From Clostridium sp. (GTDB lineage Bacteria; Bacillota; Clostridia; Lachnospirales; Lachnospiraceae), in the NCBI GenBank assembly GCA_023664775.1, contig JAMPEW010000014.1, positions 1 to 63,234 on the forward strand: a DNA stretch of 63,234 nucleotides, given 5' to 3'. Shown piece by piece: positions 1-63,234 of the stretch. The position numbers were made by a program, and so were the translations under genes. Each line of letters opens with the position of its first letter. Positions within the stretch are counted from its first letter, which is position 1. Under the pieces are notes generated by a model that saw only the letters and a list, made by a program, of their open reading frames with translations, made no database searches and was not told where the DNA came from.

Positions 1-155
1 GCTGTGGCAATATAAAAAGTATTAAAGGCACTTTGTTCATTTATAAGAAAGTTCTTCGAACTTCCTTATAAGGCAGGATTAAAAATCCTGCTAAGATGCG
101 CCCAAAGTGCCATGAAAGCTGTGGCGGTATAAAAAGTATTAAAGGCACTTTGTTC
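1..155. repeat. Direct repeat, two 38-bp copies
   Basis: Copy A occupies 1-38 and copy B 118-155. They match at 36 of 38 positions; the only difference is AA versus GG after GCTGTGGC. The repeat period is 117 bp and the first copy touches the window edge, so a longer array may lie upstream. The core AAGGCACTTTGT also appears at 3552-3563 ahead of the Tad operon. No coding sense is apparent. Confidence 0.75.
27..111. repeat. Nested inverted repeat (three-stem structure)
   Basis: An outer stem GGCACTTTG (27-35) pairs with CAAAGTGCC (103-111). It encloses two further hairpins: TTATAAG/CTTATAA with AAGTTC/GAACTT inside it (41-71), and GCAGGATT/AATCCTGC (73-91). This clover-like fold would form in RNA or in cruciform DNA. 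It resembles a short non-autonomous repeat element or a structured leader. It does not have the acceptor and anticodon features of a tRNA. Confidence 0.55.
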
Positions 156-167
156 TGTAGCTGGGGC

Positions 168-196
168 TTGAAAAAAAATAAGAAATATTATATCAT
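168..196 (+). promoter_or_regulatory. Promoter for the DHH phosphoesterase gene
   Basis: TTGAAA at 168-173 is followed after exactly 17 bp by TATCAT at 191-196. This is a good sigma-A-type match, with a 5' leader of about 45 bases before the ATG at 249. AGGGGAAA just before the start supplies the ribosome site. Confidence 0.5.
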
Positions 197-248
197 TAGT
201 GTGGTTATATAAAAGTCTGATTAAAATTATGGGTAAAGGGGAAATATT

Positions 249-1175
249 ATGAGATTAGTTACACGTTCAGATTTTGATGGATTAGCATGTGGCGCTCTGC
301 TGAAAGAGGCAGGAATCATAGACCATTGGACGTTTGCCCACCCGAAGGATTTACAGGACGGGCTTATTCCGATTGATGAAAATGACTGCCTTGCAAATGT
401 ACCTTTTGTAGAGGGCTGTGGTTTGTGGTTTGACCACCATTCAAGTGAGTTTGAGAGAAATCAGCTTGCGGGTAAATACAAGGGTGAAAGCCGTATTACG
501 CCTTCCTGTGCACGTATTATATATGAGTATTACGGTGGGAGGGAGAGATTTCCGCAGTTTGATGACATGATGGAGGCGGTTGATAAGGTTGACTCGGGAA
601 ACCTTACCGTAGATGAGGTGCTTCATCCTCAGGGTTGGATTCTTGTAGGCTTTCTTATGGATCCAAGGACAGGTCTTGGAAGATGGAGAAATTTCACAAT
701 TCCAAACTACAAGCTTATGGAGGAGCTGATTGACGCATGCCGAACCATGACGACAGAGGAGATACTTGCACTTCCTGATGTAGTTGAGAGAATAGAGGTT
801 TACAACGAGCAGACTGAGAAGTTTAAGGAAATGGTGCTTGCACACACAAGGGTTGAAAAGGATGTCATTATTTCAGATTTGAGAGGCGTTGACCCGATAT
901 ATACTGGAAACAGGTTTTACATATACAGTCTTTATCCTGAACAGAATATATCAGTATGGATTGTAAACGGCAAGGGCGGCAAGGGCTGTTCGGCTGCTGT
1001 AGGCTACAGCATAATAAATAAAACCTCAAATGTTGACGTAGGAAGCCTTATGCTTAAATATGGCGGAGGGGGTCATAAGAAGGTTGGAACCTGCCAGTTT
1101 TCTGATGAAAACATGGATGAGCAGCTTCCAAAGCTGATTGATGAGATTGTTAATTACAAGGAAGCTGCGAATTAA
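249..1175 (+). CDS. DHH-family phosphoesterase
   Basis: This 308-residue cytoplasmic protein belongs to the DHH/DHHA1 superfamily of manganese-dependent phosphoesterases, which includes RecJ, NrnA and PPX-type enzymes. Residues 5-15 (TRSDFDGLACG) and the DHH triplet at 62-64 are the metal-binding signatures. A glycine-rich GGGGH segment near residue 273 marks the C-terminal DHHA1 substrate-binding subdomain. Homologues are often labelled exopolyphosphatase, but the true substrate (nanoRNA, cyclic dinucleotide-derived pNpN, or another phosphodiester) cannot be read from sequence. It is monocistronic, with its own promoter upstream and a strong terminator downstream. The start has AGGGG seven or so bases upstream. 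The family call is firm and the substrate unknown. Confidence 0.85.
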   Translation: MRLVTRSDFDGLACGALLKEAGIIDHWTFAHPKDLQDGLIPIDENDCLANVPFVEGCGLWFDHHSSEFERNQLAGKYKGESRITPSCARIIYEYYGGRERFPQFDDMMEAVDKVDSGNLTVDEVLHPQGWILVGFLMDPRTGLGRWRNFTIPNYKLMEELIDACRTMTTEEILALPDVVERIEVYNEQTEKFKEMVLAHTRVEKDVIISDLRGVDPIYTGNRFYIYSLYPEQNISVWIVNGKGGKGCSAAVGYSIINKTSNVDVGSLMLKYGGGGHKKVGTCQFSDENMDEQLPKLIDEIVNYKEAAN

Positions 1176-1242
1176 AAAGGCAAATAAAAAAGAAAAGCAC
1201 ACGGTTTCTTTTGTATCTGTAAAACTAAATGTTGTATCTTAG

Positions 1243-1306
1243 AAAAGGGGCTGTCGCTCTAAGGGTATTTTCGTAATGAATATTCTTGATGTGACAACCC
1301 CTTTTT
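1243..1306 (+). terminator. Rho-independent terminator after the DHH gene
   Basis: AAAAGGGG-C-TGTC at 1243-1255 pairs with GACA-A-CCCCTTTT at about 1293-1304 and runs straight into a T tract. The loop is long, about 37 bases. It lies 67 bases past the stop codon at 1175. Confidence 0.75.
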
Positions 1307-1362
1307 TATTTGGACAGTTATGCTTGTTATATAGCGTTTGTTTCAAGATATTCTTGGTTCTG

Positions 1363-1480
1363 TTAGAGTATTTGATTATGTTAGAGTATATTTGATTATG
1401 CTAGAGTATATTTGATTATGTTAGAGAGTGTTTGATTATGTTGGCGTGTGTCTGATTCTGATAGAGCGTGTTTGATTATC
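1363..1480. repeat. Degenerate 20-bp tandem repeat, six units
   Basis: Six head-to-tail units with consensus TTAGAGTATATTTGATTATG start at 1363 (18 bp), 1381, 1401, 1421, 1441 and 1461. Divergence increases to the right. There are no spacers between units, so this is not a CRISPR array. It sits in the gene-free 1307-1835 stretch between the DHH terminator and the Rpn gene. The rest of that stretch contains only the promoter pair at 1512-1557 and an AT-rich leader. Confidence 0.8.
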
Positions 1481-1511
1481 TTTTAGTTTGTGTTTTTTAA
1501 ATGATTCATGA

Positions 1512-1557
1512 TTGTTAAAAAAAATATATTGCATTATATACAAATATGTGCTATCAT
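1512..1557 (+). promoter_or_regulatory. Two overlapping promoters for the Rpn gene
   Basis: TTGTTA (1512-1517), a 17-bp spacer, then TATATA (1535-1540) form one candidate. TTGCAT (1529-1534), a 17-bp spacer, then TATCAT (1552-1557), preceded by an extended -10 TG, form a second. Both would give a long leader of about 270-300 bases before the ATG at 1836. Confidence 0.45.
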
Positions 1558-1802
1558 TTTTCTAAAGCATAAGTCTTTCAATTCTGTTTTGGGGTTTAAA
1601 TCCCATTCAAAAAATCAGAAAAATTCGGAACTTCGATGCTTTGAGTTCATTACATTACAATTTAAGCAGAGAGGTTGTCCGTATTTGAGAAGGATGCTGT
1701 ATGCAGATGTTTTACTGGGGATTTTATTGTGGTATGGATGACATTCCAATACAAACGGAATTTTATTACAAGAATAATTTTAGTAAGACAGATTTGGGTA
1801 AC

Positions 1803-1828
1803 CTCCTGCGACATTTGGTTAAAGGAGG
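1803..1828 (+). promoter_or_regulatory. Ribosome site facing an anti-SD sequence
   Basis: The Shine-Dalgarno AGGAGG (1823-1828) of the Rpn gene has an exact complement, CCTCCT, at 1803-1808, with a 14-base loop between. In the long leader this hairpin would hide the ribosome site. It also decides the start: ATG 1836 lies seven bases beyond AGGAGG, so the in-frame ATG at 1701 is not used. Confidence 0.5.
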
Positions 1829-1835
1829 AAACCAT

Positions 1836-2798
1836 ATGAAAAACAATGAGAAATCGAAACATGGAACAAAACAAGAACAAGGCATAAAGCAAAAGCTACT
1901 CACATGGGAGCAGTGGCAGGAGCTTACAGGCATACAGACAGTGATACGGGAATACAAAGATACGGTATTTCGTATGCTGCACAGGGACAAGAGAAAACTG
2001 CTTGCACTTTACAACGGCGTAAACGGAACAGACTACGATAACCCTGACGATTTGGAGATTGTCACGCTTGAAAATGCCATTTACATGAGCTGTAAAAATG
2101 ACGTTGCCTGCGTCATAGATTTTACCTTTGACATGTACGAGCAGCAGTCAACGGTAAACCCCAATATGCCATTTCGCTATCTGCGGTATGTTTCAAGGGT
2201 ATTTGAAAAGCTTACGATATATGATAATATTTATTCAAGGAAATTAATTAAGCTTCCAACACCTAAGTTTATCGTATTTTACAATGGAAGCGAACCACAG
2301 CCTGAATGTAGAGAATATAGGTTATCAGACGCATATATGACAAAGACGGCAAAGGTAAGTCTTGAGCTTATTGTGACACAGCTTAATATCAATGAGGGTT
2401 ACAACAGCGAGTTACTGGAGAAATGCCCTGACCTGTTCCAGTATATGCAGTATGTTTCAAAAATACGTGAGTATAATAAAGATATGCCCCTTGAGGAAGC
2501 AGTGCCAAAAGCTGTTGCTGAATGTATCAATGAGGGAATATTAAAGGAATTTCTTTTATTAAACAAGGCGGAGGTAGTGAGTATGAGTATATTTGAATAT
2601 GATGCGGAATTACATATGCAGATGGAGCGTGAGGAAGCATTTGAGGATGGACGTGCAGAGGGAATAGAACAGGGAAATAAACAGTCAGCTTTAAGAATGA
2701 TAGAAGCAGGAAAGCTGTCTTTGGAGGAAATCGCACTGTATTCTAATCTTACATTGGAGCAGGTGCTTGAATTAGAAAAGGAGCTGCAACCGGTATGA
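1836..2798 (+). CDS. Rpn-family PD-(D/E)XK nuclease
   Basis: The product is 320 residues and matches the Rpn (recombination-promoting nuclease / PDDEXK transposase-like) family common in Lachnospiraceae. Signs are KDTVFRML (41-48), the acidic pair at 88-89, D95 and the YEQQSTVNPNMP segment (101-112), which together form the nuclease core. LIKLPTPKFIVFYNG follows further on. Residues 250-320 form the variable tail (MSIFEYD..., then EGIEQG, then a short helical end). E. coli Rpn proteins are DNA nucleases linked to phage defence, and their tails can also be made separately as an antitoxin. This tail has its own ATG with GGAGG eight bases upstream. Two further copies of the tail follow directly. 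No transposon ends are visible. The family call is confident; the defence role is inferred. Confidence 0.85.
   Translation: MKNNEKSKHGTKQEQGIKQKLLTWEQWQELTGIQTVIREYKDTVFRMLHRDKRKLLALYNGVNGTDYDNPDDLEIVTLENAIYMSCKNDVACVIDFTFDMYEQQSTVNPNMPFRYLRYVSRVFEKLTIYDNIYSRKLIKLPTPKFIVFYNGSEPQPECREYRLSDAYMTKTAKVSLELIVTQLNINEGYNSELLEKCPDLFQYMQYVSKIREYNKDMPLEEAVPKAVAECINEGILKEFLLLNKAEVVSMSIFEYDAELHMQMEREEAFEDGRAEGIEQGNKQSALRMIEAGKLSLEEIALYSNLTLEQVLELEKELQPV
2583..2798 (+). CDS. Candidate intragenic Rpn tail protein (RpnS-like)
   Basis: An in-frame ATG at 2583 inside the nuclease gene is preceded by GGAGG at 2570-2574, eight bases away. It would give a 71-residue product beginning MSIFEYDAELHMQMEREE. In E. 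coli Rpn systems a small protein made from an internal start inhibits the full-length nuclease. The same reading here is supported because exactly this segment, starting at exactly this ATG, has been duplicated downstream as free genes. Separate translation is inferred and not shown. Confidence 0.45.
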   Translation: MSIFEYDAELHMQMEREEAFEDGRAEGIEQGNKQSALRMIEAGKLSLEEIALYSNLTLEQVLELEKELQPV

Positions 2799-3034
2799 GC
2801 ATATTTGAATATGATGCGGAATTACATATGCAGATGGAGCGTGAGGAAGCTTTTGAGGATGGACTTGCAGAGGGAATAGAACAAGGAATAGAGCAGGGAA
2901 TAGAACAGGGAAATAAACAGTCAGCGTTAAGAATGATAGAAGCAGGAAAGCTGTCTTTGGAGGAAATTGCACTGTATTCTAATCTTACATTGGAGCAGGT
3001 GCTTGAATTAGAAAAAGAGCTGCAGCCGGTATGA
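2795..3034 (+). CDS. Free-standing second copy of the Rpn tail
   Basis: This 79-residue protein is almost identical to residues 250-320 of the upstream nuclease. It differs mainly by eight extra residues (GIEQGIEQ) from expansion of a 12-bp repeat. Its ATG overlaps the nuclease stop as ATGA, which favours termination-reinitiation coupling, and AAAGGAG lies at 2777-2783. It contains no nuclease residues. If the tail is an antitoxin or oligomerisation module, this copy raises its dose over the nuclease. It could instead be a recent duplication without function, but the intact frame and start argue for expression. Confidence 0.6.
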   Translation: MSIFEYDAELHMQMEREEAFEDGLAEGIEQGIEQGIEQGNKQSALRMIEAGKLSLEEIALYSNLTLEQVLELEKELQPV

Positions 3035-3192
3035 GTATATTTGAATATGATGCGGAATTACATATGAAGATGGAGCGTGAGGAGAATGTTGTGGTTATAT
3101 CAGAAATATATAAAGCTGCTGAAGCATTTGCCCTTGATTACGATGAGGCGCTTGTATATGAGGCCTATCAGAAGCAGTATACAACTGTTTAA
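3031..3192 (+). CDS. Third, diverged copy of the Rpn tail
   Basis: Again joined by an ATGA overlap (3031-3034), this 53-residue frame begins MSIFEYDAELHMKMEREE like the two copies before it. It then switches to an unrelated ending (ENVVVISEIYKAAEAF through EAYQKQYTTV). The ending lacks the GIEQ repeat and the LSLEEIALYSNL segment. The ribosome site is weak, so it would depend on coupling. It may be the remnant of an older Rpn gene whose tail had this other ending, or a hybrid small protein. Function is unknown. Confidence 0.5.
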   Translation: MSIFEYDAELHMKMEREENVVVISEIYKAAEAFALDYDEALVYEAYQKQYTTV

Positions 3193-3338
3193 ACTGATAA
3201 AACCAAGATTTTCCATTAATTAAAAGAGAGTGCAAGATAAATTTTAAATTAAAAAATTACTTTACATAACTAAAAAATGGCGATTTATTGGACATAAGGC
3301 AACAAAATAAAGTCGTCAAAAAGTTACTAATTACAAGG

Positions 3339-3366
3339 GTCGGCGTAAATATTCGCCGACTTTTTT
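3339..3366 (+). terminator. Strong terminator upstream of the Tad operon
   Basis: GTCGGCG (3339-3345), an 8-base loop, CGCCGAC (3354-3360) and then six T residues. It ends the Rpn transcript and insulates the Tad operon. It begins about 145 bases after the last tail copy; nothing else is recognisable in 3193-3338. Confidence 0.85.
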
Positions 3367-3419
3367 CTGTACAAATTGTACAGTTTTTCTTTACAAAATG
3401 TCGCTTTACATTTTGTAAA
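3367..3419. promoter_or_regulatory. Two palindromic operator candidates
   Basis: CTGTACA-AAT-TGTACAG (3367-3383) is a perfect palindrome with 7-bp arms. TTTACAAAATGT (3390-3401) pairs perfectly with ACATTTTGTAAA (3408-3419) across six bases. The right arm covers the -35 box of the promoter at 3405-3434. Twelve-bp arms without a following T tract fit a dimeric repressor site better than a terminator. Confidence 0.5.
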
Positions 3420-3434
3420 TTCTTATGATATAGT
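3405..3434 (+). promoter_or_regulatory. Promoter of the Tad pilus operon
   Basis: TTTACA (3405-3410), an 18-bp spacer and TATAGT (3429-3434). The leader to the first start codon at 3598 would be about 155 bases. In that leader I see only the AAGGCACTTTGT repeat core at 3552-3563. Confidence 0.5.
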
Positions 3435-3597
3435 TTACCTGTGTTCAAGAGATAATGTTCGGTTATCTTGAGTTCACAGTCATATAGTCAATCTTATTTC
3501 TATTTTTTCAAATGTTTAAAAATGATTTGCAATGTGAAATTGAAGTTTTTTAAGGCACTTTGTCTTATTTGGCAAAGGTGTTTTACAAGGAAGGGAT

Positions 3598-4029
3598 GTG
3601 ATAAAGGTAACGCTTATTTTTATTGTGATGCTTGCGGGTGCTGCGGTCATATTTGACTTTAAGACGTTCCGCATACCAAACGGACTTAATTTTCTCGGTT
3701 TTATAACGGGAGTTATATACAACCTGATTAAGTACGGATTTGGGGAGGCAGGAAAAAGTATTTTATGGTCTGTCATTACCATAGCGGCGCTTTTCGTATT
3801 ATATGCGTCGGGCGTTTTGGGGGCTGGCGACATTAAGCTTTATGCAGCATTGTCCACATTTGTGCACATGAGAATTATTTATATCATTGTCATGTCCTTT
3901 GTGGCTGCCGCCTTATACGGAGCTTTGCTTGTACTAAAAAGAGGAGGCAGTTTGAGGGAGAGGACACGCATACATATGTCGCTGCCTGTGTTTGTGGGCG
4001 TTTTGCTTTGTGGTGTTTGTTTTCTTTAA
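3598..4029 (+). CDS. Prepilin peptidase, TadV/CpaA type
   Basis: A 143-residue polytopic membrane aspartyl protease of the A24 family that cleaves the leader of the Flp prepilin in the membrane. The two catalytic aspartates are visible: one near residue 20 in DFKTFRIPN and one in GAGDIKL near residue 79. The length fits the short CpaA-type enzymes, which lack the N-methylating domain of PilD. The start is a GTG preceded by AAGGAAGGG. It is the first gene of the Tad operon, and its substrate is probably the small pilin encoded at 8404. Confidence 0.85.
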   Translation: MIKVTLIFIVMLAGAAVIFDFKTFRIPNGLNFLGFITGVIYNLIKYGFGEAGKSILWSVITIAALFVLYASGVLGAGDIKLYAALSTFVHMRIIYIIVMSFVAAALYGALLVLKRGGSLRERTRIHMSLPVFVGVLLCGVCFL

Positions 4030-4068
4030 TGTGTGGATTTATTGTTATGAGATTTACAGGAGGAGGTA

Positions 4069-4974
4069 ATGTTTTCTTATAAAATTGGGATATACGGGTC
4101 TGATTTACATTACAGTGTAAGGCTGATGGAATACATGAACGGACATGATGACATTCCACTGAAAGCTTCCGTTTTTTCAACGTGGGAGTCCGTCCGTGAA
4201 TATATCGGACAAAATGATTTGGATTTGCTTGTTTTGGATGGCAAATGTCCTGAAGAAAAAAGCGATGTTCCTGTGTTGTACCTAAGTGAACAAAGGAATG
4301 TAGAGGATCGTATATTCAAATACCAAAATGCAGGGCAGATTGCAAAGCACATCACTCATTTTTTGGGGCAAAAAAGCATCAGCATAAAGGAAAACGGTAT
4401 ATGGCTTGCTGTATATTCGCCGGTGGGAAGATGTGGAAAAACGACATTGTCAAAATGTTTATCCCGCTATTTTGAACACAGTCTTTATGTGGGGCTTGAG
4501 GATTTTCCCAGTGACAGTGCTGACGATGCGGCACAAAAAAATGGAGAGCTGTTTTTATATTATTTGGCAAGCATGAATGAAAAAATATTGGAGCAGATAC
4601 ATGGGTGTGGGGGAAGGGAGATGATGGATTTTGACAGCCTTACGGCAACGGTATGTTATTTGGAGTGGAGGCTTGCTGATAAAAATTTGAAATGGTTTAA
4701 AAGCCTGTTATCCGAAAAAAGACATTATAATGCAGTGGTTTTCGATATGGGTGTGTCAGCCCTTGCCTCGCTTGATACATTACAGCTTTTTGACAGGATT
4801 ATTGTGCCTGCCCTACAGGATGAACATAGTAAACAGAAGCTTTCCTGTTTCAGCGATTTTATCAAAAAAAATGGGGATAGGCAGCTTGCAGAAAAAATTA
4901 AGTACATTACATTTTCAAAAAAAGATTTTGAGGAGGGAAGTATAAAGGAAATGATAGAGAAGGGAGCTATATAG
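4069..4974 (+). CDS. TadZ/CpaE-like MinD-family protein
   Basis: A 301-residue protein with an N-terminal receiver-like region (1-105) and a C-terminal MinD/ParA-type domain. The ATP loop near residues 115-125 (YSPVGRCGKTTLS) is a recognisable Walker A variant. The rest of the domain keeps the VVFDMG and IIVPALQD strands. TadZ proteins place the Tad machine at a site on the cytoplasmic membrane. AGGAGG is just ahead of the ATG. Next to tadA the assignment is secure by context. The receiver-like half has no clear phospho-acceptor and is probably not a classical response regulator. Confidence 0.8.
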   Translation: MFSYKIGIYGSDLHYSVRLMEYMNGHDDIPLKASVFSTWESVREYIGQNDLDLLVLDGKCPEEKSDVPVLYLSEQRNVEDRIFKYQNAGQIAKHITHFLGQKSISIKENGIWLAVYSPVGRCGKTTLSKCLSRYFEHSLYVGLEDFPSDSADDAAQKNGELFLYYLASMNEKILEQIHGCGGREMMDFDSLTATVCYLEWRLADKNLKWFKSLLSEKRHYNAVVFDMGVSALASLDTLQLFDRIIVPALQDEHSKQKLSCFSDFIKKNGDRQLAEKIKYITFSKKDFEEGSIKEMIEKGAI

Positions 4975-4975
4975 C

Positions 4976-6220
4976 TTGAAGGAAACAGGAATTAAAGAAA
5001 AGCTGAAAGCAAGAATTATATCTGACATAGATATGAGTGCGGAGATTATGGATGAGGACATAGGCAGGGTAATAGATAAATGCATATTGGAGGAAAGTGC
5101 AAATACATATATCCCGCTGAAAGAAAAGGTCCAGCTTAGGATAGAGCTGTTTAATTCATTAAGACGGCTTGATGTTCTGACTGAGCTTTTGGAGGATGAT
5201 GAGATAACTGAAATAATGGTGAACGGACCTGACAGCATTTATATTGAAAAATCGGGACGTCTTATGAAAACGGATAAAAGCTTTGAGTCGGAGGAACGCC
5301 TGCGGTCAGTTATGCAGCAGATTGTGGCAGGCTGCAACAGAAGAATCAATGAATCAAGCCCTATCGTTGATGCAAGGCTTAAGGATGGTTCAAGAGTCAA
5401 CATCGTTCAAAATCCTGTCTCGCTATGCGGACCCGTTATAACAATAAGGAGATTTCCAAATAAGCCTGTGGACATGGAACGGCTCATTGCGCTTGAAAGT
5501 CTTGACAAAAATGTAGCTTTTTTGCTTCGGATGCTTGTGGAAAGCGGATTTAACATTTTTATATCAGGGGGAACCGGTTCGGGAAAAACAACATTTTTAA
5601 ATGCCTTGTCAAATTATATTCCAAAAGAGGAAAGGATTATAACGATTGAAGACTCGGCAGAGCTTCAAATTCAGGGGGTAAGCAATCTTGTAAGGCTTGA
5701 AGCGAAAAATGCAAATTTAGAGGGTGAAAATGCGGTTACAATCCGGGATTTGATAAAGACAAGCCTTAGAATGAGGCCTGATAGAATTATTGTTGGGGAG
5801 GTAAGAGATGCGGCGGCAATAGACATGCTTGCGGCTATGGGAACAGGGCATGATGGAAGTCTGAGTACAGGACATGCAAATTCTGCCGCTGACATGATAA
5901 GCAGGCTTGAGATGATGGTGCTTATGGGGATGGATATTCCGATTGCTGCCGTAAGAAGCCAAATTGCCTCGGTAGTGGATATTATTATTCATTTGGGAAG
6001 ACTGCGAGATGGAACAAGAAGGGTACTTCGTATCGAGGAGGTGAATGGTATGGTGGAAGGAAACGTGAACCTAAATAGTCTTTTCGAGTTTGTGGAAATG
6101 GGGGAAGAAAACGGAAGGCTAAAGGGTGTTTTGAAAAAAATGAATGACATTATAAATGTAAGCAAGCTTGAAAGTGCAGGAAAGCTTGAAATGTACAGGG
6201 AGGCATGCTGTGAGGTATAA
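4976..6220 (+). CDS. TadA/CpaF pilus assembly ATPase
   Basis: A 414-residue secretion ATPase of the VirB11/PilT superfamily that powers assembly of Flp pili from the cytoplasmic face. It shows Walker A GGTGSGKTTF near residues 198-207, the Walker B-side GEVRDAAAIDML, and the CpaF-type TGHDGSLSTGHANS histidine box. The N-terminal helical domain (1-100) has the ITEIMVNGPD motif typical of CpaF. The start is a TTG one base after the TAG of the preceding gene, with AGAAGGGAG upstream. Length and motifs are normal for the family. Confidence 0.93.
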   Translation: MKETGIKEKLKARIISDIDMSAEIMDEDIGRVIDKCILEESANTYIPLKEKVQLRIELFNSLRRLDVLTELLEDDEITEIMVNGPDSIYIEKSGRLMKTDKSFESEERLRSVMQQIVAGCNRRINESSPIVDARLKDGSRVNIVQNPVSLCGPVITIRRFPNKPVDMERLIALESLDKNVAFLLRMLVESGFNIFISGGTGSGKTTFLNALSNYIPKEERIITIEDSAELQIQGVSNLVRLEAKNANLEGENAVTIRDLIKTSLRMRPDRIIVGEVRDAAAIDMLAAMGTGHDGSLSTGHANSAADMISRLEMMVLMGMDIPIAAVRSQIASVVDIIIHLGRLRDGTRRVLRIEEVNGMVEGNVNLNSLFEFVEMGEENGRLKGVLKKMNDIINVSKLESAGKLEMYREACCEV

Positions 6221-6947
6221 ACCGTATAGTCCCAAAACTGACTGGTACATTTTTACCGTTCTATATCTTGGGGCGGTCGGGGTGATATGTGGGTTTTTGT
6301 TTTATGATGCACTGTGGGGAGCTGCCTTTACAATTCCGTATTTGGCGTACATTTACAGGAAACGGAAGCAGGATTTTGTGACAGGCAGAAGGCGGCGGCT
6401 GAAGGAAGAATTTAAAAATGTAATATCGGGTGTATCAGGCGCGTTGCAGGCAGGGTATTCCATAGAAAATGCATTTACATATGTTCTTTCGGAAACAAAA
6501 TCTGATGAGACGGATTATCTGCTTGAGGAGGATTTAAAGCTTTTAATCAATGGAATGCAGTGTGGAAAGGGCTTGGAGCAGGGACTAAAGGAGCTGGGGG
6601 ACAAAAGTGGTATTGAGGAGATAAAGGAGCTTGCATATCTTGTCAAAACTGCTGGGATATATGGAGGAAATCTCATAAGGCTCATGGGACAGTGTGCGAG
6701 AAGTATAACTGAAAAAAGCACAACGGAGCTGGAAATAAATACAATGGTTGCCTCTAAACGTCTTGAGGGAAAAATTATGTCCGTAATACCGTTTTTTATC
6801 ATGCTGTATCTGAGACTGACAGGTGTGTCATATATTGAGGTTTTGTACAAAACGGTTTGGGGACATGTATTTATGACAATATGTCTTACAGGGATTGTAC
6901 TTACATCAATGTCAATAGATAAAATAATAAATAATCTGAAGGAGTGA
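6210..6947 (+). CDS. TadB-like inner membrane platform protein
   Basis: A 245-residue membrane protein of the type II secretion F family that forms the platform with TadC. Two N-terminal membrane segments flank a short loop, then a cytoplasmic helical T2SSF domain (SGVSGALQAGYSIENAF, CARSITEKSTTELEI), then two C-terminal membrane segments. I chose GTG 6210 because GGGAGG lies six bases upstream. An in-frame ATG at 6168 has no ribosome site. The gene overlaps tadA by 11 bases. Confidence 0.85.
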   Translation: MRYKPYSPKTDWYIFTVLYLGAVGVICGFLFYDALWGAAFTIPYLAYIYRKRKQDFVTGRRRRLKEEFKNVISGVSGALQAGYSIENAFTYVLSETKSDETDYLLEEDLKLLINGMQCGKGLEQGLKELGDKSGIEEIKELAYLVKTAGIYGGNLIRLMGQCARSITEKSTTELEINTMVASKRLEGKIMSVIPFFIMLYLRLTGVSYIEVLYKTVWGHVFMTICLTGIVLTSMSIDKIINNLKE

Positions 6948-6951
6948 AACA

Positions 6952-8346
6952 ATGATATACATAAACATTTTTATAGTGCTTTTGTATGTGATGCTTGCAA
7001 TTATAAGCAGAAAGCACTACAGCAAATATAAGGGCATAAAAAAAGTGCCATATGCCATGTCGGATTTTATTTTTTCCATGGTATGGAAAAAAGTAAATAC
7101 GGGCAGGCTACAGCACGATATAAGAAAGCTTCAAATTGTATCGGATAAGGACGTAAAAACCATGTCGGAGAACTTTATAAAGAGAAATATTGCAGTGTGT
7201 CTTGCGGCATTTTCGGTCGTTAATGTTGTTTCTTTGCTGTTTGGCATTGCAGGCACAAGGGTGGTTGATGCGGGCAATGTGCTTTATCGGGATGACTATA
7301 ACGGACAGATGAGGGAGTATGATATAAGCCTGACCTATGAGGAGGATGAAGCTTGGGTAAATCTTGTTGTTATGCCAATGGAATATACTGTGGAGGAGTT
7401 TTATGAAAAAAGCGAGAGGCTTTTTCGTGACTTTGAAACGGAGCTTATTGGCGACAATGAGGATTTGCTGCATATAAGGGGCGATATACATATTCCGGAA
7501 AATCCTGAAAAGGTCTTTGATATAACATGGCTGTCAGATTCGCCAAAAATCTTAGCCTCAACAGGAAAGGTGAATACTGATGAAATAACAGATAAGGCTT
7601 TTGTAACACTGACTGCAACGATTGAATATGGAGCACTCTCGGCATCACACGAATACAGGCTTGGAATAGAGGGGAGAAAGGACGTGACCGTAATCGAGCT
7701 TGTGGAGGGTGAGCTTTACGATTTGGAGCAGGAAAACCGTAACCAAAAGGAGATACTCATTCCTAAGGATTTATCAGGAGTGAAGGTATCATTAGAACAA
7801 GAAAAAAACAATACATCTGTTTATATGTTTCTATTGGGAACACTATTTTGCATAATATTAGCGTTTAGGAAAGCGGCAGGCTTGAAGCAGGACATAAGGA
7901 ATAGGGATAGAAGGCTGATGGATCTTTATCCTTGGTTTGTGAATAGTCTGTGGCTTACCCTAGGCGCAGGCGTAACGGTAAAGTCGGGAATTAAGCAGTT
8001 GATAGCTGGGGGCGAAAATGGAAGCCCGCTTGTTTTGGAGTTAGAGTATGCAATTAATCAAATTGATTCGGGTTTGGATGAAGCAAAGGCATATGAGGAT
8101 TTAGGACGAAGAATTGGTCTTAATGCATATGTGAGATTAATGCATCAGCTTAGCAGAAACTTAAAAATAGGAACGAAGGATTTGCTTAGGCTTATGGAGG
8201 ATGAACTTGGCGCTGCGCTTGAGATAAGAAAGGAAAATGCAAAGAGAAAGGGGGAGGAGGCATCGACAAAGCTGTTGTTTCCAATGGTTGTATTGCTTTT
8301 GATTGTAATGCTTATGATTGTCACTCCGGTTTTGGTAAGCCTTTAA
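6952..8346 (+). CDS. TadC-like protein with a large extracellular domain
   Basis: The last 170 or so of 464 residues form a T2SSF platform domain (NSLWLTLGAGVTVKSGIKQL, LEYAINQIDSGLDEAKAYED) ending in a hydrophobic segment. Ordinary TadC proteins are about 280-310 residues. This one has an extra region of roughly 200 residues (about 95-290) between two membrane segments. That region is rich in beta-forming and acidic residues and is presumably outside the cell. It could act as a surface sensor, a pilin-handling domain or a docking site. AAGGAG precedes the ATG. Platform identity is good; the role of the insert is unknown. Confidence 0.75.
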   Translation: MIYINIFIVLLYVMLAIISRKHYSKYKGIKKVPYAMSDFIFSMVWKKVNTGRLQHDIRKLQIVSDKDVKTMSENFIKRNIAVCLAAFSVVNVVSLLFGIAGTRVVDAGNVLYRDDYNGQMREYDISLTYEEDEAWVNLVVMPMEYTVEEFYEKSERLFRDFETELIGDNEDLLHIRGDIHIPENPEKVFDITWLSDSPKILASTGKVNTDEITDKAFVTLTATIEYGALSASHEYRLGIEGRKDVTVIELVEGELYDLEQENRNQKEILIPKDLSGVKVSLEQEKNNTSVYMFLLGTLFCIILAFRKAAGLKQDIRNRDRRLMDLYPWFVNSLWLTLGAGVTVKSGIKQLIAGGENGSPLVLELEYAINQIDSGLDEAKAYEDLGRRIGLNAYVRLMHQLSRNLKIGTKDLLRLMEDELGAALEIRKENAKRKGEEASTKLLFPMVVLLLIVMLMIVTPVLVSL

Positions 8347-8361
8347 ATGCTGTGGAATATG

Positions 8362-8382
8362 CCCGGTGACAAAGCTGCCGGG
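8362..8382 (+). other. Small stem-loop ahead of the pilin gene
   Basis: CCCGG (8362-8366) pairs with CCGGG (8378-8382) between the tadC stop and the pilin ribosome site. There is no T tract. Such hairpins often mark RNA processing or stabilise a highly expressed pilin message; that role is inferred. Confidence 0.3.
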
Positions 8383-8403
8383 ACAAAAAGGAGGATAAAT
8401 GTG

Positions 8404-8571
8404 ATGATAAAAGGTTTTCTTATGAACGAGGAGGGTATGGGTGTTGTGGAAGTAATACTCATTATGGTTGTGCTTATAGCAATGGTTGCCATATTCCAAA
8501 AACAAATAAAGTCATTGGTTATGAATATCTGGAATTCAATCAATTCTGATGCAAGTAGTATTTATTCATAA
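8404..8571 (+). CDS. Flp-type major pilin
   Basis: A 55-residue prepilin and probably the structural subunit of the pilus. The short leader ends NEEG, followed by MGVVE. This is a class III leader with cleavage after glycine and glutamate at position +5, as the A24 peptidase requires. The hydrophobic stretch VILIMVVLIAMVAIF follows directly. The mature pilin would be about 44 residues. AAGGAGG is nine bases before ATG 8404 and six before an adjoining GTG at 8401, so either may be used. I rejected an ATG at 8347 for lack of a ribosome site. Confidence 0.85.
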   Translation: MIKGFLMNEEGMGVVEVILIMVVLIAMVAIFQKQIKSLVMNIWNSINSDASSIYS

Positions 8572-8672
8572 TAGCGTGTTGTGTCAGTCCGTGAGTTTCC
8601 GGTTTACAAAGAAAATCGGAGCATATGCTGAAAGCAGATTTAAAATGGGCTGAAGTTTAAAAGGAGGAGAAT

Positions 8673-10169
8673 ATGAATAATAGTGGAAAAATAACTGTGT
8701 TTCTGTGTCTGATTATAAGCAGTATGCTGTTGGTTTCATTTACGGTAAACAAAATAATAACAAGCTTGTCCGTAAAGGAAAAGGCTGTCATATGTGCGAA
8801 AAGTGCCATATCGGATATAAAAGCTGAATACAACACATATATATTTGAGCATTATCATATTCTTCTCTTTGATAAAAGCTATGGTGGGAAAGGAGAAGCT
8901 TATCTGGAGCAAAAGCTACACAATAATATGTGTGAGAAAATGGGGGAAAGGGTTTCGGTAGAGCAGACAGCCATAACGAATTTCAGGTACATATACGAGG
9001 AGGACTGTATGCCCTTTCAGGAGCAAATCGCCGATTACCTGAAATATGCGGCAATTGAAAATGGGATAGATAAAATAGTTGATGAAACAAAGGGGGAGGA
9101 TGGTACTCTGCCCGAGACTGTAACGGACGATATAAAGGCGCAGGGACAGACGGAAAATGGCGCAGAGGAAAATCAAGATGAAATCCAAACCCAAAGTGAA
9201 AGCCAAACTCAGGATGAAAATAAAACCCAAAGCGGCATGGAAACAGAGGGAAATATAAATGAAATGGGAGAGACCCCGCAGGGCAATAAAAAGGAGGAGG
9301 ACCCAAGAAAATATACTGCAAAAGCAGGAATTGTGGGTATTGTAACTATCATCAAGCCGTCTGATATGGAAATAAGCGGGGCTTACATTGATTTATCTGA
9401 GTGTTTTTCAAAAAAGCAAGGCAAGGCAGAGACCTTTGCATACAAGGTAAACACACGATTTGATGACTGTGACGATATGCTTGCGGATATGAAAAAGCAT
9501 GAAAGCTGGGCGGATAAGCTCGTCTCGTCAGGTGTCGGAGCCGTTTATGCGGTTAATGTTTTTAACTGTGCTGTAGATACATCCGTCAATGAAACCTCTG
9601 TTTTAAAATACGAATTGGAATATCTTGCCTGCGGGAAAAAATCAGATGCAGAAAATTTGGAGCGTGCAGTAGAGAGAATTGTGCTTATAAGGTTTCCCAT
9701 AAATTATTCTTATCTGATAAGTGACACGACAAAAATGGCAAGGGTAACACAAATTGCAATTCCTATTTCCGTTGCGACACTGATTCCTGAGCCTGTCGTT
9801 AAGACGCTGATTGCAGGCTGCTGGTCTTACGCAGAGGCGATGGCAGACGCAAGAGTTTTACTTCAGGGGAAAAAGCTTCCATTTGCAAAAAGTAAGGAAA
9901 GCTGGATAACGGATATAGATAGGATTGGGGAAAGTGTGTGTGAAGGAACAGGCAGCGACAGTGGAATGAGCTATCAGGATTATTTGATGATATTACTTTC
10001 CATGAACGCAGACAAAACCTACTATCGTATGCTTGATTTGATAGATATAAATGCACGTTCCGTTGACGAGGATTTTGATATTGCAAATGGTGTTGTTGCA
10101 CTGACGGCTGAATTTATCATTTCCTATGATGACAAGAACTATTACATAAAGGAAAGCGGAGGATACTGA
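8673..10169 (+). CDS. DUF5702-like envelope protein of the Tad locus
   Basis: A 498-residue protein with one N-terminal membrane segment directly after MNNSGKITVF, then an extracellular body. This layout matches the DUF5702/TadG-like proteins of Gram-positive Tad loci. Residues of about 140-210 form an acidic Gln/Glu/Asn-rich linker with QTQSESQTQDENKTQ-type repeats. The flanking parts look folded, with several cysteines. AAGGAGGAG precedes the ATG. It probably acts as a minor pilin or envelope anchor for the pilus; that role is inferred from position and topology. Confidence 0.65.
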   Translation: MNNSGKITVFLCLIISSMLLVSFTVNKIITSLSVKEKAVICAKSAISDIKAEYNTYIFEHYHILLFDKSYGGKGEAYLEQKLHNNMCEKMGERVSVEQTAITNFRYIYEEDCMPFQEQIADYLKYAAIENGIDKIVDETKGEDGTLPETVTDDIKAQGQTENGAEENQDEIQTQSESQTQDENKTQSGMETEGNINEMGETPQGNKKEEDPRKYTAKAGIVGIVTIIKPSDMEISGAYIDLSECFSKKQGKAETFAYKVNTRFDDCDDMLADMKKHESWADKLVSSGVGAVYAVNVFNCAVDTSVNETSVLKYELEYLACGKKSDAENLERAVERIVLIRFPINYSYLISDTTKMARVTQIAIPISVATLIPEPVVKTLIAGCWSYAEAMADARVLLQGKKLPFAKSKESWITDIDRIGESVCEGTGSDSGMSYQDYLMILLSMNADKTYYRMLDLIDINARSVDEDFDIANGVVALTAEFIISYDDKNYYIKESGGY

Positions 10170-10258
10170 TTGTCCCAGCATCCTCTGTCACGCCAATAAA
10201 AATAAGTAAAGCCTCTCCGGGTGCAAACCATATAGGCAGAGGGTGTTGGGACAATCAG
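10166..10258. repeat. Long hairpin starting in the stop codon
   Basis: A 22-base arm at 10166-10187 pairs along its whole length with 10237-10258; the only two differences are G-U pairs in RNA. The left arm begins within the stop of the DUF5702 gene. The 49-base loop contains a smaller GCCTCT/AGAGGG-type pairing. No T run follows, so it may be a processing or attenuation element between tad cistrons. It is unrelated in sequence to the next repeat. Confidence 0.7.
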
Positions 10259-10298
10259 TATGTGAATCGGAATGGGTCAGAGATGATTCCATAATTAC

Positions 10299-10451
10299 AT
10301 AGGTAATTGCGAAACTAACATTTTATTAATATATGTTGTCGAAAATATACAAATTCAATTCAGGGCACGCTTGCGCTTAACGCCCTGCTTATGAACTTAT
10401 ATATTTTCTCCAACTTACGTTATTATAAAGCAGAGTTTCGCAATTGCCTAT
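10299..10451. repeat. 153-bp palindromic element (MITE-like)
   Basis: The terminal arms ATAGGTAATTGCGAAACT (10299-10316) and its near-exact complement (10434-10451) enclose more paired blocks. These are GTTG-x2-GAAAATATA with TATATTTTC-x2-CAAC, and CAGGGC (10361-10366) with GCCCTG (10382-10387). The whole element folds as one long hairpin and carries no gene. The same arms recur at 17421-17472 and, singly, at 27190-27205. It fills most of the 308-base gap between tad genes and ends 26 bases before the next ATG. Confidence 0.75.
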
Positions 10452-10477
10452 CCATAATTATAAGATGTGAGGTTAAT

Positions 10478-11215
10478 ATGAATAATAAGGGAAACACAGT
10501 AGTTGAAGCTACACTTATTCTGCCTATATTTATTTTCGGAATGCTTGCTTTATTTGAATTTTCCCGGTGCAGGCTTGCAGAAAATATTGTTTATGAGGCT
10601 GCATGGGAAGCTGCTGAATATATGGCGGAGTATGGATATATAGCCGAGGGGAATTTGTGGCTTGCACAGTCGAGACTTGAAAAATATGTCGATGACTTGT
10701 GGCTTGTTGATAAATACATTCAGGGCGGTGCTTCGGGAGTAAGCCTTACGGGCTCATGCTTTCAAACAGAGGAAAATGACGTGGAGCTTGCCATAACATA
10801 CAAATTAAGCTGTAATATTCCGTTTTTTGATTTTTTTTCACATGAAAGAAGCTATACATTAAAGCAGCACATATATTGTGGTTATGAAAAGGAGCAGGGG
10901 GAAGAATGGGAGGAAGCAGATGACGAAAAATACGTTTATGTAACTGATAACATGGAAGCATACCATACGACAAGAGCATGCACACACCTGTCTCTGTCCA
11001 TTTCCGGTACGACAAAAAAACAGGCAGAAAAAAATAATTTTTCGCCCTGTGAATTTTGTGGTGATAAATGTGGACAAACTGTATATATTACAAAATATGG
11101 GGACAGGTATCATTCGGGGAAATCATGCAGCGGCTTAAAAAGAACCGTAAAACGTGTGAAGCTCTCCGAGGTGGAGCAGATAGGGGCTTGCCAAAGATGT
11201 GGAGGATATGAATGA
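10478..11215 (+). CDS. TadE-like pseudopilin with a Cys-module tail
   Basis: A 245-residue protein beginning MNNKGNTVVEATLILPIFIF, the TadE-type N terminus: a short polar leader, glutamate and one membrane helix. After an extracellular middle come two related 40-residue modules near 150-195 and 200-245. Each has YH, a Cys about five residues later, then a closing CxxC (PCEFC; ACQRC). The pattern suggests paired metal sites or disulfides. ATG 10478 was chosen because GAGG lies before it and the TadE leader begins here; the upstream in-frame extension lies inside the repeat element. Confidence 0.7.
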   Translation: MNNKGNTVVEATLILPIFIFGMLALFEFSRCRLAENIVYEAAWEAAEYMAEYGYIAEGNLWLAQSRLEKYVDDLWLVDKYIQGGASGVSLTGSCFQTEENDVELAITYKLSCNIPFFDFFSHERSYTLKQHIYCGYEKEQGEEWEEADDEKYVYVTDNMEAYHTTRACTHLSLSISGTTKKQAEKNNFSPCEFCGDKCGQTVYITKYGDRYHSGKSCSGLKRTVKRVKLSEVEQIGACQRCGGYE

Positions 11216-11562
11216 AAACCATATATAAAAATTCAGGAAGCACTACAGTGGAAATGTGCTTTGTAATGCCGATTGTAATATTTGTAACAATATTTTGCCT
11301 GATGCTCCTGCTTATGCCTGTGCATGACATTCAGATGCAGGAGCTGTCCTATTCGGCAATATATACATATTCAGGTGATGGGTCTGTGATAAATGAGCAG
11401 ATAAGGGTATATGAGGAAAATGGATTTGTTTATGGCTGTGCAAAGCAGATAAAAGCACCTTTGCAGTATAAAGACAGGGAGATTACATATAAGACGGAAT
11501 ATGATAAATGTACGCCGAGATTGAGGAGGTGGCAGATGTATGGAGATATTTTTCAGGAGTAG
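11212..11562 (+). CDS. Second TadE-like pseudopilin
   Basis: A 116-residue protein that overlaps the preceding gene by ATGA, a sign of coupled translation. Its start, MKTIYKNSGSTTVEMCFVMP, followed by a hydrophobic helix, is TadE-like, with glutamate in the usual place. The extracellular remainder is short (about 75 residues) and has no motif I recognise. It probably forms a minor pilus subunit with its neighbour. Confidence 0.65.
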   Translation: MKTIYKNSGSTTVEMCFVMPIVIFVTIFCLMLLLMPVHDIQMQELSYSAIYTYSGDGSVINEQIRVYEENGFVYGCAKQIKAPLQYKDREITYKTEYDKCTPRLRRWQMYGDIFQE

Positions 11563-12448
11563 CGACATGGATCATTATATGGATGTGAGGCTTGAGGACA
11601 TCGGCATATCAAAAACCTCGGCAGCAAGGTATAAAAGCCGTATGATAGAGGAAAATAACATTCCTTATATGCTCCGTCCTGCGTCATATGAGCTTGACGG
11701 CAGTATGTGGCTGAGATATAAAACCTCAGGCAATTATATACTTGAAAAGGTGCTTTTAAAGCTTAGCCTTGACGGAGGACTGCTCAGGCTTATCATGGCA
11801 CAAATCTTTGCATGTATATTTTCATTGGAGGAGTATCTGCTTTCTGCAAACGACCTTGTAATAGATATAAGGCATATGACATACAATGCTGATACAAAAA
11901 GCATTGGAATGATATATGTTCCTGAGTATAATACAGATATAAGGCAGCAGCTTAGGGATATGCTGGAGGTCTTAATGAAAGAGTTTGATCACCACGACAG
12001 CGAAGGACTTGTGTATATGTATGGGATATATGATATGTTGACAGACCAAGGCATTTCCATGGTAAAATTAAGAAAAGCAGTTTTATGTGAGGTTGATGCT
12101 GAAGCTGATATAAATGCCCTGTATGTTGAACCGCCAAAACATGAATGTGAAATAAGCTGTCTTGTGCCTCTGACAAACGGCTTGCTTGAACCTATACGTT
12201 TTTGCGACTATAATGAAAAAATCGTTATAGGGCGTGGAAAGAAGCAGGCGGACTACAGAATCGCCACAAATCAGATTAGCAGGGTGCATGCGTGTGTTTT
12301 TATAGGGGAAAACGGAATATGGGTACAGGACGAAAACTCAACAAATGGCACGTTTGTAAACTCGGTAAGGCTTACGGCACTGGAGAACAGACAATTGAGA
12401 CAGGGAGACACCGTTGCCTTTGCCAATGAGGAATTCTTCGTTAAATAG
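11540..12448 (+). CDS. DUF6382-like plus FHA domain protein of the Tad operon
   Basis: A 302-residue cytoplasmic protein. Residues 1-190 resemble the N-terminal region called DUF6382 in Lachnospiraceae FHA proteins. Residues 220-302 are an FHA phosphothreonine-binding domain with the intact core VIGRG, ISRVHA and STNGTFVN. It overlaps the previous gene by 23 bases and is the last gene of the Tad operon. That position suggests pilus assembly is read out or controlled by Ser/Thr phosphorylation. The kinase at 28040 is the only one in the window. Unlike the FHA proteins at 23413 and 25298, this domain keeps the canonical Gly-Arg and Asn-Gly-Thr residues. Confidence 0.8.
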   Translation: MEIFFRSSDMDHYMDVRLEDIGISKTSAARYKSRMIEENNIPYMLRPASYELDGSMWLRYKTSGNYILEKVLLKLSLDGGLLRLIMAQIFACIFSLEEYLLSANDLVIDIRHMTYNADTKSIGMIYVPEYNTDIRQQLRDMLEVLMKEFDHHDSEGLVYMYGIYDMLTDQGISMVKLRKAVLCEVDAEADINALYVEPPKHECEISCLVPLTNGLLEPIRFCDYNEKIVIGRGKKQADYRIATNQISRVHACVFIGENGIWVQDENSTNGTFVNSVRLTALENRQLRQGDTVAFANEEFFVK

Positions 12449-12472
12449 CCTTTACTAACAAGGCTATTTTTG
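12445..12472 (+). terminator. Tad operon terminator
   Basis: ATAGCCTT (12445-12452) pairs with AAGGCTAT (12460-12467), followed by TTTTT. The left arm includes the TAG stop of the FHA gene. Confidence 0.75.
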
Positions 12473-12535
12473 TTATATTAAAGTATATGCTGTTTTTTAT
12501 TTAAAACAAATTTTTTGTTTTGAGAGGTGGAAATT

Positions 12536-13543
12536 TTGAATATTAATGTATACTACGGAGGACGGGGGCTTCTCGATGACCCAACATTATTTGTGATAGA
12601 AAGAATCATACAGGTGCTTGAGGAGCTTCGTGTTAATGTAACAAGGTACAATATGTATGAGGATAAGTCCGGAATTGCAACATTGCCTAATACGTTAAAG
12701 GATTGTGATGGAGTTATATTAGCAGCTAATGTTGAATGGTATGGAATGGGCGGCTATATGCAGCAATTCCTTGATATGTGCTGGCTGTACGGTGACAAGG
12801 GAAAAATATCTAAGCTTTACATGCTGCCGGTTGTTGTTGCTACAGCTTACGGCGAGCAGGATATTGAGCTGTCACTTAGAAAGGCATGGGATGTTTTGGG
12901 CGGCATACCGTTACATGGACTTGCCCTTTATGTTAATAGCCAAGAGGATATAGAGTCCAATGCCGCATATCTAGGCGTTATAGAGAAGAAAGCAGAGGAT
13001 TTATACAGAAGCATCAATAAAAAATCCGTCAAGCTGCCAACGAGCAGTATTGCAGTAAAAAATAATATTATAAAGAAAAGCAGCATAAATCTTACGCCGC
13101 AGGAAAGCGAGCAGCTTTCAAAATTTGTGGCAGATGACGGATATGTGAAAAAGCAGAAAGAGGATATCGAGGAGCTTGCTGCCATGTTCAAGCAGATGAT
13201 GGGAGATGAAGAACCGAAGGAAGAAGTTGTATATGAGGACGACATTATAGAAGCGCTTTATACACACTTTCATCCTGAAAAGGATTTTAGTGCAAAGTAT
13301 GTTATTATAGTTTCAGATACGGGGAAGAATCTTATTATTCATGCAGGAACGGAGCTTAAATGTGAGTATGGCGAGGATCAGGAGGGCGATGTAAAGCTTA
13401 AAACAAGCACTGCCCACTTGAAGAAAATTTTTGCGGGTAAGCAGACGTTCCAAAAGGGATTTATGGCAGGAGAAATAACTGCAAAGGGAAACTTTAAGAC
13501 ACTTAGGATGCTGGATCAGATATTCAGGTTTGGCAGGAAATAG
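12536..13543 (+). CDS. Flavodoxin-fold protein with an SCP2-like tail
   Basis: About 335 residues. The first 165 resemble a flavodoxin/NADPH-dependent FMN reductase fold (NINVYYGG start; GVILAANVEWYGMGGYMQQF as the flavin-loop region). A linker of charged helices follows. The last 100 (ALYTHFHPEKDFSAKYVI through KGNFKTLRML) look like an SCP2 sterol-carrier fold. It may bind flavin and a hydrophobic ligand; no reaction can be assigned. I prefer TTG 12536, which has AGGTGG five bases upstream, over GTG 12527. It lies 20 bases before dnaX and is probably co-transcribed with it. Confidence 0.65.
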   Translation: MNINVYYGGRGLLDDPTLFVIERIIQVLEELRVNVTRYNMYEDKSGIATLPNTLKDCDGVILAANVEWYGMGGYMQQFLDMCWLYGDKGKISKLYMLPVVVATAYGEQDIELSLRKAWDVLGGIPLHGLALYVNSQEDIESNAAYLGVIEKKAEDLYRSINKKSVKLPTSSIAVKNNIIKKSSINLTPQESEQLSKFVADDGYVKKQKEDIEELAAMFKQMMGDEEPKEEVVYEDDIIEALYTHFHPEKDFSAKYVIIVSDTGKNLIIHAGTELKCEYGEDQEGDVKLKTSTAHLKKIFAGKQTFQKGFMAGEITAKGNFKTLRMLDQIFRFGRK

Positions 13544-13563
13544 TTTTAGAAAGAAGGCCACTT

Positions 13564-15279
13564 ATGTCCTATATGGCATTATACCGCAAATGGCGTCCCG
13601 ATGAATTTCAGGAGGTAAAGGGGCAGGAACATATTGTTACAACCCTGAGAAACCAAATCAAGCATGACAGAATAGGACATGCATATCTTTTTTGCGGAAC
13701 AAGAGGAACAGGAAAAACTACAATTGCAAAGCTGATGGCAAAGGCGGTAAACTGTGAAAATCCCATAGATGGAAGCCCGTGCAATGAATGTGCAAGCTGC
13801 AAGGCGATAGCGGCGGGCAATTCCATGAATGTAATTGAGATTGATGCAGCGTCAAATAACGGTGTTGACAACATAAGACAGATTAACGGCGCAGTCCAGT
13901 ATTCGCCTACACAGGGCAAGTATTTGGTGTATATTATAGATGAGGTGCATATGCTTTCTAAGGGTGCATTTAATGCACTTTTAAAGACCTTGGAGGAGCC
14001 GCCTGAATATGTTATTTTTATATTGGCAACCACAGAGTCGCATATGATACCTGCAACAATTTTATCGAGATGCCAGAGATATGATTTCAGACGAATTTCC
14101 ATAGAGACAATCACGGATAGGCTTGCGGAGCTTTTAGAGCGGGAAAATGTCAGGGCGACAAGAGAAGCACTTGCCTATGTTGCAAAGGCGGCAGACGGCT
14201 CGATGAGAGATGCCCTTAGCATTTTAGACCAATGCATTGCCTTTCATCTTGGCGAGGAGCTTACCTATGACAGCGTGCTTGAAACGATAGGGGCTGTAGA
14301 TATAGAAATATACATGAAGCTGATGTCTGCCATTGTTTCGGGAGATACGCTTACAGCCGTAACTATCATTGATGATGCCGTGTGGCAGGGAAAGGATTTG
14401 ACGCAGATTGTCAACGAGTTTACATCGTTTGTGAGAAATGTGCTTGTGCTTAAAATGAATCCTGCCATGACGGTGGACGTTACATCGGAAAATGTGCCGC
14501 GCCTGTTAGAGCTTGGAGCTGATTTGTCGCAGGAATACCTGATTAATTACATAAATATTCTTCAGGAGGCGGCGTCAAAGATAAACCGTGCCACTACAAA
14601 GCGTATCGTTTTGGAGGTGGCAGTTATAAAAATGTGCAAGCCTCAAATGCAGCAGGGGTATGCTGCCATGGAAAAGCGCATTGAGGAGCTGGAAAAGCGG
14701 CTTGCCGATATTGGAACAGAAAAGATAGTATATGTTAATACAGAACCTGCGGCATCGCAGATGAATACAGCAAATACCAATGCACCACAGGTAAATACAG
14801 TAAATGCCGGTGTGCCGCAAATGAATACAACAAATGTGCCTGCTGCACAAACAACTGTAAAAGTGGAAAATGAGACGGACGAAACAGCATTAGAGCAAAA
14901 AATAGCTGATAATTTTAAAAAGAAATACAAAGAGGCAGACTATGAGGAGCTTGAAAGAATTGTGTCTGCATGGCAACACCTAAAGCAGACGGTCATGAAA
15001 ATGGAACGGTCTTATCTTGATAAGGCAAAGGTAATACCGGGAGAGTCGCCCTCCACGCTTGAGCTTACATTTGTGGAAAATGATGAAAATTTCATGGCGA
15101 TAAAATACTTTAGCGAGCCACGCAATATAAAGCATCTTGAGGAAACGATTGCTGAATTTACCGAGCGGGAGGTACATGTCTCTTTAAGAAAAGTAAGACC
15201 GAAGGAATATCAAAATTCCAATGTGGCAGAGTGGGATTTGTCAAAAATAAAATTTGATAATATTGAATTTAAATCTTAG
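13564..15279 (+). CDS. dnaX: DNA polymerase III subunit gamma/tau
   Basis: A 571-residue clamp-loader ATPase that loads the sliding clamp at the replication fork. It shows Walker [10 protein letters not shown] near residues 45-53, four zinc cysteines in the [16 protein letters not shown] stretch, Walker B DEVHML, and an SRC arginine finger. Domain III follows. A linker of about 400-450 is rich in Asn, Thr and Pro with NTxxxPQMNT-type repeats. The tau-like C-terminal part runs from [19 protein letters not shown]. It is followed directly by ybaB and recR, the classical order in Firmicutes. Confidence 0.95.
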
Positions 15280-15290
15280 GAGGAAAGAAA

Positions 15291-15641
15291 ATGGCAAAAA
15301 GAGGTGGATTTCCAGGTGGAGGCATGATGCCGGGAAATATGAACAATCTTATGAAGCAGGCGCAGAAAATGCAGAAGCAGATGGAGGAGACGACAAAGGA
15401 GCTTGAGGAAAAGGAATACGAGGCATCGTCAGGCGGAGGCGCAGTAAAGGTTAAGATAAACGGAAAAAAGGAAATTACCGAACTGCATCTTGATGAGGAT
15501 ATTGTGGATAAGGATGACATAGAAATGCTGGAGGACACAATTATTGCTGCGGTAAATGAAGCCATAAGAATGCAGAGCGAGGATGAGAAAGCGCAGATGG
15601 GTAAAATTACCGGCGGCATGGGCGGAGGTTTTCCTTTCTGA
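15291..15641 (+). CDS. YbaB/EbfC nucleoid-associated protein
   Basis: A 116-residue small DNA-binding protein of the YbaB/EbfC family. A Gly-Met-rich start ([20 protein letters not shown]) leads to a long helix, the central [19 protein letters not shown] beta motif, and a second helix. It ends in a glycine-rich tail. AGGAGG lies ten bases before the ATG. The length and its place between dnaX and recR are standard. Confidence 0.93.
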
Positions 15642-16240
15642 TGGATGTGTACGGAGGACAGGTTAATAAACTGATAGAGGAGCTGTCAAGACTTCCGGGC
15701 ATAGGAGGCAAAACGGCGCAGAGATTGGCGTTTTACATCATAAATATGCCGGAGGACAGGGCTAAAAATCTTGCTGATGCAATTGTTGACGCAAAGACAA
15801 ATATAAAATACTGCAAATCCTGTTATACGATAACGGACAGGGAAGTCTGTCCCATATGTGCATCGGAGAAAAGAAACCATAAGCTTATTATGGTCGTGGA
15901 AACTCCGAGAGATTTAGCGGCATATGAGAGAACGGGCAGATACGAGGGCGTTTATCACGTATTACATGGAGTTATAAATCCTGCACTTGGTATAGGGGCA
16001 GGCGACATTAAGCTGAAGGAACTTATTTTGCGTCTGGAACAGCTTGATGTTGACGAACTAATTATTGCCACAAATTCCAGTGTTGAGGGCGAGGCTACGG
16101 CAATGTACATATCAAAGCTCATTAAGCCTTCAGGCATAAAGACAACGAGAATAGCAAGCGGTGTGCCTGTGGGAGGAGATTTGGAATGTATAGATGAGGT
16201 TACGCTTCTTAGAGCATTGGAGGGAAGAATAACTATATAG
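15641..16240 (+). CDS. recR: Recombination protein RecR
   Basis: A 199-residue recombination mediator that acts with RecF and RecO at single-strand gaps. It has the helix-hairpin-helix LSRLPGIGGKTAQRLAF, a C4 zinc finger (CKSCY with CPIC), and a Toprim domain with VETPRDLAAYERTG and the TNSSVEGEATAMYI motif. Its ATG shares one base with the ybaB stop (TGATG), so the two are translationally coupled. Confidence 0.95.
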   Translation: MDVYGGQVNKLIEELSRLPGIGGKTAQRLAFYIINMPEDRAKNLADAIVDAKTNIKYCKSCYTITDREVCPICASEKRNHKLIMVVETPRDLAAYERTGRYEGVYHVLHGVINPALGIGAGDIKLKELILRLEQLDVDELIIATNSSVEGEATAMYISKLIKPSGIKTTRIASGVPVGGDLECIDEVTLLRALEGRITI

Positions 16241-16279
16241 CTACGACAAGTATAGTCAAAAGAAAGTGAGGTATGTACT

Positions 16280-17359
16280 ATGAAAAGAATAGGTATGTTG
16301 ACCAGCGGCGGAGATTGTCAGGCACTGAATGCAACCATGAGGGGTGTTGTAAAGGGACTCTACGGCTGCTTTAAGGAGGTTGAGGTTTATGGCTTCCTTG
16401 AGGGCTATAAGGGACTTATGTACGGAAACTACAAAAAGCTTTCGGCAGAGGATTTTTCAGGAATACTTACAAGAGGCGGAACAATTCTCGGAAGCTCAAG
16501 ACAGCCGTTTAAGCTTATGAATGTTCCTACTGAGGACGGCCTTGATAAGGTAAAGGCAATGAAAGAAACCTACAAGAAGTTAAAGCTTGATTGTCTTGTT
16601 GTGCTTGGTGGAAATGGCTCACAGAAAACTGCAAATCTTCTCAGCGAGGAGGGCTTAAATGTTGTGGGGCTTCCAAAGACCATAGATAACGATATTTGGG
16701 GAACGGATATGACCTTCGGCTTCCAAAGTGCAGTGGATATTGCAACAGAAGCCATAGACTGTATTCATACAACGGCAGCGTCACATAACAGAATTTTCAT
16801 AGTTGAGGTTATGGGTCATAAGGTCGGCTGGATTACCCTCCATGCAGGTATCGCTGCGGGCGCTGACGTTATACTGATTCCTGAGATACCTTATGATATA
16901 AAGAAGGTGTGCAAGGCACTTGAAAAGAGGACAAAGGCAGGCAAAGGATTTTCCATTCTCGCCGTTGCCGAGGGCGCAATATCAAAGGATGTTGCCGATC
17001 TTCCGAAAAAGGAGAGAAAGGCGGCTGTTGCGGAAATTGCAGCAAAGCACCCATCTGTGGCATATCATGTTGCAGAGCAGATAAAGGAATACAGTGGATT
17101 GGATATCAGGGTAACAGTTCCGGGACATACACAGAGAGGCGGCAGCCCTGTTCCTTACGACAGAGTTATATCAAGCCGTTTCGGAGCAAAGGCAGCAGAG
17201 CTTATCAGGGACGAGGATTTCGGCAAGCTTGTCGTTATGAAGGACAATGAGGTAACTGCAATTCCTCTTTCCGAGTCGGCAGGAAAGCTCAAGTATGTAT
17301 CACCTGACGACAGCATCGTAAAGAATGCAAAAATGCTCGGAATATCCTTTGGAGATTAA
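16280..17359 (+). CDS. 6-phosphofructokinase
   Basis: A 359-residue PfkA-superfamily enzyme for the committed glycolytic step. The nucleotide-binding start GMLTSGGDCQALNATMRG and the catalytic PKTIDND (132-138, base D136) are intact. EVMGHKVGW and the PGHTQRGGSP phosphate-binding segment follow. The metal loop reads GGNGS: N112 replaces the aspartate of the usual GGDGS. Glycine is kept at the next position, where aspartate marks pyrophosphate-dependent enzymes, so ATP is the more likely donor. The enzyme probably belongs to the divergent group III-like lineage. AAAGTGAGG precedes the ATG. Confidence 0.9.
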   Translation: MKRIGMLTSGGDCQALNATMRGVVKGLYGCFKEVEVYGFLEGYKGLMYGNYKKLSAEDFSGILTRGGTILGSSRQPFKLMNVPTEDGLDKVKAMKETYKKLKLDCLVVLGGNGSQKTANLLSEEGLNVVGLPKTIDNDIWGTDMTFGFQSAVDIATEAIDCIHTTAASHNRIFIVEVMGHKVGWITLHAGIAAGADVILIPEIPYDIKKVCKALEKRTKAGKGFSILAVAEGAISKDVADLPKKERKAAVAEIAAKHPSVAYHVAEQIKEYSGLDIRVTVPGHTQRGGSPVPYDRVISSRFGAKAAELIRDEDFGKLVVMKDNEVTAIPLSESAGKLKYVSPDDSIVKNAKMLGISFGD

Positions 17360-17420
17360 TGGGATAATGATTATAAATTCTCACAAAACAGCAGTTCAAT
17401 GAATATAGTAAGATAAAATC

Positions 17421-17472
17421 AGGTAATTGCGAAGCTATGTTTTGTCACAAAAACAGAGCTTCGCAATCGCCT
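17421..17472. repeat. Short copy of the AGGTAATTGCGAA palindrome
   Basis: AGGTAATTGCGAAGCT (17421-17436) faces AGCTTCGCAATCGCCT (17457-17472) across 20 bases, which themselves pair as TTTTGT with ACAAAA. The arms match those at 10299-10451 but the central filler is only 20 bases. It sits in the 141-base gap after the phosphofructokinase gene and ends 28 bases before the next start. A role in transcription end or RNA stability is possible. Confidence 0.75.
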
Positions 17473-17500
17473 ATTCAGGTGAAATGATTGTGAGGAATTT

Positions 17501-17842
17501 ATGGACGATATTATAAGTCAGAGACTAAGCGTTATGCAATTTCAAATGGTGGACGAGAGAGAGCTTGAGGCGGACAGGGAATATCTGATGCAGATGTATC
17601 CTGCCAAGGCAAGGCTGATTATGGTTATGGTGGAGGACGAGTGCGACCAGCTTGAATTTGAGGGAAGTCCCATGCTTGTGCCATATCCTGACAAGGAGAC
17701 TATGCTTGGCATAGCAAGACGGATATATGACAAGATAAGCTATAAGGACGATACGGAATTGTTACATTTGGTTGAGGTTCTTGTATGCAATGAATATCAG
17801 GTAAGAAGAAGCAGATACAAGAGAAGGAGACATTTCTTTTAG
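17501..17842 (+). CDS. Conserved small acidic/basic protein, unknown
   Basis: A 113-residue cytoplasmic protein that I do not recognise by function. It has no membrane segment or signal. The N-terminal two thirds is acidic and helical (DERELEADREYLMQMYP, MVMVEDECDQLEF). The end is strongly basic (QVRRSRYKRRRHFF), which suggests contact with nucleic acid or membrane phosphate. It is only three bases ahead of the membrane protein gene at 17846 and is certainly co-transcribed with it. Confidence 0.6.
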   Translation: MDDIISQRLSVMQFQMVDERELEADREYLMQMYPAKARLIMVMVEDECDQLEFEGSPMLVPYPDKETMLGIARRIYDKISYKDDTELLHLVEVLVCNEYQVRRSRYKRRRHFF

Positions 17843-17845
17843 CAT

Positions 17846-20389
17846 ATGAAAAATGTAATTTTAAAAGCTGTTGTTTTTATCATTGTGGCAGCAGGAACAG
17901 CTTTTTTGGTTAATAAAATAAATAACATAAATCTTGATAAGGCATCAAAGGAAATGGAGGAGTCCACCCTGCCTCTTGCGTATTGCGAGAGTGAAGGAGT
18001 TATGCTTAATCCAATGGCAGGCTACAGGCAGGTTATGTCCACAAGCCTTATGCGGGATTCCATCATACCGTTAAATGACGGCTATGGCGTTGACATTTTG
18101 CTTGATGATGAATTTGGGTACGGCAGCAAATATTCATACGAGCTTAGAACCATAGCGGGAGATTCGCTGGTTGAGGAGGGAGAGCTTGAGCTTAAAGGCT
18201 CAAACGGTTCAAAACAACAATTTTTTGTGCGTTTCAGAATGGATATGCAGCCAAATCAGGAATATGTGCTGGTGTTTGTTGTTGAAGATGAAGATGGAAA
18301 TGCTGTCAGATATTATACAAGGGTAGTCAATACGCCTGAGCAGCACATGCATGAATTTCTTGATTTTGCTGCCCGTTTCCATGAGACAACCTTTATAAAA
18401 AAAGTAAATGAAAATGAAGGAAATATGGTTTACAACAGGCTTACCCCCACAGGGGAGGGCTCCGATTACAATCTGTCACATGTAAGCCTTGCCTCCACAT
18501 ATGGCATGGTTACATGGGGAGATTTGGCACCAGTGATTGTGTCAGACCTTGTACCGTCCGTTACGGAGATTGACAAGAATTACGCAGTCATAAATTATTC
18601 CTATGTGGTAGAATCCATACAGGGTGAGGTAAGCCACTATTATTATGTTGACGAATATTACAGCCTGCTGTTTGACGAACATACAAAGGAAATAAATCTG
18701 CTTGGTTTTGACAGATATATGGATGGGATATTTGATGAAAATTATGTGAGCAAGAGCAGAAACAGCTTGTCTATGGGAATTTCAGATACAAATGTGGAAT
18801 ATGTATCATCGGATAAAAACACGAAGCTTGCCTTTGTCAAGGCAGGACAGCTTTGGTTTTATGACTACAATGCACAGCTTCTTGCAAGGGTGTTTTCATT
18901 TTCTGATGGCAGCTATTCAAATGACAGGACAAACAACACAAATATGGATATAAACATTGTCAATATGGACGATGACGGAAATGTATATTTTGCTGTATAT
19001 GGCTACATGTGCAGGGGCGAGCATGAGGGTAAAAATGGAATATCCTTATATTACTACGATGCAGCAAAGGCAACGATAAATGAAAAGCTGTTTGTAGAAT
19101 GTGACGAGCCCTTTGATGTTATGAGGCAGGAGATAGGGCGTTTCACGTATTTTGATGAAAATGAGAAATTCTATTATCTGCTTGACGGTGCAGTATATGT
19201 AATAGATTTGAAGGAAATGACACAGGACGTTATTGTGTCGGGTCTTACCTCGCAAAACATAATGGTATCAGCCAACCGCAAGGTTATTGCCTATCCCGAT
19301 ACCGATGAGGATCAAAATGTTACAAGCATTATCATCAAAAACTTTGAGACGGGGCAGGAGTTTGTTGAGGCAGGAGATGCAGATGACGTGCTGCTTGCGC
19401 TTGGCTTCGTTGGAAATGACCTTATATATGGGGTGTCAAATAAACAGGATATCATTGTTTCCTCATACGGAGAAGCAATCCTGCCGCTTCACAAGCTGTA
19501 TGTGGTTGAGCCGGGCGGGGATATTTTAAAGGAATATTCCAAATCGGGCATATACATTATGGATGCTTCGGTTGCGGACGAAAAAATATATCTGTCAAGA
19601 GCGGTAAAGCAGAACAACTTTTTTGTCAGTACAGAGGAGGATATTATTACCTACAAAAATCCAACGGAACAATCAAGCATAAATAAAACCTACTATTATG
19701 ATTCCTATGCTATGAACATACTTGACCTTACATTTCCATCGGATATATATTTGGCAGATACTGCAAAGATGGTAATGTCAAAGGGTGGAAAGGCGGAGAA
19801 TTACGAGAAATTTTCCGTAAAAACGACTGTAAGGGACGGCTCGTATTATGTGTTTGATGACAAAGGCTTTTCCGGTGAGTATAGAAGTGCAGGAAAGGCA
19901 ATCGTAGCAGTATCAGGCAATAAAACGGGCGTTGTAGTAGATGAAGAAGGCAATATTGTATATCGGGCGTTGGACGCAACCACATACAATACCGTTGCAG
20001 ATGAAATAGACGAATATCCGTGCACGAAAAAGGAAGATACACAGATGGTATGTGCATATATGTGTATCGAGTACATGAACAGTGGAATAAAATATGAGGA
20101 GGTAGCCGCATATTCTGATTGGGAGACGGCATTTAAGGAATTGACGGACGGCGTTGGAATTAATATATCGGGAATCGATTTACAGACCGCATTATATTTT
20201 TTGGACAGGGACATTCCTTTTGCAGCCTGCATAGATGATGGAAGATATGTGCTTGTAATCAGTTACAACTCCACCCACATCAGATACTATGATCCGATTG
20301 CGGGTGAAGAAGTAAGAGTTTCAAGAGATTATTTTGAAGAACAGCTCAGCATGCAGGGAAATACAATGTATACCTACACGTCCCAGTAG
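17846..20389 (+). CDS. Membrane-anchored protein with a C39-like tail
   Basis: 847 residues: one N-terminal membrane segment (about 4-22), a long extracellular beta-rich region with repeated WFYD/YYYD-type strands that may form a propeller (about 280-640), and a C-terminal papain-like region (725-847). That tail starts EDTQMVCAYMC, with Q733 and C736 in the arrangement of a C39 peptidase oxyanion Gln and catalytic Cys. It later has RYYDPIAGE. The place where C39 enzymes have histidine reads DGRYVLVIS, with R800, so proteolysis is doubtful. It may instead bind a peptide or substrate outside the cell. The 3' end overlaps the convergent lysA by 16 bases. Confidence 0.55.
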   Translation: MKNVILKAVVFIIVAAGTAFLVNKINNINLDKASKEMEESTLPLAYCESEGVMLNPMAGYRQVMSTSLMRDSIIPLNDGYGVDILLDDEFGYGSKYSYELRTIAGDSLVEEGELELKGSNGSKQQFFVRFRMDMQPNQEYVLVFVVEDEDGNAVRYYTRVVNTPEQHMHEFLDFAARFHETTFIKKVNENEGNMVYNRLTPTGEGSDYNLSHVSLASTYGMVTWGDLAPVIVSDLVPSVTEIDKNYAVINYSYVVESIQGEVSHYYYVDEYYSLLFDEHTKEINLLGFDRYMDGIFDENYVSKSRNSLSMGISDTNVEYVSSDKNTKLAFVKAGQLWFYDYNAQLLARVFSFSDGSYSNDRTNNTNMDINIVNMDDDGNVYFAVYGYMCRGEHEGKNGISLYYYDAAKATINEKLFVECDEPFDVMRQEIGRFTYFDENEKFYYLLDGAVYVIDLKEMTQDVIVSGLTSQNIMVSANRKVIAYPDTDEDQNVTSIIIKNFETGQEFVEAGDADDVLLALGFVGNDLIYGVSNKQDIIVSSYGEAILPLHKLYVVEPGGDILKEYSKSGIYIMDASVADEKIYLSRAVKQNNFFVSTEEDIITYKNPTEQSSINKTYYYDSYAMNILDLTFPSDIYLADTAKMVMSKGGKAENYEKFSVKTTVRDGSYYVFDDKGFSGEYRSAGKAIVAVSGNKTGVVVDEEGNIVYRALDATTYNTVADEIDEYPCTKKEDTQMVCAYMCIEYMNSGIKYEEVAAYSDWETAFKELTDGVGINISGIDLQTALYFLDRDIPFAACIDDGRYVLVISYNSTHIRYYDPIAGEEVRVSRDYFEEQLSMQGNTMYTYTSQ

Positions 20390-21624
20390 CCCTCCAGTGT
20401 TGCAAAATAATCCTCCGGTGTCTCAGCACGTCTGATTTGCTTTATGGAGCCATCCTCACATAAAAGCAGCTCGGCAGATTTCAGCTTGCCGTTATAGTTG
20501 TAGCCCATGGCAAAGCCGTGTGCACCGGTATCGTGTATGACTAGATAATCTCCCATATCTATTTTAGGGAGCATTCTGTCAATTGCAAATTTATCGTTGT
20601 TTTCACAAAGTGAGCCCGTAATGTCATATTTGAAGCTGCATGGCTCACTTTCCTTGCCTAAAACCGTTATATGGTGATAAGCGCCGTACATTGCAGGACG
20701 CATAAGGTTTACTGCGCATGCGTCAACTCCGATGTACTCCTTATGGATATGCTTTTCGTGGATTGCTTTTGTGACAAGGTGTCCGTAAGGACCAAGCATA
20801 AATCTTCCAAGCTCCGTGTAAATGCTTACGTTGCCAAGTCCCGCAGGCACAAGAACCTCCTCGTAAGCCTTACGCACGCCCTCGCCGATTGCCAGTATAT
20901 CGTTTGGCTCCTTGTCAGGCGTATACGGAATGCCTACACCGCCTGAAAGATTGATAAAGCTTAAAGCAATTCCTGTTTTTTCCTTGATTTCAACTGCAAC
21001 CTCAAAAAGAATTTTAGCAAGGGTAGGATAATATTCATTTGTTACTGTATTGCTTGCCAAAAAGGAATGAAGTCCAAAGCTTTTTGCACCCGCTTCTTTT
21101 AGGTCAATATATGCCTGTATTAGCTGCTCCTTTGTCATGCCGTATTTTGCGTCGCCGGGGTTGTCCATAATCGTAGTTGAAATGGAAAACGTACCGCCCG
21201 GATTGTAACGGCAGCTTATGGTTTCAGGAATACCGCAGGTGTCCTTCAAAAACTTTACGTGTGTGTAGTCGTCAAGGTTAATGGTTGCCCCAAGCTTTGC
21301 AGCAAGTGCAAATTCCTTTTCGGGCGTATCATTTGAGGAAAACATGATTTCACTTCCTGTTATGCCTACCTTTTCCGACATGAGAAGCTCCGTATAGGAG
21401 GAGCAGTCACAGCCGCAGCCCTCTGATTTGAGTATTTTTAAAATTGTCGGATTTGGAGTTGCCTTCACTGCAAAAAATTCCTTATAGCCCTCATTCCATG
21501 AAAAAGCCTGCTTCAGCAGACGTGCATTTTCCCTGATTGCCTTTTCGTCATAAATATGAAATGGGGTAGGATATGTTTTTACAATTTCCTCAACCTGACT
21601 TTTGGTGATAAAGGGTTTCTTCAT
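20374..21624 (-). CDS. lysA: Diaminopimelate decarboxylase
   Basis: A 416-residue fold-type III PLP enzyme that turns meso-diaminopimelate into lysine. The PLP lysine is in FAVKATPNP, and later features are HSFLASN, GGVGIPYTPDKEP as the phosphate-binding region, TELGRFMLGPYG, and GSLCENNDKFAIDR with the dimer-interface cysteine. Annotations of this subgroup sometimes extend to related amino-acid decarboxylases, so substrate is very likely but not certain. GGAGG lies six bases before ATG 21624; the longer in-frame extension has no ribosome site. It follows the cyclophilin gene closely in the same transcript. Confidence 0.88.
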   Translation of the reverse strand: MKKPFITKSQVEEIVKTYPTPFHIYDEKAIRENARLLKQAFSWNEGYKEFFAVKATPNPTILKILKSEGCGCDCSSYTELLMSEKVGITGSEIMFSSNDTPEKEFALAAKLGATINLDDYTHVKFLKDTCGIPETISCRYNPGGTFSISTTIMDNPGDAKYGMTKEQLIQAYIDLKEAGAKSFGLHSFLASNTVTNEYYPTLAKILFEVAVEIKEKTGIALSFINLSGGVGIPYTPDKEPNDILAIGEGVRKAYEEVLVPAGLGNVSIYTELGRFMLGPYGHLVTKAIHEKHIHKEYIGVDACAVNLMRPAMYGAYHHITVLGKESEPCSFKYDITGSLCENNDKFAIDRMLPKIDMGDYLVIHDTGAHGFAMGYNYNGKLKSAELLLCEDGSIKQIRRAETPEDYFATLEGYWDV

Positions 21625-21634
21625 GGCGTGCCTC

Positions 21635-22162
21635 CTACATCTTCTCAGGTTCTTCGTAATCAACGCCCATGGTATCTACCGTTACGGACTTGATTGTTTG
21701 ATCCTCAAGGGGACGGTCGCCATAGCCCGTAGGAACAGCCGCAAGCTTGTTTACAACGTCCATTCCCTCAGTAATCTTACCAAAAGCCGCATAGGAGCCA
21801 TCTAAGTGCGGGCTTGTCTTGTGCATGATGAAAAACTGGGAGCCGGCAGAATTCGGCATCATAGAGCGTGCCATAGAAAGAACGCCCGGCTCATGCTTCA
21901 AGTCATTTTTAAAGCCGTTGTCAGAAAATTCGCCTTTGATGGAATAGCCGGGACCTCCCATGCCATTTCCATCGGGGCAGCCGCCCTGAATCATAAAGCC
22001 TTCAATAATTCTGTGAAAAATAAGACCGTCATAAAAACCCTTCTTTATGAGAGAAATAAAGTTATTAACGGTGTTAGGTGCAATGTCGGGATAAAGCTCA
22101 AACTTCATAACATCGCCGCTTTCCATTGTCATGGTTACGATTGGATTTGTCAAATTTATCAT
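21635..22162 (-). CDS. Cyclophilin-type peptidyl-prolyl isomerase
   Basis: A 175-residue cytoplasmic cyclophilin that catalyses cis-trans isomerisation of X-Pro bonds. The active-site set is complete: FHRIIEGFMIQGG, the GSQFFIMH segment and LDGSYAAFGKI. It has no signal peptide. AAGAAAGG abuts the ATG with almost no spacing, which is unusual, but no better start exists. It is the first gene of a two-gene minus-strand operon with lysA. Confidence 0.92.
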   Translation of the reverse strand: MINLTNPIVTMTMESGDVMKFELYPDIAPNTVNNFISLIKKGFYDGLIFHRIIEGFMIQGGCPDGNGMGGPGYSIKGEFSDNGFKNDLKHEPGVLSMARSMMPNSAGSQFFIMHKTSPHLDGSYAAFGKITEGMDVVNKLAAVPTGYGDRPLEDQTIKSVTVDTMGVDYEEPEKM

Positions 22163-22195
22163 CCTTTCTTGTATTATTGTTCGTAATGTGTTACT

Positions 22196-22224
22196 ATAAT
22201 AGCATTAATGTAAAATTACTTCAA
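22196..22224 (-). promoter_or_regulatory. Promoter for the cyclophilin-lysA operon
   Basis: Read on the minus strand: TTGAAG (22224-22219), a 17-bp spacer, then TATTAT (22201-22196). The leader would be about 30 bases. The same 109-base gap must hold the mltG promoter in the other direction, for which I see no clear match. Confidence 0.6.
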
Positions 22225-22271
22225 GTATGTAAATTTATAAATAATTATGTAAACTAGTTAGGGGAAATAAA

Positions 22272-23366
22272 GTGAAAAAGTTAGCAGGATACATTAAAGG
22301 GATAATACTTACAATAGCAGTGATAGCTTTAGGCTTTCAAACCTATGATTATGCAAGGCCATTTTATGATGAATACATGTATGAATATGAGGGCACAGAC
22401 AGCTTTGACGGTGAGGATGTAACAGTTGTCATTAAGGAGGGAGCATCTGCGGAGGAGATTGCGAATGTGCTCCATGATGCAGGTCTTATAAAATATCCGA
22501 GGGCATTTTTGAGAAGGCTGAAAAGCTCAGAATATTCAGGCCATTTACAAAGCGGCACCTACACATTAAATACAGGCATGAATACATTACAGATGATGGA
22601 AACATTAAGTCCGAAGGTTGCATACGATGCGCCGATAGACAAGCTTGTTGTTCCGGAGGGCTTTACAATTGAGATGATTGCCGAACGGTGTGACGAACAG
22701 GGCATTTGTACAAAGACGGAATTTTTAAATGCCATCAATTCAGTTACTACCTCCGACTTTAAATATCTTGCGGATGTGCCTGCGGGTGCAGACGTTAAGT
22801 ATAAGCTTCAGGGATATATATTCCCGGCAACCTATGACATATACAAAACCACAACGGCACAAAGTCTTGTGGCATGGATGCTTGAAACCTTTGAATACTA
22901 TTATGATGATGTTGCAGGAAGGGCTGAGGAGCTTGGATATAGCTCCTATGACGTTGTTACAAGGGCTTCCATCATAGAGCGTGAGGCAAAGGTTGCAGAT
23001 GAAAGACCTGTCATGGCGGGCGTAATTAATAACCGTTTGTCAGCCGATATGCCTTTGCAGATGTGTCCGACCGTACTTTACCCGCTTACTGACGGAATGT
23101 ACAATCAGGAGCAGGTATATTATTCGGACCTTGAGATTGAGTCTCCATACAATACCTACAAATATGGCGGGCTGCCGGTTGGACCAATTTGTAATCCGGG
23201 AATGGATTGTATCGAGGCTGTGTTATATCCTGAAAGCAATAGCTACTATTACTATCATGTAAGTGATGAGGAGGCAGGTACTCACGTATTTACGGAAACG
23301 TATGAGGAACATCAAAATCCGCAGATTATAGGCGGACCTGAGGACGAGGAAAACGAAGCGGAATAA
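22272..23366 (+). CDS. mltG: Endolytic murein transglycosylase MltG
   Basis: A 364-residue membrane-anchored lytic transglycosylase that cuts nascent glycan strands and sets their length. One N-terminal membrane helix (about 5-22) precedes a LysM-like region (VVIKEGASAEEIANVL) and the YceG domain. The catalytic glutamate lies in ASIIEREA near residue 236. SPYNTYKYGGLPVGPICNPG is the usual substrate-site motif. The start is GTG 22272, with AGGGG seven bases upstream. The acidic C-terminal tail is short. Confidence 0.92.
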   Translation: MKKLAGYIKGIILTIAVIALGFQTYDYARPFYDEYMYEYEGTDSFDGEDVTVVIKEGASAEEIANVLHDAGLIKYPRAFLRRLKSSEYSGHLQSGTYTLNTGMNTLQMMETLSPKVAYDAPIDKLVVPEGFTIEMIAERCDEQGICTKTEFLNAINSVTTSDFKYLADVPAGADVKYKLQGYIFPATYDIYKTTTAQSLVAWMLETFEYYYDDVAGRAEELGYSSYDVVTRASIIEREAKVADERPVMAGVINNRLSADMPLQMCPTVLYPLTDGMYNQEQVYYSDLEIESPYNTYKYGGLPVGPICNPGMDCIEAVLYPESNSYYYYHVSDEEAGTHVFTETYEEHQNPQIIGGPEDEENEAE

Positions 23367-23412
23367 AAATACAAGAAAGGTATAAGCAAATAAACTTATT
23401 AGGAGGGAAGCT

Positions 23413-25263
23413 ATGAGGACGTTTAACTTCAAAGCAAGAAATATTGGGGAGGAAAAATATCTGACTTACACAATGGGCGAGGAATGTGAGTTGGATGAGG
23501 ACGTTCTGGATTATTGTGATGACAATGATGTTATCGAGCTGCTTGATATAATATATGAGGAGGATGAGGACTATGATTATCTTACCTATGACATAACAGG
23601 CAGAACGTCATTAGCGGCTTACACACAAAATGAAATGAGCTGCGGGCAGGTTTTAAATATTATAAGAAATGTGTCAAACAGTCTTGTTTCGCTGAAGGAA
23701 CAGACCATTCATTTGTCGTACATAATTCTCAATAAAAATTACATTTACATAGATGAAAATTGCAATTTAAAGCTTATGTGTCTCCCGGTTGAAAACAAAG
23801 GCTCTGTCGTTGCGGAGTTTAAGGGATTTATAAGACAGCTTTTGGCAAATATGCAGTATAACGTCGATGAGGATCTTAGCTATGTGGGCAAGCTTCTTAC
23901 ATATATCAATGGTTCAGCATTTAACCTGAGGGGCTTAGTGGGACTTTCTGAGGCACTTATGGAGGAAGCAGGAATTGAGTTTGAGGAAACCGATTCTACC
24001 ACTGCTGACGGCGTAGAGGTTGTTGCGTCGGAGGGTGCGGAAGAAGTGGAGACAGAGGAGAAAACGGATGTTGCCGACTTTATGAACAGCTTGGATGAGT
24101 CCAATGAAGCGCTGCCTGAGATAGGTGATGATGAGGAGGACGAGGAACCTGACGAGGCGCCTGTTGATGATGGAGAATTAGACAGTATACTTCCAGCGGG
24201 CATGAAGATACCTGAACAGGATATGCCTGTTGAAGAAATGGTACAGCCTGTCGAGGAACAAGATGTGCCTGAGATAAAAACAATACAGGATGATGTGTCG
24301 GATATAAAGACCATACAGGACGACAATGTGCCTGAGATAAAGACGATACAGGATGATATACCTGAAATAAAGACAACACCGGCTGAGCCTGCACCTGAGA
24401 TAAAACCTGCACCTGCCGTTAAGGAGGCTGCTGAGACAAAGCCTGCACCTAAGGCAGAGAACGGCAAAAAGAAGTCTGAGAAAGCCAAGGAGGATAAAAC
24501 CGAGGAAAGCAAAGCCGAGGGAAGTAAAGCTGAAGAAAGCAAAACTGAGGGTGGAAAGAAGAACAAGAAGGAAACAGACGTTAATTTAATTAAGAATAGA
24601 ATTAAGGAGCTTGTCGGTGAGGTGCCTACCGCAAAGACAAAAACGGACAACGGCTCAATCAAAACCTTGGAGGAGCTTGACGAGTTTCTTGAAAGCAAGC
24701 CGCCTGTTGTAAAGAAAAATGTTGTCAAGGTAAACAGAGCCGCTCTTATTCAGAGCGCGGCAGAGCATGAAAGTGCGACGGAGGAGCTTACTTCGGAGGA
24801 TAATCCTGCGGAAGCGCCTGCAAATCCGAAAGCTGCGGAGGAGACTCCTGCTGAGACTGCAAATGAAAAGACGGATGAAAAGGCAGCAAAGCCAAAGAGC
24901 AATTCCATATTAAGCAAGACCGTGGAGGATGTGCAAAAATCAAACACGCTCCTGAATGCGCCGAAGGTTAATCCATATCTTGTCAGGGTAAATACTGACG
25001 AGCGTATTATGATTAACAAGGCAACCTTTAAGATTGGAAAGGCAACCCGCGGCGTGGATTATACAATAAGTGGAAATGGTGCCGTTAGCAGGCAGCATGC
25101 CGTTATTACTCAAAAAAATGGAGTTTATTACATCAAGGACAATAAGTCAACAAATCATACATATGTAAATGGTAAGATTATTATGGAGGGTGTTGAGGAG
25201 ATACTCACGCACGATTCTGTAATTAAGCTGGGAGATGAGGAATTCCAGTTTAAGCTTAAATAG
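23413..25263 (+). CDS. DUF6382-like/FHA protein with TxxD repeats
   Basis: 616 residues. The N-terminal 180 resemble the DUF6382-type domain and match the same region of the next gene (SYII, YIYV/YIYI, LLTxIN). The middle is a long acidic, proline and lysine-rich disordered region with three KTIQDD repeats (nt 24271-24370), each a T-x-x-D of the kind FHA domains bind when phosphorylated. The last 95 residues are an FHA domain with KIGKA, VSRQHA and KSTNHTYVNG; lysine replaces the usual arginine and His replaces Gly of STNGT. GGAGGG precedes the ATG. It heads the block that encodes the phosphatase and kinase, so a phospho-switched scaffold is likely. Confidence 0.75.
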   Translation: MRTFNFKARNIGEEKYLTYTMGEECELDEDVLDYCDDNDVIELLDIIYEEDEDYDYLTYDITGRTSLAAYTQNEMSCGQVLNIIRNVSNSLVSLKEQTIHLSYIILNKNYIYIDENCNLKLMCLPVENKGSVVAEFKGFIRQLLANMQYNVDEDLSYVGKLLTYINGSAFNLRGLVGLSEALMEEAGIEFEETDSTTADGVEVVASEGAEEVETEEKTDVADFMNSLDESNEALPEIGDDEEDEEPDEAPVDDGELDSILPAGMKIPEQDMPVEEMVQPVEEQDVPEIKTIQDDVSDIKTIQDDNVPEIKTIQDDIPEIKTTPAEPAPEIKPAPAVKEAAETKPAPKAENGKKKSEKAKEDKTEESKAEGSKAEESKTEGGKKNKKETDVNLIKNRIKELVGEVPTAKTKTDNGSIKTLEELDEFLESKPPVVKKNVVKVNRAALIQSAAEHESATEELTSEDNPAEAPANPKAAEETPAETANEKTDEKAAKPKSNSILSKTVEDVQKSNTLLNAPKVNPYLVRVNTDERIMINKATFKIGKATRGVDYTISGNGAVSRQHAVITQKNGVYYIKDNKSTNHTYVNGKIIMEGVEEILTHDSVIKLGDEEFQFKLK

Positions 25264-25297
25264 GGGTATACAAAAAACATAAACAAGGGGGATATTC

Positions 25298-27184
25298 ATG
25301 AAGAAGGTAGATATTGTGGTTACAAAGCAGAATGATGTTGATGTCATAAGATATGAGCTTGGCACAGCGGATGTATATGACGATAGGGCGGCAGATAAAG
25401 CTACAGGACTGCCAAATGTTATTCCATTCCAATACAGTGATGAAGATGGAAAGAGAACCATAACCTCATACGTTAAGGAGAAAATGACCCTTGAGGCTAT
25501 GTACAAAAGGACGCTGGACAAAAAACAGGTTTTGTCTATTTTGAGCGGGCTTGTTTCCGTTTTTGAGATTGGAACACAGGGTATACCTGTAAGCTACATT
25601 ATAAAGGAACCGTCATACATATATGTGAATGAGGAAACCTTAGCAGTAAAATGTATTCTTGTTGCTGTGAAACAGGATGTAATGCCTTTGGCAGAGATAC
25701 CTGCTTTTTTCAGGGAGGTTGTTTCAAGGATAATGTATGATGACAGCGACAAGGACAATTATGTTGCACAGCTTCTCACTGCAATCAATGCAAATGATTT
25801 TACCGTAAGCAAGCTGAAGGGCATTGTAGATGAACAGTTTGAGGCTATGGGATTATTTATAAGCAAGGAAAATGGACTTACGAAGATGCATGAGGCGGAA
25901 CCACAGGCAGGACAGGCGCCAACGCAGATAAAGGTCAACAAGCTCGGCGTTATGAACAATATCCAAAATGCAAACAGGCAGGCACAGATGCAGAATATGC
26001 CACAGATGGGGCAACCACCGATGGGACAGCCGATACCACAGCCGATGCCGCAGGCAGGACAACCACCGATGGGACAGCCAATGCCACAGGCAGGACAACC
26101 ACCAATGGGACAACCGGCACCACAGCCAATGCCAAGACCGATGACGCCACCACCAGCAGGGCAGCCAATGCCACAGGCAGGGCAACCACCGATGGGACAG
26201 CCGACACCGCAGCCGATGCCAAAACCGATGACACCGCCGCCAGCAGGGCAGCCAATGCCACAGGCAGGACAGCCACCAATGGGACAACCGGCACCACAGC
26301 CAATGCCAAAATCGATGACACCGCCACCAGCAGGGCAACCACCGATGGGACAACCGGCACCACAGCCAATGCCAAGACCGATGACGCCACTACCAGCAGG
26401 GCAGCCACCAATGGGACAGCCGATGCCGCAACCAATGCCAAAACCGATGACACCGCCACCAGCAGGACAACCACCAATGGGACAGCCAATGCCACAGGCA
26501 GGGCAACCACCGATGGGACAACCGATACCAAAACCGATGACACCGCCGCCAGCAGGGCAGCCGCCAATGGGACAGCCAATGCCACAGGCAGGACAACCGA
26601 CAATGGGACAGCCAATGCCGCAACCAATACCAAAACCGATGACGCCACCACCAGCAGGGCAGCCGGCACCACAGCCGATGCCACAGGCAGGACAGCCACC
26701 AATGGGACAGCCAATGCCACAAGGGCAGCCACCGATGGGACAGCCGACACCACAGCCGATGCCAAAACCGATGACGCCACCACCAGCAGGGCAACCGACA
26801 CCACAGCCAATGCCGATGACGCCACCACAACCAACGGAGATGACACATGGCAATCTTGTAGGGCAGATGGGAAGCAAACCAATACCACATATTGTCAGAA
26901 AGAAAACAGGAGAGGTAATCAACATTACGAAGCCTGAATTTTCGATAGGAAAGTCAAAGACAAAAGCAGATTATGCAATAGAAGATAACTCTGCAATCAG
27001 CAGGGTGCACTGCATTATTGTTCAAAAGGATGGTGTAAATTATATAAAGGATAATAATTCCACAAATCATACATATTTGAATGGAGTTGAGCTTGCACCG
27101 GGCAAGGAACAGCTGCTTAAAAATAAAACACTGATTCAAATGGGTGATGAGGAATTTACATTTTTCCTTAGGAAAAGTGAATAA
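25298..27184 (+). CDS. FHA protein with a long Gln-Pro-Met repeat linker
   Basis: 628 residues, a paralogue of the preceding gene at both ends. Residues 1-200 are DUF6382-like. Residues of about 230-510 are an almost pure QPMPQ/AGQPPMGQP/KPMTPPP repeat. The last 95 residues are an FHA domain (SIGKS, ISRVHC, NSTNHTYLNG). The repeat is hydrophobic and proline-rich, unlike the charged linker of its neighbour, and suggests an extended or condensate-forming tether. The linker carries PMTPPP, a possible kinase site. AAGGGGG lies ahead of the ATG. Confidence 0.75.
   Translation: MKKVDIVVTKQNDVDVIRYELGTADVYDDRAADKATGLPNVIPFQYSDEDGKRTITSYVKEKMTLEAMYKRTLDKKQVLSILSGLVSVFEIGTQGIPVSYIIKEPSYIYVNEETLAVKCILVAVKQDVMPLAEIPAFFREVVSRIMYDDSDKDNYVAQLLTAINANDFTVSKLKGIVDEQFEAMGLFISKENGLTKMHEAEPQAGQAPTQIKVNKLGVMNNIQNANRQAQMQNMPQMGQPPMGQPIPQPMPQAGQPPMGQPMPQAGQPPMGQPAPQPMPRPMTPPPAGQPMPQAGQPPMGQPTPQPMPKPMTPPPAGQPMPQAGQPPMGQPAPQPMPKSMTPPPAGQPPMGQPAPQPMPRPMTPLPAGQPPMGQPMPQPMPKPMTPPPAGQPPMGQPMPQAGQPPMGQPIPKPMTPPPAGQPPMGQPMPQAGQPTMGQPMPQPIPKPMTPPPAGQPAPQPMPQAGQPPMGQPMPQGQPPMGQPTPQPMPKPMTPPPAGQPTPQPMPMTPPQPTEMTHGNLVGQMGSKPIPHIVRKKTGEVINITKPEFSIGKSKTKADYAIEDNSAISRVHCIIVQKDGVNYIKDNNSTNHTYLNGVELAPGKEQLLKNKTLIQMGDEEFTFFLRKSE
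25990..26840 (+). repeat. Proline-rich coding tandem repeats
   Basis: Interleaved units encode QPPMGQP(M/A/T/I)PQ, PMPQAG and KPMTPPPAG in a changing order. Synonymous differences between copies (cca/ccg, caa/cag) show they are not all recent. Copy number is likely to vary between strains. The opposite strand shows long Cys/Gly-rich open frames only because of this composition. Confidence 0.85.
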
Positions 27185-27189
27185 CACAT

Positions 27190-27205
27190 AGTTTCGCAAT
27201 TACCT
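27190..27205. repeat. Single arm of the dispersed palindrome
   Basis: AGTTTCGCAATTACCT is the exact complement of the left arm at 10301-10316. It lies just after the FHA gene stop and before the PP2C ribosome site. No partner arm is nearby, so it is a solo remnant or a protein-binding half-site. Confidence 0.6.
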
Positions 27206-27234
27206 AATAATTTTAAACAGAAAGGAAAAATGAT

Positions 27235-28005
27235 ATGAAATATATTGCCACATATCACACTGATGTTGGAATTACAAAGAAAACAAATCAGGACTCAATG
27301 GCACTGAAAATCGTTGACACCCAAAAGGGTACGGTGGCATTCTGTATAGTATGTGACGGAATGGGAGGACTTTCAAAGGGCGAGCTTGCCAGCAAGGAGG
27401 TTGTCACGGCATACTGTGACTGGTTTGATACGACTTTGATAGACGATATAGAGGCAGGCACATTTTCGGGACAAAAGCTCATGGAACAGTGGAATGAAAT
27501 AGCGCAGGCACAAAATAAAAGACTTGGCGAGTACGGCGAGCTAAACAACATTCAGCTTGGCACGACACTATCAGCAATCCTGATGTATGAAAATGAATAC
27601 TATATCATACACGTAGGCGACAGCCGTATTTACCTTATGAACGACAAGGTAAACCTGCTTACCCACGACCAAACCTTTGTTGCAAGGGAGGTTGCAGCAG
27701 GGAGGATGACGAAGGCACAGGCAAAAACGGACGCAAGGAGAAGCGTGCTTCTCCAGTGTGTGGGTGCTTCTCCAGTGGTAGAGCCTGAATTTTTGAGCGG
27801 AAGCATAGAGAAAAATGCAGTGTATATGCTATGCTCGGACGGATTCAGACATCAAATTACAGAAGAAGAAATGCTTGGGAAAATAGGTCCGTCACAAGAG
27901 GCAGACGAAGAAAAAATGAAATATGGATGTATGTATTTGACGGAGCTTGTCAAGAGCAGAAAGGAAACTGACAATATTACGGTTGCACTTATTAGAACAA
28001 TGTAG
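27235..28005 (+). CDS. PP2C-family Ser/Thr phosphatase
   Basis: A 256-residue cytoplasmic metal-dependent phosphatase that removes phosphate from Ser/Thr and counters the kinase encoded next to it. PP2C motifs in order: TNQDS (metal Asp near 20), CDGMGG (metal Asp near 41), HVGDSRIYL, LTHDQT, CSDGF and DNITVAL. No membrane anchor is present. AGAAAGG lies before the ATG. Pairing with a kinase 34 bases downstream is the standard Stp/PrpC arrangement. Confidence 0.93.
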   Translation: MKYIATYHTDVGITKKTNQDSMALKIVDTQKGTVAFCIVCDGMGGLSKGELASKEVVTAYCDWFDTTLIDDIEAGTFSGQKLMEQWNEIAQAQNKRLGEYGELNNIQLGTTLSAILMYENEYYIIHVGDSRIYLMNDKVNLLTHDQTFVAREVAAGRMTKAQAKTDARRSVLLQCVGASPVVEPEFLSGSIEKNAVYMLCSDGFRHQITEEEMLGKIGPSQEADEEKMKYGCMYLTELVKSRKETDNITVALIRTM

Positions 28006-28039
28006 CGAGATATCGGATTATATATAGAGGGGAAACACA

Positions 28040-30238
28040 ATGACGAAGGAAGGTACCATACTAGACGGAAAATATGAGATTTGGAAGGAAGTCGGACGTG
28101 GCGGAATGTCCATCGTTTATCTTGCCAGAGACAACCGCCTGAATAAGCAGTGGGCTGTCAAGGAAATTAAAAATGACGGCTCAAAGTCCACCCGAACGCT
28201 CTTAAAAGGATTGGAGCGCGAGGCGAATATCCTGAAAAATGTTGACCATCCTGTACTTCCGAGAATTGTAGACATTATAAATCAGGACGGAACCATATAC
28301 GTCGTTATGGACTTTATAGAGGGAACGACCATAAGTGACAGACTGAAAAAAGAGGGGGCCCAGCCGCAGGAAACGGTAATTGAGTGGGGATTACAGCTTG
28401 CAAGTGCCCTTGATTACCTGCACAACATGAAGCCGCCTGTCATATATAGGGATATGAAGCCTTCCAATGTTATGATAAAGCCTGAGGGCGGCGTAAAGCT
28501 TATCGACTTTGGCACTGCAAAGGAATATATCGTAGAAAACAATGCAGACACCACAGCCCTTGGAACGAGAGGATATGCTGCGCCTGAGCAGTTTGGCGAC
28601 AAGCAGGGCAGGGGAATATACAATACGGATGCAAGAACCGACATATACAACCTTGGCGCCACATTATATCATATTGTAACGGGCATGAATCCATGTGAGC
28701 CGCCATATGAGATACGTCCAATCAGAGAGTGGAATCCTGCTCTTTCTTCAGGACTTGAAAAAATCATATTAAAATGTACGCAGGCAGACCCGAATGACAG
28801 ATATCAAAACTGTACGGAGCTTATGTATGCGCTAAATCACTACAATGAGCTTGATGATGAATACAAAAAGAAAAATAAACGGAAGCTTGCGACATTTATA
28901 ACAACCTCGGTGCTGACAATCGCAGCAGGAATAACCTCTGCTGTAGGATATTCAGGGTTGCAAAAAATAAAGCTTGACAATTATAACACTTACATAGAAA
29001 CAGGCAACAACTATAAACTGGAGGAAGACTATGCGGCGGCAGTGGAACAGTACAAGCTTGCCTTTGAGCTTGACGGAACGGACGCTGAGGCATATGACAA
29101 ATATATACAGACATACATAGATGCATCCAATGTCATTACGGACAACGGACAGCCGATACTGGATTTGGATATAGGGCTTAATGTTGTATCAAACAGAATT
29201 AAAGCAGGCTATGACAATGTTGATAAAAATGATGAGGTGCTGTATAAGCTTGCAATTACATATTTTGACGAGCTTGGCGATTATAAGACGGCAGCAAAAT
29301 ATTTTGACATGATTGACCCTGATGATGATGCGTACGGAGAGCTTGCAAGCTATTATGGCTCTGTGTCGCAGATACTTTCAAGCACAGACCCCGACAAGCA
29401 GGAGCTGATGGAAAAAATTGACAGCTTTGCGGCATATAATCAAAGTGAGTATACAAATCAACAGATAGATAAATTTATAAATTATAAGACGATTGGACGA
29501 ATCTATACGACCTACATAACCTATGAGGGAGTTACCGAGCAGGCGGAACGCATTATGAGTCAGGCAGTGGATGACCTTGAGGAATATGCGGGAACGGAAA
29601 TAGACGTAAATGAATATTTTTACGCCTATTATGATAATCTGACCGTCATATATGAAAACTTGGCTAAAAAAGCAGAGAGTGACGACGAGGCATATGAAAA
29701 TTACAGTAATGTCATAACCTACTGCGAGGAATATGTCACAATCAATGATATTCTTGTGGAGGAGATGAGCCTCATAAGCGAGGCTTCACAAATAGGTATA
29801 GGCGGCGGCAATGACAACATATATAACACTGCCTATTACAATAAAATGTCAAAGATAGCTGCCTGTTATGCCATTATGGATAGATATGACGATGCGATAG
29901 ATGCATATGTCAGAGCTGAAGCAAAGCTTGGCAAGCAAAATATCATGAGTAGCAAAATTTATGCAGAGCATTTGGATTTTATTTACTCATATTGTGAGAA
30001 AAAAGAGCAAAGTCCAAAAAAGTGGAGCGGTAAGCTGGAAAAGGAATTAAAGGATTTGCTTGCTGTATATGCTGACGGGCAGGATGTTTTGGATATAGAT
30101 AAAAACAAGACATGGAAAAAACGAAAAGAAAATGTTGAGATGCTTGTAACGAACGAAGCTGCGGAGCCTGAGACTACAGAAAATGACGGCAGCGCAGACG
30201 ATGGGGCAGACAGCGGCAATGGCGAAGCTGCGGAATAG
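28040..30238 (+). CDS. Transmembrane Ser/Thr protein kinase
   Basis: 732 residues. The PknB-type kinase domain (12-270) has glycine loop GRGGMSIVY (19-27), K41 in AVKEIK, YRDMKPSNV with catalytic D138 and N143, DFGTAKEY with metal D156, and YAAPEQFG. Tyr replaces His in the HRD motif, as in many Lachnospiraceae kinases. The activation loop NNADTTALGTRG has threonines for autophosphorylation. One membrane helix (about 283-303) follows. The outside part is helical, with TPR-like repeats (NNYKLEEDYAAAVEQYKLAF), and ends in an acidic tail. There are no PASTA domains, so it is not the usual PrkC that reads muropeptides. The sensed ligand is unknown. Confidence 0.9.
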   Translation: MTKEGTILDGKYEIWKEVGRGGMSIVYLARDNRLNKQWAVKEIKNDGSKSTRTLLKGLEREANILKNVDHPVLPRIVDIINQDGTIYVVMDFIEGTTISDRLKKEGAQPQETVIEWGLQLASALDYLHNMKPPVIYRDMKPSNVMIKPEGGVKLIDFGTAKEYIVENNADTTALGTRGYAAPEQFGDKQGRGIYNTDARTDIYNLGATLYHIVTGMNPCEPPYEIRPIREWNPALSSGLEKIILKCTQADPNDRYQNCTELMYALNHYNELDDEYKKKNKRKLATFITTSVLTIAAGITSAVGYSGLQKIKLDNYNTYIETGNNYKLEEDYAAAVEQYKLAFELDGTDAEAYDKYIQTYIDASNVITDNGQPILDLDIGLNVVSNRIKAGYDNVDKNDEVLYKLAITYFDELGDYKTAAKYFDMIDPDDDAYGELASYYGSVSQILSSTDPDKQELMEKIDSFAAYNQSEYTNQQIDKFINYKTIGRIYTTYITYEGVTEQAERIMSQAVDDLEEYAGTEIDVNEYFYAYYDNLTVIYENLAKKAESDDEAYENYSNVITYCEEYVTINDILVEEMSLISEASQIGIGGGNDNIYNTAYYNKMSKIAACYAIMDRYDDAIDAYVRAEAKLGKQNIMSSKIYAEHLDFIYSYCEKKEQSPKKWSGKLEKELKDLLAVYADGQDVLDIDKNKTWKKRKENVEMLVTNEAAEPETTENDGSADDGADSGNGEAAE

Positions 30239-30250
30239 GAGAGTGAAAAG

Positions 30251-30895
30251 ATGACGGACATTTACAATATATGCTTTTATGGCGGTCTTGCTCTTGCAAT
30301 TCTCCTGTTTATCACATCTGTCGTTTTGTTCGTGGTTCTTAAAATACCGAGAGTGATAGGAGAGCTTTCGGGAAGAACGGCGAGAAAAGGAATTGAGGAG
30401 CTAAAGGGCGGCACGAAGGAAACCAGTGCCGTGTCGAAGAAGGAACAAGCGAAATACTATAACCAAAATTCAGGCAAAATTAAAATCAGGGAGGCGGTTT
30501 CAACAAACGCCCAAAAGGAGGATAATGAAAAAACGGCAGATTTGTCGGGTAACAGGAAAGGAGCAAAGAGTGACAAAACGACGGATGTGCTTGAACGAAA
30601 TAAAGCTGATACAGGCGATGAGGCAACAGAGCTGCTAAAGGACGATGACGAGGCAACGGCTGTATTACAGGACGAAGAAGCAACAGATGTATTAAGAGAT
30701 GACGAAGAAGTCACAGATGTATTAAGGGACGATGAAGAAGTCACAGATATACTGAGGGACGAAGAAGCAACTGATGTACTGAGAGACGAGGATCAAACGT
30801 CCGTGCTTGTGGAGAAGGGAAACACAGACAAGCTCGTTTCAAGGGTAAAGGTGTTATACAATGTAGTCGTTGTAAACACAGATGAAAAATTATAG
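30251..30895 (+). CDS. Membrane protein with a T-x-x-L repeat tail
   Basis: 214 residues. A membrane segment near 10-32 (ALAILLFITSVVLFVVL) is followed by a positively charged stretch, so the tail is probably cytoplasmic. Between about 100 and 190 lies a ladder of short acidic repeats such as EEATDVLRDD, EEVTDVLRDD and EEVTDILRDE. Each gives a Thr with Leu at +3: TADL, TDVL, TELL, TAVL, TDVL, TDVL, TDIL, TDVL and TSVL. FHA domains read phosphothreonine plus the +3 residue, so this looks like a multivalent kinase substrate and FHA dock. It begins 13 bases after the kinase gene. I know no named family. Confidence 0.65.
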   Translation: MTDIYNICFYGGLALAILLFITSVVLFVVLKIPRVIGELSGRTARKGIEELKGGTKETSAVSKKEQAKYYNQNSGKIKIREAVSTNAQKEDNEKTADLSGNRKGAKSDKTTDVLERNKADTGDEATELLKDDDEATAVLQDEEATDVLRDDEEVTDVLRDDEEVTDILRDEEATDVLRDEDQTSVLVEKGNTDKLVSRVKVLYNVVVVNTDEKL

Positions 30896-30907
30896 GAGGG
30901 GAGATAA

Positions 30908-33900
30908 ATGAAAGAAGGAATTTTTAAAAGAAGTAAATTTACAAGGGTGATAGCATTGTTACTTGCTATGATTATGATGTCAGCGCCTTTTTTTGCACAT
31001 GCAGGGTTAAAGGGTGACAGTAAGGCGGAGGAAGCAGGGACAGATAAGTCTGTTCATATCATGACAAGTAGCGATGGTAAAAGTGATGGTAAGGATGATG
31101 GCGCTACAACCTTGCGTGCTAGGAATGGATTAAATGATACTAATACGAAAATTATAAAGGACAATAGAGGAAATTACTATATCGGTTTTTACAATGGGTA
31201 TAGTACGTCTACTAATCTTCTTGAGGGTACACCATCCGAATATAAATTTGCTGCTGATTATGTAACATTAAAAATTAACAGTAGCAGTATTAAAAATGAT
31301 GTAGATATTTCCGTAACGGATATGGTTGATGGAGAGAAACTTACGGCAACTTTTGCTGGGAGCGATATATATTACTCTGAAGAATGGAACGAAAATAGTG
31401 TAAAACCTTTAAAAGACAATGAAATTACCATTACAAAAGATGACTTAAGTAGTGGGGGTAAAATAATTTATTTTTGGCTTGTACCTACTGTTATGGATAA
31501 TGATGGGAATACGTGTAATACTACATATGAACTTGTATATAGTGTAAAATTTACAAATTTTGATATAAACGCTACTGGTGCTGTTGTTGTTCCTAAATTT
31601 ATGGATGGAAGTAATGAGGCAAATGAAAATACTTATTATAACTCAAAGAAAACTATAAAGCTTAACAATAGTGTGTTTGGTACTCTTACTGGTTACGTAG
31701 GCAATATATATTATGGGTATTTGGATGCTGCGGACACGTTTACAACATGTGGGACTGGTGATACAACACTCGACAAGACAGGAACATATACAGCATGTGT
31801 AGGATATGGATTTTCTGAAAATGATATACTTGTGTACAAAAAAGGAAAATCTGTAAAAATAGATTTAGATGCACCGAATACTAAAGTATTTTTTGATAAA
31901 AAAAATGCAGCGGGAGAAACAGTAAAGTCTACTGATTACTCCGAGGATAATAATATTGCTGCATGTATCAATACTGCATCAGGTTCTTATTGCTTAAGAA
32001 TTGAAGCTAGTGATAGTGAAAGTGGGGTAAGCGAATCTAACTCGAAAATGACGGACGCAAGCGGCAATACAGTAACGTGTCGTAAACAAACTGACTCTAC
32101 GACCATATTTACATGGAATATAACGCAAGCTGGCACGTATACTTATATGATTTCTGATGTTGCAGGGAATAGCAAGACAGGCACGCTGAATATTACGGTT
32201 GATAATGATAATCCGACAATAAGTGGGATAAAAGCAACGGTACAAAAAACTTCAGATAGTTCTATTACTGAAATTACAAATCAACAGGAGTTATATTATA
32301 GTCAGCTTTGCAATAAATTGACGCTTCAGGCAGATGTGTCTGATACTAACCTTGATAAAGTGGTTCTCTATTATAGAAAAAATGGAACGTATACAAAAAT
32401 AGAAACGGATAAATTGAATAAGAACGGAAATACATATTCCTATGTTTTTGATGTTTATAAAGCAATTTCTGACGGTACATATGATTTTTATTTTGAAGCT
32501 GAAGATAAAGCGGGAAATACGGCATCGACAAAGGCAACCCAAAATAGCTTTAAGGTTGACAGAACACCACCTACATACAATTCGGCGACATATTATTATC
32601 GTGAGGGTGACGGAACCTCATGGGAGACTTGGAAGTCTTGGTCACAGAATGGGAAGGGTAAATATGTATTTAATACTGACCTTATGGACGCTGGTAAAAT
32701 TCAGTATAGTGTGCTTATAACGGCAACAGATGATTTTTCAGGAATGAAGCAGGCTAGCAAGGTGAAAGGTAATGGTAATATAGAGGATTCGATAGGAGAT
32801 GGTTTTGAGGTCAGATATATATTTAGTAAAGATGATTTAAGCGGAACTAGTTTTGATAATTTAAATGATGAAGATGCCATTGTTGAAATTAGTTTTGTGG
32901 ATAAGGCAGACAATATAACCGGAAATGATGAAAATCATGAAAACTATATATTGAAAAAAGCACAAATTGATGTAGCAGATGCAGAGATAAAAATTCTGTC
33001 AGGCACACTTAAAATTTATGAAACGGGTAATAAAGAAAATGAATTAGAGCTTGGTGTTCTTACTGACGATAATATTAATATCACAGAGTATATTAATAAA
33101 AGCTACACAATATCCATTGAGGCTGTCTCAGGTTATGAGATAGATAAGGCTACACTTGAGGCTACACTTGAGGCTACACTGTTCGATGGTACAAGCTCGT
33201 TAAGCATTAGTGGAATCTGTCAAGAAAATACCTTTGACGTTACAGAGGGAAAAAAGAAATCCGTTGTAACCTTTGTGATTCCAGGTGAGGAGTTATTAAG
33301 GAAAAGTAATGAAAGACTGCAAGCGATTAAGCTGACGGTAAGTGATAAGTGTGATCCTGCCCCGCAGTCTGCCGAGAAAACAATCGGAGAGATTTTCTAC
33401 GATATATCCCATCCGAGACTTAAGAGCACAAACCTTGACCCTGATACGGTGTGGCATCAAAATTTGAATAAGCTGACGTGTACAATCGTTTCAGAATCGT
33501 ATCAGGTGGAGGGACAATCACTTCCTGATGTTGATTCAGGCTTATCATGGGTAAATTATGAAATTACAAATTCGCAGAAAGATACGACCTCCACATATAT
33601 TGAAGGCGGAATGAATGGCGTAACCAGCGCCGAAGTAGATATTTATGATGTACCTGAAAGCCTTGCGCCTAATGGTACGATAATTACATTTCATGCGGAG
33701 GATAGGGCAGGAAACGGTATTTATGATGAAGATACAGCCAACGTAGTTGTTGTTAAGGTTGATAAGCATGCTCCGACAATTACAAATCTTGCTGTAAATG
33801 GCAATACAAATCATCAGGTGCCTTATGGCGGACAGCCTGTAATTTCAGCGACAGCAAACGACAATCTTACCTTGGATCAGGTTGTTGTGGAGGTTGTTTA

Positions 33901-35914
33901 CCCTGACGGTGTAACAAGAGGAGCTACAAATACCATAAATAAAGAGGCAAGTGGACAGGAGGGTATTAAGGAGCCTACAAATTACACGGTTGAAGCGGTA
34001 AACGGCGAGGTGCTTGACGGTGAATACGAGGTTATGATGTATGCGTTAGATATGTCAGGCAGACAGTCGATGACGCAACGGACGACATTTAGAATAGATA
34101 ATTCAAAGCCTGTTGTTACGGCAAGGGTAATCGGCGGAACGGCAAGCCCGAAAACGGTTGCACCGTACTATTATAAGGATAATGTAACAGTAGAGCTTAC
34201 CTATCAGGATAATAATATGTCACAGTCAGGTGTTGTTGTAACTGACAATGGAAGTACGGTTCAGAATATTAACTGGACGCTTGCTGATGAAACGACTGGT
34301 AAGTATAGGGCTGTTATCACGCTTGCCGCAGAGGGAAGCCATACGATAACCATAAATGCAACGGACGAGTCAGGAAACAATGCAGAGCAAAAATCCATAA
34401 CATTTGTAGTGGATAAAACATCGCCTGCGATTACGGCATATGTAAATGGAACGACAGTTTACAATGACAGCATGGGAAGCCTTATGCTTACGGGAACCAC
34501 AACCGTTTCCATGAATGTTTCCGATATGACATATGACGCTGAGGATAATTACGTTCAGATACAGAAGAATGTGCCAAATGCACCTGCATCAAATCCTGCT
34601 TATATCAAAACCTCAAATACAAATATGACCTTTAGTGATGAGGCGGATTATGTTATAAACTTCTATGCTGTTGACAGGGCGAATAACGAGAGCGCAACAA
34701 AAACAGTAAGGTTTAGGGTGGACAGGACGGCACCTGAGCTTAGTATAAGCGGAGGCGGAACGTCTGCAAACGCAACAAACGTTACCTTTACAATGCGTGA
34801 GGCATTTTGGTGGGATGCAGACGCTTCCTTAACCATATACAGAAAAGCGGGAGACGGAGCAAGAGAGGAGCTTTATAAGACCATTTCCTTTAACCCTTCC
34901 GCATATCAGACCTCCGTGTCAGAGGCACTTTCTGATACAGGCGTTTACAGATTTGAATTTGAGGCAAGAGATAATGTAGGACATAGGTCGTCCATTAGTC
35001 AGACCTTAACCCTTGACCTTGAGGCGCCGGTTGTAACCTTGAAGGGCGTAAATGACTACGATATGACTGGTAAAGCTGTTGAATTTGCGGTTGAGATTAC
35101 AGATGATTTCTACAGCTCAAAAAAGGTAAGTATTCAAGGAACAAGAACCGACATAGACGGAAAGGTGCATAAGCTTGATTTTGGAAGCTTCCTACAGTCA
35201 ATGAACCCGACAACAATAACGCAGACCTTTACGGAATCGGGTGTTTACGATATAACCCTTGTGGCTACAGATTTGGTAGGAAATGAGCATAAGGAGGAAG
35301 TACATTTTACTATTGACAATGCGGCTCCTGTTATCGGCGATTTGTCAAAATATGACGGTAAAATATTTAAAAGCTTTAGCTGGGACGAGGATCTTGACGA
35401 GCTTGTGTCAGACCTTACGGTATGTGATGTGCAGATGTTCTTAAACGGAAGCGAGTATGACGGCTCCTCTGATATTGAAGATGGTTCTTATGTGCTTCTC
35501 ATTGTTGCAACAGATGAGATGGGGAATAAGACAGAGAAGGAGGTCAGATTTGAGCTTGACTCAAAGGCTCCTGTGTTTATCGTAACGGGTGTTGAGGATA
35601 AGGAAGTAAAGAATGAGGATTACATTATTAATGTATCCCTTCAGCTTGACGAAGATACCCTTTCCCAAGTTACCTTGAACGGAACGAATATCTCTATACG
35701 TGACAATACGGCTACGATTAATGTAACGGAAAAGGGCGAATATACCCTTGCACTTAGGGCATATGACGCCGCAGGAAATGAGGCTGCGGAAACCATAACC
35801 TTTACATATGGCGAGGAGAAATCCCTTTGGTGGATATGGATTATCATTGCATGTGGAATTATTTTACTCGGAACGGTAATCATAATTATTGTAAAGAAAA
35901 AGAAGGAAGACTAG
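30908..35914 (+). CDS. 1668-residue Ig-repeat cell surface protein
   Basis: A signal peptide (basic start, LLLAMIMMSAPFF, cleavage after AHA near residue 33) is followed by a very long extracellular region. This carries about ten bacterial Ig-like units, each introduced by a VDxxxPxI-type linker (VDNDNPTI, VDRTPPTY, VDKHAPTI, IDNSKPVV, VDKTSPAI, VDRTAPEL and others). A C-terminal membrane helix (LWWIWIIIACGIILLGTVII) and KKKKED follow; there is no LPXTG motif. The N-terminal part (to about nt 33300) is more AT-rich in codon choice than the rest. The gene lies 12 bases after the TxxL gene, with GGAGGGG before the ATG. Adhesin or envelope scaffold is likely. Confidence 0.8.
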   Translation: MKEGIFKRSKFTRVIALLLAMIMMSAPFFAHAGLKGDSKAEEAGTDKSVHIMTSSDGKSDGKDDGATTLRARNGLNDTNTKIIKDNRGNYYIGFYNGYSTSTNLLEGTPSEYKFAADYVTLKINSSSIKNDVDISVTDMVDGEKLTATFAGSDIYYSEEWNENSVKPLKDNEITITKDDLSSGGKIIYFWLVPTVMDNDGNTCNTTYELVYSVKFTNFDINATGAVVVPKFMDGSNEANENTYYNSKKTIKLNNSVFGTLTGYVGNIYYGYLDAADTFTTCGTGDTTLDKTGTYTACVGYGFSENDILVYKKGKSVKIDLDAPNTKVFFDKKNAAGETVKSTDYSEDNNIAACINTASGSYCLRIEASDSESGVSESNSKMTDASGNTVTCRKQTDSTTIFTWNITQAGTYTYMISDVAGNSKTGTLNITVDNDNPTISGIKATVQKTSDSSITEITNQQELYYSQLCNKLTLQADVSDTNLDKVVLYYRKNGTYTKIETDKLNKNGNTYSYVFDVYKAISDGTYDFYFEAEDKAGNTASTKATQNSFKVDRTPPTYNSATYYYREGDGTSWETWKSWSQNGKGKYVFNTDLMDAGKIQYSVLITATDDFSGMKQASKVKGNGNIEDSIGDGFEVRYIFSKDDLSGTSFDNLNDEDAIVEISFVDKADNITGNDENHENYILKKAQIDVADAEIKILSGTLKIYETGNKENELELGVLTDDNINITEYINKSYTISIEAVSGYEIDKATLEATLEATLFDGTSSLSISGICQENTFDVTEGKKKSVVTFVIPGEELLRKSNERLQAIKLTVSDKCDPAPQSAEKTIGEIFYDISHPRLKSTNLDPDTVWHQNLNKLTCTIVSESYQVEGQSLPDVDSGLSWVNYEITNSQKDTTSTYIEGGMNGVTSAEVDIYDVPESLAPNGTIITFHAEDRAGNGIYDEDTANVVVVKVDKHAPTITNLAVNGNTNHQVPYGGQPVISATANDNLTLDQVVVEVVYPDGVTRGATNTINKEASGQEGIKEPTNYTVEAVNGEVLDGEYEVMMYALDMSGRQSMTQRTTFRIDNSKPVVTARVIGGTASPKTVAPYYYKDNVTVELTYQDNNMSQSGVVVTDNGSTVQNINWTLADETTGKYRAVITLAAEGSHTITINATDESGNNAEQKSITFVVDKTSPAITAYVNGTTVYNDSMGSLMLTGTTTVSMNVSDMTYDAEDNYVQIQKNVPNAPASNPAYIKTSNTNMTFSDEADYVINFYAVDRANNESATKTVRFRVDRTAPELSISGGGTSANATNVTFTMREAFWWDADASLTIYRKAGDGAREELYKTISFNPSAYQTSVSEALSDTGVYRFEFEARDNVGHRSSISQTLTLDLEAPVVTLKGVNDYDMTGKAVEFAVEITDDFYSSKKVSIQGTRTDIDGKVHKLDFGSFLQSMNPTTITQTFTESGVYDITLVATDLVGNEHKEEVHFTIDNAAPVIGDLSKYDGKIFKSFSWDEDLDELVSDLTVCDVQMFLNGSEYDGSSDIEDGSYVLLIVATDEMGNKTEKEVRFELDSKAPVFIVTGVEDKEVKNEDYIINVSLQLDEDTLSQVTLNGTNISIRDNTATINVTEKGEYTLALRAYDAAGNEAAETITFTYGEEKSLWWIWIIIACGIILLGTVIIIIVKKKKED

Positions 35915-35931
35915 CAGTAAAATGAATGATG

Positions 35932-35973
35932 AAAAGCTCGGTAAATGGAAATGGGACATTTGCCGGGCTTTTT
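35932..35973 (+). terminator. Terminator of the kinase/Ig-protein operon
   Basis: AAAAGCTCGGTAAATG (35932-35947) pairs with CATTTGCCGGGCTTTT across nine bases, with G-U pairs, and ends in a T run. It closes the block that begins at 23413. Confidence 0.75.
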
Positions 35974-36046
35974 AAATGCGTTTTTTTGATATTATTGTAT
36001 ATACTATAGTCAAAGCATTTTTTGCTATATTTAATTGGGAAATTTG

Positions 36047-36075
36047 TTGTTGAGAAAAAATATATATGTTATACT
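36047..36075 (+). promoter_or_regulatory. Promoter of the toxin-antitoxin operon
   Basis: TTGTTG (36047-36052), a 17-bp spacer and TATACT (36070-36075) with an extended -10 TG. The leader is about 22 bases to the antitoxin ATG at 36104. Antitoxins of this class usually bind their own promoter, but I see no clear operator. Confidence 0.55.
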
Positions 36076-36103
36076 ATGCTTGAAATAGAAAGGGTGAGGT
36101 TAT

Positions 36104-36268
36104 ATGTTAGCAACGAAACCACAGATAACATTAGAAAATGAAGATGCAGAAAAATTGGAATTATATAGATTAATTGGTGAAGGATATAAGGCTATGCAGG
36201 ATGGAAGAACCAGCACGATTGAGGAAGTGAGAGAAAAGCTGGAGCAGAGGAGAGAAGCACGTGGCTAA
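36104..36268 (+). CDS. Type II antitoxin (ParD/RelB-like)
   Basis: A 54-residue protein, MLATKPQITLENEDAEKL to EEVREKLEQRREARG. It is acidic first, then a basic helix typical of the toxin-wrapping tail. GGGTGAGG precedes the ATG. It overlaps the toxin start by eight bases. The start QITLENEDAEKLELYRLI would fit a short DNA-binding ribbon-helix-helix, though the family is not certain. The order antitoxin-toxin and the overlap are the main evidence. Confidence 0.7.
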   Translation: MLATKPQITLENEDAEKLELYRLIGEGYKAMQDGRTSTIEEVREKLEQRREARG

Positions 36269-36575
36269 GGTTGTATTTACGGAACCAGCAGAGTATGATT
36301 TGTTAGACATAGAATATTATATCTATTTCAAGCTTTGTAACCCACAGGCAGCACAGAGAATATCGGATGGTATTTTGGATGCGGCTGGTGGCTTGGCAAA
36401 ATATCCAGAAGGACATTCGCTTGTGGCTGACGAGTTATTAAGACGGTTAGGTCTACGAATGACGCGTTTTGATAATTACAATATTTTTTATTATTATGAT
36501 TTGGAAAGTGATGTAGTATACATAATTAGAATTTTATATAATAAAGCAGATTGGCAAAATATTTTAAAAAGATAA
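36261..36575 (+). CDS. ParE/RelE-family toxin
   Basis: A 104-residue protein of the ParE/RelE superfamily, whose members poison gyrase or cut mRNA on the ribosome. Family signs are VVFTEPAEYDLLDIEYYI at the start, a central NPQAAQRISDGILDA helix, and the C-terminal strand pair YNIFYYYDLESDVVYIIRILYNKADWQNIL. The start is GTG 36261 inside the antitoxin end (GTGGCTAA). The RILYNKADW end is closer to ParE than to RelE, but the target cannot be decided. Confidence 0.85.
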   Translation: MAKVVFTEPAEYDLLDIEYYIYFKLCNPQAAQRISDGILDAAGGLAKYPEGHSLVADELLRRLGLRMTRFDNYNIFYYYDLESDVVYIIRILYNKADWQNILKR

Positions 36576-36590
36576 AGAAGGAATACTAAT

Positions 36591-37322
36591 ATGACAGATA
36601 GTGCAATGCTTACAAATCCGGGAGGCAGGGACAACAATGAAGACTACATTATGACGGCTGCATTTGGAGATGATATGTGTTACATATTATGTGACGGCTT
36701 GGGCGGACATGAATGCGGGGAGGTTGCCTCCTCCACGGTGGCTGAATTTGTTGGGAAGCTGTTTCGTGAAACAGGAGATTACCCTGAATTTTTGGATGAT
36801 GCCTTTCGTGGAGCGCAGCAGATGCTTCTTAGTTTACAGGAGGAGAGGCATATGCAGGATGCCATGAAAACGACACTGGTTGTCCTCGTTGTTACAAAGG
36901 AACATATAAAATGGGCGCATATCGGCGACAGCAGATTGTACCATATATACAATAACGGCGGGAGCTATGAGCGCACAAGGGATCACAGCATGGTGCAGCT
37001 CTTGGTTGATATGGGCGAGATAGAGGAAAAGGATATAAGAACCCATGAGGACAGAAATAAGGTTTTGCGTGTTATGGGTGCTGAGTGGAGTACAAAATCC
37101 TATGACAAAAGCGGCGTCTTGGAAAAAGATGGTTCGGAACATGCTTTTGTGCTGATGACCGACGGCTTTTGGGAGTATGTATACGAGGAGGAAATGTTAA
37201 AGCTGCAAAAGGAAGCTGCTACATGCGAGGAGTGGCTTAACAAAATGGAGCTTTATGTAAAGGAACGTGCAGACATGACAAGAACCGATAATTATTCGGC
37301 AATATGTGTAAGGGTAAGTTAA
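36591..37322 (+). CDS. Second PP2C-family Ser/Thr phosphatase
   Basis: A 243-residue phosphatase, only distantly similar to the one at 27235. Motifs are RDNNEDY, LCDGLGGHECGEVAS, AHIGDSRLYH, TRDHSMVQLLV, LMTDGFWEY and TDNYSAICV. The N terminus (NPGGRDNNED) is closer to PP2Cs found next to FHA or type VI/VII-like loci. It lies 15 bases after the toxin and one base before the HAD gene. It may belong to the phosphosignalling block, from which the toxin-antitoxin pair separates it. Confidence 0.9.
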   Translation: MTDSAMLTNPGGRDNNEDYIMTAAFGDDMCYILCDGLGGHECGEVASSTVAEFVGKLFRETGDYPEFLDDAFRGAQQMLLSLQEERHMQDAMKTTLVVLVVTKEHIKWAHIGDSRLYHIYNNGGSYERTRDHSMVQLLVDMGEIEEKDIRTHEDRNKVLRVMGAEWSTKSYDKSGVLEKDGSEHAFVLMTDGFWEYVYEEEMLKLQKEAATCEEWLNKMELYVKERADMTRTDNYSAICVRVS

Positions 37323-37323
37323 A

Positions 37324-37974
37324 ATGAGTTTTAAAGCTGTTGTGTTTGATATGGACGGCGTTATATTTGACACAGAAAAATTATACAGAAAATATCAGCT
37401 CCAAGAAGGGGAAAAAAGAGGAATACCTGCCGAAACAATGCATCGGGCATGTGAGAGGATTGCGGGCGGCAATAAGCATACAAACAAAAAGCCCTTTGAG
37501 GATATAGTGGGTCGGGGTATTGATTACTTTGAATTTCGGGAGCATGTCATGGAAAATCTTGACAGACATATCAGACAGTATGGCGTTGATATGAAGGAGG
37601 GCGTGGCAGAGCTGCTTCCCTATCTCAAGGAAAAGGGCATAAAAATCGGACTTGCCACATCAACTGCCCAAAAGCGAGCAACAGATTATTTAAAGTCGCA
37701 TCATATATATGAATATTTTGATCAGCTTATATTTGGAGATATGCTGGAACACGGTAAGCCTGCGCCTGATATTTATTTGAAGGCGTGTGAGATGCTTCAG
37801 GTTTTGCCTGTGGAGGCGATAGCCGTGGAGGATTCTCTTAACGGGATACGGTCAGCGGGAGCAGCGGGCATGTATCCCGTTATGGTTATAGATTTAATAC
37901 AGCCAAATGATGAGATTAAACCATATTTAAAAAAGGTGTATCATAGCATTATACAGTTAAAGGAAATTGTGTAA
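37324..37974 (+). CDS. HAD-superfamily phosphatase (beta-PGM-like)
   Basis: A 216-residue cytoplasmic HAD hydrolase. Motif I is FDMDGVIFDTE (nucleophile Asp near residue 9), motif II is LATSTAQ, and the lysine and DxxxD-type motifs are GKPAPDIYL and VEDSLNGI. The helical cap between residues 18 and 85 groups it with beta-phosphoglucomutase and phosphoglycolate phosphatase-like enzymes. The substrate is probably a small sugar phosphate but cannot be fixed. Its ATG is one base after the phosphatase stop. Confidence 0.85.
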   Translation: MSFKAVVFDMDGVIFDTEKLYRKYQLQEGEKRGIPAETMHRACERIAGGNKHTNKKPFEDIVGRGIDYFEFREHVMENLDRHIRQYGVDMKEGVAELLPYLKEKGIKIGLATSTAQKRATDYLKSHHIYEYFDQLIFGDMLEHGKPAPDIYLKACEMLQVLPVEAIAVEDSLNGIRSAGAAGMYPVMVIDLIQPNDEIKPYLKKVYHSIIQLKEIV

Positions 37975-38007
37975 AACCATTGAAATATAAATAAGAGGTG
38001 ACAGGAA

Positions 38008-38346
38008 ATGAATTTATTAGTTGTTATTTTGAAAAAAGCCGACCTTGTAACAGAAATTTGCAAGGAGTTTGCCGAGGAGGGCGTTCACGGTGGAACGATT
38101 ATTGACGGCAAGGGTATGGCGAGCATTATAGAAAACATGGACGACCTTCCGATTTTTGGTATGCTGAGGTCCATTCTTTCAGATGATGACGAACACGAGG
38201 TTGTAAAGGTAATGCTGTTTGTTATGAATGATGAGGAGCTTCAGGAAGCAAGAAAAACAATTCAGAAGGTTGTAGGCTTGGACGAGCCAAATACGGGAAT
38301 TATGTTTGCTGTGCCGATATCATTTGTGGAAGGACTTGGTGCGTAA
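38008..38346 (+). CDS. PII-like regulatory protein
   Basis: A 112-residue protein with the ferredoxin-like pattern of the PII superfamily: NLLVVILKKADLVTEICKEFAEEGV, a T-loop-like stretch around 35-60, VVKVMLFVMNDEELQEARKTIQKVVG, then FAVPISFVEGLGA. The uridylylated tyrosine region of GlnB is absent. It is co-transcribed with a cation/proton antiporter and separated by one base, so it probably gates transport in response to a bound nucleotide. The pairing of PII-like proteins with transporters is known in other families; the ligand here is unknown. Confidence 0.6.
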   Translation: MNLLVVILKKADLVTEICKEFAEEGVHGGTIIDGKGMASIIENMDDLPIFGMLRSILSDDDEHEVVKVMLFVMNDEELQEARKTIQKVVGLDEPNTGIMFAVPISFVEGLGA

Positions 38347-38347
38347 G

Positions 38348-39532
38348 GTGAAAGCAAATACATTGACATATATAGCAATCATGCTTTTTGCGGCGCTTGT
38401 CGCAGGCAAGATTGTAAAAAAGATGAAGCTGCCCAATGTTACAGGTTATCTTGTCATTGGGCTTTTAATAGGACCAAATTGTATCGGACTTCTTACGGAC
38501 GAGCTTCTTGGCAGTATGTCCCTTATTACGGAGCTTGCCCTTGGCTGTATTGCGTTTTCCATTGGCGCAGAATTTAAAATCAGCTTTTTGAAAAAGGTGG
38601 GAAAGGCTCCAATTATCATAGGCTTTCTTGAGGGCTTTGGCGCTGTTTTCGTGGTGGACGTTACGCTGCTGCTGCTTGGATATGACGTTACGTTTGCGCT
38701 TGCCATGGGTGCCATTGCATCTGCTACGGCTGCTGCGTCAACCCTTATGATTGTAAAGCAGTACAAGGCAAAGGGACCAGTGACAAACACGCTGCTTCCC
38801 GTTGTTGCCCTTGATGATGCTGTTGCCCTTATGGCGTTTGGAATTTCAATGGCTGTGGCAAATGTTATAAGCTCTCATGGGGAGGTTCCCATTGGAACGC
38901 TTATCGTTGACCCTTGTATAGAAATCATAGGTGGTCTTGCTTTTGGCATTATTTTAGGCATTGTTATGGTTTATGCCGTAAAAATATATACAGGCAGGGG
39001 AAATAGGCTTGCAATTACAATTATGATGATCTGCCTTTGTGTCGGCATATCGGATTTGGTGGGCTTTTCGTCACTGCTTGCCTGCATGATGCTCAGCATG
39101 GTATTTGTAAATCTCTCGAAATTCAAGGATAAAATATATGAGCCGCTTGACAGAATTACACCGCCTATTTATATGATGTTTTTTATTATCTCAGGAGCGT
39201 CCCTTGACATTACAATAATTGCCTCCGTAGGATTGGTGGGGGCAGTGTATGTAATTGGACGTGTTGTGGGAAAGGTGCTGGGGGCATCTCTCGGCGCACG
39301 TATTTCAAAGGCGCCAAAGGTTGTCAGTAAGTGGCTTGGCTTTACGCTTGTGCCGCAGGAGGGAGTTGCGATAGGACTTGCTACCTCTGCCGCCGCAACG
39401 CTTCCCGAATATGGAAAGCGCATACAGACAATCGTTTTGTGCGGGGTTGTAATATACGAGCTTATTGGTCCGGTTATAACGAAGCTTGCCCTTAAAAAGG
39501 CAGGAGAAATTGTGGAGCCTGCAAAATCATAG
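38348..39532 (+). CDS. CPA2-family cation/proton antiporter
   Basis: A 394-residue membrane protein with about 12 hydrophobic segments. It belongs to the CPA2 (KefB/NapA) family, which exchanges Na+ or K+ for protons. GYLVIGLLIGPNCIGLL near residue 35 and the discontinuous-helix region VALDDAVALMAFGISMA with its aspartate pair are visible. There is no KTN/TrkA_N regulatory domain, so control may come from the PII-like partner. I chose GTG 38348, one base after the partner's stop; an earlier in-frame ATG at 38306 would overlap it by 41 bases. Confidence 0.85.
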   Translation: MKANTLTYIAIMLFAALVAGKIVKKMKLPNVTGYLVIGLLIGPNCIGLLTDELLGSMSLITELALGCIAFSIGAEFKISFLKKVGKAPIIIGFLEGFGAVFVVDVTLLLLGYDVTFALAMGAIASATAAASTLMIVKQYKAKGPVTNTLLPVVALDDAVALMAFGISMAVANVISSHGEVPIGTLIVDPCIEIIGGLAFGIILGIVMVYAVKIYTGRGNRLAITIMMICLCVGISDLVGFSSLLACMMLSMVFVNLSKFKDKIYEPLDRITPPIYMMFFIISGASLDITIIASVGLVGAVYVIGRVVGKVLGASLGARISKAPKVVSKWLGFTLVPQEGVAIGLATSAAATLPEYGKRIQTIVLCGVVIYELIGPVITKLALKKAGEIVEPAKS

Positions 39533-39697
39533 AGGGAGGTATATTTCTTAAAAGAATTAATACAGAATGAAAAAAATAGAACAAATGGAAGAGAAAGCCG
39601 AATAAGTTAATGCTGCGTGAATGAAACGTAGAATAAATATTGTTGGAAATTCATATAAATATTGCAAGGGAAATGTACAGATGTGGGGGAACACATT

Positions 39698-40063
39698 TTG
39701 TCAAAAAAATATGTTGCACTTAGCCTTACAAAAGCTTTGATTTTATCGTATGTGGCAACCGCGATACTGCTTATGCTGCTGGCGCTTGCCATGTTTAAAT
39801 TAGGGATCAGCACCAAGCTTGTAGGCTTTGGAATTACCTTTGTTTATATTTTTGCGCCTGCGCTTGGAGGGCTTTACATAGGAAGAAAGGTAAAACGCAG
39901 AAAATTTATTTGGGGAATCCTGATAGGACTTTTATATGCAGCGGTTATATTTGTCTGCTCCATACTGCTCAAGGACGGAAACAGCCAGTTGGTACAGGAC
40001 GGAGTGAGTACGGCAATGCTGTGTATTTGCGGCGGTTTGATAGGCGGCATGATAAGTCCTTAA
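39698..40063 (+). CDS. TIGR04086-type membrane protein
   Basis: A 121-residue protein with four predicted membrane segments (ALILSYVATAILLMLLAL; LVGFGITFVYIFAPALGG; FIWGILIGLLYAAVIF; MLCICGGLIGGMI). The pattern matches the TIGR04086/YrzE family of unknown function in Firmicutes. GGGGGA lies eight bases before TTG 39698. An in-frame TTG at 39662 lacks a ribosome site. The 165-base gap before it shows nothing besides a weak TTCTTAAAAGAA hairpin. Confidence 0.75.
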   Translation: MSKKYVALSLTKALILSYVATAILLMLLALAMFKLGISTKLVGFGITFVYIFAPALGGLYIGRKVKRRKFIWGILIGLLYAAVIFVCSILLKDGNSQLVQDGVSTAMLCICGGLIGGMISP

Positions 40064-40079
40064 TGCAAGTAAAAAAAAC

Positions 40080-40108
40080 TTTTATTTATCGACATAGTAT
40101 GATATAAT
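40080..40108 (+). promoter_or_regulatory. Promoter for the SCIFF gene
   Basis: TATAAT (40103-40108) with an extended -10 TGA and a weak TTTTAT (40080-40085) at 17 bp. The -10 lies within the left part of a long imperfect inverted repeat (40094-40162). Confidence 0.55.
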
Positions 40109-40162
40109 GAGCGTTGCAGTCTTTTGTGCTTGTACAAAAGGCGCTATAATGCGACATACTAT
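40094..40162 (+). other. Nested inverted repeat in the SCIFF leader
   Basis: ATAGTATG (40094-40101) pairs with CATACTAT (40155-40162). Inside, AGCG (40110-40113) pairs with CGCT (40142-40145), and CTTTTGT (40121-40127) with ACAAAAG (40134-40140). The fold covers the -10 box and the early transcript. It may be a regulator site or an RNA switch. ACATAGTATGA appears again directly after the SCIFF gene at 40368-40378. Confidence 0.45.
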
Positions 40163-40215
40163 ATCGCATATTATATTTGACGAAGAAAAAGCAATATTCA
40201 TAGGAGGCAAGAAAC

Positions 40216-40356
40216 ATGCAGAGAATAAAGACCATAACTGATAAGACGTTAAATAGTACAGTTGTAAAGGGTGGCTGTGGAGAGTGTCAGACTTCATGCC
40301 AGTCTGCCTGCAAGACTTCATGTACAGTTGGAAATCAGAGCTGCGAAAATAAGTAA
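40216..40356 (+). CDS. scfA: SCIFF ribosomal peptide precursor
   Basis: A 46-residue peptide with six cysteines in its second half (CGECQTSCQSACKTSC, then C near the end), the SCIFF (six cysteines in forty-five) signature. The leader MQRIKTITDKTLNSTVVKGG is typical of the family. The next gene is a radical SAM enzyme that makes thioether bridges in such peptides. The peptide is nearly universal in Clostridia and its role is still unclear. AGGAGG lies seven bases before the ATG. The gene is too short for many gene callers. Confidence 0.95.
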   Translation: MQRIKTITDKTLNSTVVKGGCGECQTSCQSACKTSCTVGNQSCENK

Positions 40357-40390
40357 AGCGCAGAGATACATAGTATGAAATACCTTTATT

Positions 40391-40420
40391 AAAGGGGACC
40401 ATCAGTGGATAGTCCTCTTT
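40391..40420 (+). terminator. Attenuator between scfA and scfB
   Basis: AAAGGGGAC (40391-40399) pairs with GTCCTCTTT (40412-40420), one G-U. Only a short T stretch follows. It may let a fraction of transcripts pass, giving more precursor peptide than maturase. Confidence 0.5.
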
Positions 40421-40446
40421 AGTTGTGTTAATTCAGGGAGTATTAC

Positions 40447-41829
40447 ATGATTCACCAATATAAAAATAATGGATATAATATTGTGCTTGATATCGCCAGC
40501 GGCTCCGTCCACGTTGTTGATGAGCTTGTGTATGATATGATTGAGCTGTATCGGGATAAAAGCAGGGATGACATAGCCTTGGCAATTAAGGAAAAATATG
40601 GCGATACATACAGCAGCGGGGACATTTGGGAGGCGTATGACGAGATTACTGCCCTGAAAGAAAATGGGCAGTTGTTTACCGAGGACGTTTACAAGGATAT
40701 CATCATAGACTTTAAAAAGAGAAAAACTGTGGTTAAGGCTTTGTGCCTCCATATCGCCCATGACTGTAACCTCGCCTGCAAATACTGCTTTGCAGATGAG
40801 GGCTCCTACAATGGAAAACCGAAGGAGCTTATGAGTGCCGAGGTGGGAAAGGCAGCTTTGGATTTTTTGGTGGCAAATTCTGAAAACCGTGTAAACCTTG
40901 AGGTCGATTTTTTTGGTGGCGAGCCGCTTATGAATTTTGAGGTTGTAAAGGAAATTGTTGCCTATGGAAGAAGCATTGAAAAAGCGGCGGGTAAGAATTT
41001 CAGGTTTACCCTTACCACAAACGGCGTGCTTTTAGATGATGAGGTTATAGATTTTTGCAATAGGGAAATTTCAAATGTTGTTTTAAGCTTAGATGGACGA
41101 AAATGTGTCAATGATAAAATGAGACCATCAAGAAACGGAAAGGGAAGCTATGATGTAATTGTTCCTAAGTTTCAGGAGTTCGTCAAAAAAAGAGGAAATA
41201 AGAGTTATTACGTCCGTGGTACATTTACAAGGCATAATCTTGACTTTGCCGAGGATTTTAAGGAAATGGCTGATTTAGGCTTCAAGGAGATTTCCATAGA
41301 GCCTGTGGTGGCAGCGAAGGATGCTGACTACGCCATTCGTGAGGAGGATGTTCCTGCTATATGTGAGCAGTATGATAAGCTTGCAGTAGATTTGATAAGA
41401 CGGCAGGAGGAGGGAAAGCCTGTAACATTTTTCCACTATATGATTGACTTAAACGGCGGACCTTGTGTGTACAAGCGTTTGTCGGGATGTGGTTCGGGAA
41501 CGGAGTATCTTGCGGTTACGCCGTCAGGCGAGCTTTATCCATGCCATCAGTTTGTAAGCTATGATGAGTATAAGCTTGGAGATGTATTTAACGGAATAAC
41601 AAGACAGGATATTGTAGATGAATTTAAACTGTGTAATGTGTATGCCAAGGATAAATGCCGTGACTGTTTTGCAAGGTTTTATTGCAGCGGCGGCTGTGCG
41701 GCAAACTCGTTTCAGTTTCATGGAAATATATTGGACGCATATGATATAGGCTGTAAATTACAGCAAAAGCGTATAGAGTGTGCGATTATGATTAAATGCC
41801 ATCAAATGCTAAAGGAAGATGAGAGCTGA
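40447..41829 (+). CDS. scfB: SCIFF maturase, radical SAM (SPASM) enzyme
   Basis: A 460-residue cytoplasmic enzyme that forms Cys-to-alpha-carbon thioethers in SCIFF. The N-terminal 90 residues form a peptide-binding (RRE-like) region. The radical SAM cluster is HDCNLACKYCF (CxxxCxxC). FFGGEPLMNF is the SAM-binding GGE motif. The C-terminal SPASM region has CGSGTEYLAV, PCHQFV, CRDCFARFYCSGGC and a last Cys in GCKLQQ, for two auxiliary [4Fe-4S] clusters. Length is usual. It lies beside secDF, as in many Clostridia. Confidence 0.95.
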   Translation: MIHQYKNNGYNIVLDIASGSVHVVDELVYDMIELYRDKSRDDIALAIKEKYGDTYSSGDIWEAYDEITALKENGQLFTEDVYKDIIIDFKKRKTVVKALCLHIAHDCNLACKYCFADEGSYNGKPKELMSAEVGKAALDFLVANSENRVNLEVDFFGGEPLMNFEVVKEIVAYGRSIEKAAGKNFRFTLTTNGVLLDDEVIDFCNREISNVVLSLDGRKCVNDKMRPSRNGKGSYDVIVPKFQEFVKKRGNKSYYVRGTFTRHNLDFAEDFKEMADLGFKEISIEPVVAAKDADYAIREEDVPAICEQYDKLAVDLIRRQEEGKPVTFFHYMIDLNGGPCVYKRLSGCGSGTEYLAVTPSGELYPCHQFVSYDEYKLGDVFNGITRQDIVDEFKLCNVYAKDKCRDCFARFYCSGGCAANSFQFHGNILDAYDIGCKLQQKRIECAIMIKCHQMLKEDES

Positions 41830-41885
41830 TGGCGTAACTATGACAAGGCGGCAATTGCCGGTGTGGAAGAAGGAGTGTAACAAAA

Positions 41886-44105
41886 ATGAAAAGTGCAAGG
41901 AGAAAAGCCATACTGTTTATATTGATATTTATTCTGCTCATGGCGGGCGGTGTATATATGGCAATGAATGGCGTGGATGACAATCATGTGGGAAAAGCGG
42001 CTAATATCCCTTTGGGACTTGACTTGCAGGGAGGACTTAGCGTTACTTACGAGATTGTAACGGAAAACCCTACGAATGCTCAAAAGAATGCGACAAGGGA
42101 CAAGCTTCAGCGAAGGGTTGACCAGTATGAGGGCGAGGTTTATCCTGACGGAGACAACAGGTTTACGGTTGAGGTTCCAACAAACGGCGAGGAGCTGGAT
42201 GCTTATGCGCTGCTTGAGGAATTGGGAAAGCCGGGAACCCTTGAGTTTCTTGACGGTGAGAATTTTGATTTGTGGTCGTCGGGACAGGAATATACCTATG
42301 TTTTAAATGGTTCTGACATAAAGGCGGCGTCAGCCGGCTCTGATACACAGGATGGAGGCTACCTTGTTAAGCTTACGTTTACGGACGAGGGCGCTAAGAA
42401 ATTTTCTGATGCAACGGCGGCAAATTTAGGGAAACCTATCTATATCATATATGATGATGCGCTTCAAAGCTATCCTACCGTTCAGTCGCAGATAACAGAC
42501 GGTAATGCAGTCATAAATAACATGGAAAGCTATGAGGCGGCAGAAAAGCTTGCCGATACAATAACAATCGGTGCGCTTCCACTTGAGCTTGAGCAGCTTC
42601 AGTATAACATTGTCGGTGCAAAGCTTGGCACAGATGCAATTTCAACAAGCATAAAGGCAGGCATTATCGGTCTTGGCATCGTATGTCTGATTATGATAGT
42701 GATATATTATCTGCCGGGATTTCTTGCGGCAATTGCCCTTGCGGCATATGTGCTTCTTATGCTGCTTGTTTTGAGTGTCAGGTCGGTTGTTCTTACACTT
42801 CCGGGACTTGCAGGTATTGTGCTTTCCATCGGTATGGCAGTTGACGCAAATGTCATTATATTTACGCGTATCAAGGAGGAGCTTGCAGTTGACAAGAATG
42901 TAAAAAATGCTGTGTCGGCAGGATTTTCAAAGGCACTTTCTGCAATCCTTGACGGCAACATAACGACACTCATTGCGGCATTTGTTCTCATGGCACTTGG
43001 TACGGGAAGCATAAAGGGCTTTGCAAATACGCTTATTATCGGTATTATTTTATCCATGTTTACGGCACTTGTCATTACGAGATTACTTTTAAATGCAGTC
43101 GTTGATTTGGGAATTACAAATCCAAAGCTTTATGGTAAGGCAAAGGCGCCTGCCGTCAAGAATTTTGTTAAGGCATCAAGGGTGTGCGTGGTTTTATCCT
43201 TGGTGGTTATTGTGGCAGGACTTGTATTCCTTCCGATTAATAAATCAAGAACAGGCAGCATATTAAATTACAGCCTTGAATTTACAGGCGGCTCTGCAAC
43301 AACGGTTGAGTTTACAGAAGCCTATGACCTTGAGCGGGCTGAGAATGAAATTGTCCCTGTCATTGTAGATAAGACAAGCCTGAGTGCGGCAGATATTCAG
43401 ATACAGACTGTTGAGGGAACAAATCAGGTTATATTTAAAACGATAGATGTTTCCGTTGACGGAAATAAAGATGCAACTGCAACTGACGCTGAAATTGAGG
43501 CTGAGATGGGCGAGCTTGAAAAGGTTATCAGGGATAATTTTGATGTGGTTTCCGTTGATACAAGCAATATCGGTTCCACAATAAGCGGTGAGATGAGAAA
43601 GGATGCGGTTGTTGCAATCATTATCGCTTCTATACTGATGCTGATTTATATTGCAATCAGATTTTCGGATGTTAAGTTTGGTACCAGTGCAGTGCTTGCA
43701 CTTTTGCATGACGTTTTGGTTGTTTTTGCAATCTACTCCATTGCACAGCTTTCCGTCGGCAATACATTTATTGCATGTATGCTTACAATTGTAGGTTATT
43801 CCATAAATGCAACAATCATTATCTTTGACCGAATAAGGGAAAATATGAAGCTTATGCCGAAGGATGATGTTGCAGATATCGTAAATACGAGTATTGCGCA
43901 GACATTTACAAGAACGATTTATACGTCGCTGACTACATTTGTCATGGTGCTTGTACTGTTTATTATGGGCGTGCCTTCACTGAAGGAGTTTACCCTTACG
44001 CTTATGGCAGGCATTGTGTGTGGTGCTTATTCATCCGTATGTATAACGGGACCAATGTGGTATTTCTTTAAAAAGAAGCTTGCGAAAGAGAACGTGCAGG
44101 AATAA
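41886..44105 (+). CDS. secDF: Protein translocase SecDF (fused)
   Basis: 739 residues that join SecD (1-425) and SecF (430-739), with twelve membrane segments. It uses the proton gradient to pull exported proteins through SecYEG. LGLDLQGGLSVTYE, PGLAGIVLSIGMAVDANVII and FTRIKEEL belong to SecD; LEFTGGSATTVEF, TIVGYSINATIIIFDRIREN belong to SecF. The first periplasmic (P1) head is shorter than in Gram-negative SecD. The fused form fits Bacillus/Clostridia. Being next to the SCIFF genes is a conserved arrangement. Confidence 0.95.
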   Translation: MKSARRKAILFILIFILLMAGGVYMAMNGVDDNHVGKAANIPLGLDLQGGLSVTYEIVTENPTNAQKNATRDKLQRRVDQYEGEVYPDGDNRFTVEVPTNGEELDAYALLEELGKPGTLEFLDGENFDLWSSGQEYTYVLNGSDIKAASAGSDTQDGGYLVKLTFTDEGAKKFSDATAANLGKPIYIIYDDALQSYPTVQSQITDGNAVINNMESYEAAEKLADTITIGALPLELEQLQYNIVGAKLGTDAISTSIKAGIIGLGIVCLIMIVIYYLPGFLAAIALAAYVLLMLLVLSVRSVVLTLPGLAGIVLSIGMAVDANVIIFTRIKEELAVDKNVKNAVSAGFSKALSAILDGNITTLIAAFVLMALGTGSIKGFANTLIIGIILSMFTALVITRLLLNAVVDLGITNPKLYGKAKAPAVKNFVKASRVCVVLSLVVIVAGLVFLPINKSRTGSILNYSLEFTGGSATTVEFTEAYDLERAENEIVPVIVDKTSLSAADIQIQTVEGTNQVIFKTIDVSVDGNKDATATDAEIEAEMGELEKVIRDNFDVVSVDTSNIGSTISGEMRKDAVVAIIIASILMLIYIAIRFSDVKFGTSAVLALLHDVLVVFAIYSIAQLSVGNTFIACMLTIVGYSINATIIIFDRIRENMKLMPKDDVADIVNTSIAQTFTRTIYTSLTTFVMVLVLFIMGVPSLKEFTLTLMAGIVCGAYSSVCITGPMWYFFKKKLAKENVQE

Positions 44106-44113
44106 ATAAACGG

Positions 44114-44145
44114 GGGTTGGCACAAAAGACGTGCCGACCCTTTTT
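44114..44145 (+). terminator. Terminator after secDF
   Basis: GGGTTGGCAC (44114-44123) and GTGCCGACCC (44131-44140) around a 7-base loop, then TTTTT. recJ begins 27 bases later, so it probably has read-through or a promoter inside secDF. Confidence 0.85.
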
Positions 44146-44171
44146 CTATTGGTTTATAAGAGGAGCACAGT

Positions 44172-45947
44172 ATGGAACCAATTTGGACTGTATATGGAAA
44201 ACGGGCAGATTTCAAGGGAATCGGAGAACGCTTTGGAATTGATCAGGTTGTTGCCCGCATTATAAGAAACAGGGATATTACAGGCGATGAAAATATAGAA
44301 AAATATCTTGCAGGCGATTTGAATGTGACCTACGATCCCCTGCTTATGGCAGATATGGAAAAGGGCTGCCGTATTATGGCTGAAAAGATAAGGGCGGGAA
44401 AGCATATCCGCATTATATCGGATTATGATGTAGATGGCGTGATGTCCAATTATATTTTGCTGGACGGTCTGAAAAATGCGGGGGCTTTTGTTACATATGA
44501 TATTCCTGACAGAATGATGGACGGCTATGGGATAAATGAGCGGCTTATCAGGGAGGCGGCAGGTGCAGGCGTTGACACGATTATTACCTGCGACAACGGA
44601 ATTGCTGCATTTCCTGCAATCAGACTTGCCAAGGAGCTTGGCATGACGGTAATTGTGACGGACCACCATGAGGTGCCCTACGAGACGGATTGTGACGGAG
44701 CAAGGAGCTATACCCTTGTAAATGCAGATGCCGTGATAGACATAAAACGGCAGGATTGTAATTATCCGTACAAGGAGCTTTGCGGGGCAGGGGTTGCATA
44801 TAAATTTATCAGATGTCTTTACAAGATGATGGACATACAGTGGGACAATCCTGAAAGGTATATTGAAATGGTGGCAATCGCAACCCAGTGTGATGTGATG
44901 GAGCTTACGGATGAAAACAGAATTTTCGTGAGGGAAGGACTTAAAATTCTTCCAAGAACAGACAATGTAGGACTTTCAAGCCTGCTTTCGGCAAATGGGC
45001 TTGGGGGGAAACCTGTTTATTCTTATCATCTCGGCTTTGTCATAGGACCCTGCATCAATGCTACGGGCAGGCTGGAGAGCGCCAAGGAGGGACTTGCGCT
45101 TCTTATGTGTGAGGACAAGGAGGAGGCTTGCCGCCTTGCAGAGCATTTAAGGGAGCTTAACATATTCAGAAAAAATATGACGGAGGTCGGAGTAAAGGAT
45201 GCTGTAGAGCAGGTGGAGCAGGAGCTTAAAAATGATGTTGTTCTTGTCATATATCTGGATAAGCTCCATGAGAGCCTTGCAGGTATAGTAGCAGGCAGAA
45301 TAAGGGAAAAATACTATAAGCCTGTTTTTGTCGTTACAGATGCAGAGGGAGGACTTCTGAAAGGGTCAGGACGTTCCATAGAGGGGTATCATATGTTTGA
45401 TGCCCTGACGGAAATTAAAGACAGCCTGGAAAAATTTGGAGGCCATGAGCTGGCGGCGGGCTTCACGCTGAAAAAGGAAAGCCTGCATGACATGAGGCGG
45501 AGGCTGAATGAAAATCAAAGGCTTACGGAAAAAGAGCTTACCCCCACAGTAAGGATAGACGTGCCGATGCCGATATCGTATATTACTGAGCCGCTGATAA
45601 AGCAGCTTGCACTGCTTGAACCCTTTGGCAAGGGAAATGAAAAGCCCTTATTTGCACAGGCAGGACTCAGGGTAAAAAGAGCCATGCAATTTGGAAGGGA
45701 AAAGCAGTACATAAGGATAACCTTTATGGATGCAGACGGTTTTACCATGGAAGCTGTAGACTTTAAAGGGATAGATTTCCTAAAAAATATAAAAATGTGG
45801 TTTCATGAGCAAGAATGTGATAGAATGTTAAAAGGCTTGCCGAACAATATTATTTTGGACGTGGCATATTATCCGGATATGAATGAGTATGGTGGAAGAA
45901 GCAGCATACAGATAAAGCCGGTTATGTATAAAAAACATGAGGAATAA
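44172..45947 (+). CDS. recJ: Single-strand DNA exonuclease RecJ
   Basis: A 591-residue DHH-family 5'-3' exonuclease for recombination and mismatch repair. Motif I is RIISDYDVDGVMSN, followed by TCDNGIAAF, the DHHEVPY triplet, and the DHHA1 segment GSGRSIEGYHMF...FGGHELAAGF. The C-terminal OB-like domain runs from PISYITEPLIKQL. AGAGGAG lies before the ATG. The first residues (WTVYGKRADFKGIGERFGID) follow the usual RecJ pattern. It is the first gene of an operon through aspS. Confidence 0.92.
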   Translation: MEPIWTVYGKRADFKGIGERFGIDQVVARIIRNRDITGDENIEKYLAGDLNVTYDPLLMADMEKGCRIMAEKIRAGKHIRIISDYDVDGVMSNYILLDGLKNAGAFVTYDIPDRMMDGYGINERLIREAAGAGVDTIITCDNGIAAFPAIRLAKELGMTVIVTDHHEVPYETDCDGARSYTLVNADAVIDIKRQDCNYPYKELCGAGVAYKFIRCLYKMMDIQWDNPERYIEMVAIATQCDVMELTDENRIFVREGLKILPRTDNVGLSSLLSANGLGGKPVYSYHLGFVIGPCINATGRLESAKEGLALLMCEDKEEACRLAEHLRELNIFRKNMTEVGVKDAVEQVEQELKNDVVLVIYLDKLHESLAGIVAGRIREKYYKPVFVVTDAEGGLLKGSGRSIEGYHMFDALTEIKDSLEKFGGHELAAGFTLKKESLHDMRRRLNENQRLTEKELTPTVRIDVPMPISYITEPLIKQLALLEPFGKGNEKPLFAQAGLRVKRAMQFGREKQYIRITFMDADGFTMEAVDFKGIDFLKNIKMWFHEQECDRMLKGLPNNIILDVAYYPDMNEYGGRSSIQIKPVMYKKHEE

Positions 45948-45960
45948 ATAGGAGGACGCT

Positions 45961-46485
45961 ATGAAAAAGGTTGAGGAGTATATTAAAAGTATACCTGATT
46001 TCCCGAAGGAGGGAATTATATTCAGGGATGTAACAAGTGTTTTGGAAAGTCCGGAGGGGTATGAGCTTGCTATTAGTACCATGAATCATGAGCTTAATGA
46101 GCTTGATTATAATTTCATAGCAGGTATTGAGTCAAGAGGCTTCATATTTGGCGCAACCTTGGCATATATGAATAAAAAGGGGTTTATTCCTGTCAGGAAA
46201 AAGGGAAAGCTTCCAAGAGAGACGGTTGAGATGTCGTATGATTTGGAATACGGACAGGCGGTTATTGAGATACATAAGGATGCCATAAAGCCGGGGGATA
46301 AGGTTGTGATTGTTGATGACCTTCTTGCTACAGGCGGAACTGCTGAGGCGGCGGCAAAGCTTGTGGAGCTTCTCGGCGGGGAAGTGGTAAAAATGGTATT
46401 TTTGATAGAGCTTCCTGCATTAGGCGGCAGAAAGCTGCTTGAGAAGTATGATGTTGCGTCCATCGTGACATTTGACGGGGAATAA
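45961..46485 (+). CDS. apt: Adenine phosphoribosyltransferase
   Basis: A 174-residue salvage enzyme that joins adenine and PRPP to give AMP. It has the start YIKSIPDFPKEGIIFRDVTSVL, the FIAGIESRGFIFG base-binding loop, and the PRPP loop VVIVDDLLATGGTA. Its close link with recJ and rel is common in Firmicutes. A small hairpin TCCTT/AAGGA follows the stop but is too weak to call a terminator. Confidence 0.95.
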   Translation: MKKVEEYIKSIPDFPKEGIIFRDVTSVLESPEGYELAISTMNHELNELDYNFIAGIESRGFIFGATLAYMNKKGFIPVRKKGKLPRETVEMSYDLEYGQAVIEIHKDAIKPGDKVVIVDDLLATGGTAEAAAKLVELLGGEVVKMVFLIELPALGGRKLLEKYDVASIVTFDGE

Positions 46486-46564
46486 TAGATTGATTCCTTG
46501 CTGTAAGGATAAAAACATTGGATAAAAATTGACGTAGATATTGCTGCGGAAAGAAGTGAATGGT

Positions 46565-48826
46565 ATGGCAGAAAAAACCAAAATGAATGATGCGTTACAC
46601 AAACAAATAAGCAAGCCTGATGATTTTACATCTCCGGAGGAGCTTTATGATAAGCTTATCAGCACGATAAGAACTTATCATCCGTCCTCTGATATTTCCA
46701 TGATTGAAAAGGCGTACAGGATTGCTTATGAGGCGCATAAGGAACAAAAACGCAAGTCGGGAGAGCCGTATATTATACATCCTCTTTGTGTTGCGCTTAT
46801 TCTTGCTGAGCTTGAGCTTGACAAGGAGACGATTGTAGGTGGAATCCTGCATGATGTGGTTGAAGATACGGTTATGACTATAGAGGAGATTGCAAAGGAA
46901 TTTTCTGACGAGGTAGCGCTTCTTGTGGACGGCGTAACAAAGCTTACTCAATTGGATTTATCGCAGGATAAAATTGAGATACAGGCAGAAAATTTAAGGA
47001 AAATGTTTCTTGCCATGGCAAAGGACATCAGGGTTATCCTGATAAAGCTTGCAGACCGTCTCCACAATTTAAGGACTCTGCAATACCAGTCGCCTGCAAA
47101 GCAGATTGAAAAAGCACGTGAGACGATGGACATCTATGCGCCTATCGCACACAGGCTTGGTATATCAAAGATAAAGGTGGAGCTTGATGATTTATCCATG
47201 AGCTATCTTTATCCCGACGTATATAAATCACTGAATGAGGAGGTAAAGTCAAGGCTTTCTTCGGGAGAGGATTTTATCAATGGCATTATAGGTGAGGTCT
47301 GCAAATACATGAAGGAGGCTGATATAGAGTGTGAGGTTGACGGACGGGTAAAGCACCTTTTCAGCGTCTATAAAAAAATGATTACGCAAAATAAGGCATT
47401 GGATCAAATTTATGATATATATGCCATTCGTATAAAGGTCGATACAGTGCGTGACTGTTATGCGGCGCTTGGTATCATACATGAAAAGTATAAGCCGATA
47501 CCGGGAAGATTTAAGGATTATATTGCCATGCCGAAGCAAAATATGTATCAGTCGCTTCATACCACGCTGATTGGACCGGGTGGAAAGCCGTTTGAAATAC
47601 AGATTAGGACATATGAAATGCACAAGACTGCCGAGTATGGTATTGCTGCCCATTGGAAATACAAGGAGGGCGCAGGACAGCAGCAGAGCGAGGAGGAGAA
47701 GCTTAGCTGGCTCAGGCAGATATTGGAGTGGCAGACGGACACAGTGGATAACAGGGAGTTTATGAGCTTCGTAAAAACGGATCTTGATTTGTTTGCAGAT
47801 CAGGTTTACTGCTTTACGCCGGCAGGCGATGTCAAGAATTTGCCAAAGGGCTCTACGCCGATTGATTTTGCCTACAGTATTCATACTGCCGTGGGAAATA
47901 AGCTTATCGGTGCCCGTGTGAATGGACGGCAGGTTCCGATTGAGACAGAGCTTCATAACGGTGACAGGGTAGAGATTATCACATCACAAAACAGCAAGGG
48001 ACCAAGCCGTGATTGGCTTTCCATCGTAAAAAGCTCGCAGGCGAAAACGAAAATTAACCAGTGGTTCAGGCTTGAAAACAAGGTTGATAATATACAAAAG
48101 GGGAAGGAAGCCATTGCATCCTACTGTAAGTCAAAGGGCATAGAGCTTGCCTCTATTTTAAAGCCGGTTTACATGGATAGTGTGCTGAAAAAGTATAACT
48201 TTACGAATTGGGATGCGCTTCTTGCTTCCGTGGGACATGGCGGCATAAAGGAAGGACAGGTTGTAAATCGGCTTATTGAGGAGCATAACAAGGAGATTGA
48301 GGGCAGTATAACCGAGGAACAGATTGTTGATAAGATAAATACGCCGGGCAGGGGAAGCGGTCTGCCAAAGGGTGGTATTATCGTAAAAGGAATAGATGAT
48401 GTGGCAGTAAGATTTTCCAAGTGCTGCGCACCTGTTCCGGGAGATGAAATTGTAGGGTATATTACAAGAGGACGAGGCGTCTCCATACACCGTACCGACT
48501 GTATCAATGTACTCTGCATGGATGAGTTTGACCGTGAACGGCTGATAGAGGCTGACTGGGCGGAGGGACCTGTGCAGGAAACAAATCTGTACAGTACGGA
48601 AATTATCATTTATGCCTTGGAGAGCACAGGACTTGTATTTGAGCTTTCCAAAATATTTAACGAGGAAAATATAAATCTTACAGGCATGAATGTGAGGACA
48701 AGCAAGCAGGGAAAGGCTACCGTTTCCGTCAAATTTGAAATACGCTCAAAGGAGCAGCTTACAAAGCTTATATCAAAAATAAGAAACATAGAGGGTGTCA
48801 TTGACATAGAAAGAACGAGCAGCTAA
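46565..48826 (+). CDS. Bifunctional (p)ppGpp synthetase/hydrolase
   Basis: 753 residues of the long RelA/SpoT (Rel) type, which make and degrade the stringent-response alarmone at the ribosome. In order: HD hydrolase with HDVVEDT (about 100), synthetase with YDIYAIRIKVD and the GRFKDYIAMPKQN-to-YQSLHTT motif, TGS (DLFADQVYCFTPAGDVKNLP), a zinc-like Cys segment (SKCCAPVPGDEIVGYITRG), and ACT (TGMNVRTSKQGKATVSV). HD residues are intact, so both activities are likely. I chose ATG 46565 with GAAAGAAG before it, over an in-frame TTG at 46541. Confidence 0.93.
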   Translation: MAEKTKMNDALHKQISKPDDFTSPEELYDKLISTIRTYHPSSDISMIEKAYRIAYEAHKEQKRKSGEPYIIHPLCVALILAELELDKETIVGGILHDVVEDTVMTIEEIAKEFSDEVALLVDGVTKLTQLDLSQDKIEIQAENLRKMFLAMAKDIRVILIKLADRLHNLRTLQYQSPAKQIEKARETMDIYAPIAHRLGISKIKVELDDLSMSYLYPDVYKSLNEEVKSRLSSGEDFINGIIGEVCKYMKEADIECEVDGRVKHLFSVYKKMITQNKALDQIYDIYAIRIKVDTVRDCYAALGIIHEKYKPIPGRFKDYIAMPKQNMYQSLHTTLIGPGGKPFEIQIRTYEMHKTAEYGIAAHWKYKEGAGQQQSEEEKLSWLRQILEWQTDTVDNREFMSFVKTDLDLFADQVYCFTPAGDVKNLPKGSTPIDFAYSIHTAVGNKLIGARVNGRQVPIETELHNGDRVEIITSQNSKGPSRDWLSIVKSSQAKTKINQWFRLENKVDNIQKGKEAIASYCKSKGIELASILKPVYMDSVLKKYNFTNWDALLASVGHGGIKEGQVVNRLIEEHNKEIEGSITEEQIVDKINTPGRGSGLPKGGIIVKGIDDVAVRFSKCCAPVPGDEIVGYITRGRGVSIHRTDCINVLCMDEFDRERLIEADWAEGPVQETNLYSTEIIIYALESTGLVFELSKIFNEENINLTGMNVRTSKQGKATVSVKFEIRSKEQLTKLISKIRNIEGVIDIERTSS

Positions 48827-48860
48827 TGTGAGGCTGCGGACAATACTAGGAGGTATATCA

Positions 48861-49493
48861 TTGAGTAATATTATTGTCATAACAAATATGCTAAGCTCAT
48901 TTGCAACGAATTGTTACACAATCGCAAATTCCGACACGAGGGAGGCTGTTATTGTTGACCCTGCGGACAGGCCTGATTTTCTTATCAATATGTATAAAAA
49001 TCAAAACCTGAAGCCGATTGCAATCTTGCTTACACATGGACATGCTGACCATATAGGCGCACTTCCGGGGCTTAAAAAGGAGTTCCCTGATATACCTGTT
49101 TATGCAGGAAAGGATGAGGAAGGGCTGCTTGCCGACCCGCAGCTTAATTTGTCTGCCATGTTTGGAAGTTCCGTCAGCCTGAAAGCGGATAACTATGTGG
49201 AGGACGGCGACATCATTGAGCTTCTCGGCACGAAGATAAAATGCTTTCACGTACCCGGACATACAAAGGGCGGAACCTGCTATTACTTTGAAAAGGAAGA
49301 AATGGTTTTTTCGGGTGATACATTATTTGAGGGCAGTATCGGACGCTCAGATTTTCCGACAGGAGATGGCAGGGCGCTTGTGGAAAATATAAAGGAGAAG
49401 CTGCTTACGCTGCCTGAAAATGTCACGGTATACTCAGGACATGGCGGCAGAACCACAATCAAGCGGGAGAAGGAGACAAATCCGTTTTTTTAA
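48861..49493 (+). CDS. MBL-fold hydrolase (glyoxalase II-like)
   Basis: A 210-residue cytoplasmic metallo-beta-lactamase-fold protein with two metal sites: THGHADH, HVPGHTKGGTC, SGDTLF and YSGHGG. Such YcbL/GloB-like proteins usually act on thioesters, but the substrate is open. AGGAGG lies seven bases before TTG 48861; the in-frame GTG at 48828 has no ribosome site. Its position directly after rel is conserved in many Firmicutes. Confidence 0.88.
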   Translation: MSNIIVITNMLSSFATNCYTIANSDTREAVIVDPADRPDFLINMYKNQNLKPIAILLTHGHADHIGALPGLKKEFPDIPVYAGKDEEGLLADPQLNLSAMFGSSVSLKADNYVEDGDIIELLGTKIKCFHVPGHTKGGTCYYFEKEEMVFSGDTLFEGSIGRSDFPTGDGRALVENIKEKLLTLPENVTVYSGHGGRTTIKREKETNPFF

Positions 49494-49507
49494 CGAAGGA
49501 GAATACC

Positions 49508-51004
49508 ATGATATGTCTGACACAGAATAAACAGGACTATAACAATGACCTGCGTGCCATGATAATGGCTTTTTTTCCGGGAGTAAAAATAGCAGAAGGT
49601 TCCATGGAGGATATGGAATTAAAAATTGCCGGCTTGGGAAATAAGACGGAGGACGCAGAATTTGTTTTTGAGGCATGTTATGAGGATAGATGTACAAGCT
49701 TAAAATTATATTATTTGCCTGATAAAAGCATTCATAAAAAAATTGACTGTGATTACAGGGACAGGGAAGGCTTTAGAAATAAGCTGAAGCTTGCTGTCTA
49801 TCATCTGTTATCAGAGTATACGGGCAGAAAGCTTCCGTGGGGCGACCTTACGGGAGTAAGACCTACAAAAATAGCAATGAAGCAGCTTTTGGACGGTAAA
49901 GATGATGATGCGGCAGTAAAGCATTATATGGATATATATGATGTGTCACAGCATAAGGCAAAGCTTGCGGTAGAGGTGGCAAAAAGGGAGCTTATGCTTA
50001 CGGAAGGCATTGACTTGGAGCGTGACTACTGCCTGTATGTGGGAATCCCATTTTGTCCAAGCAGATGTCTTTACTGTTCCTTTCCCTCATATCCCATAGA
50101 AGCATACAGGGATAAGGCTTCAGTTTATATAGAAAAGCTGAAGGAGGAAATAAGCGCCGTAAAAATGATGCTGGGAGATGGAAGAAGGCTTGTGTCCGTT
50201 TACATAGGCGGGGGTACGCCTACCTCTATCAGCCATACGCTTATGGATAAGCTTCTTTCGCATATTGAAAATACATTTGACCTGTCATGCATTAGGGAAT
50301 ATACTGTTGAGGCAGGACGTCCTGACAGCATTTCGGAGGAAAAGCTTGCTGTTCTAAAAAAGCATGGTGTTACGAGAATAAGCATAAATCCACAGACCAT
50401 GAATGATGAAACCTTAAAAACAATCGGCAGGGCGCACACATCTGCGCAGACGGAGGAAGCATTTTTCCTTGCAAGAAGGTGTGGCTTTGACAATATAAAC
50501 ATGGATATAATTGCAGGGCTTCCAAATGAAAGCCTGAGCCATATGGAATTTACGCTGGCGAGGCTAAAGAAGCTTGCACCTGAAAGCATTACCGTACACT
50601 CACTTGCCATAAAAAGGGCGGCAAGATTAAATGAGCAGATGACGGAATACAGTGGCAGCATACACCACGACACAGACAGGATGCTTGATGCAGTGCGGGA
50701 GGCTGCCTGTGAGCTTGGCATGGAGCCATACTATTTATACAGGCAGAAAAATATAGGCGGCAACCTTGAAAATGTGGGCTATGCAAAGGAAGGCTGCGAG
50801 TGCCTGTACAACATTCTTATTATGGAGGAGCTTACGGATATTATTTCTGTGGGTGCAGGGGCATCCACAAAGCTCACATTTCATAAGGAAAACAGGGTTG
50901 AGAGAGTGGAAAACTGTAAATCGGTTGACGACTACATAGAACGGCTTGTGGAGATGCTTGACCGAAAAAAGAATAAATATGAAAAATTTTCGGAGGATAT
51001 ATAA
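49508..51004 (+). CDS. hemZ: HemZ-like radical SAM coproporphyrinogen dehydrogenase
   Basis: A 498-residue radical SAM protein related to HemN/HemZ. HemZ is named for anaerobic coproporphyrinogen III oxidation, but in gut Clostridia without a full heme pathway the true substrate is uncertain. The cluster motif is GIPFCPSRCLYCSF near residue 178. YIGGGTPTSI is the SAM-binding segment. EYTVEAGRPDSI and RISINPQTMNDETLKTIGRAH follow, with GYAKEGCECLYN near the end. The first 165 residues are the extra HemZ N-terminal domain (WGDLTGVRPTKIA). It abuts hisS directly. Confidence 0.88.
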   Translation: MICLTQNKQDYNNDLRAMIMAFFPGVKIAEGSMEDMELKIAGLGNKTEDAEFVFEACYEDRCTSLKLYYLPDKSIHKKIDCDYRDREGFRNKLKLAVYHLLSEYTGRKLPWGDLTGVRPTKIAMKQLLDGKDDDAAVKHYMDIYDVSQHKAKLAVEVAKRELMLTEGIDLERDYCLYVGIPFCPSRCLYCSFPSYPIEAYRDKASVYIEKLKEEISAVKMMLGDGRRLVSVYIGGGTPTSISHTLMDKLLSHIENTFDLSCIREYTVEAGRPDSISEEKLAVLKKHGVTRISINPQTMNDETLKTIGRAHTSAQTEEAFFLARRCGFDNINMDIIAGLPNESLSHMEFTLARLKKLAPESITVHSLAIKRAARLNEQMTEYSGSIHHDTDRMLDAVREAACELGMEPYYLYRQKNIGGNLENVGYAKEGCECLYNILIMEELTDIISVGAGASTKLTFHKENRVERVENCKSVDDYIERLVEMLDRKKNKYEKFSEDI

Positions 51005-52252
51005 ATGGCGATGAAGAAAAAGCCTGTAACGGGCATGAAGGACATACTTCCAAGGGAGATGGAAATAAGGGATTACTGTATAGGGCTTATAAAGGAAACC
51101 TATAAGTCCTTTGGTTTTTGTTCCGTGGAAACCCCTTGCGTTGAGCATATAGAAAATTTGAGCAGTAAGCAGGGTGGAGAAAACGAAAAGCTTATCTTCA
51201 AGATTTTAAGAAGAGGAGAAAAGCTTAAGCTTGATGAGGCGAAGGAGGAGGCTGACCTTGTGGACGGCGGACTCAGGTACGACCTTACAGTGCCGCTTTC
51301 AAGGTATTATGCAAATAATGCAAATGACCTTCCAAGTCCCTTTAAGGCGTTGCAGATGGGAAATGTATGGAGGGCGGACAGACCACAGCGTGGACGCTAC
51401 AGACAATTTATGCAGTGTGACATAGATATACTCGGCGAGCCTAACATCATTGCGGAAATAGAGCTTATCCTTGCAACCACAACCTTACTTGGAAGGCTTG
51501 CGTTCAATCATTTTACGATAAGAATAAATGACCGCCGCATTTTAAAGGCAATGGCAGCCTATAGTGGATTTTCGGAGGATGATTACGATACCGTGTTTAT
51601 CATACTTGATAAAATGGACAAGATAGGCATGGACGGCGTAAGGGAGGAGCTTAATCAGGAGGGCTACGATAAATCGGCGGTTGCCGCATATCTTGATTTG
51701 TTTGATAAGGTGACAAATGATATAGAGGGCGTGAAATTCTTAAAGGAAACGCTAAAGGATGTGCTTGACAGCGAGGTTGCTGATAATCTTGCGACAATCA
51801 TTACAAGCGTGGAAAGGACAAGGACGGCAGATTTTAAAATGTCCTTTGACCCGACGCTTGTAAGGGGAATGTCATATTATACGGGTCCGATATTTGAGAT
51901 TTCCATGGACGAATTTGGAGGCTCGGTAGGCGGCGGCGGACGATATGATGAGATGATAGGACGGTTTACGGGAAATGCAACGGCTGCATGTGGATTTTCC
52001 ATTGGGTTTGAGCGTATTATTATGCTTCTTTTGGAAAGAGAGTTTCAAGTGCCGCATCAAGCTGGAAGGACGGCATATCTTATTGAGAAAAACATGCCGC
52101 AGGACAAGCTTGCAGACATACTGGAAAAGGCAAAGGAGAAACGGGAAGCAGGAGAGCAGATAAATGTAGTCATTATGAAGAAAAACAAGAAATTCCAGAA
52201 GGAACAGCTAACAGCAGAGGGCTACGACAATATTGTTGAATTTTTTAGCTAA
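51005..52252 (+). CDS. hisS: Histidyl-tRNA synthetase
   Basis: A 415-residue class II synthetase that charges tRNA-His. Signs are GMKDILPREM at the start, the GLRYDLTVPLSRY motif, RYRQFMQCDIDILGE of motif 2, the histidine-specific RGMSYYTGPIFEI, and motif 3 CGFSIGFERI. The anticodon-binding C-terminal domain is shorter and less clear than in E. coli (TAYLIEKNMPQDKLADIL onward). GGAGG lies before an ATG that directly follows the hemZ stop. No T-box is visible, since the gene is internal to an operon. Confidence 0.93.
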   Translation: MAMKKKPVTGMKDILPREMEIRDYCIGLIKETYKSFGFCSVETPCVEHIENLSSKQGGENEKLIFKILRRGEKLKLDEAKEEADLVDGGLRYDLTVPLSRYYANNANDLPSPFKALQMGNVWRADRPQRGRYRQFMQCDIDILGEPNIIAEIELILATTTLLGRLAFNHFTIRINDRRILKAMAAYSGFSEDDYDTVFIILDKMDKIGMDGVREELNQEGYDKSAVAAYLDLFDKVTNDIEGVKFLKETLKDVLDSEVADNLATIITSVERTRTADFKMSFDPTLVRGMSYYTGPIFEISMDEFGGSVGGGGRYDEMIGRFTGNATAACGFSIGFERIIMLLLEREFQVPHQAGRTAYLIEKNMPQDKLADILEKAKEKREAGEQINVVIMKKNKKFQKEQLTAEGYDNIVEFFS

Positions 52253-52266
52253 GGAGGAGCAATAAA

Positions 52267-54060
52267 ATGGCAGAATCCATGAAGGGACTTTCAAGAAGTC
52301 ACAGATGTACGGAAGTAAATAATTCCATGGTTGGAACGGAAGTAACCGTTATGGGATGGGTACAGAAAAGCAGAAACAAGGGCGGCATTATATTTGTTGA
52401 CCTTAGGGATAGAAGTGGAATCCTTCAGATTATTTTTGAGGAGGCAAACGTAGGTGCCGAGGGCTACGGAAAGGCAGAAAAAATAAGGAGTGAATTTGTA
52501 ATTGCCGTTACAGGAAGGGTTACAAAACGTGCAGGCGCCGTAAATGAAAATATAGCAACAGGCGATATAGAAATATCAGCCTCTGACATAAGAATATTGT
52601 CTGAGGCAGACACGCCTCCTTTCCCGATAGAGGCGGGCAGCAAGACGAAGGAGGAGCTTAGGCTGAAATACAGATACCTTGATTTAAGGCGTCCTGATTT
52701 ACAGAAAAATCTGATTATGAGGAGCAAGGTTACGACACTTACAAGAGCATTTCTTGCCGAGGAAGGCTTTATAGAGATAGAGACGCCTACCCTTTGCAAG
52801 TCAACCCCTGAGGGAGCAAGGGATTACCTTGTGCCGAGCCGTGTTCATCCGGGAAGCTTTTATGCCCTTCCGCAATCGCCGCAGATTTATAAGCAGCTTC
52901 TGATGTGTTCAGGCTACGACAGATATTTCCAGATAGCCAGATGCTATCGTGACGAGGACCTTCGCGCAGACAGACAGCCGGAATTTACACAGATAGATAT
53001 GGAGCTTTCCTTTGTTGACGTGGACGACGTGATAGATGTAAATGAGAGGCTTCTCGCAAAGCTTTTCAAGGAGACAATCGGTGTTGACGTACCCCTTCCG
53101 ATACAGCGCATGACATATCGGGAGGCAATGGAGCGTTTTGGTTCGGACAAGCCTGACCTTCGCTTTGGCATGGAGCTTACAGATATAACGGATGTAGTTA
53201 AGGATTGTGAGTTTGTTGTATTTAAGGGCGCAGTCGACGCAGGCGGAAGCGTAAGAGGCATCAATGCCAAGGGACAGGGCAGTATGCCGCGAAAGAAGAT
53301 TGACGCACTTGTTGACTTCGTAAAGGGGTATGGTGCAAAGGGGCTTGCCTATATTGCCATTGGCGAGGACGGAACAATAAAGTCCTCCTTTGCAAAGTTT
53401 ATGAAGGACGAGGAAATGACGGCGATTATAAAGAGGATGCAGGGGGAAAATGGTGATTTGCTTCTCTTTGCAGCGGATAAGACTAAGCTTGTCTACGACG
53501 TTCTTGGTGCCCTTCGTCTTGAGATAGCTGAAAATCTCGGCATGCTGGATAAGAATGAGTATAAATTTGTATGGATAACTGAATTTCCACTTCTTGAGTG
53601 GAATGAGGATTTAAACAGATATCAGGCTATGCATCATCCGTTTACAATGCCTATGGAGGAGGATCTTCCATACATTGACAGCGACCCGGGCAGGGTTCGT
53701 GCAAAGGCATATGACATCGTGTTAAACGGAACAGAGCTGGGAGGTGGAAGCGTGCGTATCCACCAAAATGACATACAGGAAAAAATGTTTGAGGCACTTG
53801 GCTTTACAATGGATGCTGCCTATGAGCAGTTTGGCTTCCTGCTAAATGCATTTAAGTACGGCGTTCCCCCTCATGCAGGACTTGCCTATGGACTCGACCG
53901 CCTGATTATGCTTATGGCGAAGGAGGATTCCATACGTGACGTTATCGCATTCCCGAAGATTAAGGATGCCTCCTGTCTTATGAGTGAGGCGCCGAACATT
54001 GTGGATGCAAAGCAGCTGCAAGAGCTGGGAATAAAGCTTACGGAAAATAAAGATAAATAG
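52267..54060 (+). CDS. aspS: Aspartyl-tRNA synthetase
   Basis: A 597-residue bacterial-type class II synthetase. The OB-fold anticodon domain (VTVMGWVQKSRNKGGIIFVD) is followed by motif 2 (FQIARCYRDEDLRADRQPEF). The bacterial GAD insertion lies in the middle (VFKGAVDAGGSVRGINAKGQ onward), then WITEFPLLEWN and motif 3 GLAYGLDRLIML. Whether it also charges tRNA-Asn cannot be told; no gatCAB genes are in the window. AAGGAGG lies before the ATG. It is the last gene of the recJ-aspS operon. Confidence 0.95.
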   Translation: MAESMKGLSRSHRCTEVNNSMVGTEVTVMGWVQKSRNKGGIIFVDLRDRSGILQIIFEEANVGAEGYGKAEKIRSEFVIAVTGRVTKRAGAVNENIATGDIEISASDIRILSEADTPPFPIEAGSKTKEELRLKYRYLDLRRPDLQKNLIMRSKVTTLTRAFLAEEGFIEIETPTLCKSTPEGARDYLVPSRVHPGSFYALPQSPQIYKQLLMCSGYDRYFQIARCYRDEDLRADRQPEFTQIDMELSFVDVDDVIDVNERLLAKLFKETIGVDVPLPIQRMTYREAMERFGSDKPDLRFGMELTDITDVVKDCEFVVFKGAVDAGGSVRGINAKGQGSMPRKKIDALVDFVKGYGAKGLAYIAIGEDGTIKSSFAKFMKDEEMTAIIKRMQGENGDLLLFAADKTKLVYDVLGALRLEIAENLGMLDKNEYKFVWITEFPLLEWNEDLNRYQAMHHPFTMPMEEDLPYIDSDPGRVRAKAYDIVLNGTELGGGSVRIHQNDIQEKMFEALGFTMDAAYEQFGFLLNAFKYGVPPHAGLAYGLDRLIMLMAKEDSIRDVIAFPKIKDASCLMSEAPNIVDAKQLQELGIKLTENKDK

Positions 54061-54093
54061 CAAGCCTCTTTATCATATAGCAGCCATATAACA

Positions 54094-54174
54094 ACCGCCG
54101 CCTAAATATAGCTTACAGTTTTCTTTGTTAAGTGCCAACGTGAAGAAAACTGTAAGCTATATTTAAGCGGCGGT
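54094..54174. repeat. 81-bp inverted repeat between convergent genes
   Basis: A 30-bp arm at 54094-54123 (ACCGCCGCCTAAATATAGCT then TACAGTTTTC) faces its complement at 54145-54174 with one mismatch and a 21-base loop. It lies between the convergent aspS and histidine kinase genes. It lacks T tracts but would fold equally on both strands, so it may serve as a two-way terminator or be a MITE copy. The arms differ from the AGGTAATTGCGAA family. Confidence 0.85.
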
Positions 54175-54193
54175 GTCGGTATTGCGACTGTAT

Positions 54194-55660
54194 TTATGGC
54201 TTATCATAGCTTGTAAGATTTGCAGTTTCTCCCGGCTTGTAGTTTTCAGGCGCCACCTTTGTAAGGGTAAATGTAAATTCACTTCCAACGCCTTCCGTAC
54301 TGACAACATTTATATTTTCGTTGTGCGCTTTTATGATTTCGCGGGTAATGGCAAGCCCAAGACCTGTTCCCTGCTTGTCCCGACCACGGGAGGCGTCTGC
54401 CTTGTAAAAACGAACCCAAACCTTGTTCAGTGAATCGGCAGGAATGCCACAGCCCTCATCTTTAACAGAGACAAAAATTTTGTCTCTCTTTTCTTCGAGG
54501 GTAATGTAAATATTTTTTCCCGAAGGCGTAAATTTTATGGCATTATCCACGAGATTGTATATCACCTGCTGTATTTTTGTTTTATCTGCATTGACATAGG
54601 TATTTTCGCAGTGGTTATTCAGTATGAGCGAAATGCTCTTTTCCGTACATTTTCCCTCAAATGTATTCATGGCGCTTTTCACTAAATCAATAACATCAAA
54701 ATCCTTGGTAATAAGCCAAAGCCCGTAGGAGTCGTAATCGTTTAATTCAAGCAGGCTGCTTGTAAGCTTTGTAAGGCGCTGCGTCTCCTTTAAAACGATG
54801 TCAAGATATTTTTCCTGCTTTTCAGGTGGAATTGTACCATCCTGTATTGCTTCGATATAGCCCTTTATGGAGGTAAGGGGCGACCTGAAATCATGGGATA
54901 TATTTGATATAAACTCACGTCTGTATTCGTCAAGCTTGGAAAGCTCAGATGCCATATATTCAAGCGTCGATGCAAGCTGACCGATTTCGTCATTGGATTT
55001 TATGTCCATTTTTGTCTCAAAGTTACCTGTGGAATATTCCTCAGCAACGGAGTTTATCTTTTTAATCGGATTTATGATTTTTCCTGATATGAGCGCAAGC
55101 AGAATAAAGGCTATTATGACGACAACAAGAAACGGGGCATAGATAGCCTGAAATAAATCTGATTGAACGCTGCTGATTTGGGCGACGCTGGAATGTATAA
55201 ATATCATGCCGTTTGTAATGCCCGATGATTCTATCGGCATGGTTACAGTAATAACATCCTCGTTGAACAGACCGTAAAAATCACCTGTAAATGTCTGACT
55301 GGTTGTCATGTCAAACTCCTGGTCAACAAGGAAGATATTGCCAGGGACTTCGACAGTTATGTCTGTGCCGGCAGAGGCGACTATGATACCCTTGCTATCT
55401 GCAATCCATATGCTTGCGTCTAATCTGTCGCTGTAGTATTGCAGATTGTTCTGCATCGTTTCCAATGTGTAAATGCCGAGAATATAATTTGTTACGGTTT
55501 GCTCTCCTATGAGATACGCCTCGTTTGTAAGCACCTCTGATTTTTCAGCCACCAATGCTTTCTTTGTTGTGTATGTCGAGTAAAAAACAAGCAGTGTGAA
55601 GGCGGCGATAAAAATGATAAGGAAACCCAAAAATATTCTGTCAAATAGGGAATGTTTCAT
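54194..55660 (-). CDS. Sensor histidine kinase
   Basis: A 488-residue membrane kinase. Two membrane segments (about 10-32 and 165-190) flank an extracellular sensor of about 130 residues (LTNEAYLIGEQTVTNYILGI through SSGITNGMIFIHSS). HAMP follows (ISGKIINPIKKINSVAEEYS). The HisKA box is FISNISHDFRSPL, with the phospho-histidine. The ATPase domain has VIYNLVDNAIKFT (N box), DEGCGIP and RGRDKQGTGLGLAI. The signal is unknown. It lies one base after the response regulator in the same transcript. Confidence 0.93.
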   Translation of the reverse strand: MKHSLFDRIFLGFLIIFIAAFTLLVFYSTYTTKKALVAEKSEVLTNEAYLIGEQTVTNYILGIYTLETMQNNLQYYSDRLDASIWIADSKGIIVASAGTDITVEVPGNIFLVDQEFDMTTSQTFTGDFYGLFNEDVITVTMPIESSGITNGMIFIHSSVAQISSVQSDLFQAIYAPFLVVVIIAFILLALISGKIINPIKKINSVAEEYSTGNFETKMDIKSNDEIGQLASTLEYMASELSKLDEYRREFISNISHDFRSPLTSIKGYIEAIQDGTIPPEKQEKYLDIVLKETQRLTKLTSSLLELNDYDSYGLWLITKDFDVIDLVKSAMNTFEGKCTEKSISLILNNHCENTYVNADKTKIQQVIYNLVDNAIKFTPSGKNIYITLEEKRDKIFVSVKDEGCGIPADSLNKVWVRFYKADASRGRDKQGTGLGLAITREIIKAHNENINVVSTEGVGSEFTFTLTKVAPENYKPGETANLTSYDKP

Positions 55661-55661
55661 A

Positions 55662-56372
55662 TTATCTCACCTCAAACTTGTAACCCTTGCCCCAAACTGT
55701 GCTTATAGACCAGTTATGGTTATCGTTTAATTTCTCTCTCAGTCTTTTAATGTGAACGTCAACGGTACGGGAGTCGCCGATATATTCATACCCCCAAAGT
55801 CTGTCTAAAAGCTGGTCTCTTGTAAAAACCTGATTTGGCTTCTTTGCCAAAAAATATAACAGCTCTAATTCCTTCGGCGGCATTTCAATTTGATGTCCCT
55901 CAAAAATGACGGTGTAATTTGTAATGTTTATGAGAAGCTCCTCGTATTCCACATAGTCTCCTTGATGGTCTGTCTCAATGGCGGCGTTTGTTATCTCAGG
56001 GGCAACGAGCGTACGGCGGAGCACTGCCTTTACTCTTGCAACAAGCTCATTTGAATCGAAGGGCTTAATCATGTAATCGTCTGCGCCGATTTTAAGCCCA
56101 AGCACCTTGTCAAAGACCTCGCCCTTTGCAGAGAGCATAATGATAGGCGTCTGCTTTGTTTTTCGTATCTCTGTGCACACCTCGTAGCCGTCTATGTCAG
56201 GCAGCATAATATCTAATAGGATAAGATGTGGCTTGTAGGTTTTCTCAAGCATAAGTGCCTCCCGTCCTGTATAGGCTATCTCCGTGGAAAAACATTCCTT
56301 TACAAGATAAAGGGAGATAAGCTCTGCAATATTTTCATCATCATCAACAATGAGTATTCTTTGTTTGTCCAT
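55662..56372 (-). CDS. OmpR/PhoB-family response regulator
   Basis: A 236-residue two-component regulator. The receiver domain (1-120) has the acidic VDDDENIAEL pocket, phospho-acceptor Asp in LILLDIMLPD and the lysine in DYMIKPF. The winged-helix DNA-binding domain (140-236) has PPKELELLYFLAKKPNQVF and GYEYIGDSRTVDVHIKRLR. I chose ATG 56372, which has GGAGG seven bases upstream. It lies between mutS2 and its partner kinase, and its targets are unknown. Confidence 0.93.
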   Translation of the reverse strand: MDKQRILIVDDDENIAELISLYLVKECFSTEIAYTGREALMLEKTYKPHLILLDIMLPDIDGYEVCTEIRKTKQTPIIMLSAKGEVFDKVLGLKIGADDYMIKPFDSNELVARVKAVLRRTLVAPEITNAAIETDHQGDYVEYEELLINITNYTVIFEGHQIEMPPKELELLYFLAKKPNQVFTRDQLLDRLWGYEYIGDSRTVDVHIKRLREKLNDNHNWSISTVWGKGYKFEVR

Positions 56373-56386
56373 AAAACCCTCCATTT

Positions 56387-58876
56387 TTATAATTCTACAA
56401 TCGTTACGCCGTGCTCGCCCTCTCCAAATTCGCCTGCACGGAAGGATTTTACGAATTTGAGCCCTTTCAGATACCCATGGATGCCTGCTCTTAGGGCACC
56501 TGTACCTTTTCCATGTATTATAGTTACCTTGTCAATATGGGAAAGACAAGCATCATCAAGAAATTTATCTATCTCCATAATGGCTTCATCAACCGTCAAG
56601 CCCATGACATTAAGCTCAGGTGAAAATGTCATGGCTTTGTTTATGGAGGTACGTCCTGTACTGTGGTTTTTGCCGCCGAGGGCAGGCTTTTTAGCCTTAT
56701 ACCCCGCTGCATCAGTCGTAAAGGCAGGCTCATTCACGATAAGAAGGTCGCTTATGTGAATACGGGAGCTTAAAATACCCATCTGTACGGTAACAGTTCC
56801 TTTTTGGTCAGGCAGCGTGCTGATTGTACCCTTAGCACCCATGCTTAAAACGTGAACCATATCACCGATATGAAAGTCCTTAGGCTTATGTCCGCCTGTC
56901 TGCTTTGGCGCTTCGCTGTTTTTGTTATCGTACTCCTTCAGCCTGTTGCGGAGGCTGCTCCTTGCCTGCTCCATTGATTTCATGTCTGCTTTTTCAGGAT
57001 TGCTTCTCCATTTATTATAATCGCTGATTGTTTTATCTGCAATTTCCTTTGCCTCGTCAAGTATGCCTCTTGCCTCGGAACGTGCCTTCTCAAGAATTTC
57101 TGATTTCTTTGTCTCTAGGGCTTCCTCTTTTTTCTGGAGGCTTCGCTTTAAATCCTCAATTTCCTTTTTGTACGTTTCAATTTCCTCCTTGTCACTGGAA
57201 ATTGCTATTTTGTCCTTTTCAAGCTCTGAAATTAATGTTTCCATATCGATTGCGTCATTGTCAAGCGTCATTTTTGCAGCCTCAATGATATCCTCGGAAA
57301 GTCCCAGCTTTTTTGATATCGCAAATGCGTTTGATTTGCCGGGAACGCCTATCATAAGCTTATATGTAGGCATAAGGGTTGCCACGTCAAACTCGCAGGA
57401 GGCATTTTCCACACCGTCGGTTGAGAGCGCAAAGGTTTTAAGCTCACTGTAATGTGTCGTCGCCATGCAGATTGCGCCCATATTTTTCAGATGATTTAAA
57501 ATTGCAATTGCAAGCGCCGCACCCTCTACGGGATCCGTTCCACCGCCTAGCTCATCGAAAAGACAGAGGGAATTGGGCGTTGCGTGATTTACGATATAAA
57601 TAATATTGCTCATATGTGAGGAAAATGTTGACAGGCTCTGTTCAATGCTCTGTTCATCTCCTATATCTGCAAAAACATCGTCAAATACGGCAAGTGATGA
57701 GCCCTCCAGTGCAGGGATGTGAAGTCCTGACTGTCCCATCAGCGTAAATAGTCCAAGTGTTTTCAGTGATACGGTTTTTCCGCCTGTGTTTGGTCCTGTC
57801 ACAATCAAAAGGGTAAAATCATCCCCCAGCCTTATATCAACCGGCACAACTGTATGCTTTTCCAAAAGGGGATGTCTGCCGTTTTTTATGTGGATAACAT
57901 TGTCTGTGTTAAATATCGGCTCTACGGCATTCATGGCTTTGGCAAGCTTCGCCCTTGCAAAGATAAAGTCAAGCTCCGTAAGCACGTCCATGTCAAAGGC
58001 AATGTCGCCTGCGGCAGATGCTGCCATAGCACTTAGGTGTTCAAGTATCGCTTCTATTTCGGCAAGCTCTGCACCCTCAAGCTCCTTTATTTCGTTGTTT
58101 AGATTGACAATCGACATAGGCTCGATAAAAAGTGTGGAGCCTGTCTGTGATCTGTCGTGAATCATGCCCGGAAACTGTGCCCGGTACTCCTGCCTGACAG
58201 GAATACAATATCTTCCGTTCCGCATTGTGATAAGGCTGTCCTGAAGCATGTCCCTTGTGGCGTCGTCCTTTATAAGCTTTGAAAGCTGTTGGTGAAGCTT
58301 GTCGTTTGTAAGACGTATATCCCGCCTGATTTTTTTTAAGGCAGGCGATGCATCGTCGGCAAATTCATTTTCGGAAAGGATGCATCTTTTTATTTCTGAC
58401 GATATGTGGTTAAGTAGGACAAGCTGGTCAAATTTTTCCGTCAGGCTGTCATACAGCTTTTTTTCGCCTGTATCGTCAGGTGCAGATACGCTGCCGTCAT
58501 TGTCGTGGGAGGTTCCCTTGTTTTTTGCAGTGAGTGCAGCGGTAAGGTCTGAGCCGTCCCCGTATTTTTTTACAGCTTCTGCTGTAGTAAGAACGGAGGC
58601 AACGTCAAGCAGCTCCTTTGCCGTAAGCAAGCCGTTTACTTCAAGCCGTTTTATGGAGGAGCCAATATCAAAGAGCCCGGTAAATGATATGCTGCCATGC
58701 ATTTGTAATCTGCGCAGGGCATCCCTTGTTTCTGCCTGTAGTGCCTGTATGGCGTTGATATCCTTTTTCGGCTTCATCCGGTCGCAGCGCTTTTTTGCCA
58801 TCGGCGAGGCTGCGTACTCTGTGAGCATGGCAAGTATTTTGTTATATTCAAGTATTCGTAGGCTTCGTTTATTCAT
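56387..58876 (-). CDS. mutS2: Endonuclease MutS2
   Basis: An 829-residue MutS-type ATPase that lacks the mismatch-recognition domain. MutS2 proteins suppress recombination and also rescue collided ribosomes in Bacillus. The core and clamp form residues 1-330. Walker A is TGPNTGGKTVSLKT; Walker B is LCLFDELGGGTDPVEGAA. A coiled coil (ELEKDKIAISSDKEEIET onward) leads to a KOW-like segment and a C-terminal Smr nuclease domain with IIHGKGTGALR. A low-complexity insert (LTAKNKGTSHDNDGSVSAPD) sits near residue 130. ATG 58876 has AAGGAA upstream; a 20-residue longer frame exists. Confidence 0.92.
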   Translation of the reverse strand: MNKRSLRILEYNKILAMLTEYAASPMAKKRCDRMKPKKDINAIQALQAETRDALRRLQMHGSISFTGLFDIGSSIKRLEVNGLLTAKELLDVASVLTTAEAVKKYGDGSDLTAALTAKNKGTSHDNDGSVSAPDDTGEKKLYDSLTEKFDQLVLLNHISSEIKRCILSENEFADDASPALKKIRRDIRLTNDKLHQQLSKLIKDDATRDMLQDSLITMRNGRYCIPVRQEYRAQFPGMIHDRSQTGSTLFIEPMSIVNLNNEIKELEGAELAEIEAILEHLSAMAASAAGDIAFDMDVLTELDFIFARAKLAKAMNAVEPIFNTDNVIHIKNGRHPLLEKHTVVPVDIRLGDDFTLLIVTGPNTGGKTVSLKTLGLFTLMGQSGLHIPALEGSSLAVFDDVFADIGDEQSIEQSLSTFSSHMSNIIYIVNHATPNSLCLFDELGGGTDPVEGAALAIAILNHLKNMGAICMATTHYSELKTFALSTDGVENASCEFDVATLMPTYKLMIGVPGKSNAFAISKKLGLSEDIIEAAKMTLDNDAIDMETLISELEKDKIAISSDKEEIETYKKEIEDLKRSLQKKEEALETKKSEILEKARSEARGILDEAKEIADKTISDYNKWRSNPEKADMKSMEQARSSLRNRLKEYDNKNSEAPKQTGGHKPKDFHIGDMVHVLSMGAKGTISTLPDQKGTVTVQMGILSSRIHISDLLIVNEPAFTTDAAGYKAKKPALGGKNHSTGRTSINKAMTFSPELNVMGLTVDEAIMEIDKFLDDACLSHIDKVTIIHGKGTGALRAGIHGYLKGLKFVKSFRAGEFGEGEHGVTIVEL

Positions 58877-59115
58877 GGTGTGATTTCCTTTTGAAACTTC
58901 GTTTTTTTGTTGGCGGGTCCCTGTGGAGCCTGCCAAGCTTCAAATTACAGTGCTAGAGGCACATTATTTTCTATATACATTTTATAGTATATTCATGAAA
59001 ATATAAAGTAAAAGTTTACAAGAGGCTTTACGTATAAATCTTAATTTCTCTTGCGTTAATGGAAATATAATGGTATTTTGTTTAATATAAAGTTTTAAAG
59101 GGTTGGAGAGAAGAA

Positions 59116-60057
59116 ATGAATTATATTAATGAGCTTCGTGATGGAGATATGATTTCTGAGGTATATCTTTGCAAATCAAAACAGGATTTAAAAACTAAGG
59201 CAGGAAAAAGCTATTATTCTCTGAAATTGCAGGATCAGTCGGGGATGATTGACGCAAAAATATGGGAGCTGAATAATGGCATATCCCATTTTGAGGCAAT
59301 GGACTACATAAAGGTTGAGGCGCAGGTTACAACCTTTAATGGTGCGCTGCAATTAAATGTAAAGCGGGTGCGTGTGGCTGACGAGGGCGAATATGACCCT
59401 GCCGATTATATGCCGTGTACAAGTAAGAACATTGAGGAAATGTACAAGGAGCTGCTTCATATTGTTGAGAGCATAACGGAGCCGCATCTTAAAAAGCTGC
59501 TTTACATGTTTTTTGTGGAGGATAAGGAGCTTGCAGAAAAATTTAAAAAACATTCTGCGGCAAAAACAATTCATCACGGCTTTGTGGGAGGACTTTTAGA
59601 GCATTCATTATCTGTTGCCAAAATATGTGTTTTTTTGTCGGAGCATTATACGGTCTTAAACAGGGATTTGCTTGTGACGGCAGCACTTCTTCATGATATA
59701 GGAAAGCTTGAGGAGATTTCGCCGTTTCCTGAAAATGATTATACGGACGAGGGACAGCTTATCGGTCATATTGTGCTAGGCGCAATTATGGCAGGCAATA
59801 AAATCAAGGAGATACCGGGATTTCCCCAAACCCTTGCGGGGGAGCTTCAACACTGTATACTTGCACATCAAGGCGAGCTTGAATATGGTTCACCGAAAAA
59901 GCCTGAGATTATTGAGGCACTTGCACTTTCCTTTGTTGACAATATGGACGCTAAAATAGAGTCATTTATTGAGGTGCTTCAGGCAAACAAGGATAAGAGC
60001 GGCTGGCTTGGATATAATAAGTTATTTGAAGCAAACGTAAGAGTGACGGGCGAGTAA
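59116..60057 (+). CDS. yhaM: 3'-5' exoribonuclease YhaM
   Basis: A 313-residue exoribonuclease that degrades RNA and single-stranded DNA from the 3' end. An OB-fold (AGKSYYSLKLQDQSGMIDAKIW) comes first, then an HD domain with HHGFVGGLLEHSLSVAKI and ALLHDIGKLEE as metal-binding sites. HIVLGAIMAGNKI and ILAHQGELEYGSPKKPE follow. The length fits Bacillus YhaM. GGAGAGAAG lies before the ATG. It is transcribed divergently from mutS2 and is followed by rlmD after five bases. Confidence 0.93.
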   Translation: MNYINELRDGDMISEVYLCKSKQDLKTKAGKSYYSLKLQDQSGMIDAKIWELNNGISHFEAMDYIKVEAQVTTFNGALQLNVKRVRVADEGEYDPADYMPCTSKNIEEMYKELLHIVESITEPHLKKLLYMFFVEDKELAEKFKKHSAAKTIHHGFVGGLLEHSLSVAKICVFLSEHYTVLNRDLLVTAALLHDIGKLEEISPFPENDYTDEGQLIGHIVLGAIMAGNKIKEIPGFPQTLAGELQHCILAHQGELEYGSPKKPEIIEALALSFVDNMDAKIESFIEVLQANKDKSGWLGYNKLFEANVRVTGE

Positions 60058-60062
60058 AAGTA

Positions 60063-61679
60063 ATGATAAAAAATGATATTTACGAAATAACAATTGATGA
60101 TATTGGAAATGACGGTGAGGGAATCGGACATGTGCTTGACCGACAAAACGGACGCAGCTTTGCAGTTTTTGTGAAAGATACCGTAATAGGGGATCGGGCA
60201 CGCATCCGTATTGTAAAGGCGAAAAAGACATACGCTTACGGAAGGCTTGAGGAGCTTATTCAGCCGTCCCCCTATAGAATGGAAGCTGTCTGTGATAAGG
60301 CAAGGCGCTGTGGTGGCTGCAGCCTTATGCACATGTCCTACGAAAAGCAGCTTGAATACAAATGGAATAAGGTCAAGTCCTGCCTTGAAAGAATAGGGGG
60401 CATCAGCAATGCTGAAACGATTATGGAGCCTGTCTGTGGGATGGATGCTCCATATTTTTACAGGAATAAAATGCAGCTCCCCGTAGGGAGAGACAAGGAC
60501 GGAAATATTGTCATCGGCTTTTATGCGGGCAGAACCCATGCCATCATCAACCTTGAAAAATGCTATATCGGGCATGAGGTGAATGATTATATTATCAGAC
60601 ATGTGAGAAAGTGGCTGGAGGATATAGACGGAAGGACAGGGATAGTATACAACGAAGAAAATCATACAGGTCTTGTGCGCCATATAATGACAAGGGTTGG
60701 CTTTGCAACAGGCGAGCTTATGGTTTGCCTTGTGATAAATGGGGATAGTATGCCAAAGGAATATGAGAATTCATTTGTGGATGCTGTTTGTGCAGCCGTT
60801 TCCGAGTACAATGATGCACAGGGGAAACAGGTTGAGCCTGCAAGTAAGGGAATGATAGATTGTGGCGAAGTGACAGAGCGTGATGCACAGGGGAAACAGG
60901 TCGAGCCTGCAAGTAAGGGAATGATAGATTGTGGAGAAGTGACAGGGCGTGATATGCAGGGGAAACAGATTCGGCTTGCCAGTGTGTGTATAAATATAAA
61001 TAAAGAAAAGACGAATAAAATTTTAGGAGATAAATGCGTAACCCTTTATGGAAGGGATTATATTGAGGATTATATCGGCGATATTTTATTCAGAATTTCG
61101 CCCCTTTCCTTTTATCAGGTAAATCCTGTTCAGACAAAGGCAATCTATGACAAGGCAATAGAGTATGCCGGGCTTAAAGGCGATGAAACCGTGTGGGATA
61201 TGTACTGTGGAATTGGAACCATATCACTTTCCCTTGCAAAAAAGGCGAAGAAGGTTTATGGCGTGGAAATTATCCCTGCGGCTATTTGTGATGCAAAAGA
61301 AAACGCAAGAATAAATCATATAAAAAATGTTGAATTTTTCTGTGGAAAAGCCGAGACGATTGTGCCTGAATTTTATCAGAAGACTGGCGGCAGTGATGGA
61401 AAGCATCCTGACGTTATCGTTGTTGACCCACCGAGAAAGGGCTGTGACGCCGTTCTTTTAGATACGATAGTGTCCATGGCTCCTGACCGTCTTGTATATG
61501 TAAGCTGTGACCCTGCAACCCTTGCAAGGGATGTGAAGCTGCTTTCGGATATGGGTTATGGGCTGAGGAAGGCGACGGTATTTGATGCCTTTTGTCAGAG
61601 CGGGCATGTGGAGACGGTAGTGCTTTTGTCTCGCAAATTACCAAATAGTCATATCTGTTCAGACTGCTTATACATATGA
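60063..61679 (+). CDS. RlmD/RumA-type 23S rRNA uracil-5 methyltransferase
   Basis: 538 residues. A TRAM domain (IDDIGNDGEGIGHV) is followed by the [4Fe-4S] cysteines CDKARRCGGCSLMHM. The SAM pocket is WDMYCGIGTISLSLAKKA. VVDPPRKGCDA and the catalytic Cys in YVSCDPATLARD come next. Residues 251-303 hold an unusual 23-residue tandem repeat (AQGKQVEPASKGMIDCGEVT). The end stops soon after VETVVLLSRK with an unrelated tail (LPNSHICSDCLYI), so the 3' end may have been replaced. RlmD, RlmCD and TrmA-like targets (m5U747, m5U1939, m5U54) cannot be separated here. Confidence 0.85.
   Translation: MIKNDIYEITIDDIGNDGEGIGHVLDRQNGRSFAVFVKDTVIGDRARIRIVKAKKTYAYGRLEELIQPSPYRMEAVCDKARRCGGCSLMHMSYEKQLEYKWNKVKSCLERIGGISNAETIMEPVCGMDAPYFYRNKMQLPVGRDKDGNIVIGFYAGRTHAIINLEKCYIGHEVNDYIIRHVRKWLEDIDGRTGIVYNEENHTGLVRHIMTRVGFATGELMVCLVINGDSMPKEYENSFVDAVCAAVSEYNDAQGKQVEPASKGMIDCGEVTERDAQGKQVEPASKGMIDCGEVTGRDMQGKQIRLASVCININKEKTNKILGDKCVTLYGRDYIEDYIGDILFRISPLSFYQVNPVQTKAIYDKAIEYAGLKGDETVWDMYCGIGTISLSLAKKAKKVYGVEIIPAAICDAKENARINHIKNVEFFCGKAETIVPEFYQKTGGSDGKHPDVIVVDPPRKGCDAVLLDTIVSMAPDRLVYVSCDPATLARDVKLLSDMGYGLRKATVFDAFCQSGHVETVVLLSRKLPNSHICSDCLYI
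60813..60970 (+). repeat. 69-bp in-frame tandem repeat inside rlmD
   Basis: Two full units, 60813-60881 and 60882-60950, are nearly identical. A third partial copy begins at 60951 (GATATGCAGGGGAAACAG). Since 69 is a multiple of three, the frame is kept and each unit encodes 23 residues. Probably a variable-number repeat. Confidence 0.9.
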
Positions 61680-61932
61680 AAATGAAGCGGATATGTTAAA
61701 TGTTGTTTTGATTAAACAGGGGAAGAAAAAGAACGAATGGAATTGCTGCGGCAATTGGCAGTACAACAGTTGAGAACATTGGAAACAGTAAGCCTAAATA
61801 ATTTGCCGAAATTAGGAATGGAAATGTAGAAGAAAATCTGGAAATGAAGATATACCTATAGGAGTGGATGGATTATATTTAGGCTTCATTGATACATTTT
61901 GCAATGATTTAATATGTGAAAGAAGGGAAAAA

Positions 61933-62448
61933 ATGAAAACATTGCGTGCGAAAGGTGCTTTAATATTAAATTTGGCATTCTCCGGGGTACCGGGTGTTAT
62001 AATAATTCTTTTAGGCATAAATGCTTTTTGTGAAGGGCATATAGATGAGGGGATATGGTTTGTATTTGTTTCAATTTTGTTTATTTTATTTGGGCTTTTT
62101 GCAGGCTTAAGAATTTATTGCACCCATTGGATTCAATATGGAGATGGCAAAATTGTCATAAGGCGTGTCAGCAAAGACCGTATAAATGGCAGACCCGTAG
62201 GAAAATGGAAAAACAGAGAAGATACATTTTTACTTGAGGAAATAGATACATATGGGTTGTCATGGCAGGTTTTAGGCTATTATGTGGAATATCATCGCAG
62301 CAGTGGCGGTTCTCTTACAACGGAGTATTTTTTTCAGTTGAAAAATGGGAAAAAAATCGGGTATGAGATTGTATATTATACACGCAAAGAGGAAGCTGAG
62401 TTTTTGCGTTACATATATGAAAAAACAGGAATTGAATTTCAGAAATAG
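61933..62448 (+). CDS. Two-helix membrane protein, unknown
   Basis: A 171-residue protein with two membrane segments near 10-30 (LILNLAFSGVPGVIIILLG) and 42-62 (FVFVSILFILFGLFAGL). A soluble C-terminal part follows (IVIRRVSKDRINGRPVGKWK, and YFFQLKNGKKIGYEIVYYTR), possibly a PH-like beta domain. I know no family name. AGAAGGG lies before ATG 61933. The preceding 253 bases contain no gene I can support, only scattered decayed coding-like sequence. Confidence 0.55.
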   Translation: MKTLRAKGALILNLAFSGVPGVIIILLGINAFCEGHIDEGIWFVFVSILFILFGLFAGLRIYCTHWIQYGDGKIVIRRVSKDRINGRPVGKWKNREDTFLLEEIDTYGLSWQVLGYYVEYHRSSGGSLTTEYFFQLKNGKKIGYEIVYYTRKEEAEFLRYIYEKTGIEFQK

Positions 62449-62552
62449 GTATCAGATTTATATTAGATGAAAGGGCTGCATAATTTGCCCCAAAGGTATA
62501 ATCTATATTAGAAAAACGTCAATAACGGCAAAAATATTAGATGGAGAATGCT

Positions 62553-63130
62553 ATGGAAATAAAAAGGGACGTATATCTTGACCGGCTTATTGTTAGAAAA
62601 CACAATGGTTTTATTAAGGTTATTACAGGAATCCGAAGAAGTGGGAAATCTTATCTGTTGAATACATTGTTTTACAATCATCTGGCAGCAGAAAATACAT
62701 CGGTACTCCTTATAAGATTTACTTTGAGGATGTGGGACTTCGTAATGCCTGTCTGTCCTTTAGACAGATTGAGGGAACTCATATCATGGAAAATATCATT
62801 TATAAAGAACTCAGATACAGAGGCTATCAGGTTGATGTGGGAACTGTTGAATCACGAGAGAAGGATGATGCTGGAAAAGAAATACGCGTGCAGAGAGAAA
62901 TTGATTTTATAGCTTCATTGGGAAGTAAAAAATATTATATCCAGTCTGCATATGCGATTCCGAATCAGGAGAAATATGAACAGGAAACAAAGCCATTTGA
63001 GCGTACGATGGATTCTTTCAAAAAAATAATCATTGTTGAAAAGAGCATGAAGCCGCGTTATGATGAAAATGGGTACTTAATGATGGGCATGAAAGAATTT
63101 TTGCTTGATGCAGATAGCTTGCTTATTTGA
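62553..63130 (+). pseudogene. DUF4143-type ATPase gene with an internal deletion
   Basis: The 5' part encodes an AAA-type N terminus with a Walker A loop, VITGIRRSGKSYLL. The 3' part, in another frame, encodes the usual C-terminal end of the same family (YFEDVGLRNACLSFRQIEGT, FIASLGSKKYYIQSAYAIPN and GYLMMGMKEFLL). Intact members are about 400 residues. Here the join near 62700-62720 brings ENTS next to GTPYKIYF, missing some 200 residues and shifting the frame. Neither half would work alone. The downstream 63131-63234 shows nothing recognisable. Confidence 0.8.
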
Positions 63131-63234
63131 TATGGCTATTTTAATTTACACTTAAAAAGAGCTGAAATATATTTGTGAGAAAATGCCATATGTGGCAAAA
63201 AAATCACGGAGCGTATTTGAAGTAAAAGAGGATG

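Follow-up and report, generated by a model that had tools for sequence, protein, structure and literature searches.

Free-Standing Tail Genes behind an Rpn-Like Nuclease of a Clostridium sp., and a Candidate Leader RNA at the Nuclease Start

Why should the tail of a nuclease recur as separate genes directly behind the nuclease itself? The question is raised by a locus on the forward strand of a 63,234-nucleotide stretch of DNA from a Clostridium sp. of the Lachnospiraceae, hereafter called the window, in which a nuclease gene with an internal start for its tail is followed by two additional tail genes. The original prediction, made from the sequence alone, saw here one nuclease, one intragenic inhibitor and two dedicated extra inhibitors, that is, the principle known from the Rpn proteins of E. 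coli amplified into a layout without described counterpart. The analyzed contig, C5, is a complete contig of a 2.65-Mb genome in 60 contigs (G000); in the following, C-numbers designate contigs of G000, L-numbers extracted loci and G020 the sister genome, and T1, T2 and T3 are names coined in this analysis for tail types.

The nuclease gene (1836-2798), defined by its open reading frame and motifs, encodes an Rpn-like protein of putative PD-(D/E)XK type with 320 residues and a T1 tail. An ATG at 1701 would lengthen the frame upstream; the start is likely at 1836, preceded by AGGAGG (1823-1828), which sequence and hairpin fold point to as the likely ribosome-binding site. The best NCBIfam match of the protein is TIGR01784 (Rpn), with 19.8 bits under a curated cut-off of 52.1, and no Pfam family, PF04754 and PF12784 included, comes near its cut-off; we therefore use the label Rpn-like. 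Among the RpnA residues shown to matter (D63, E82, Q84 and R94; PMC5350276, in the part considered here), the last three correspond by motif and with equal spacing to E102, Q104 and R114, and D89 is the likely counterpart of D63, its distance to the glutamate being 13 residues vs 19 in RpnA. These four residues are invariant among 13 and among 15 aligned proteins, and by such motif comparison, rather than by alignment to RpnA or by structure, the nuclease appears to carry the RpnA active-site pattern. Its AlphaFold model is poor (mean pLDDT 46.8), and a sequence search of the PDB with the nuclease gave no convincing match.

Within this gene an in-frame ATG at 2583, with GGAGG ahead of it (2570-2574), opens an intragenic T1 tail of 71 residues (copy 1, 2583-2798), just as predicted, so that at the level of sequence the tail has the RpnS trait of an internal start with its own Shine-Dalgarno (SD) motif. 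A 96-nt reference from this ATG is found again with 96% identity at 2793 and with 71% at 3029, and 200 nt of the tail are repeated at 95%, which is far beyond chance. Copy 2 (2795-3034) is a free-standing T1 tail of 79 residues that contains the full 71-residue tail at 99% plus two additional GIEQ units, having three of them. Copy 3 (3031-3192, 53 residues) has only the first 18 codons in common with copy 1, with one difference (Q/K), and continues as the 3' end of the second tail type, T2, with an internal deletion; the claim of a tail repeated twice more thus holds for the whole of copy 2 and only for the beginning of copy 3. The frames of the three tails all differ and both junctions are ATGA overlaps, in agreement with the prediction, and the first 54 nt are near-identical among all three. 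AAGGAG (2778-2783) lies 11 nt upstream of copy 2; ahead of copy 3 there is merely AAAGAG. The GIEQ units proceed in 4-residue steps, the first of them at residue 27 vs 8-20 residues past the start in RpnS. RpnA-S forms a three-helix bundle dimer (PDB 7TH0), and PDB chains searched by sequence with the tail yielded no convincing match.

An assembly artefact is unlikely, given that copies 1 and 2 differ by seven substitutions and 24 nt, and that coupled tails are present also at C44, C24 and C10 (broken) of the same genome and at L061 in the sister. We also took as chance a weak Rfam match to a CRISPR repeat (2753-2790, minus strand, E 0.47), and gave no weight to a possible internal promoter at 2203-2230, since the region has 9 promoter-like sites where shuffles have 9.9. 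A phage origin of the free tails was rejected with no match in 50,697 phage records; viral contigs gave four matches, short or weak.

The segment 1167-3250 is an insertion, as judged from the comparison of orthologous sites: G004 lacks the segment at the same site, G003 likewise has no rpn gene there, and the sister genome has the 5' half of an rpn gene at its orthologous site, broken by a contig end. The insertion is flanked by what we take to be a DHH-type phosphoesterase gene and, presumably, Tad-pilus genes. (Beside the same flank, the sister locus L122 on G020:C6 has a pair of genes that by eye look like those of an ABC transporter.) Short tandem units around TTAGAGTATATTTGATTATG are seen by eye at 1365-1480, and a dispersed repeat lies at 1-160, of which 32-157 matches L061 and 99-156 matches L002. 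The number of rpn loci in G000 is uncertain because contigs often end inside rpn copies (C35, C59, C30, C24, C10, C37).

We then surveyed the paralogs in 20 loci of family A (seven with T1, seven with T2 and six with T3 nucleases) up to 700 nt past each stop, counting a T2 tail or its remnant at tblastn E < 1e-12 and leaving out weaker matches (best E 0.018, L063) as well as C55b, whose T2-tailed nuclease is broken; three of the 20 loci (C24, C10, C37) are cut upstream by contig ends. T2 or a T2 remnant lies downstream of five of the seven T1 nucleases (C5, C44, C18, C10, L061), the 700 nt behind the remaining two (C24 and L060) containing none, and behind one of six T3 nucleases (L069) and none of the seven T2 nucleases. 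The T3 case refutes the stricter notion that T2 follows T1 nucleases exclusively. Behind paralog C44 (L002) the T2 tail is of full length and also ATGA-coupled, at L061 a T1 nuclease precedes the same shortened T2 form as in window copy 3, and C18 has a still shorter form of 32 codons, open from its ATGA start. The joint of the shortened form, in the window as in L061, is where full T2 has the near-identical stretches GAGCGTGAGGA and GAGCTTGAGGA, and therefore shortened T2 may have arisen twice. Broken free tails are found at C10 and as a third copy at C24, and C5 and C24 have T1 in duplicate.

In a tree of 18 nuclease domains, poorly resolved in that 8 of its 15 inner branches are unresolved, T1 and T2 nucleases are interleaved. 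The T1 label changes five times on the best tree, at least two of these changes being forced by well-supported branches, and five is no fewer than obtained with shuffled labels (mean 4.5). Since tail type does not track the nuclease tree, tails seem to pass from one nuclease to another. Read most simply, a new tail would be gained at the common tail start, the older one being left downstream; the paralog pattern fits such exchange and displacement better than the deliberate amplification proposed originally. The exact tail-start pattern is present in 16 of 37 genomes of the genus, of which G000 and its sister G020 alone have same-strand tail starts no more than 1 kb apart (a count by exact pattern, which misses diverged starts), and in 8 of 299 genomes of the family, G000 included, with no adjacent starts outside G000 among the matches listed.

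The claim that no such system had been described did not survive comparison with the literature. The portions of Zhong et al. (2023; PMC10327210) considered here describe, for E. coli and C. difficile, the RpnL/RpnS organization to which the window locus is alike, namely a nuclease of PD-(D/E)XK pattern, an internal start with a ribosome-binding site, a variable tail with 4-residue repeats and, behind E. coli rpnE and rpnC, free-standing second rpnS copies. The same authors report a repeat-set specificity of RpnS, suggest that RpnL itself may initiate the recombination producing downstream copies, and regard the release of RpnL activity as a key unresolved issue (PMC10327210). The window locus departs from RpnL/RpnS in that its chain holds two tails with ATGA overlaps, the first being followed by one of another type, and in that the nuclease is preceded by a structured leader, which those portions of the paper do not mention. 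Neither such a leader nor mixed tail chains were found in the main text, as far as considered, of the literature searched, which included PMC11109978, PMC8632094, PMC6429828 and PMC8040213. In E. coli MG1655, ypaA lies 12 nt past rpnE and has the same tail with one more 4-residue repeat; as in the window, the tail is repeated exactly from the internal start and the free copy has extra repeats, but there is a single copy, a 12-nt gap, an annotation as pseudogene and the same tail type. In CDI and Rhs loci, displaced C-terminal modules (orphan toxin tips and immunity genes) stay downstream after tip exchange, whereas the module displaced in the window is inhibitor-like and not the toxic part. 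Relative to Zhong et al., new features are the two tails in one chain, their two types and the pattern of T2 behind T1 among paralogs; the chain of tails is a variation on a system already known, and the leader RNA may be the more important find.

How, then, are the free tails to be understood? That copies 2 and 3 serve as dedicated extra inhibitors, raising the dose of antitoxin against their own nuclease, would agree with the sameness of the tail, the coupled translation start, the E. coli precedent of free-standing rpnS genes (PMC10327210, in part) and the conservation of copy 2. Over the 41 codons of the T1 core, free and fused tails differ by four synonymous and no nonsynonymous changes at C5 and by seven and none at C24 (11 to 0 for the two pairs), the complete T1 copies of C5 by six and one, and dN/dS across all T1 pairs ranges from 0 to 0.77; copy 2 and its paralogous free tail are conserved as proteins. 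Against a dose effect on their own nuclease stands the number of repeats. Fused T1 tails have 71 (C5, C24), 75 (C44, L060) or 91 residues (C18, L061), plus 67 at C10 as estimated with the start cut off, and free ones have 79 (C5) or 75 (C24), all differing in 4-residue steps; in each of the three same-type pairs (C5, 71 vs 79; C24, 71 vs 75; E. coli rpnE/ypaA) the free copy carries more repeats than its own nuclease. Given this mismatch and the finding that one added repeat abolished inhibition in E. coli RpnC (Zhong et al. 2023; PMC10327210, in part), a free tail may leave its own nuclease unaffected. Dedicated extra inhibition, doubtful also because copy 2 has three GIEQ units vs one in the nuclease and because copy 3 is a deleted tail of the other type, is thus in our view unlikely.

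The excess of synonymous changes in the T1 cores argues equally against the free tails being neutral remains, on the way to loss, of tandem duplications and exchanges of tails. Such leftovers would account for the broken copies (C10 and the third at C24), the strong shortening at C18, the occurrence of adjacent exact-pattern starts in just two of the genus genomes and the state of copy 3, which may be decaying and has substitutions at three residues (C, P, E) that are the same in all nine other T2 ends under comparison. For the shared T2 3' part of 26 codons, dN/dS is 0.21-0.84 for copy 3 and 0.04-1.07 for C44, overlapping ranges by which this measure does not separate copy 3 from other T2 ends. 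However, the free T2 of C44 as a whole is under as much constraint as the T2 tails with which it was compared (dN/dS 0.07-0.19 vs five, of which three are fused, one is free and one lies at a contig end), and the three shortened T2 copies (C5, C18, L061) retain a reading frame intact from the ATGA start, which makes general neutrality improbable. It seems very unlikely that the downstream tails form a switching reserve, in which recombination at tail starts would delete the first tail and provide the nuclease with the next: the near-identical 54-nt starts and the interleaving of T1 and T2 nucleases would suit this idea, but no switched orthologous pair was seen, the orthologous site of the sister breaking at the contig end.

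Upstream of the nuclease lies a block common to the family-A loci with enough upstream sequence, L071 excepted. In the window, where the conserved leader region spans 1564-1828, it comprises a predicted structured leader RNA (1564-1680) with the helix P1 (1564-1570/1636-1642), a variable hairpin P3, a CTTC (1631-1634) and a G-box (1666-1680), and a promoter-like TTGCAT-N17-TATCAT (1529-1557), found by position-specific scoring of 64 loci, ends 6 nt before the AAAGCAT of P1. A promoter-like pair with a spacer of 16 or 17 nt a few nt before P1 scores at least 8 of 12 in 60 of these 64 loci, about half of which are near-copies, vs 14% of mononucleotide shuffles with the same spacing choice. P1 (AAAGCAT/ATGCTTT) pairs in all 43 loci with hardly any variation, and the variation of P1 and the pseudoknot is too small to serve as a test. 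For P3, the best hairpin falls within offsets 16-23 at 39 of the 43 loci vs 19% in shuffles, with 28 different stems and a mean stem score of 13.7 vs 11.4; among 31 close leader copies, compensatory change is found in merely 5 of 47 predicted pairs. On these comparisons the leader structure appears to be conserved with compensatory changes. A universal CTTC:GAGG pseudoknot was rejected, since three of the seven pairs cannot form in 4, 12 and 22 of the 43 sequences and the pairing is not preserved at the loci L210, L211, L213 and L218 of other genera. An Rfam search of the leader matched no family.

The predicted folds connect this leader with the nuclease start via an anti-SD, CCTCCTGC (1802-1809), which can pair either with the SD at 1823-1828 or with the G-box. 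Pairing with the nuclease SD is found in nearly all folds made, and a credible SD or anti-SD is absent in 10 of 57 loci scored. The helix between the G-box (GCAGnGAGG) and the anti-SD has 5-10 contiguous pairs beyond the bulge, with a mean of 7.4 in 31 loci hand-chosen from five gene groups and other genera, vs a mean of 5.1 and a maximum of 6.7 in 2000 controls with partners swapped between families. The four GCAG pairs are complete in 28 loci and three of four in the other three, but the GCAG and GAGG:CCTC pairs largely follow from the search patterns, so that the surplus pairs alone constitute the test. PF12784 loci with T1 tails (L177, L179 and kin), left out of the 31, show 4-6 contiguous pairs where an anti-SD was found. 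The G-box lies 97-353 nt from the anti-SD in G000 and its sister and 44-118 nt in G003/G004. (The interval from leader to SD hairpin, about 1740-1800 in the window, contains a variable number of iterated units of about 18 nt in family-A loci.) In translational riboswitches and leader RNAs, the anti-SD pairs exclusively with either the SD or an upstream segment. The window leader would resemble them in its mutually exclusive anti-SD pairing, which could hide or free the nuclease ribosome-binding site, and differs in being a candidate that matches no Rfam family and has no assigned ligand. The pairing potential and its recurrence are observed; the transcription start and the direction of the switch we infer.

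A covariance model built from 31 leader copies, the E-values of which are rough, has matches at E <= 0.01 in 12 of 37 genus genomes, with 18 in G000 and 19 in the sister. Considering the 34 listed matches weaker than 1e-12, 26 have behind them an Rpn-type gene, which in some cases is damaged, reduced to a remnant or visible only as a start at the contig end, one is at a contig edge (L195), and seven are without an Rpn-type gene behind (L170, L172, L186, L188, L192, L193, L199), among which L186, L192 and L199 look like one common non-rpn region. Genes were assigned as Rpn-type by visual inspection of the motifs and tails they share (L178 by its tail match), with family searches on four of the 26: L176 belongs to PF04754, L179 and L184 to PF12784, L179 also matching TIGR01784 at 1e-34, and L171 gave no family. 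A second covariance model produced at least eight matches in five other genera, six of eight lying before Rpn-type frames (L210, L211, L212, L213, L218 and, with damaged start, L216) and one before a remnant-like stretch (L217); the match at L214 looks spurious, and the leader is therefore present in at least four other genera. With 12 candidates scored per genome in the family-wide search, this range is a lower bound; the model-fitted leader alignment, which included some wrong-strand matches, was excluded from the counts. A family search of L205, L210, L211 and L213 placed L210 in PF04754 and found no Pfam family for the others. Two further loci were noted: at L100:3695-5000 (G000:C18) the leader is followed by another nuclease-like core, of the GKDIAYQNKDIISK type, with a T2-like tail at its end, L205 being a relative of this core; and in L217 (G142:C36) a frame that by eye is SIR2-like follows the leader after about 500 nt, with no intact nuclease.

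The anatomy, the paralog pattern and the selection signal are established and support the core of the original prediction, in which an Rpn-like nuclease gene contains a start for its own tail and is coupled to separate tail genes. Their best explanation, to which we give an even chance, is an Rpn-like nuclease locus with exchangeable tails, displaced tails kept as free genes and a nuclease start under leader control. The 3' part of the nuclease gene, from the internal ATG, would act as a cassette: T1 would have entered at the conserved tail start while the older T2 stayed downstream as an ATGA-coupled free-standing gene, and the T1 unit would then have been duplicated at the window locus. By analogy with E. 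coli RpnS we infer that the tails are antitoxins, and in their target specificity copy 2 would most likely neutralize nucleases of its own tail type and repeat number, whether paralogs or earlier alleles, more than the nuclease encoded before it; copy 3 is possibly a decaying remnant. The leader RNA would control the nuclease start and not the tail starts, CCTCCTGC either masking the ribosome-binding site or being held by the G-box of the upstream fold.

More tentatively, and on the doubtful side of our estimates, one riboswitch-like leader RNA unmatched in Rfam and common to several unrelated Rpn subfamilies of Lachnospiraceae may gate nuclease translation while the tail antitoxin is made regardless, the tails being exchangeable cassettes and the displaced ones trans-acting antitoxins against nucleases with the old tail. 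If this were true, a genome with many rpn paralogs would contain a network of toxins and antitoxins, some matching each other and some not. The leader common to several Rpn-type families would be a candidate control point upstream of the protein inhibitor, for which a shared signal can be sought directly. Displaced tails would, moreover, provide naturally occurring antitoxins, matched and mismatched, with which to ask whether repeat number and tail type determine specificity, and would illustrate how an intragenic antitoxin turns into a separate gene.
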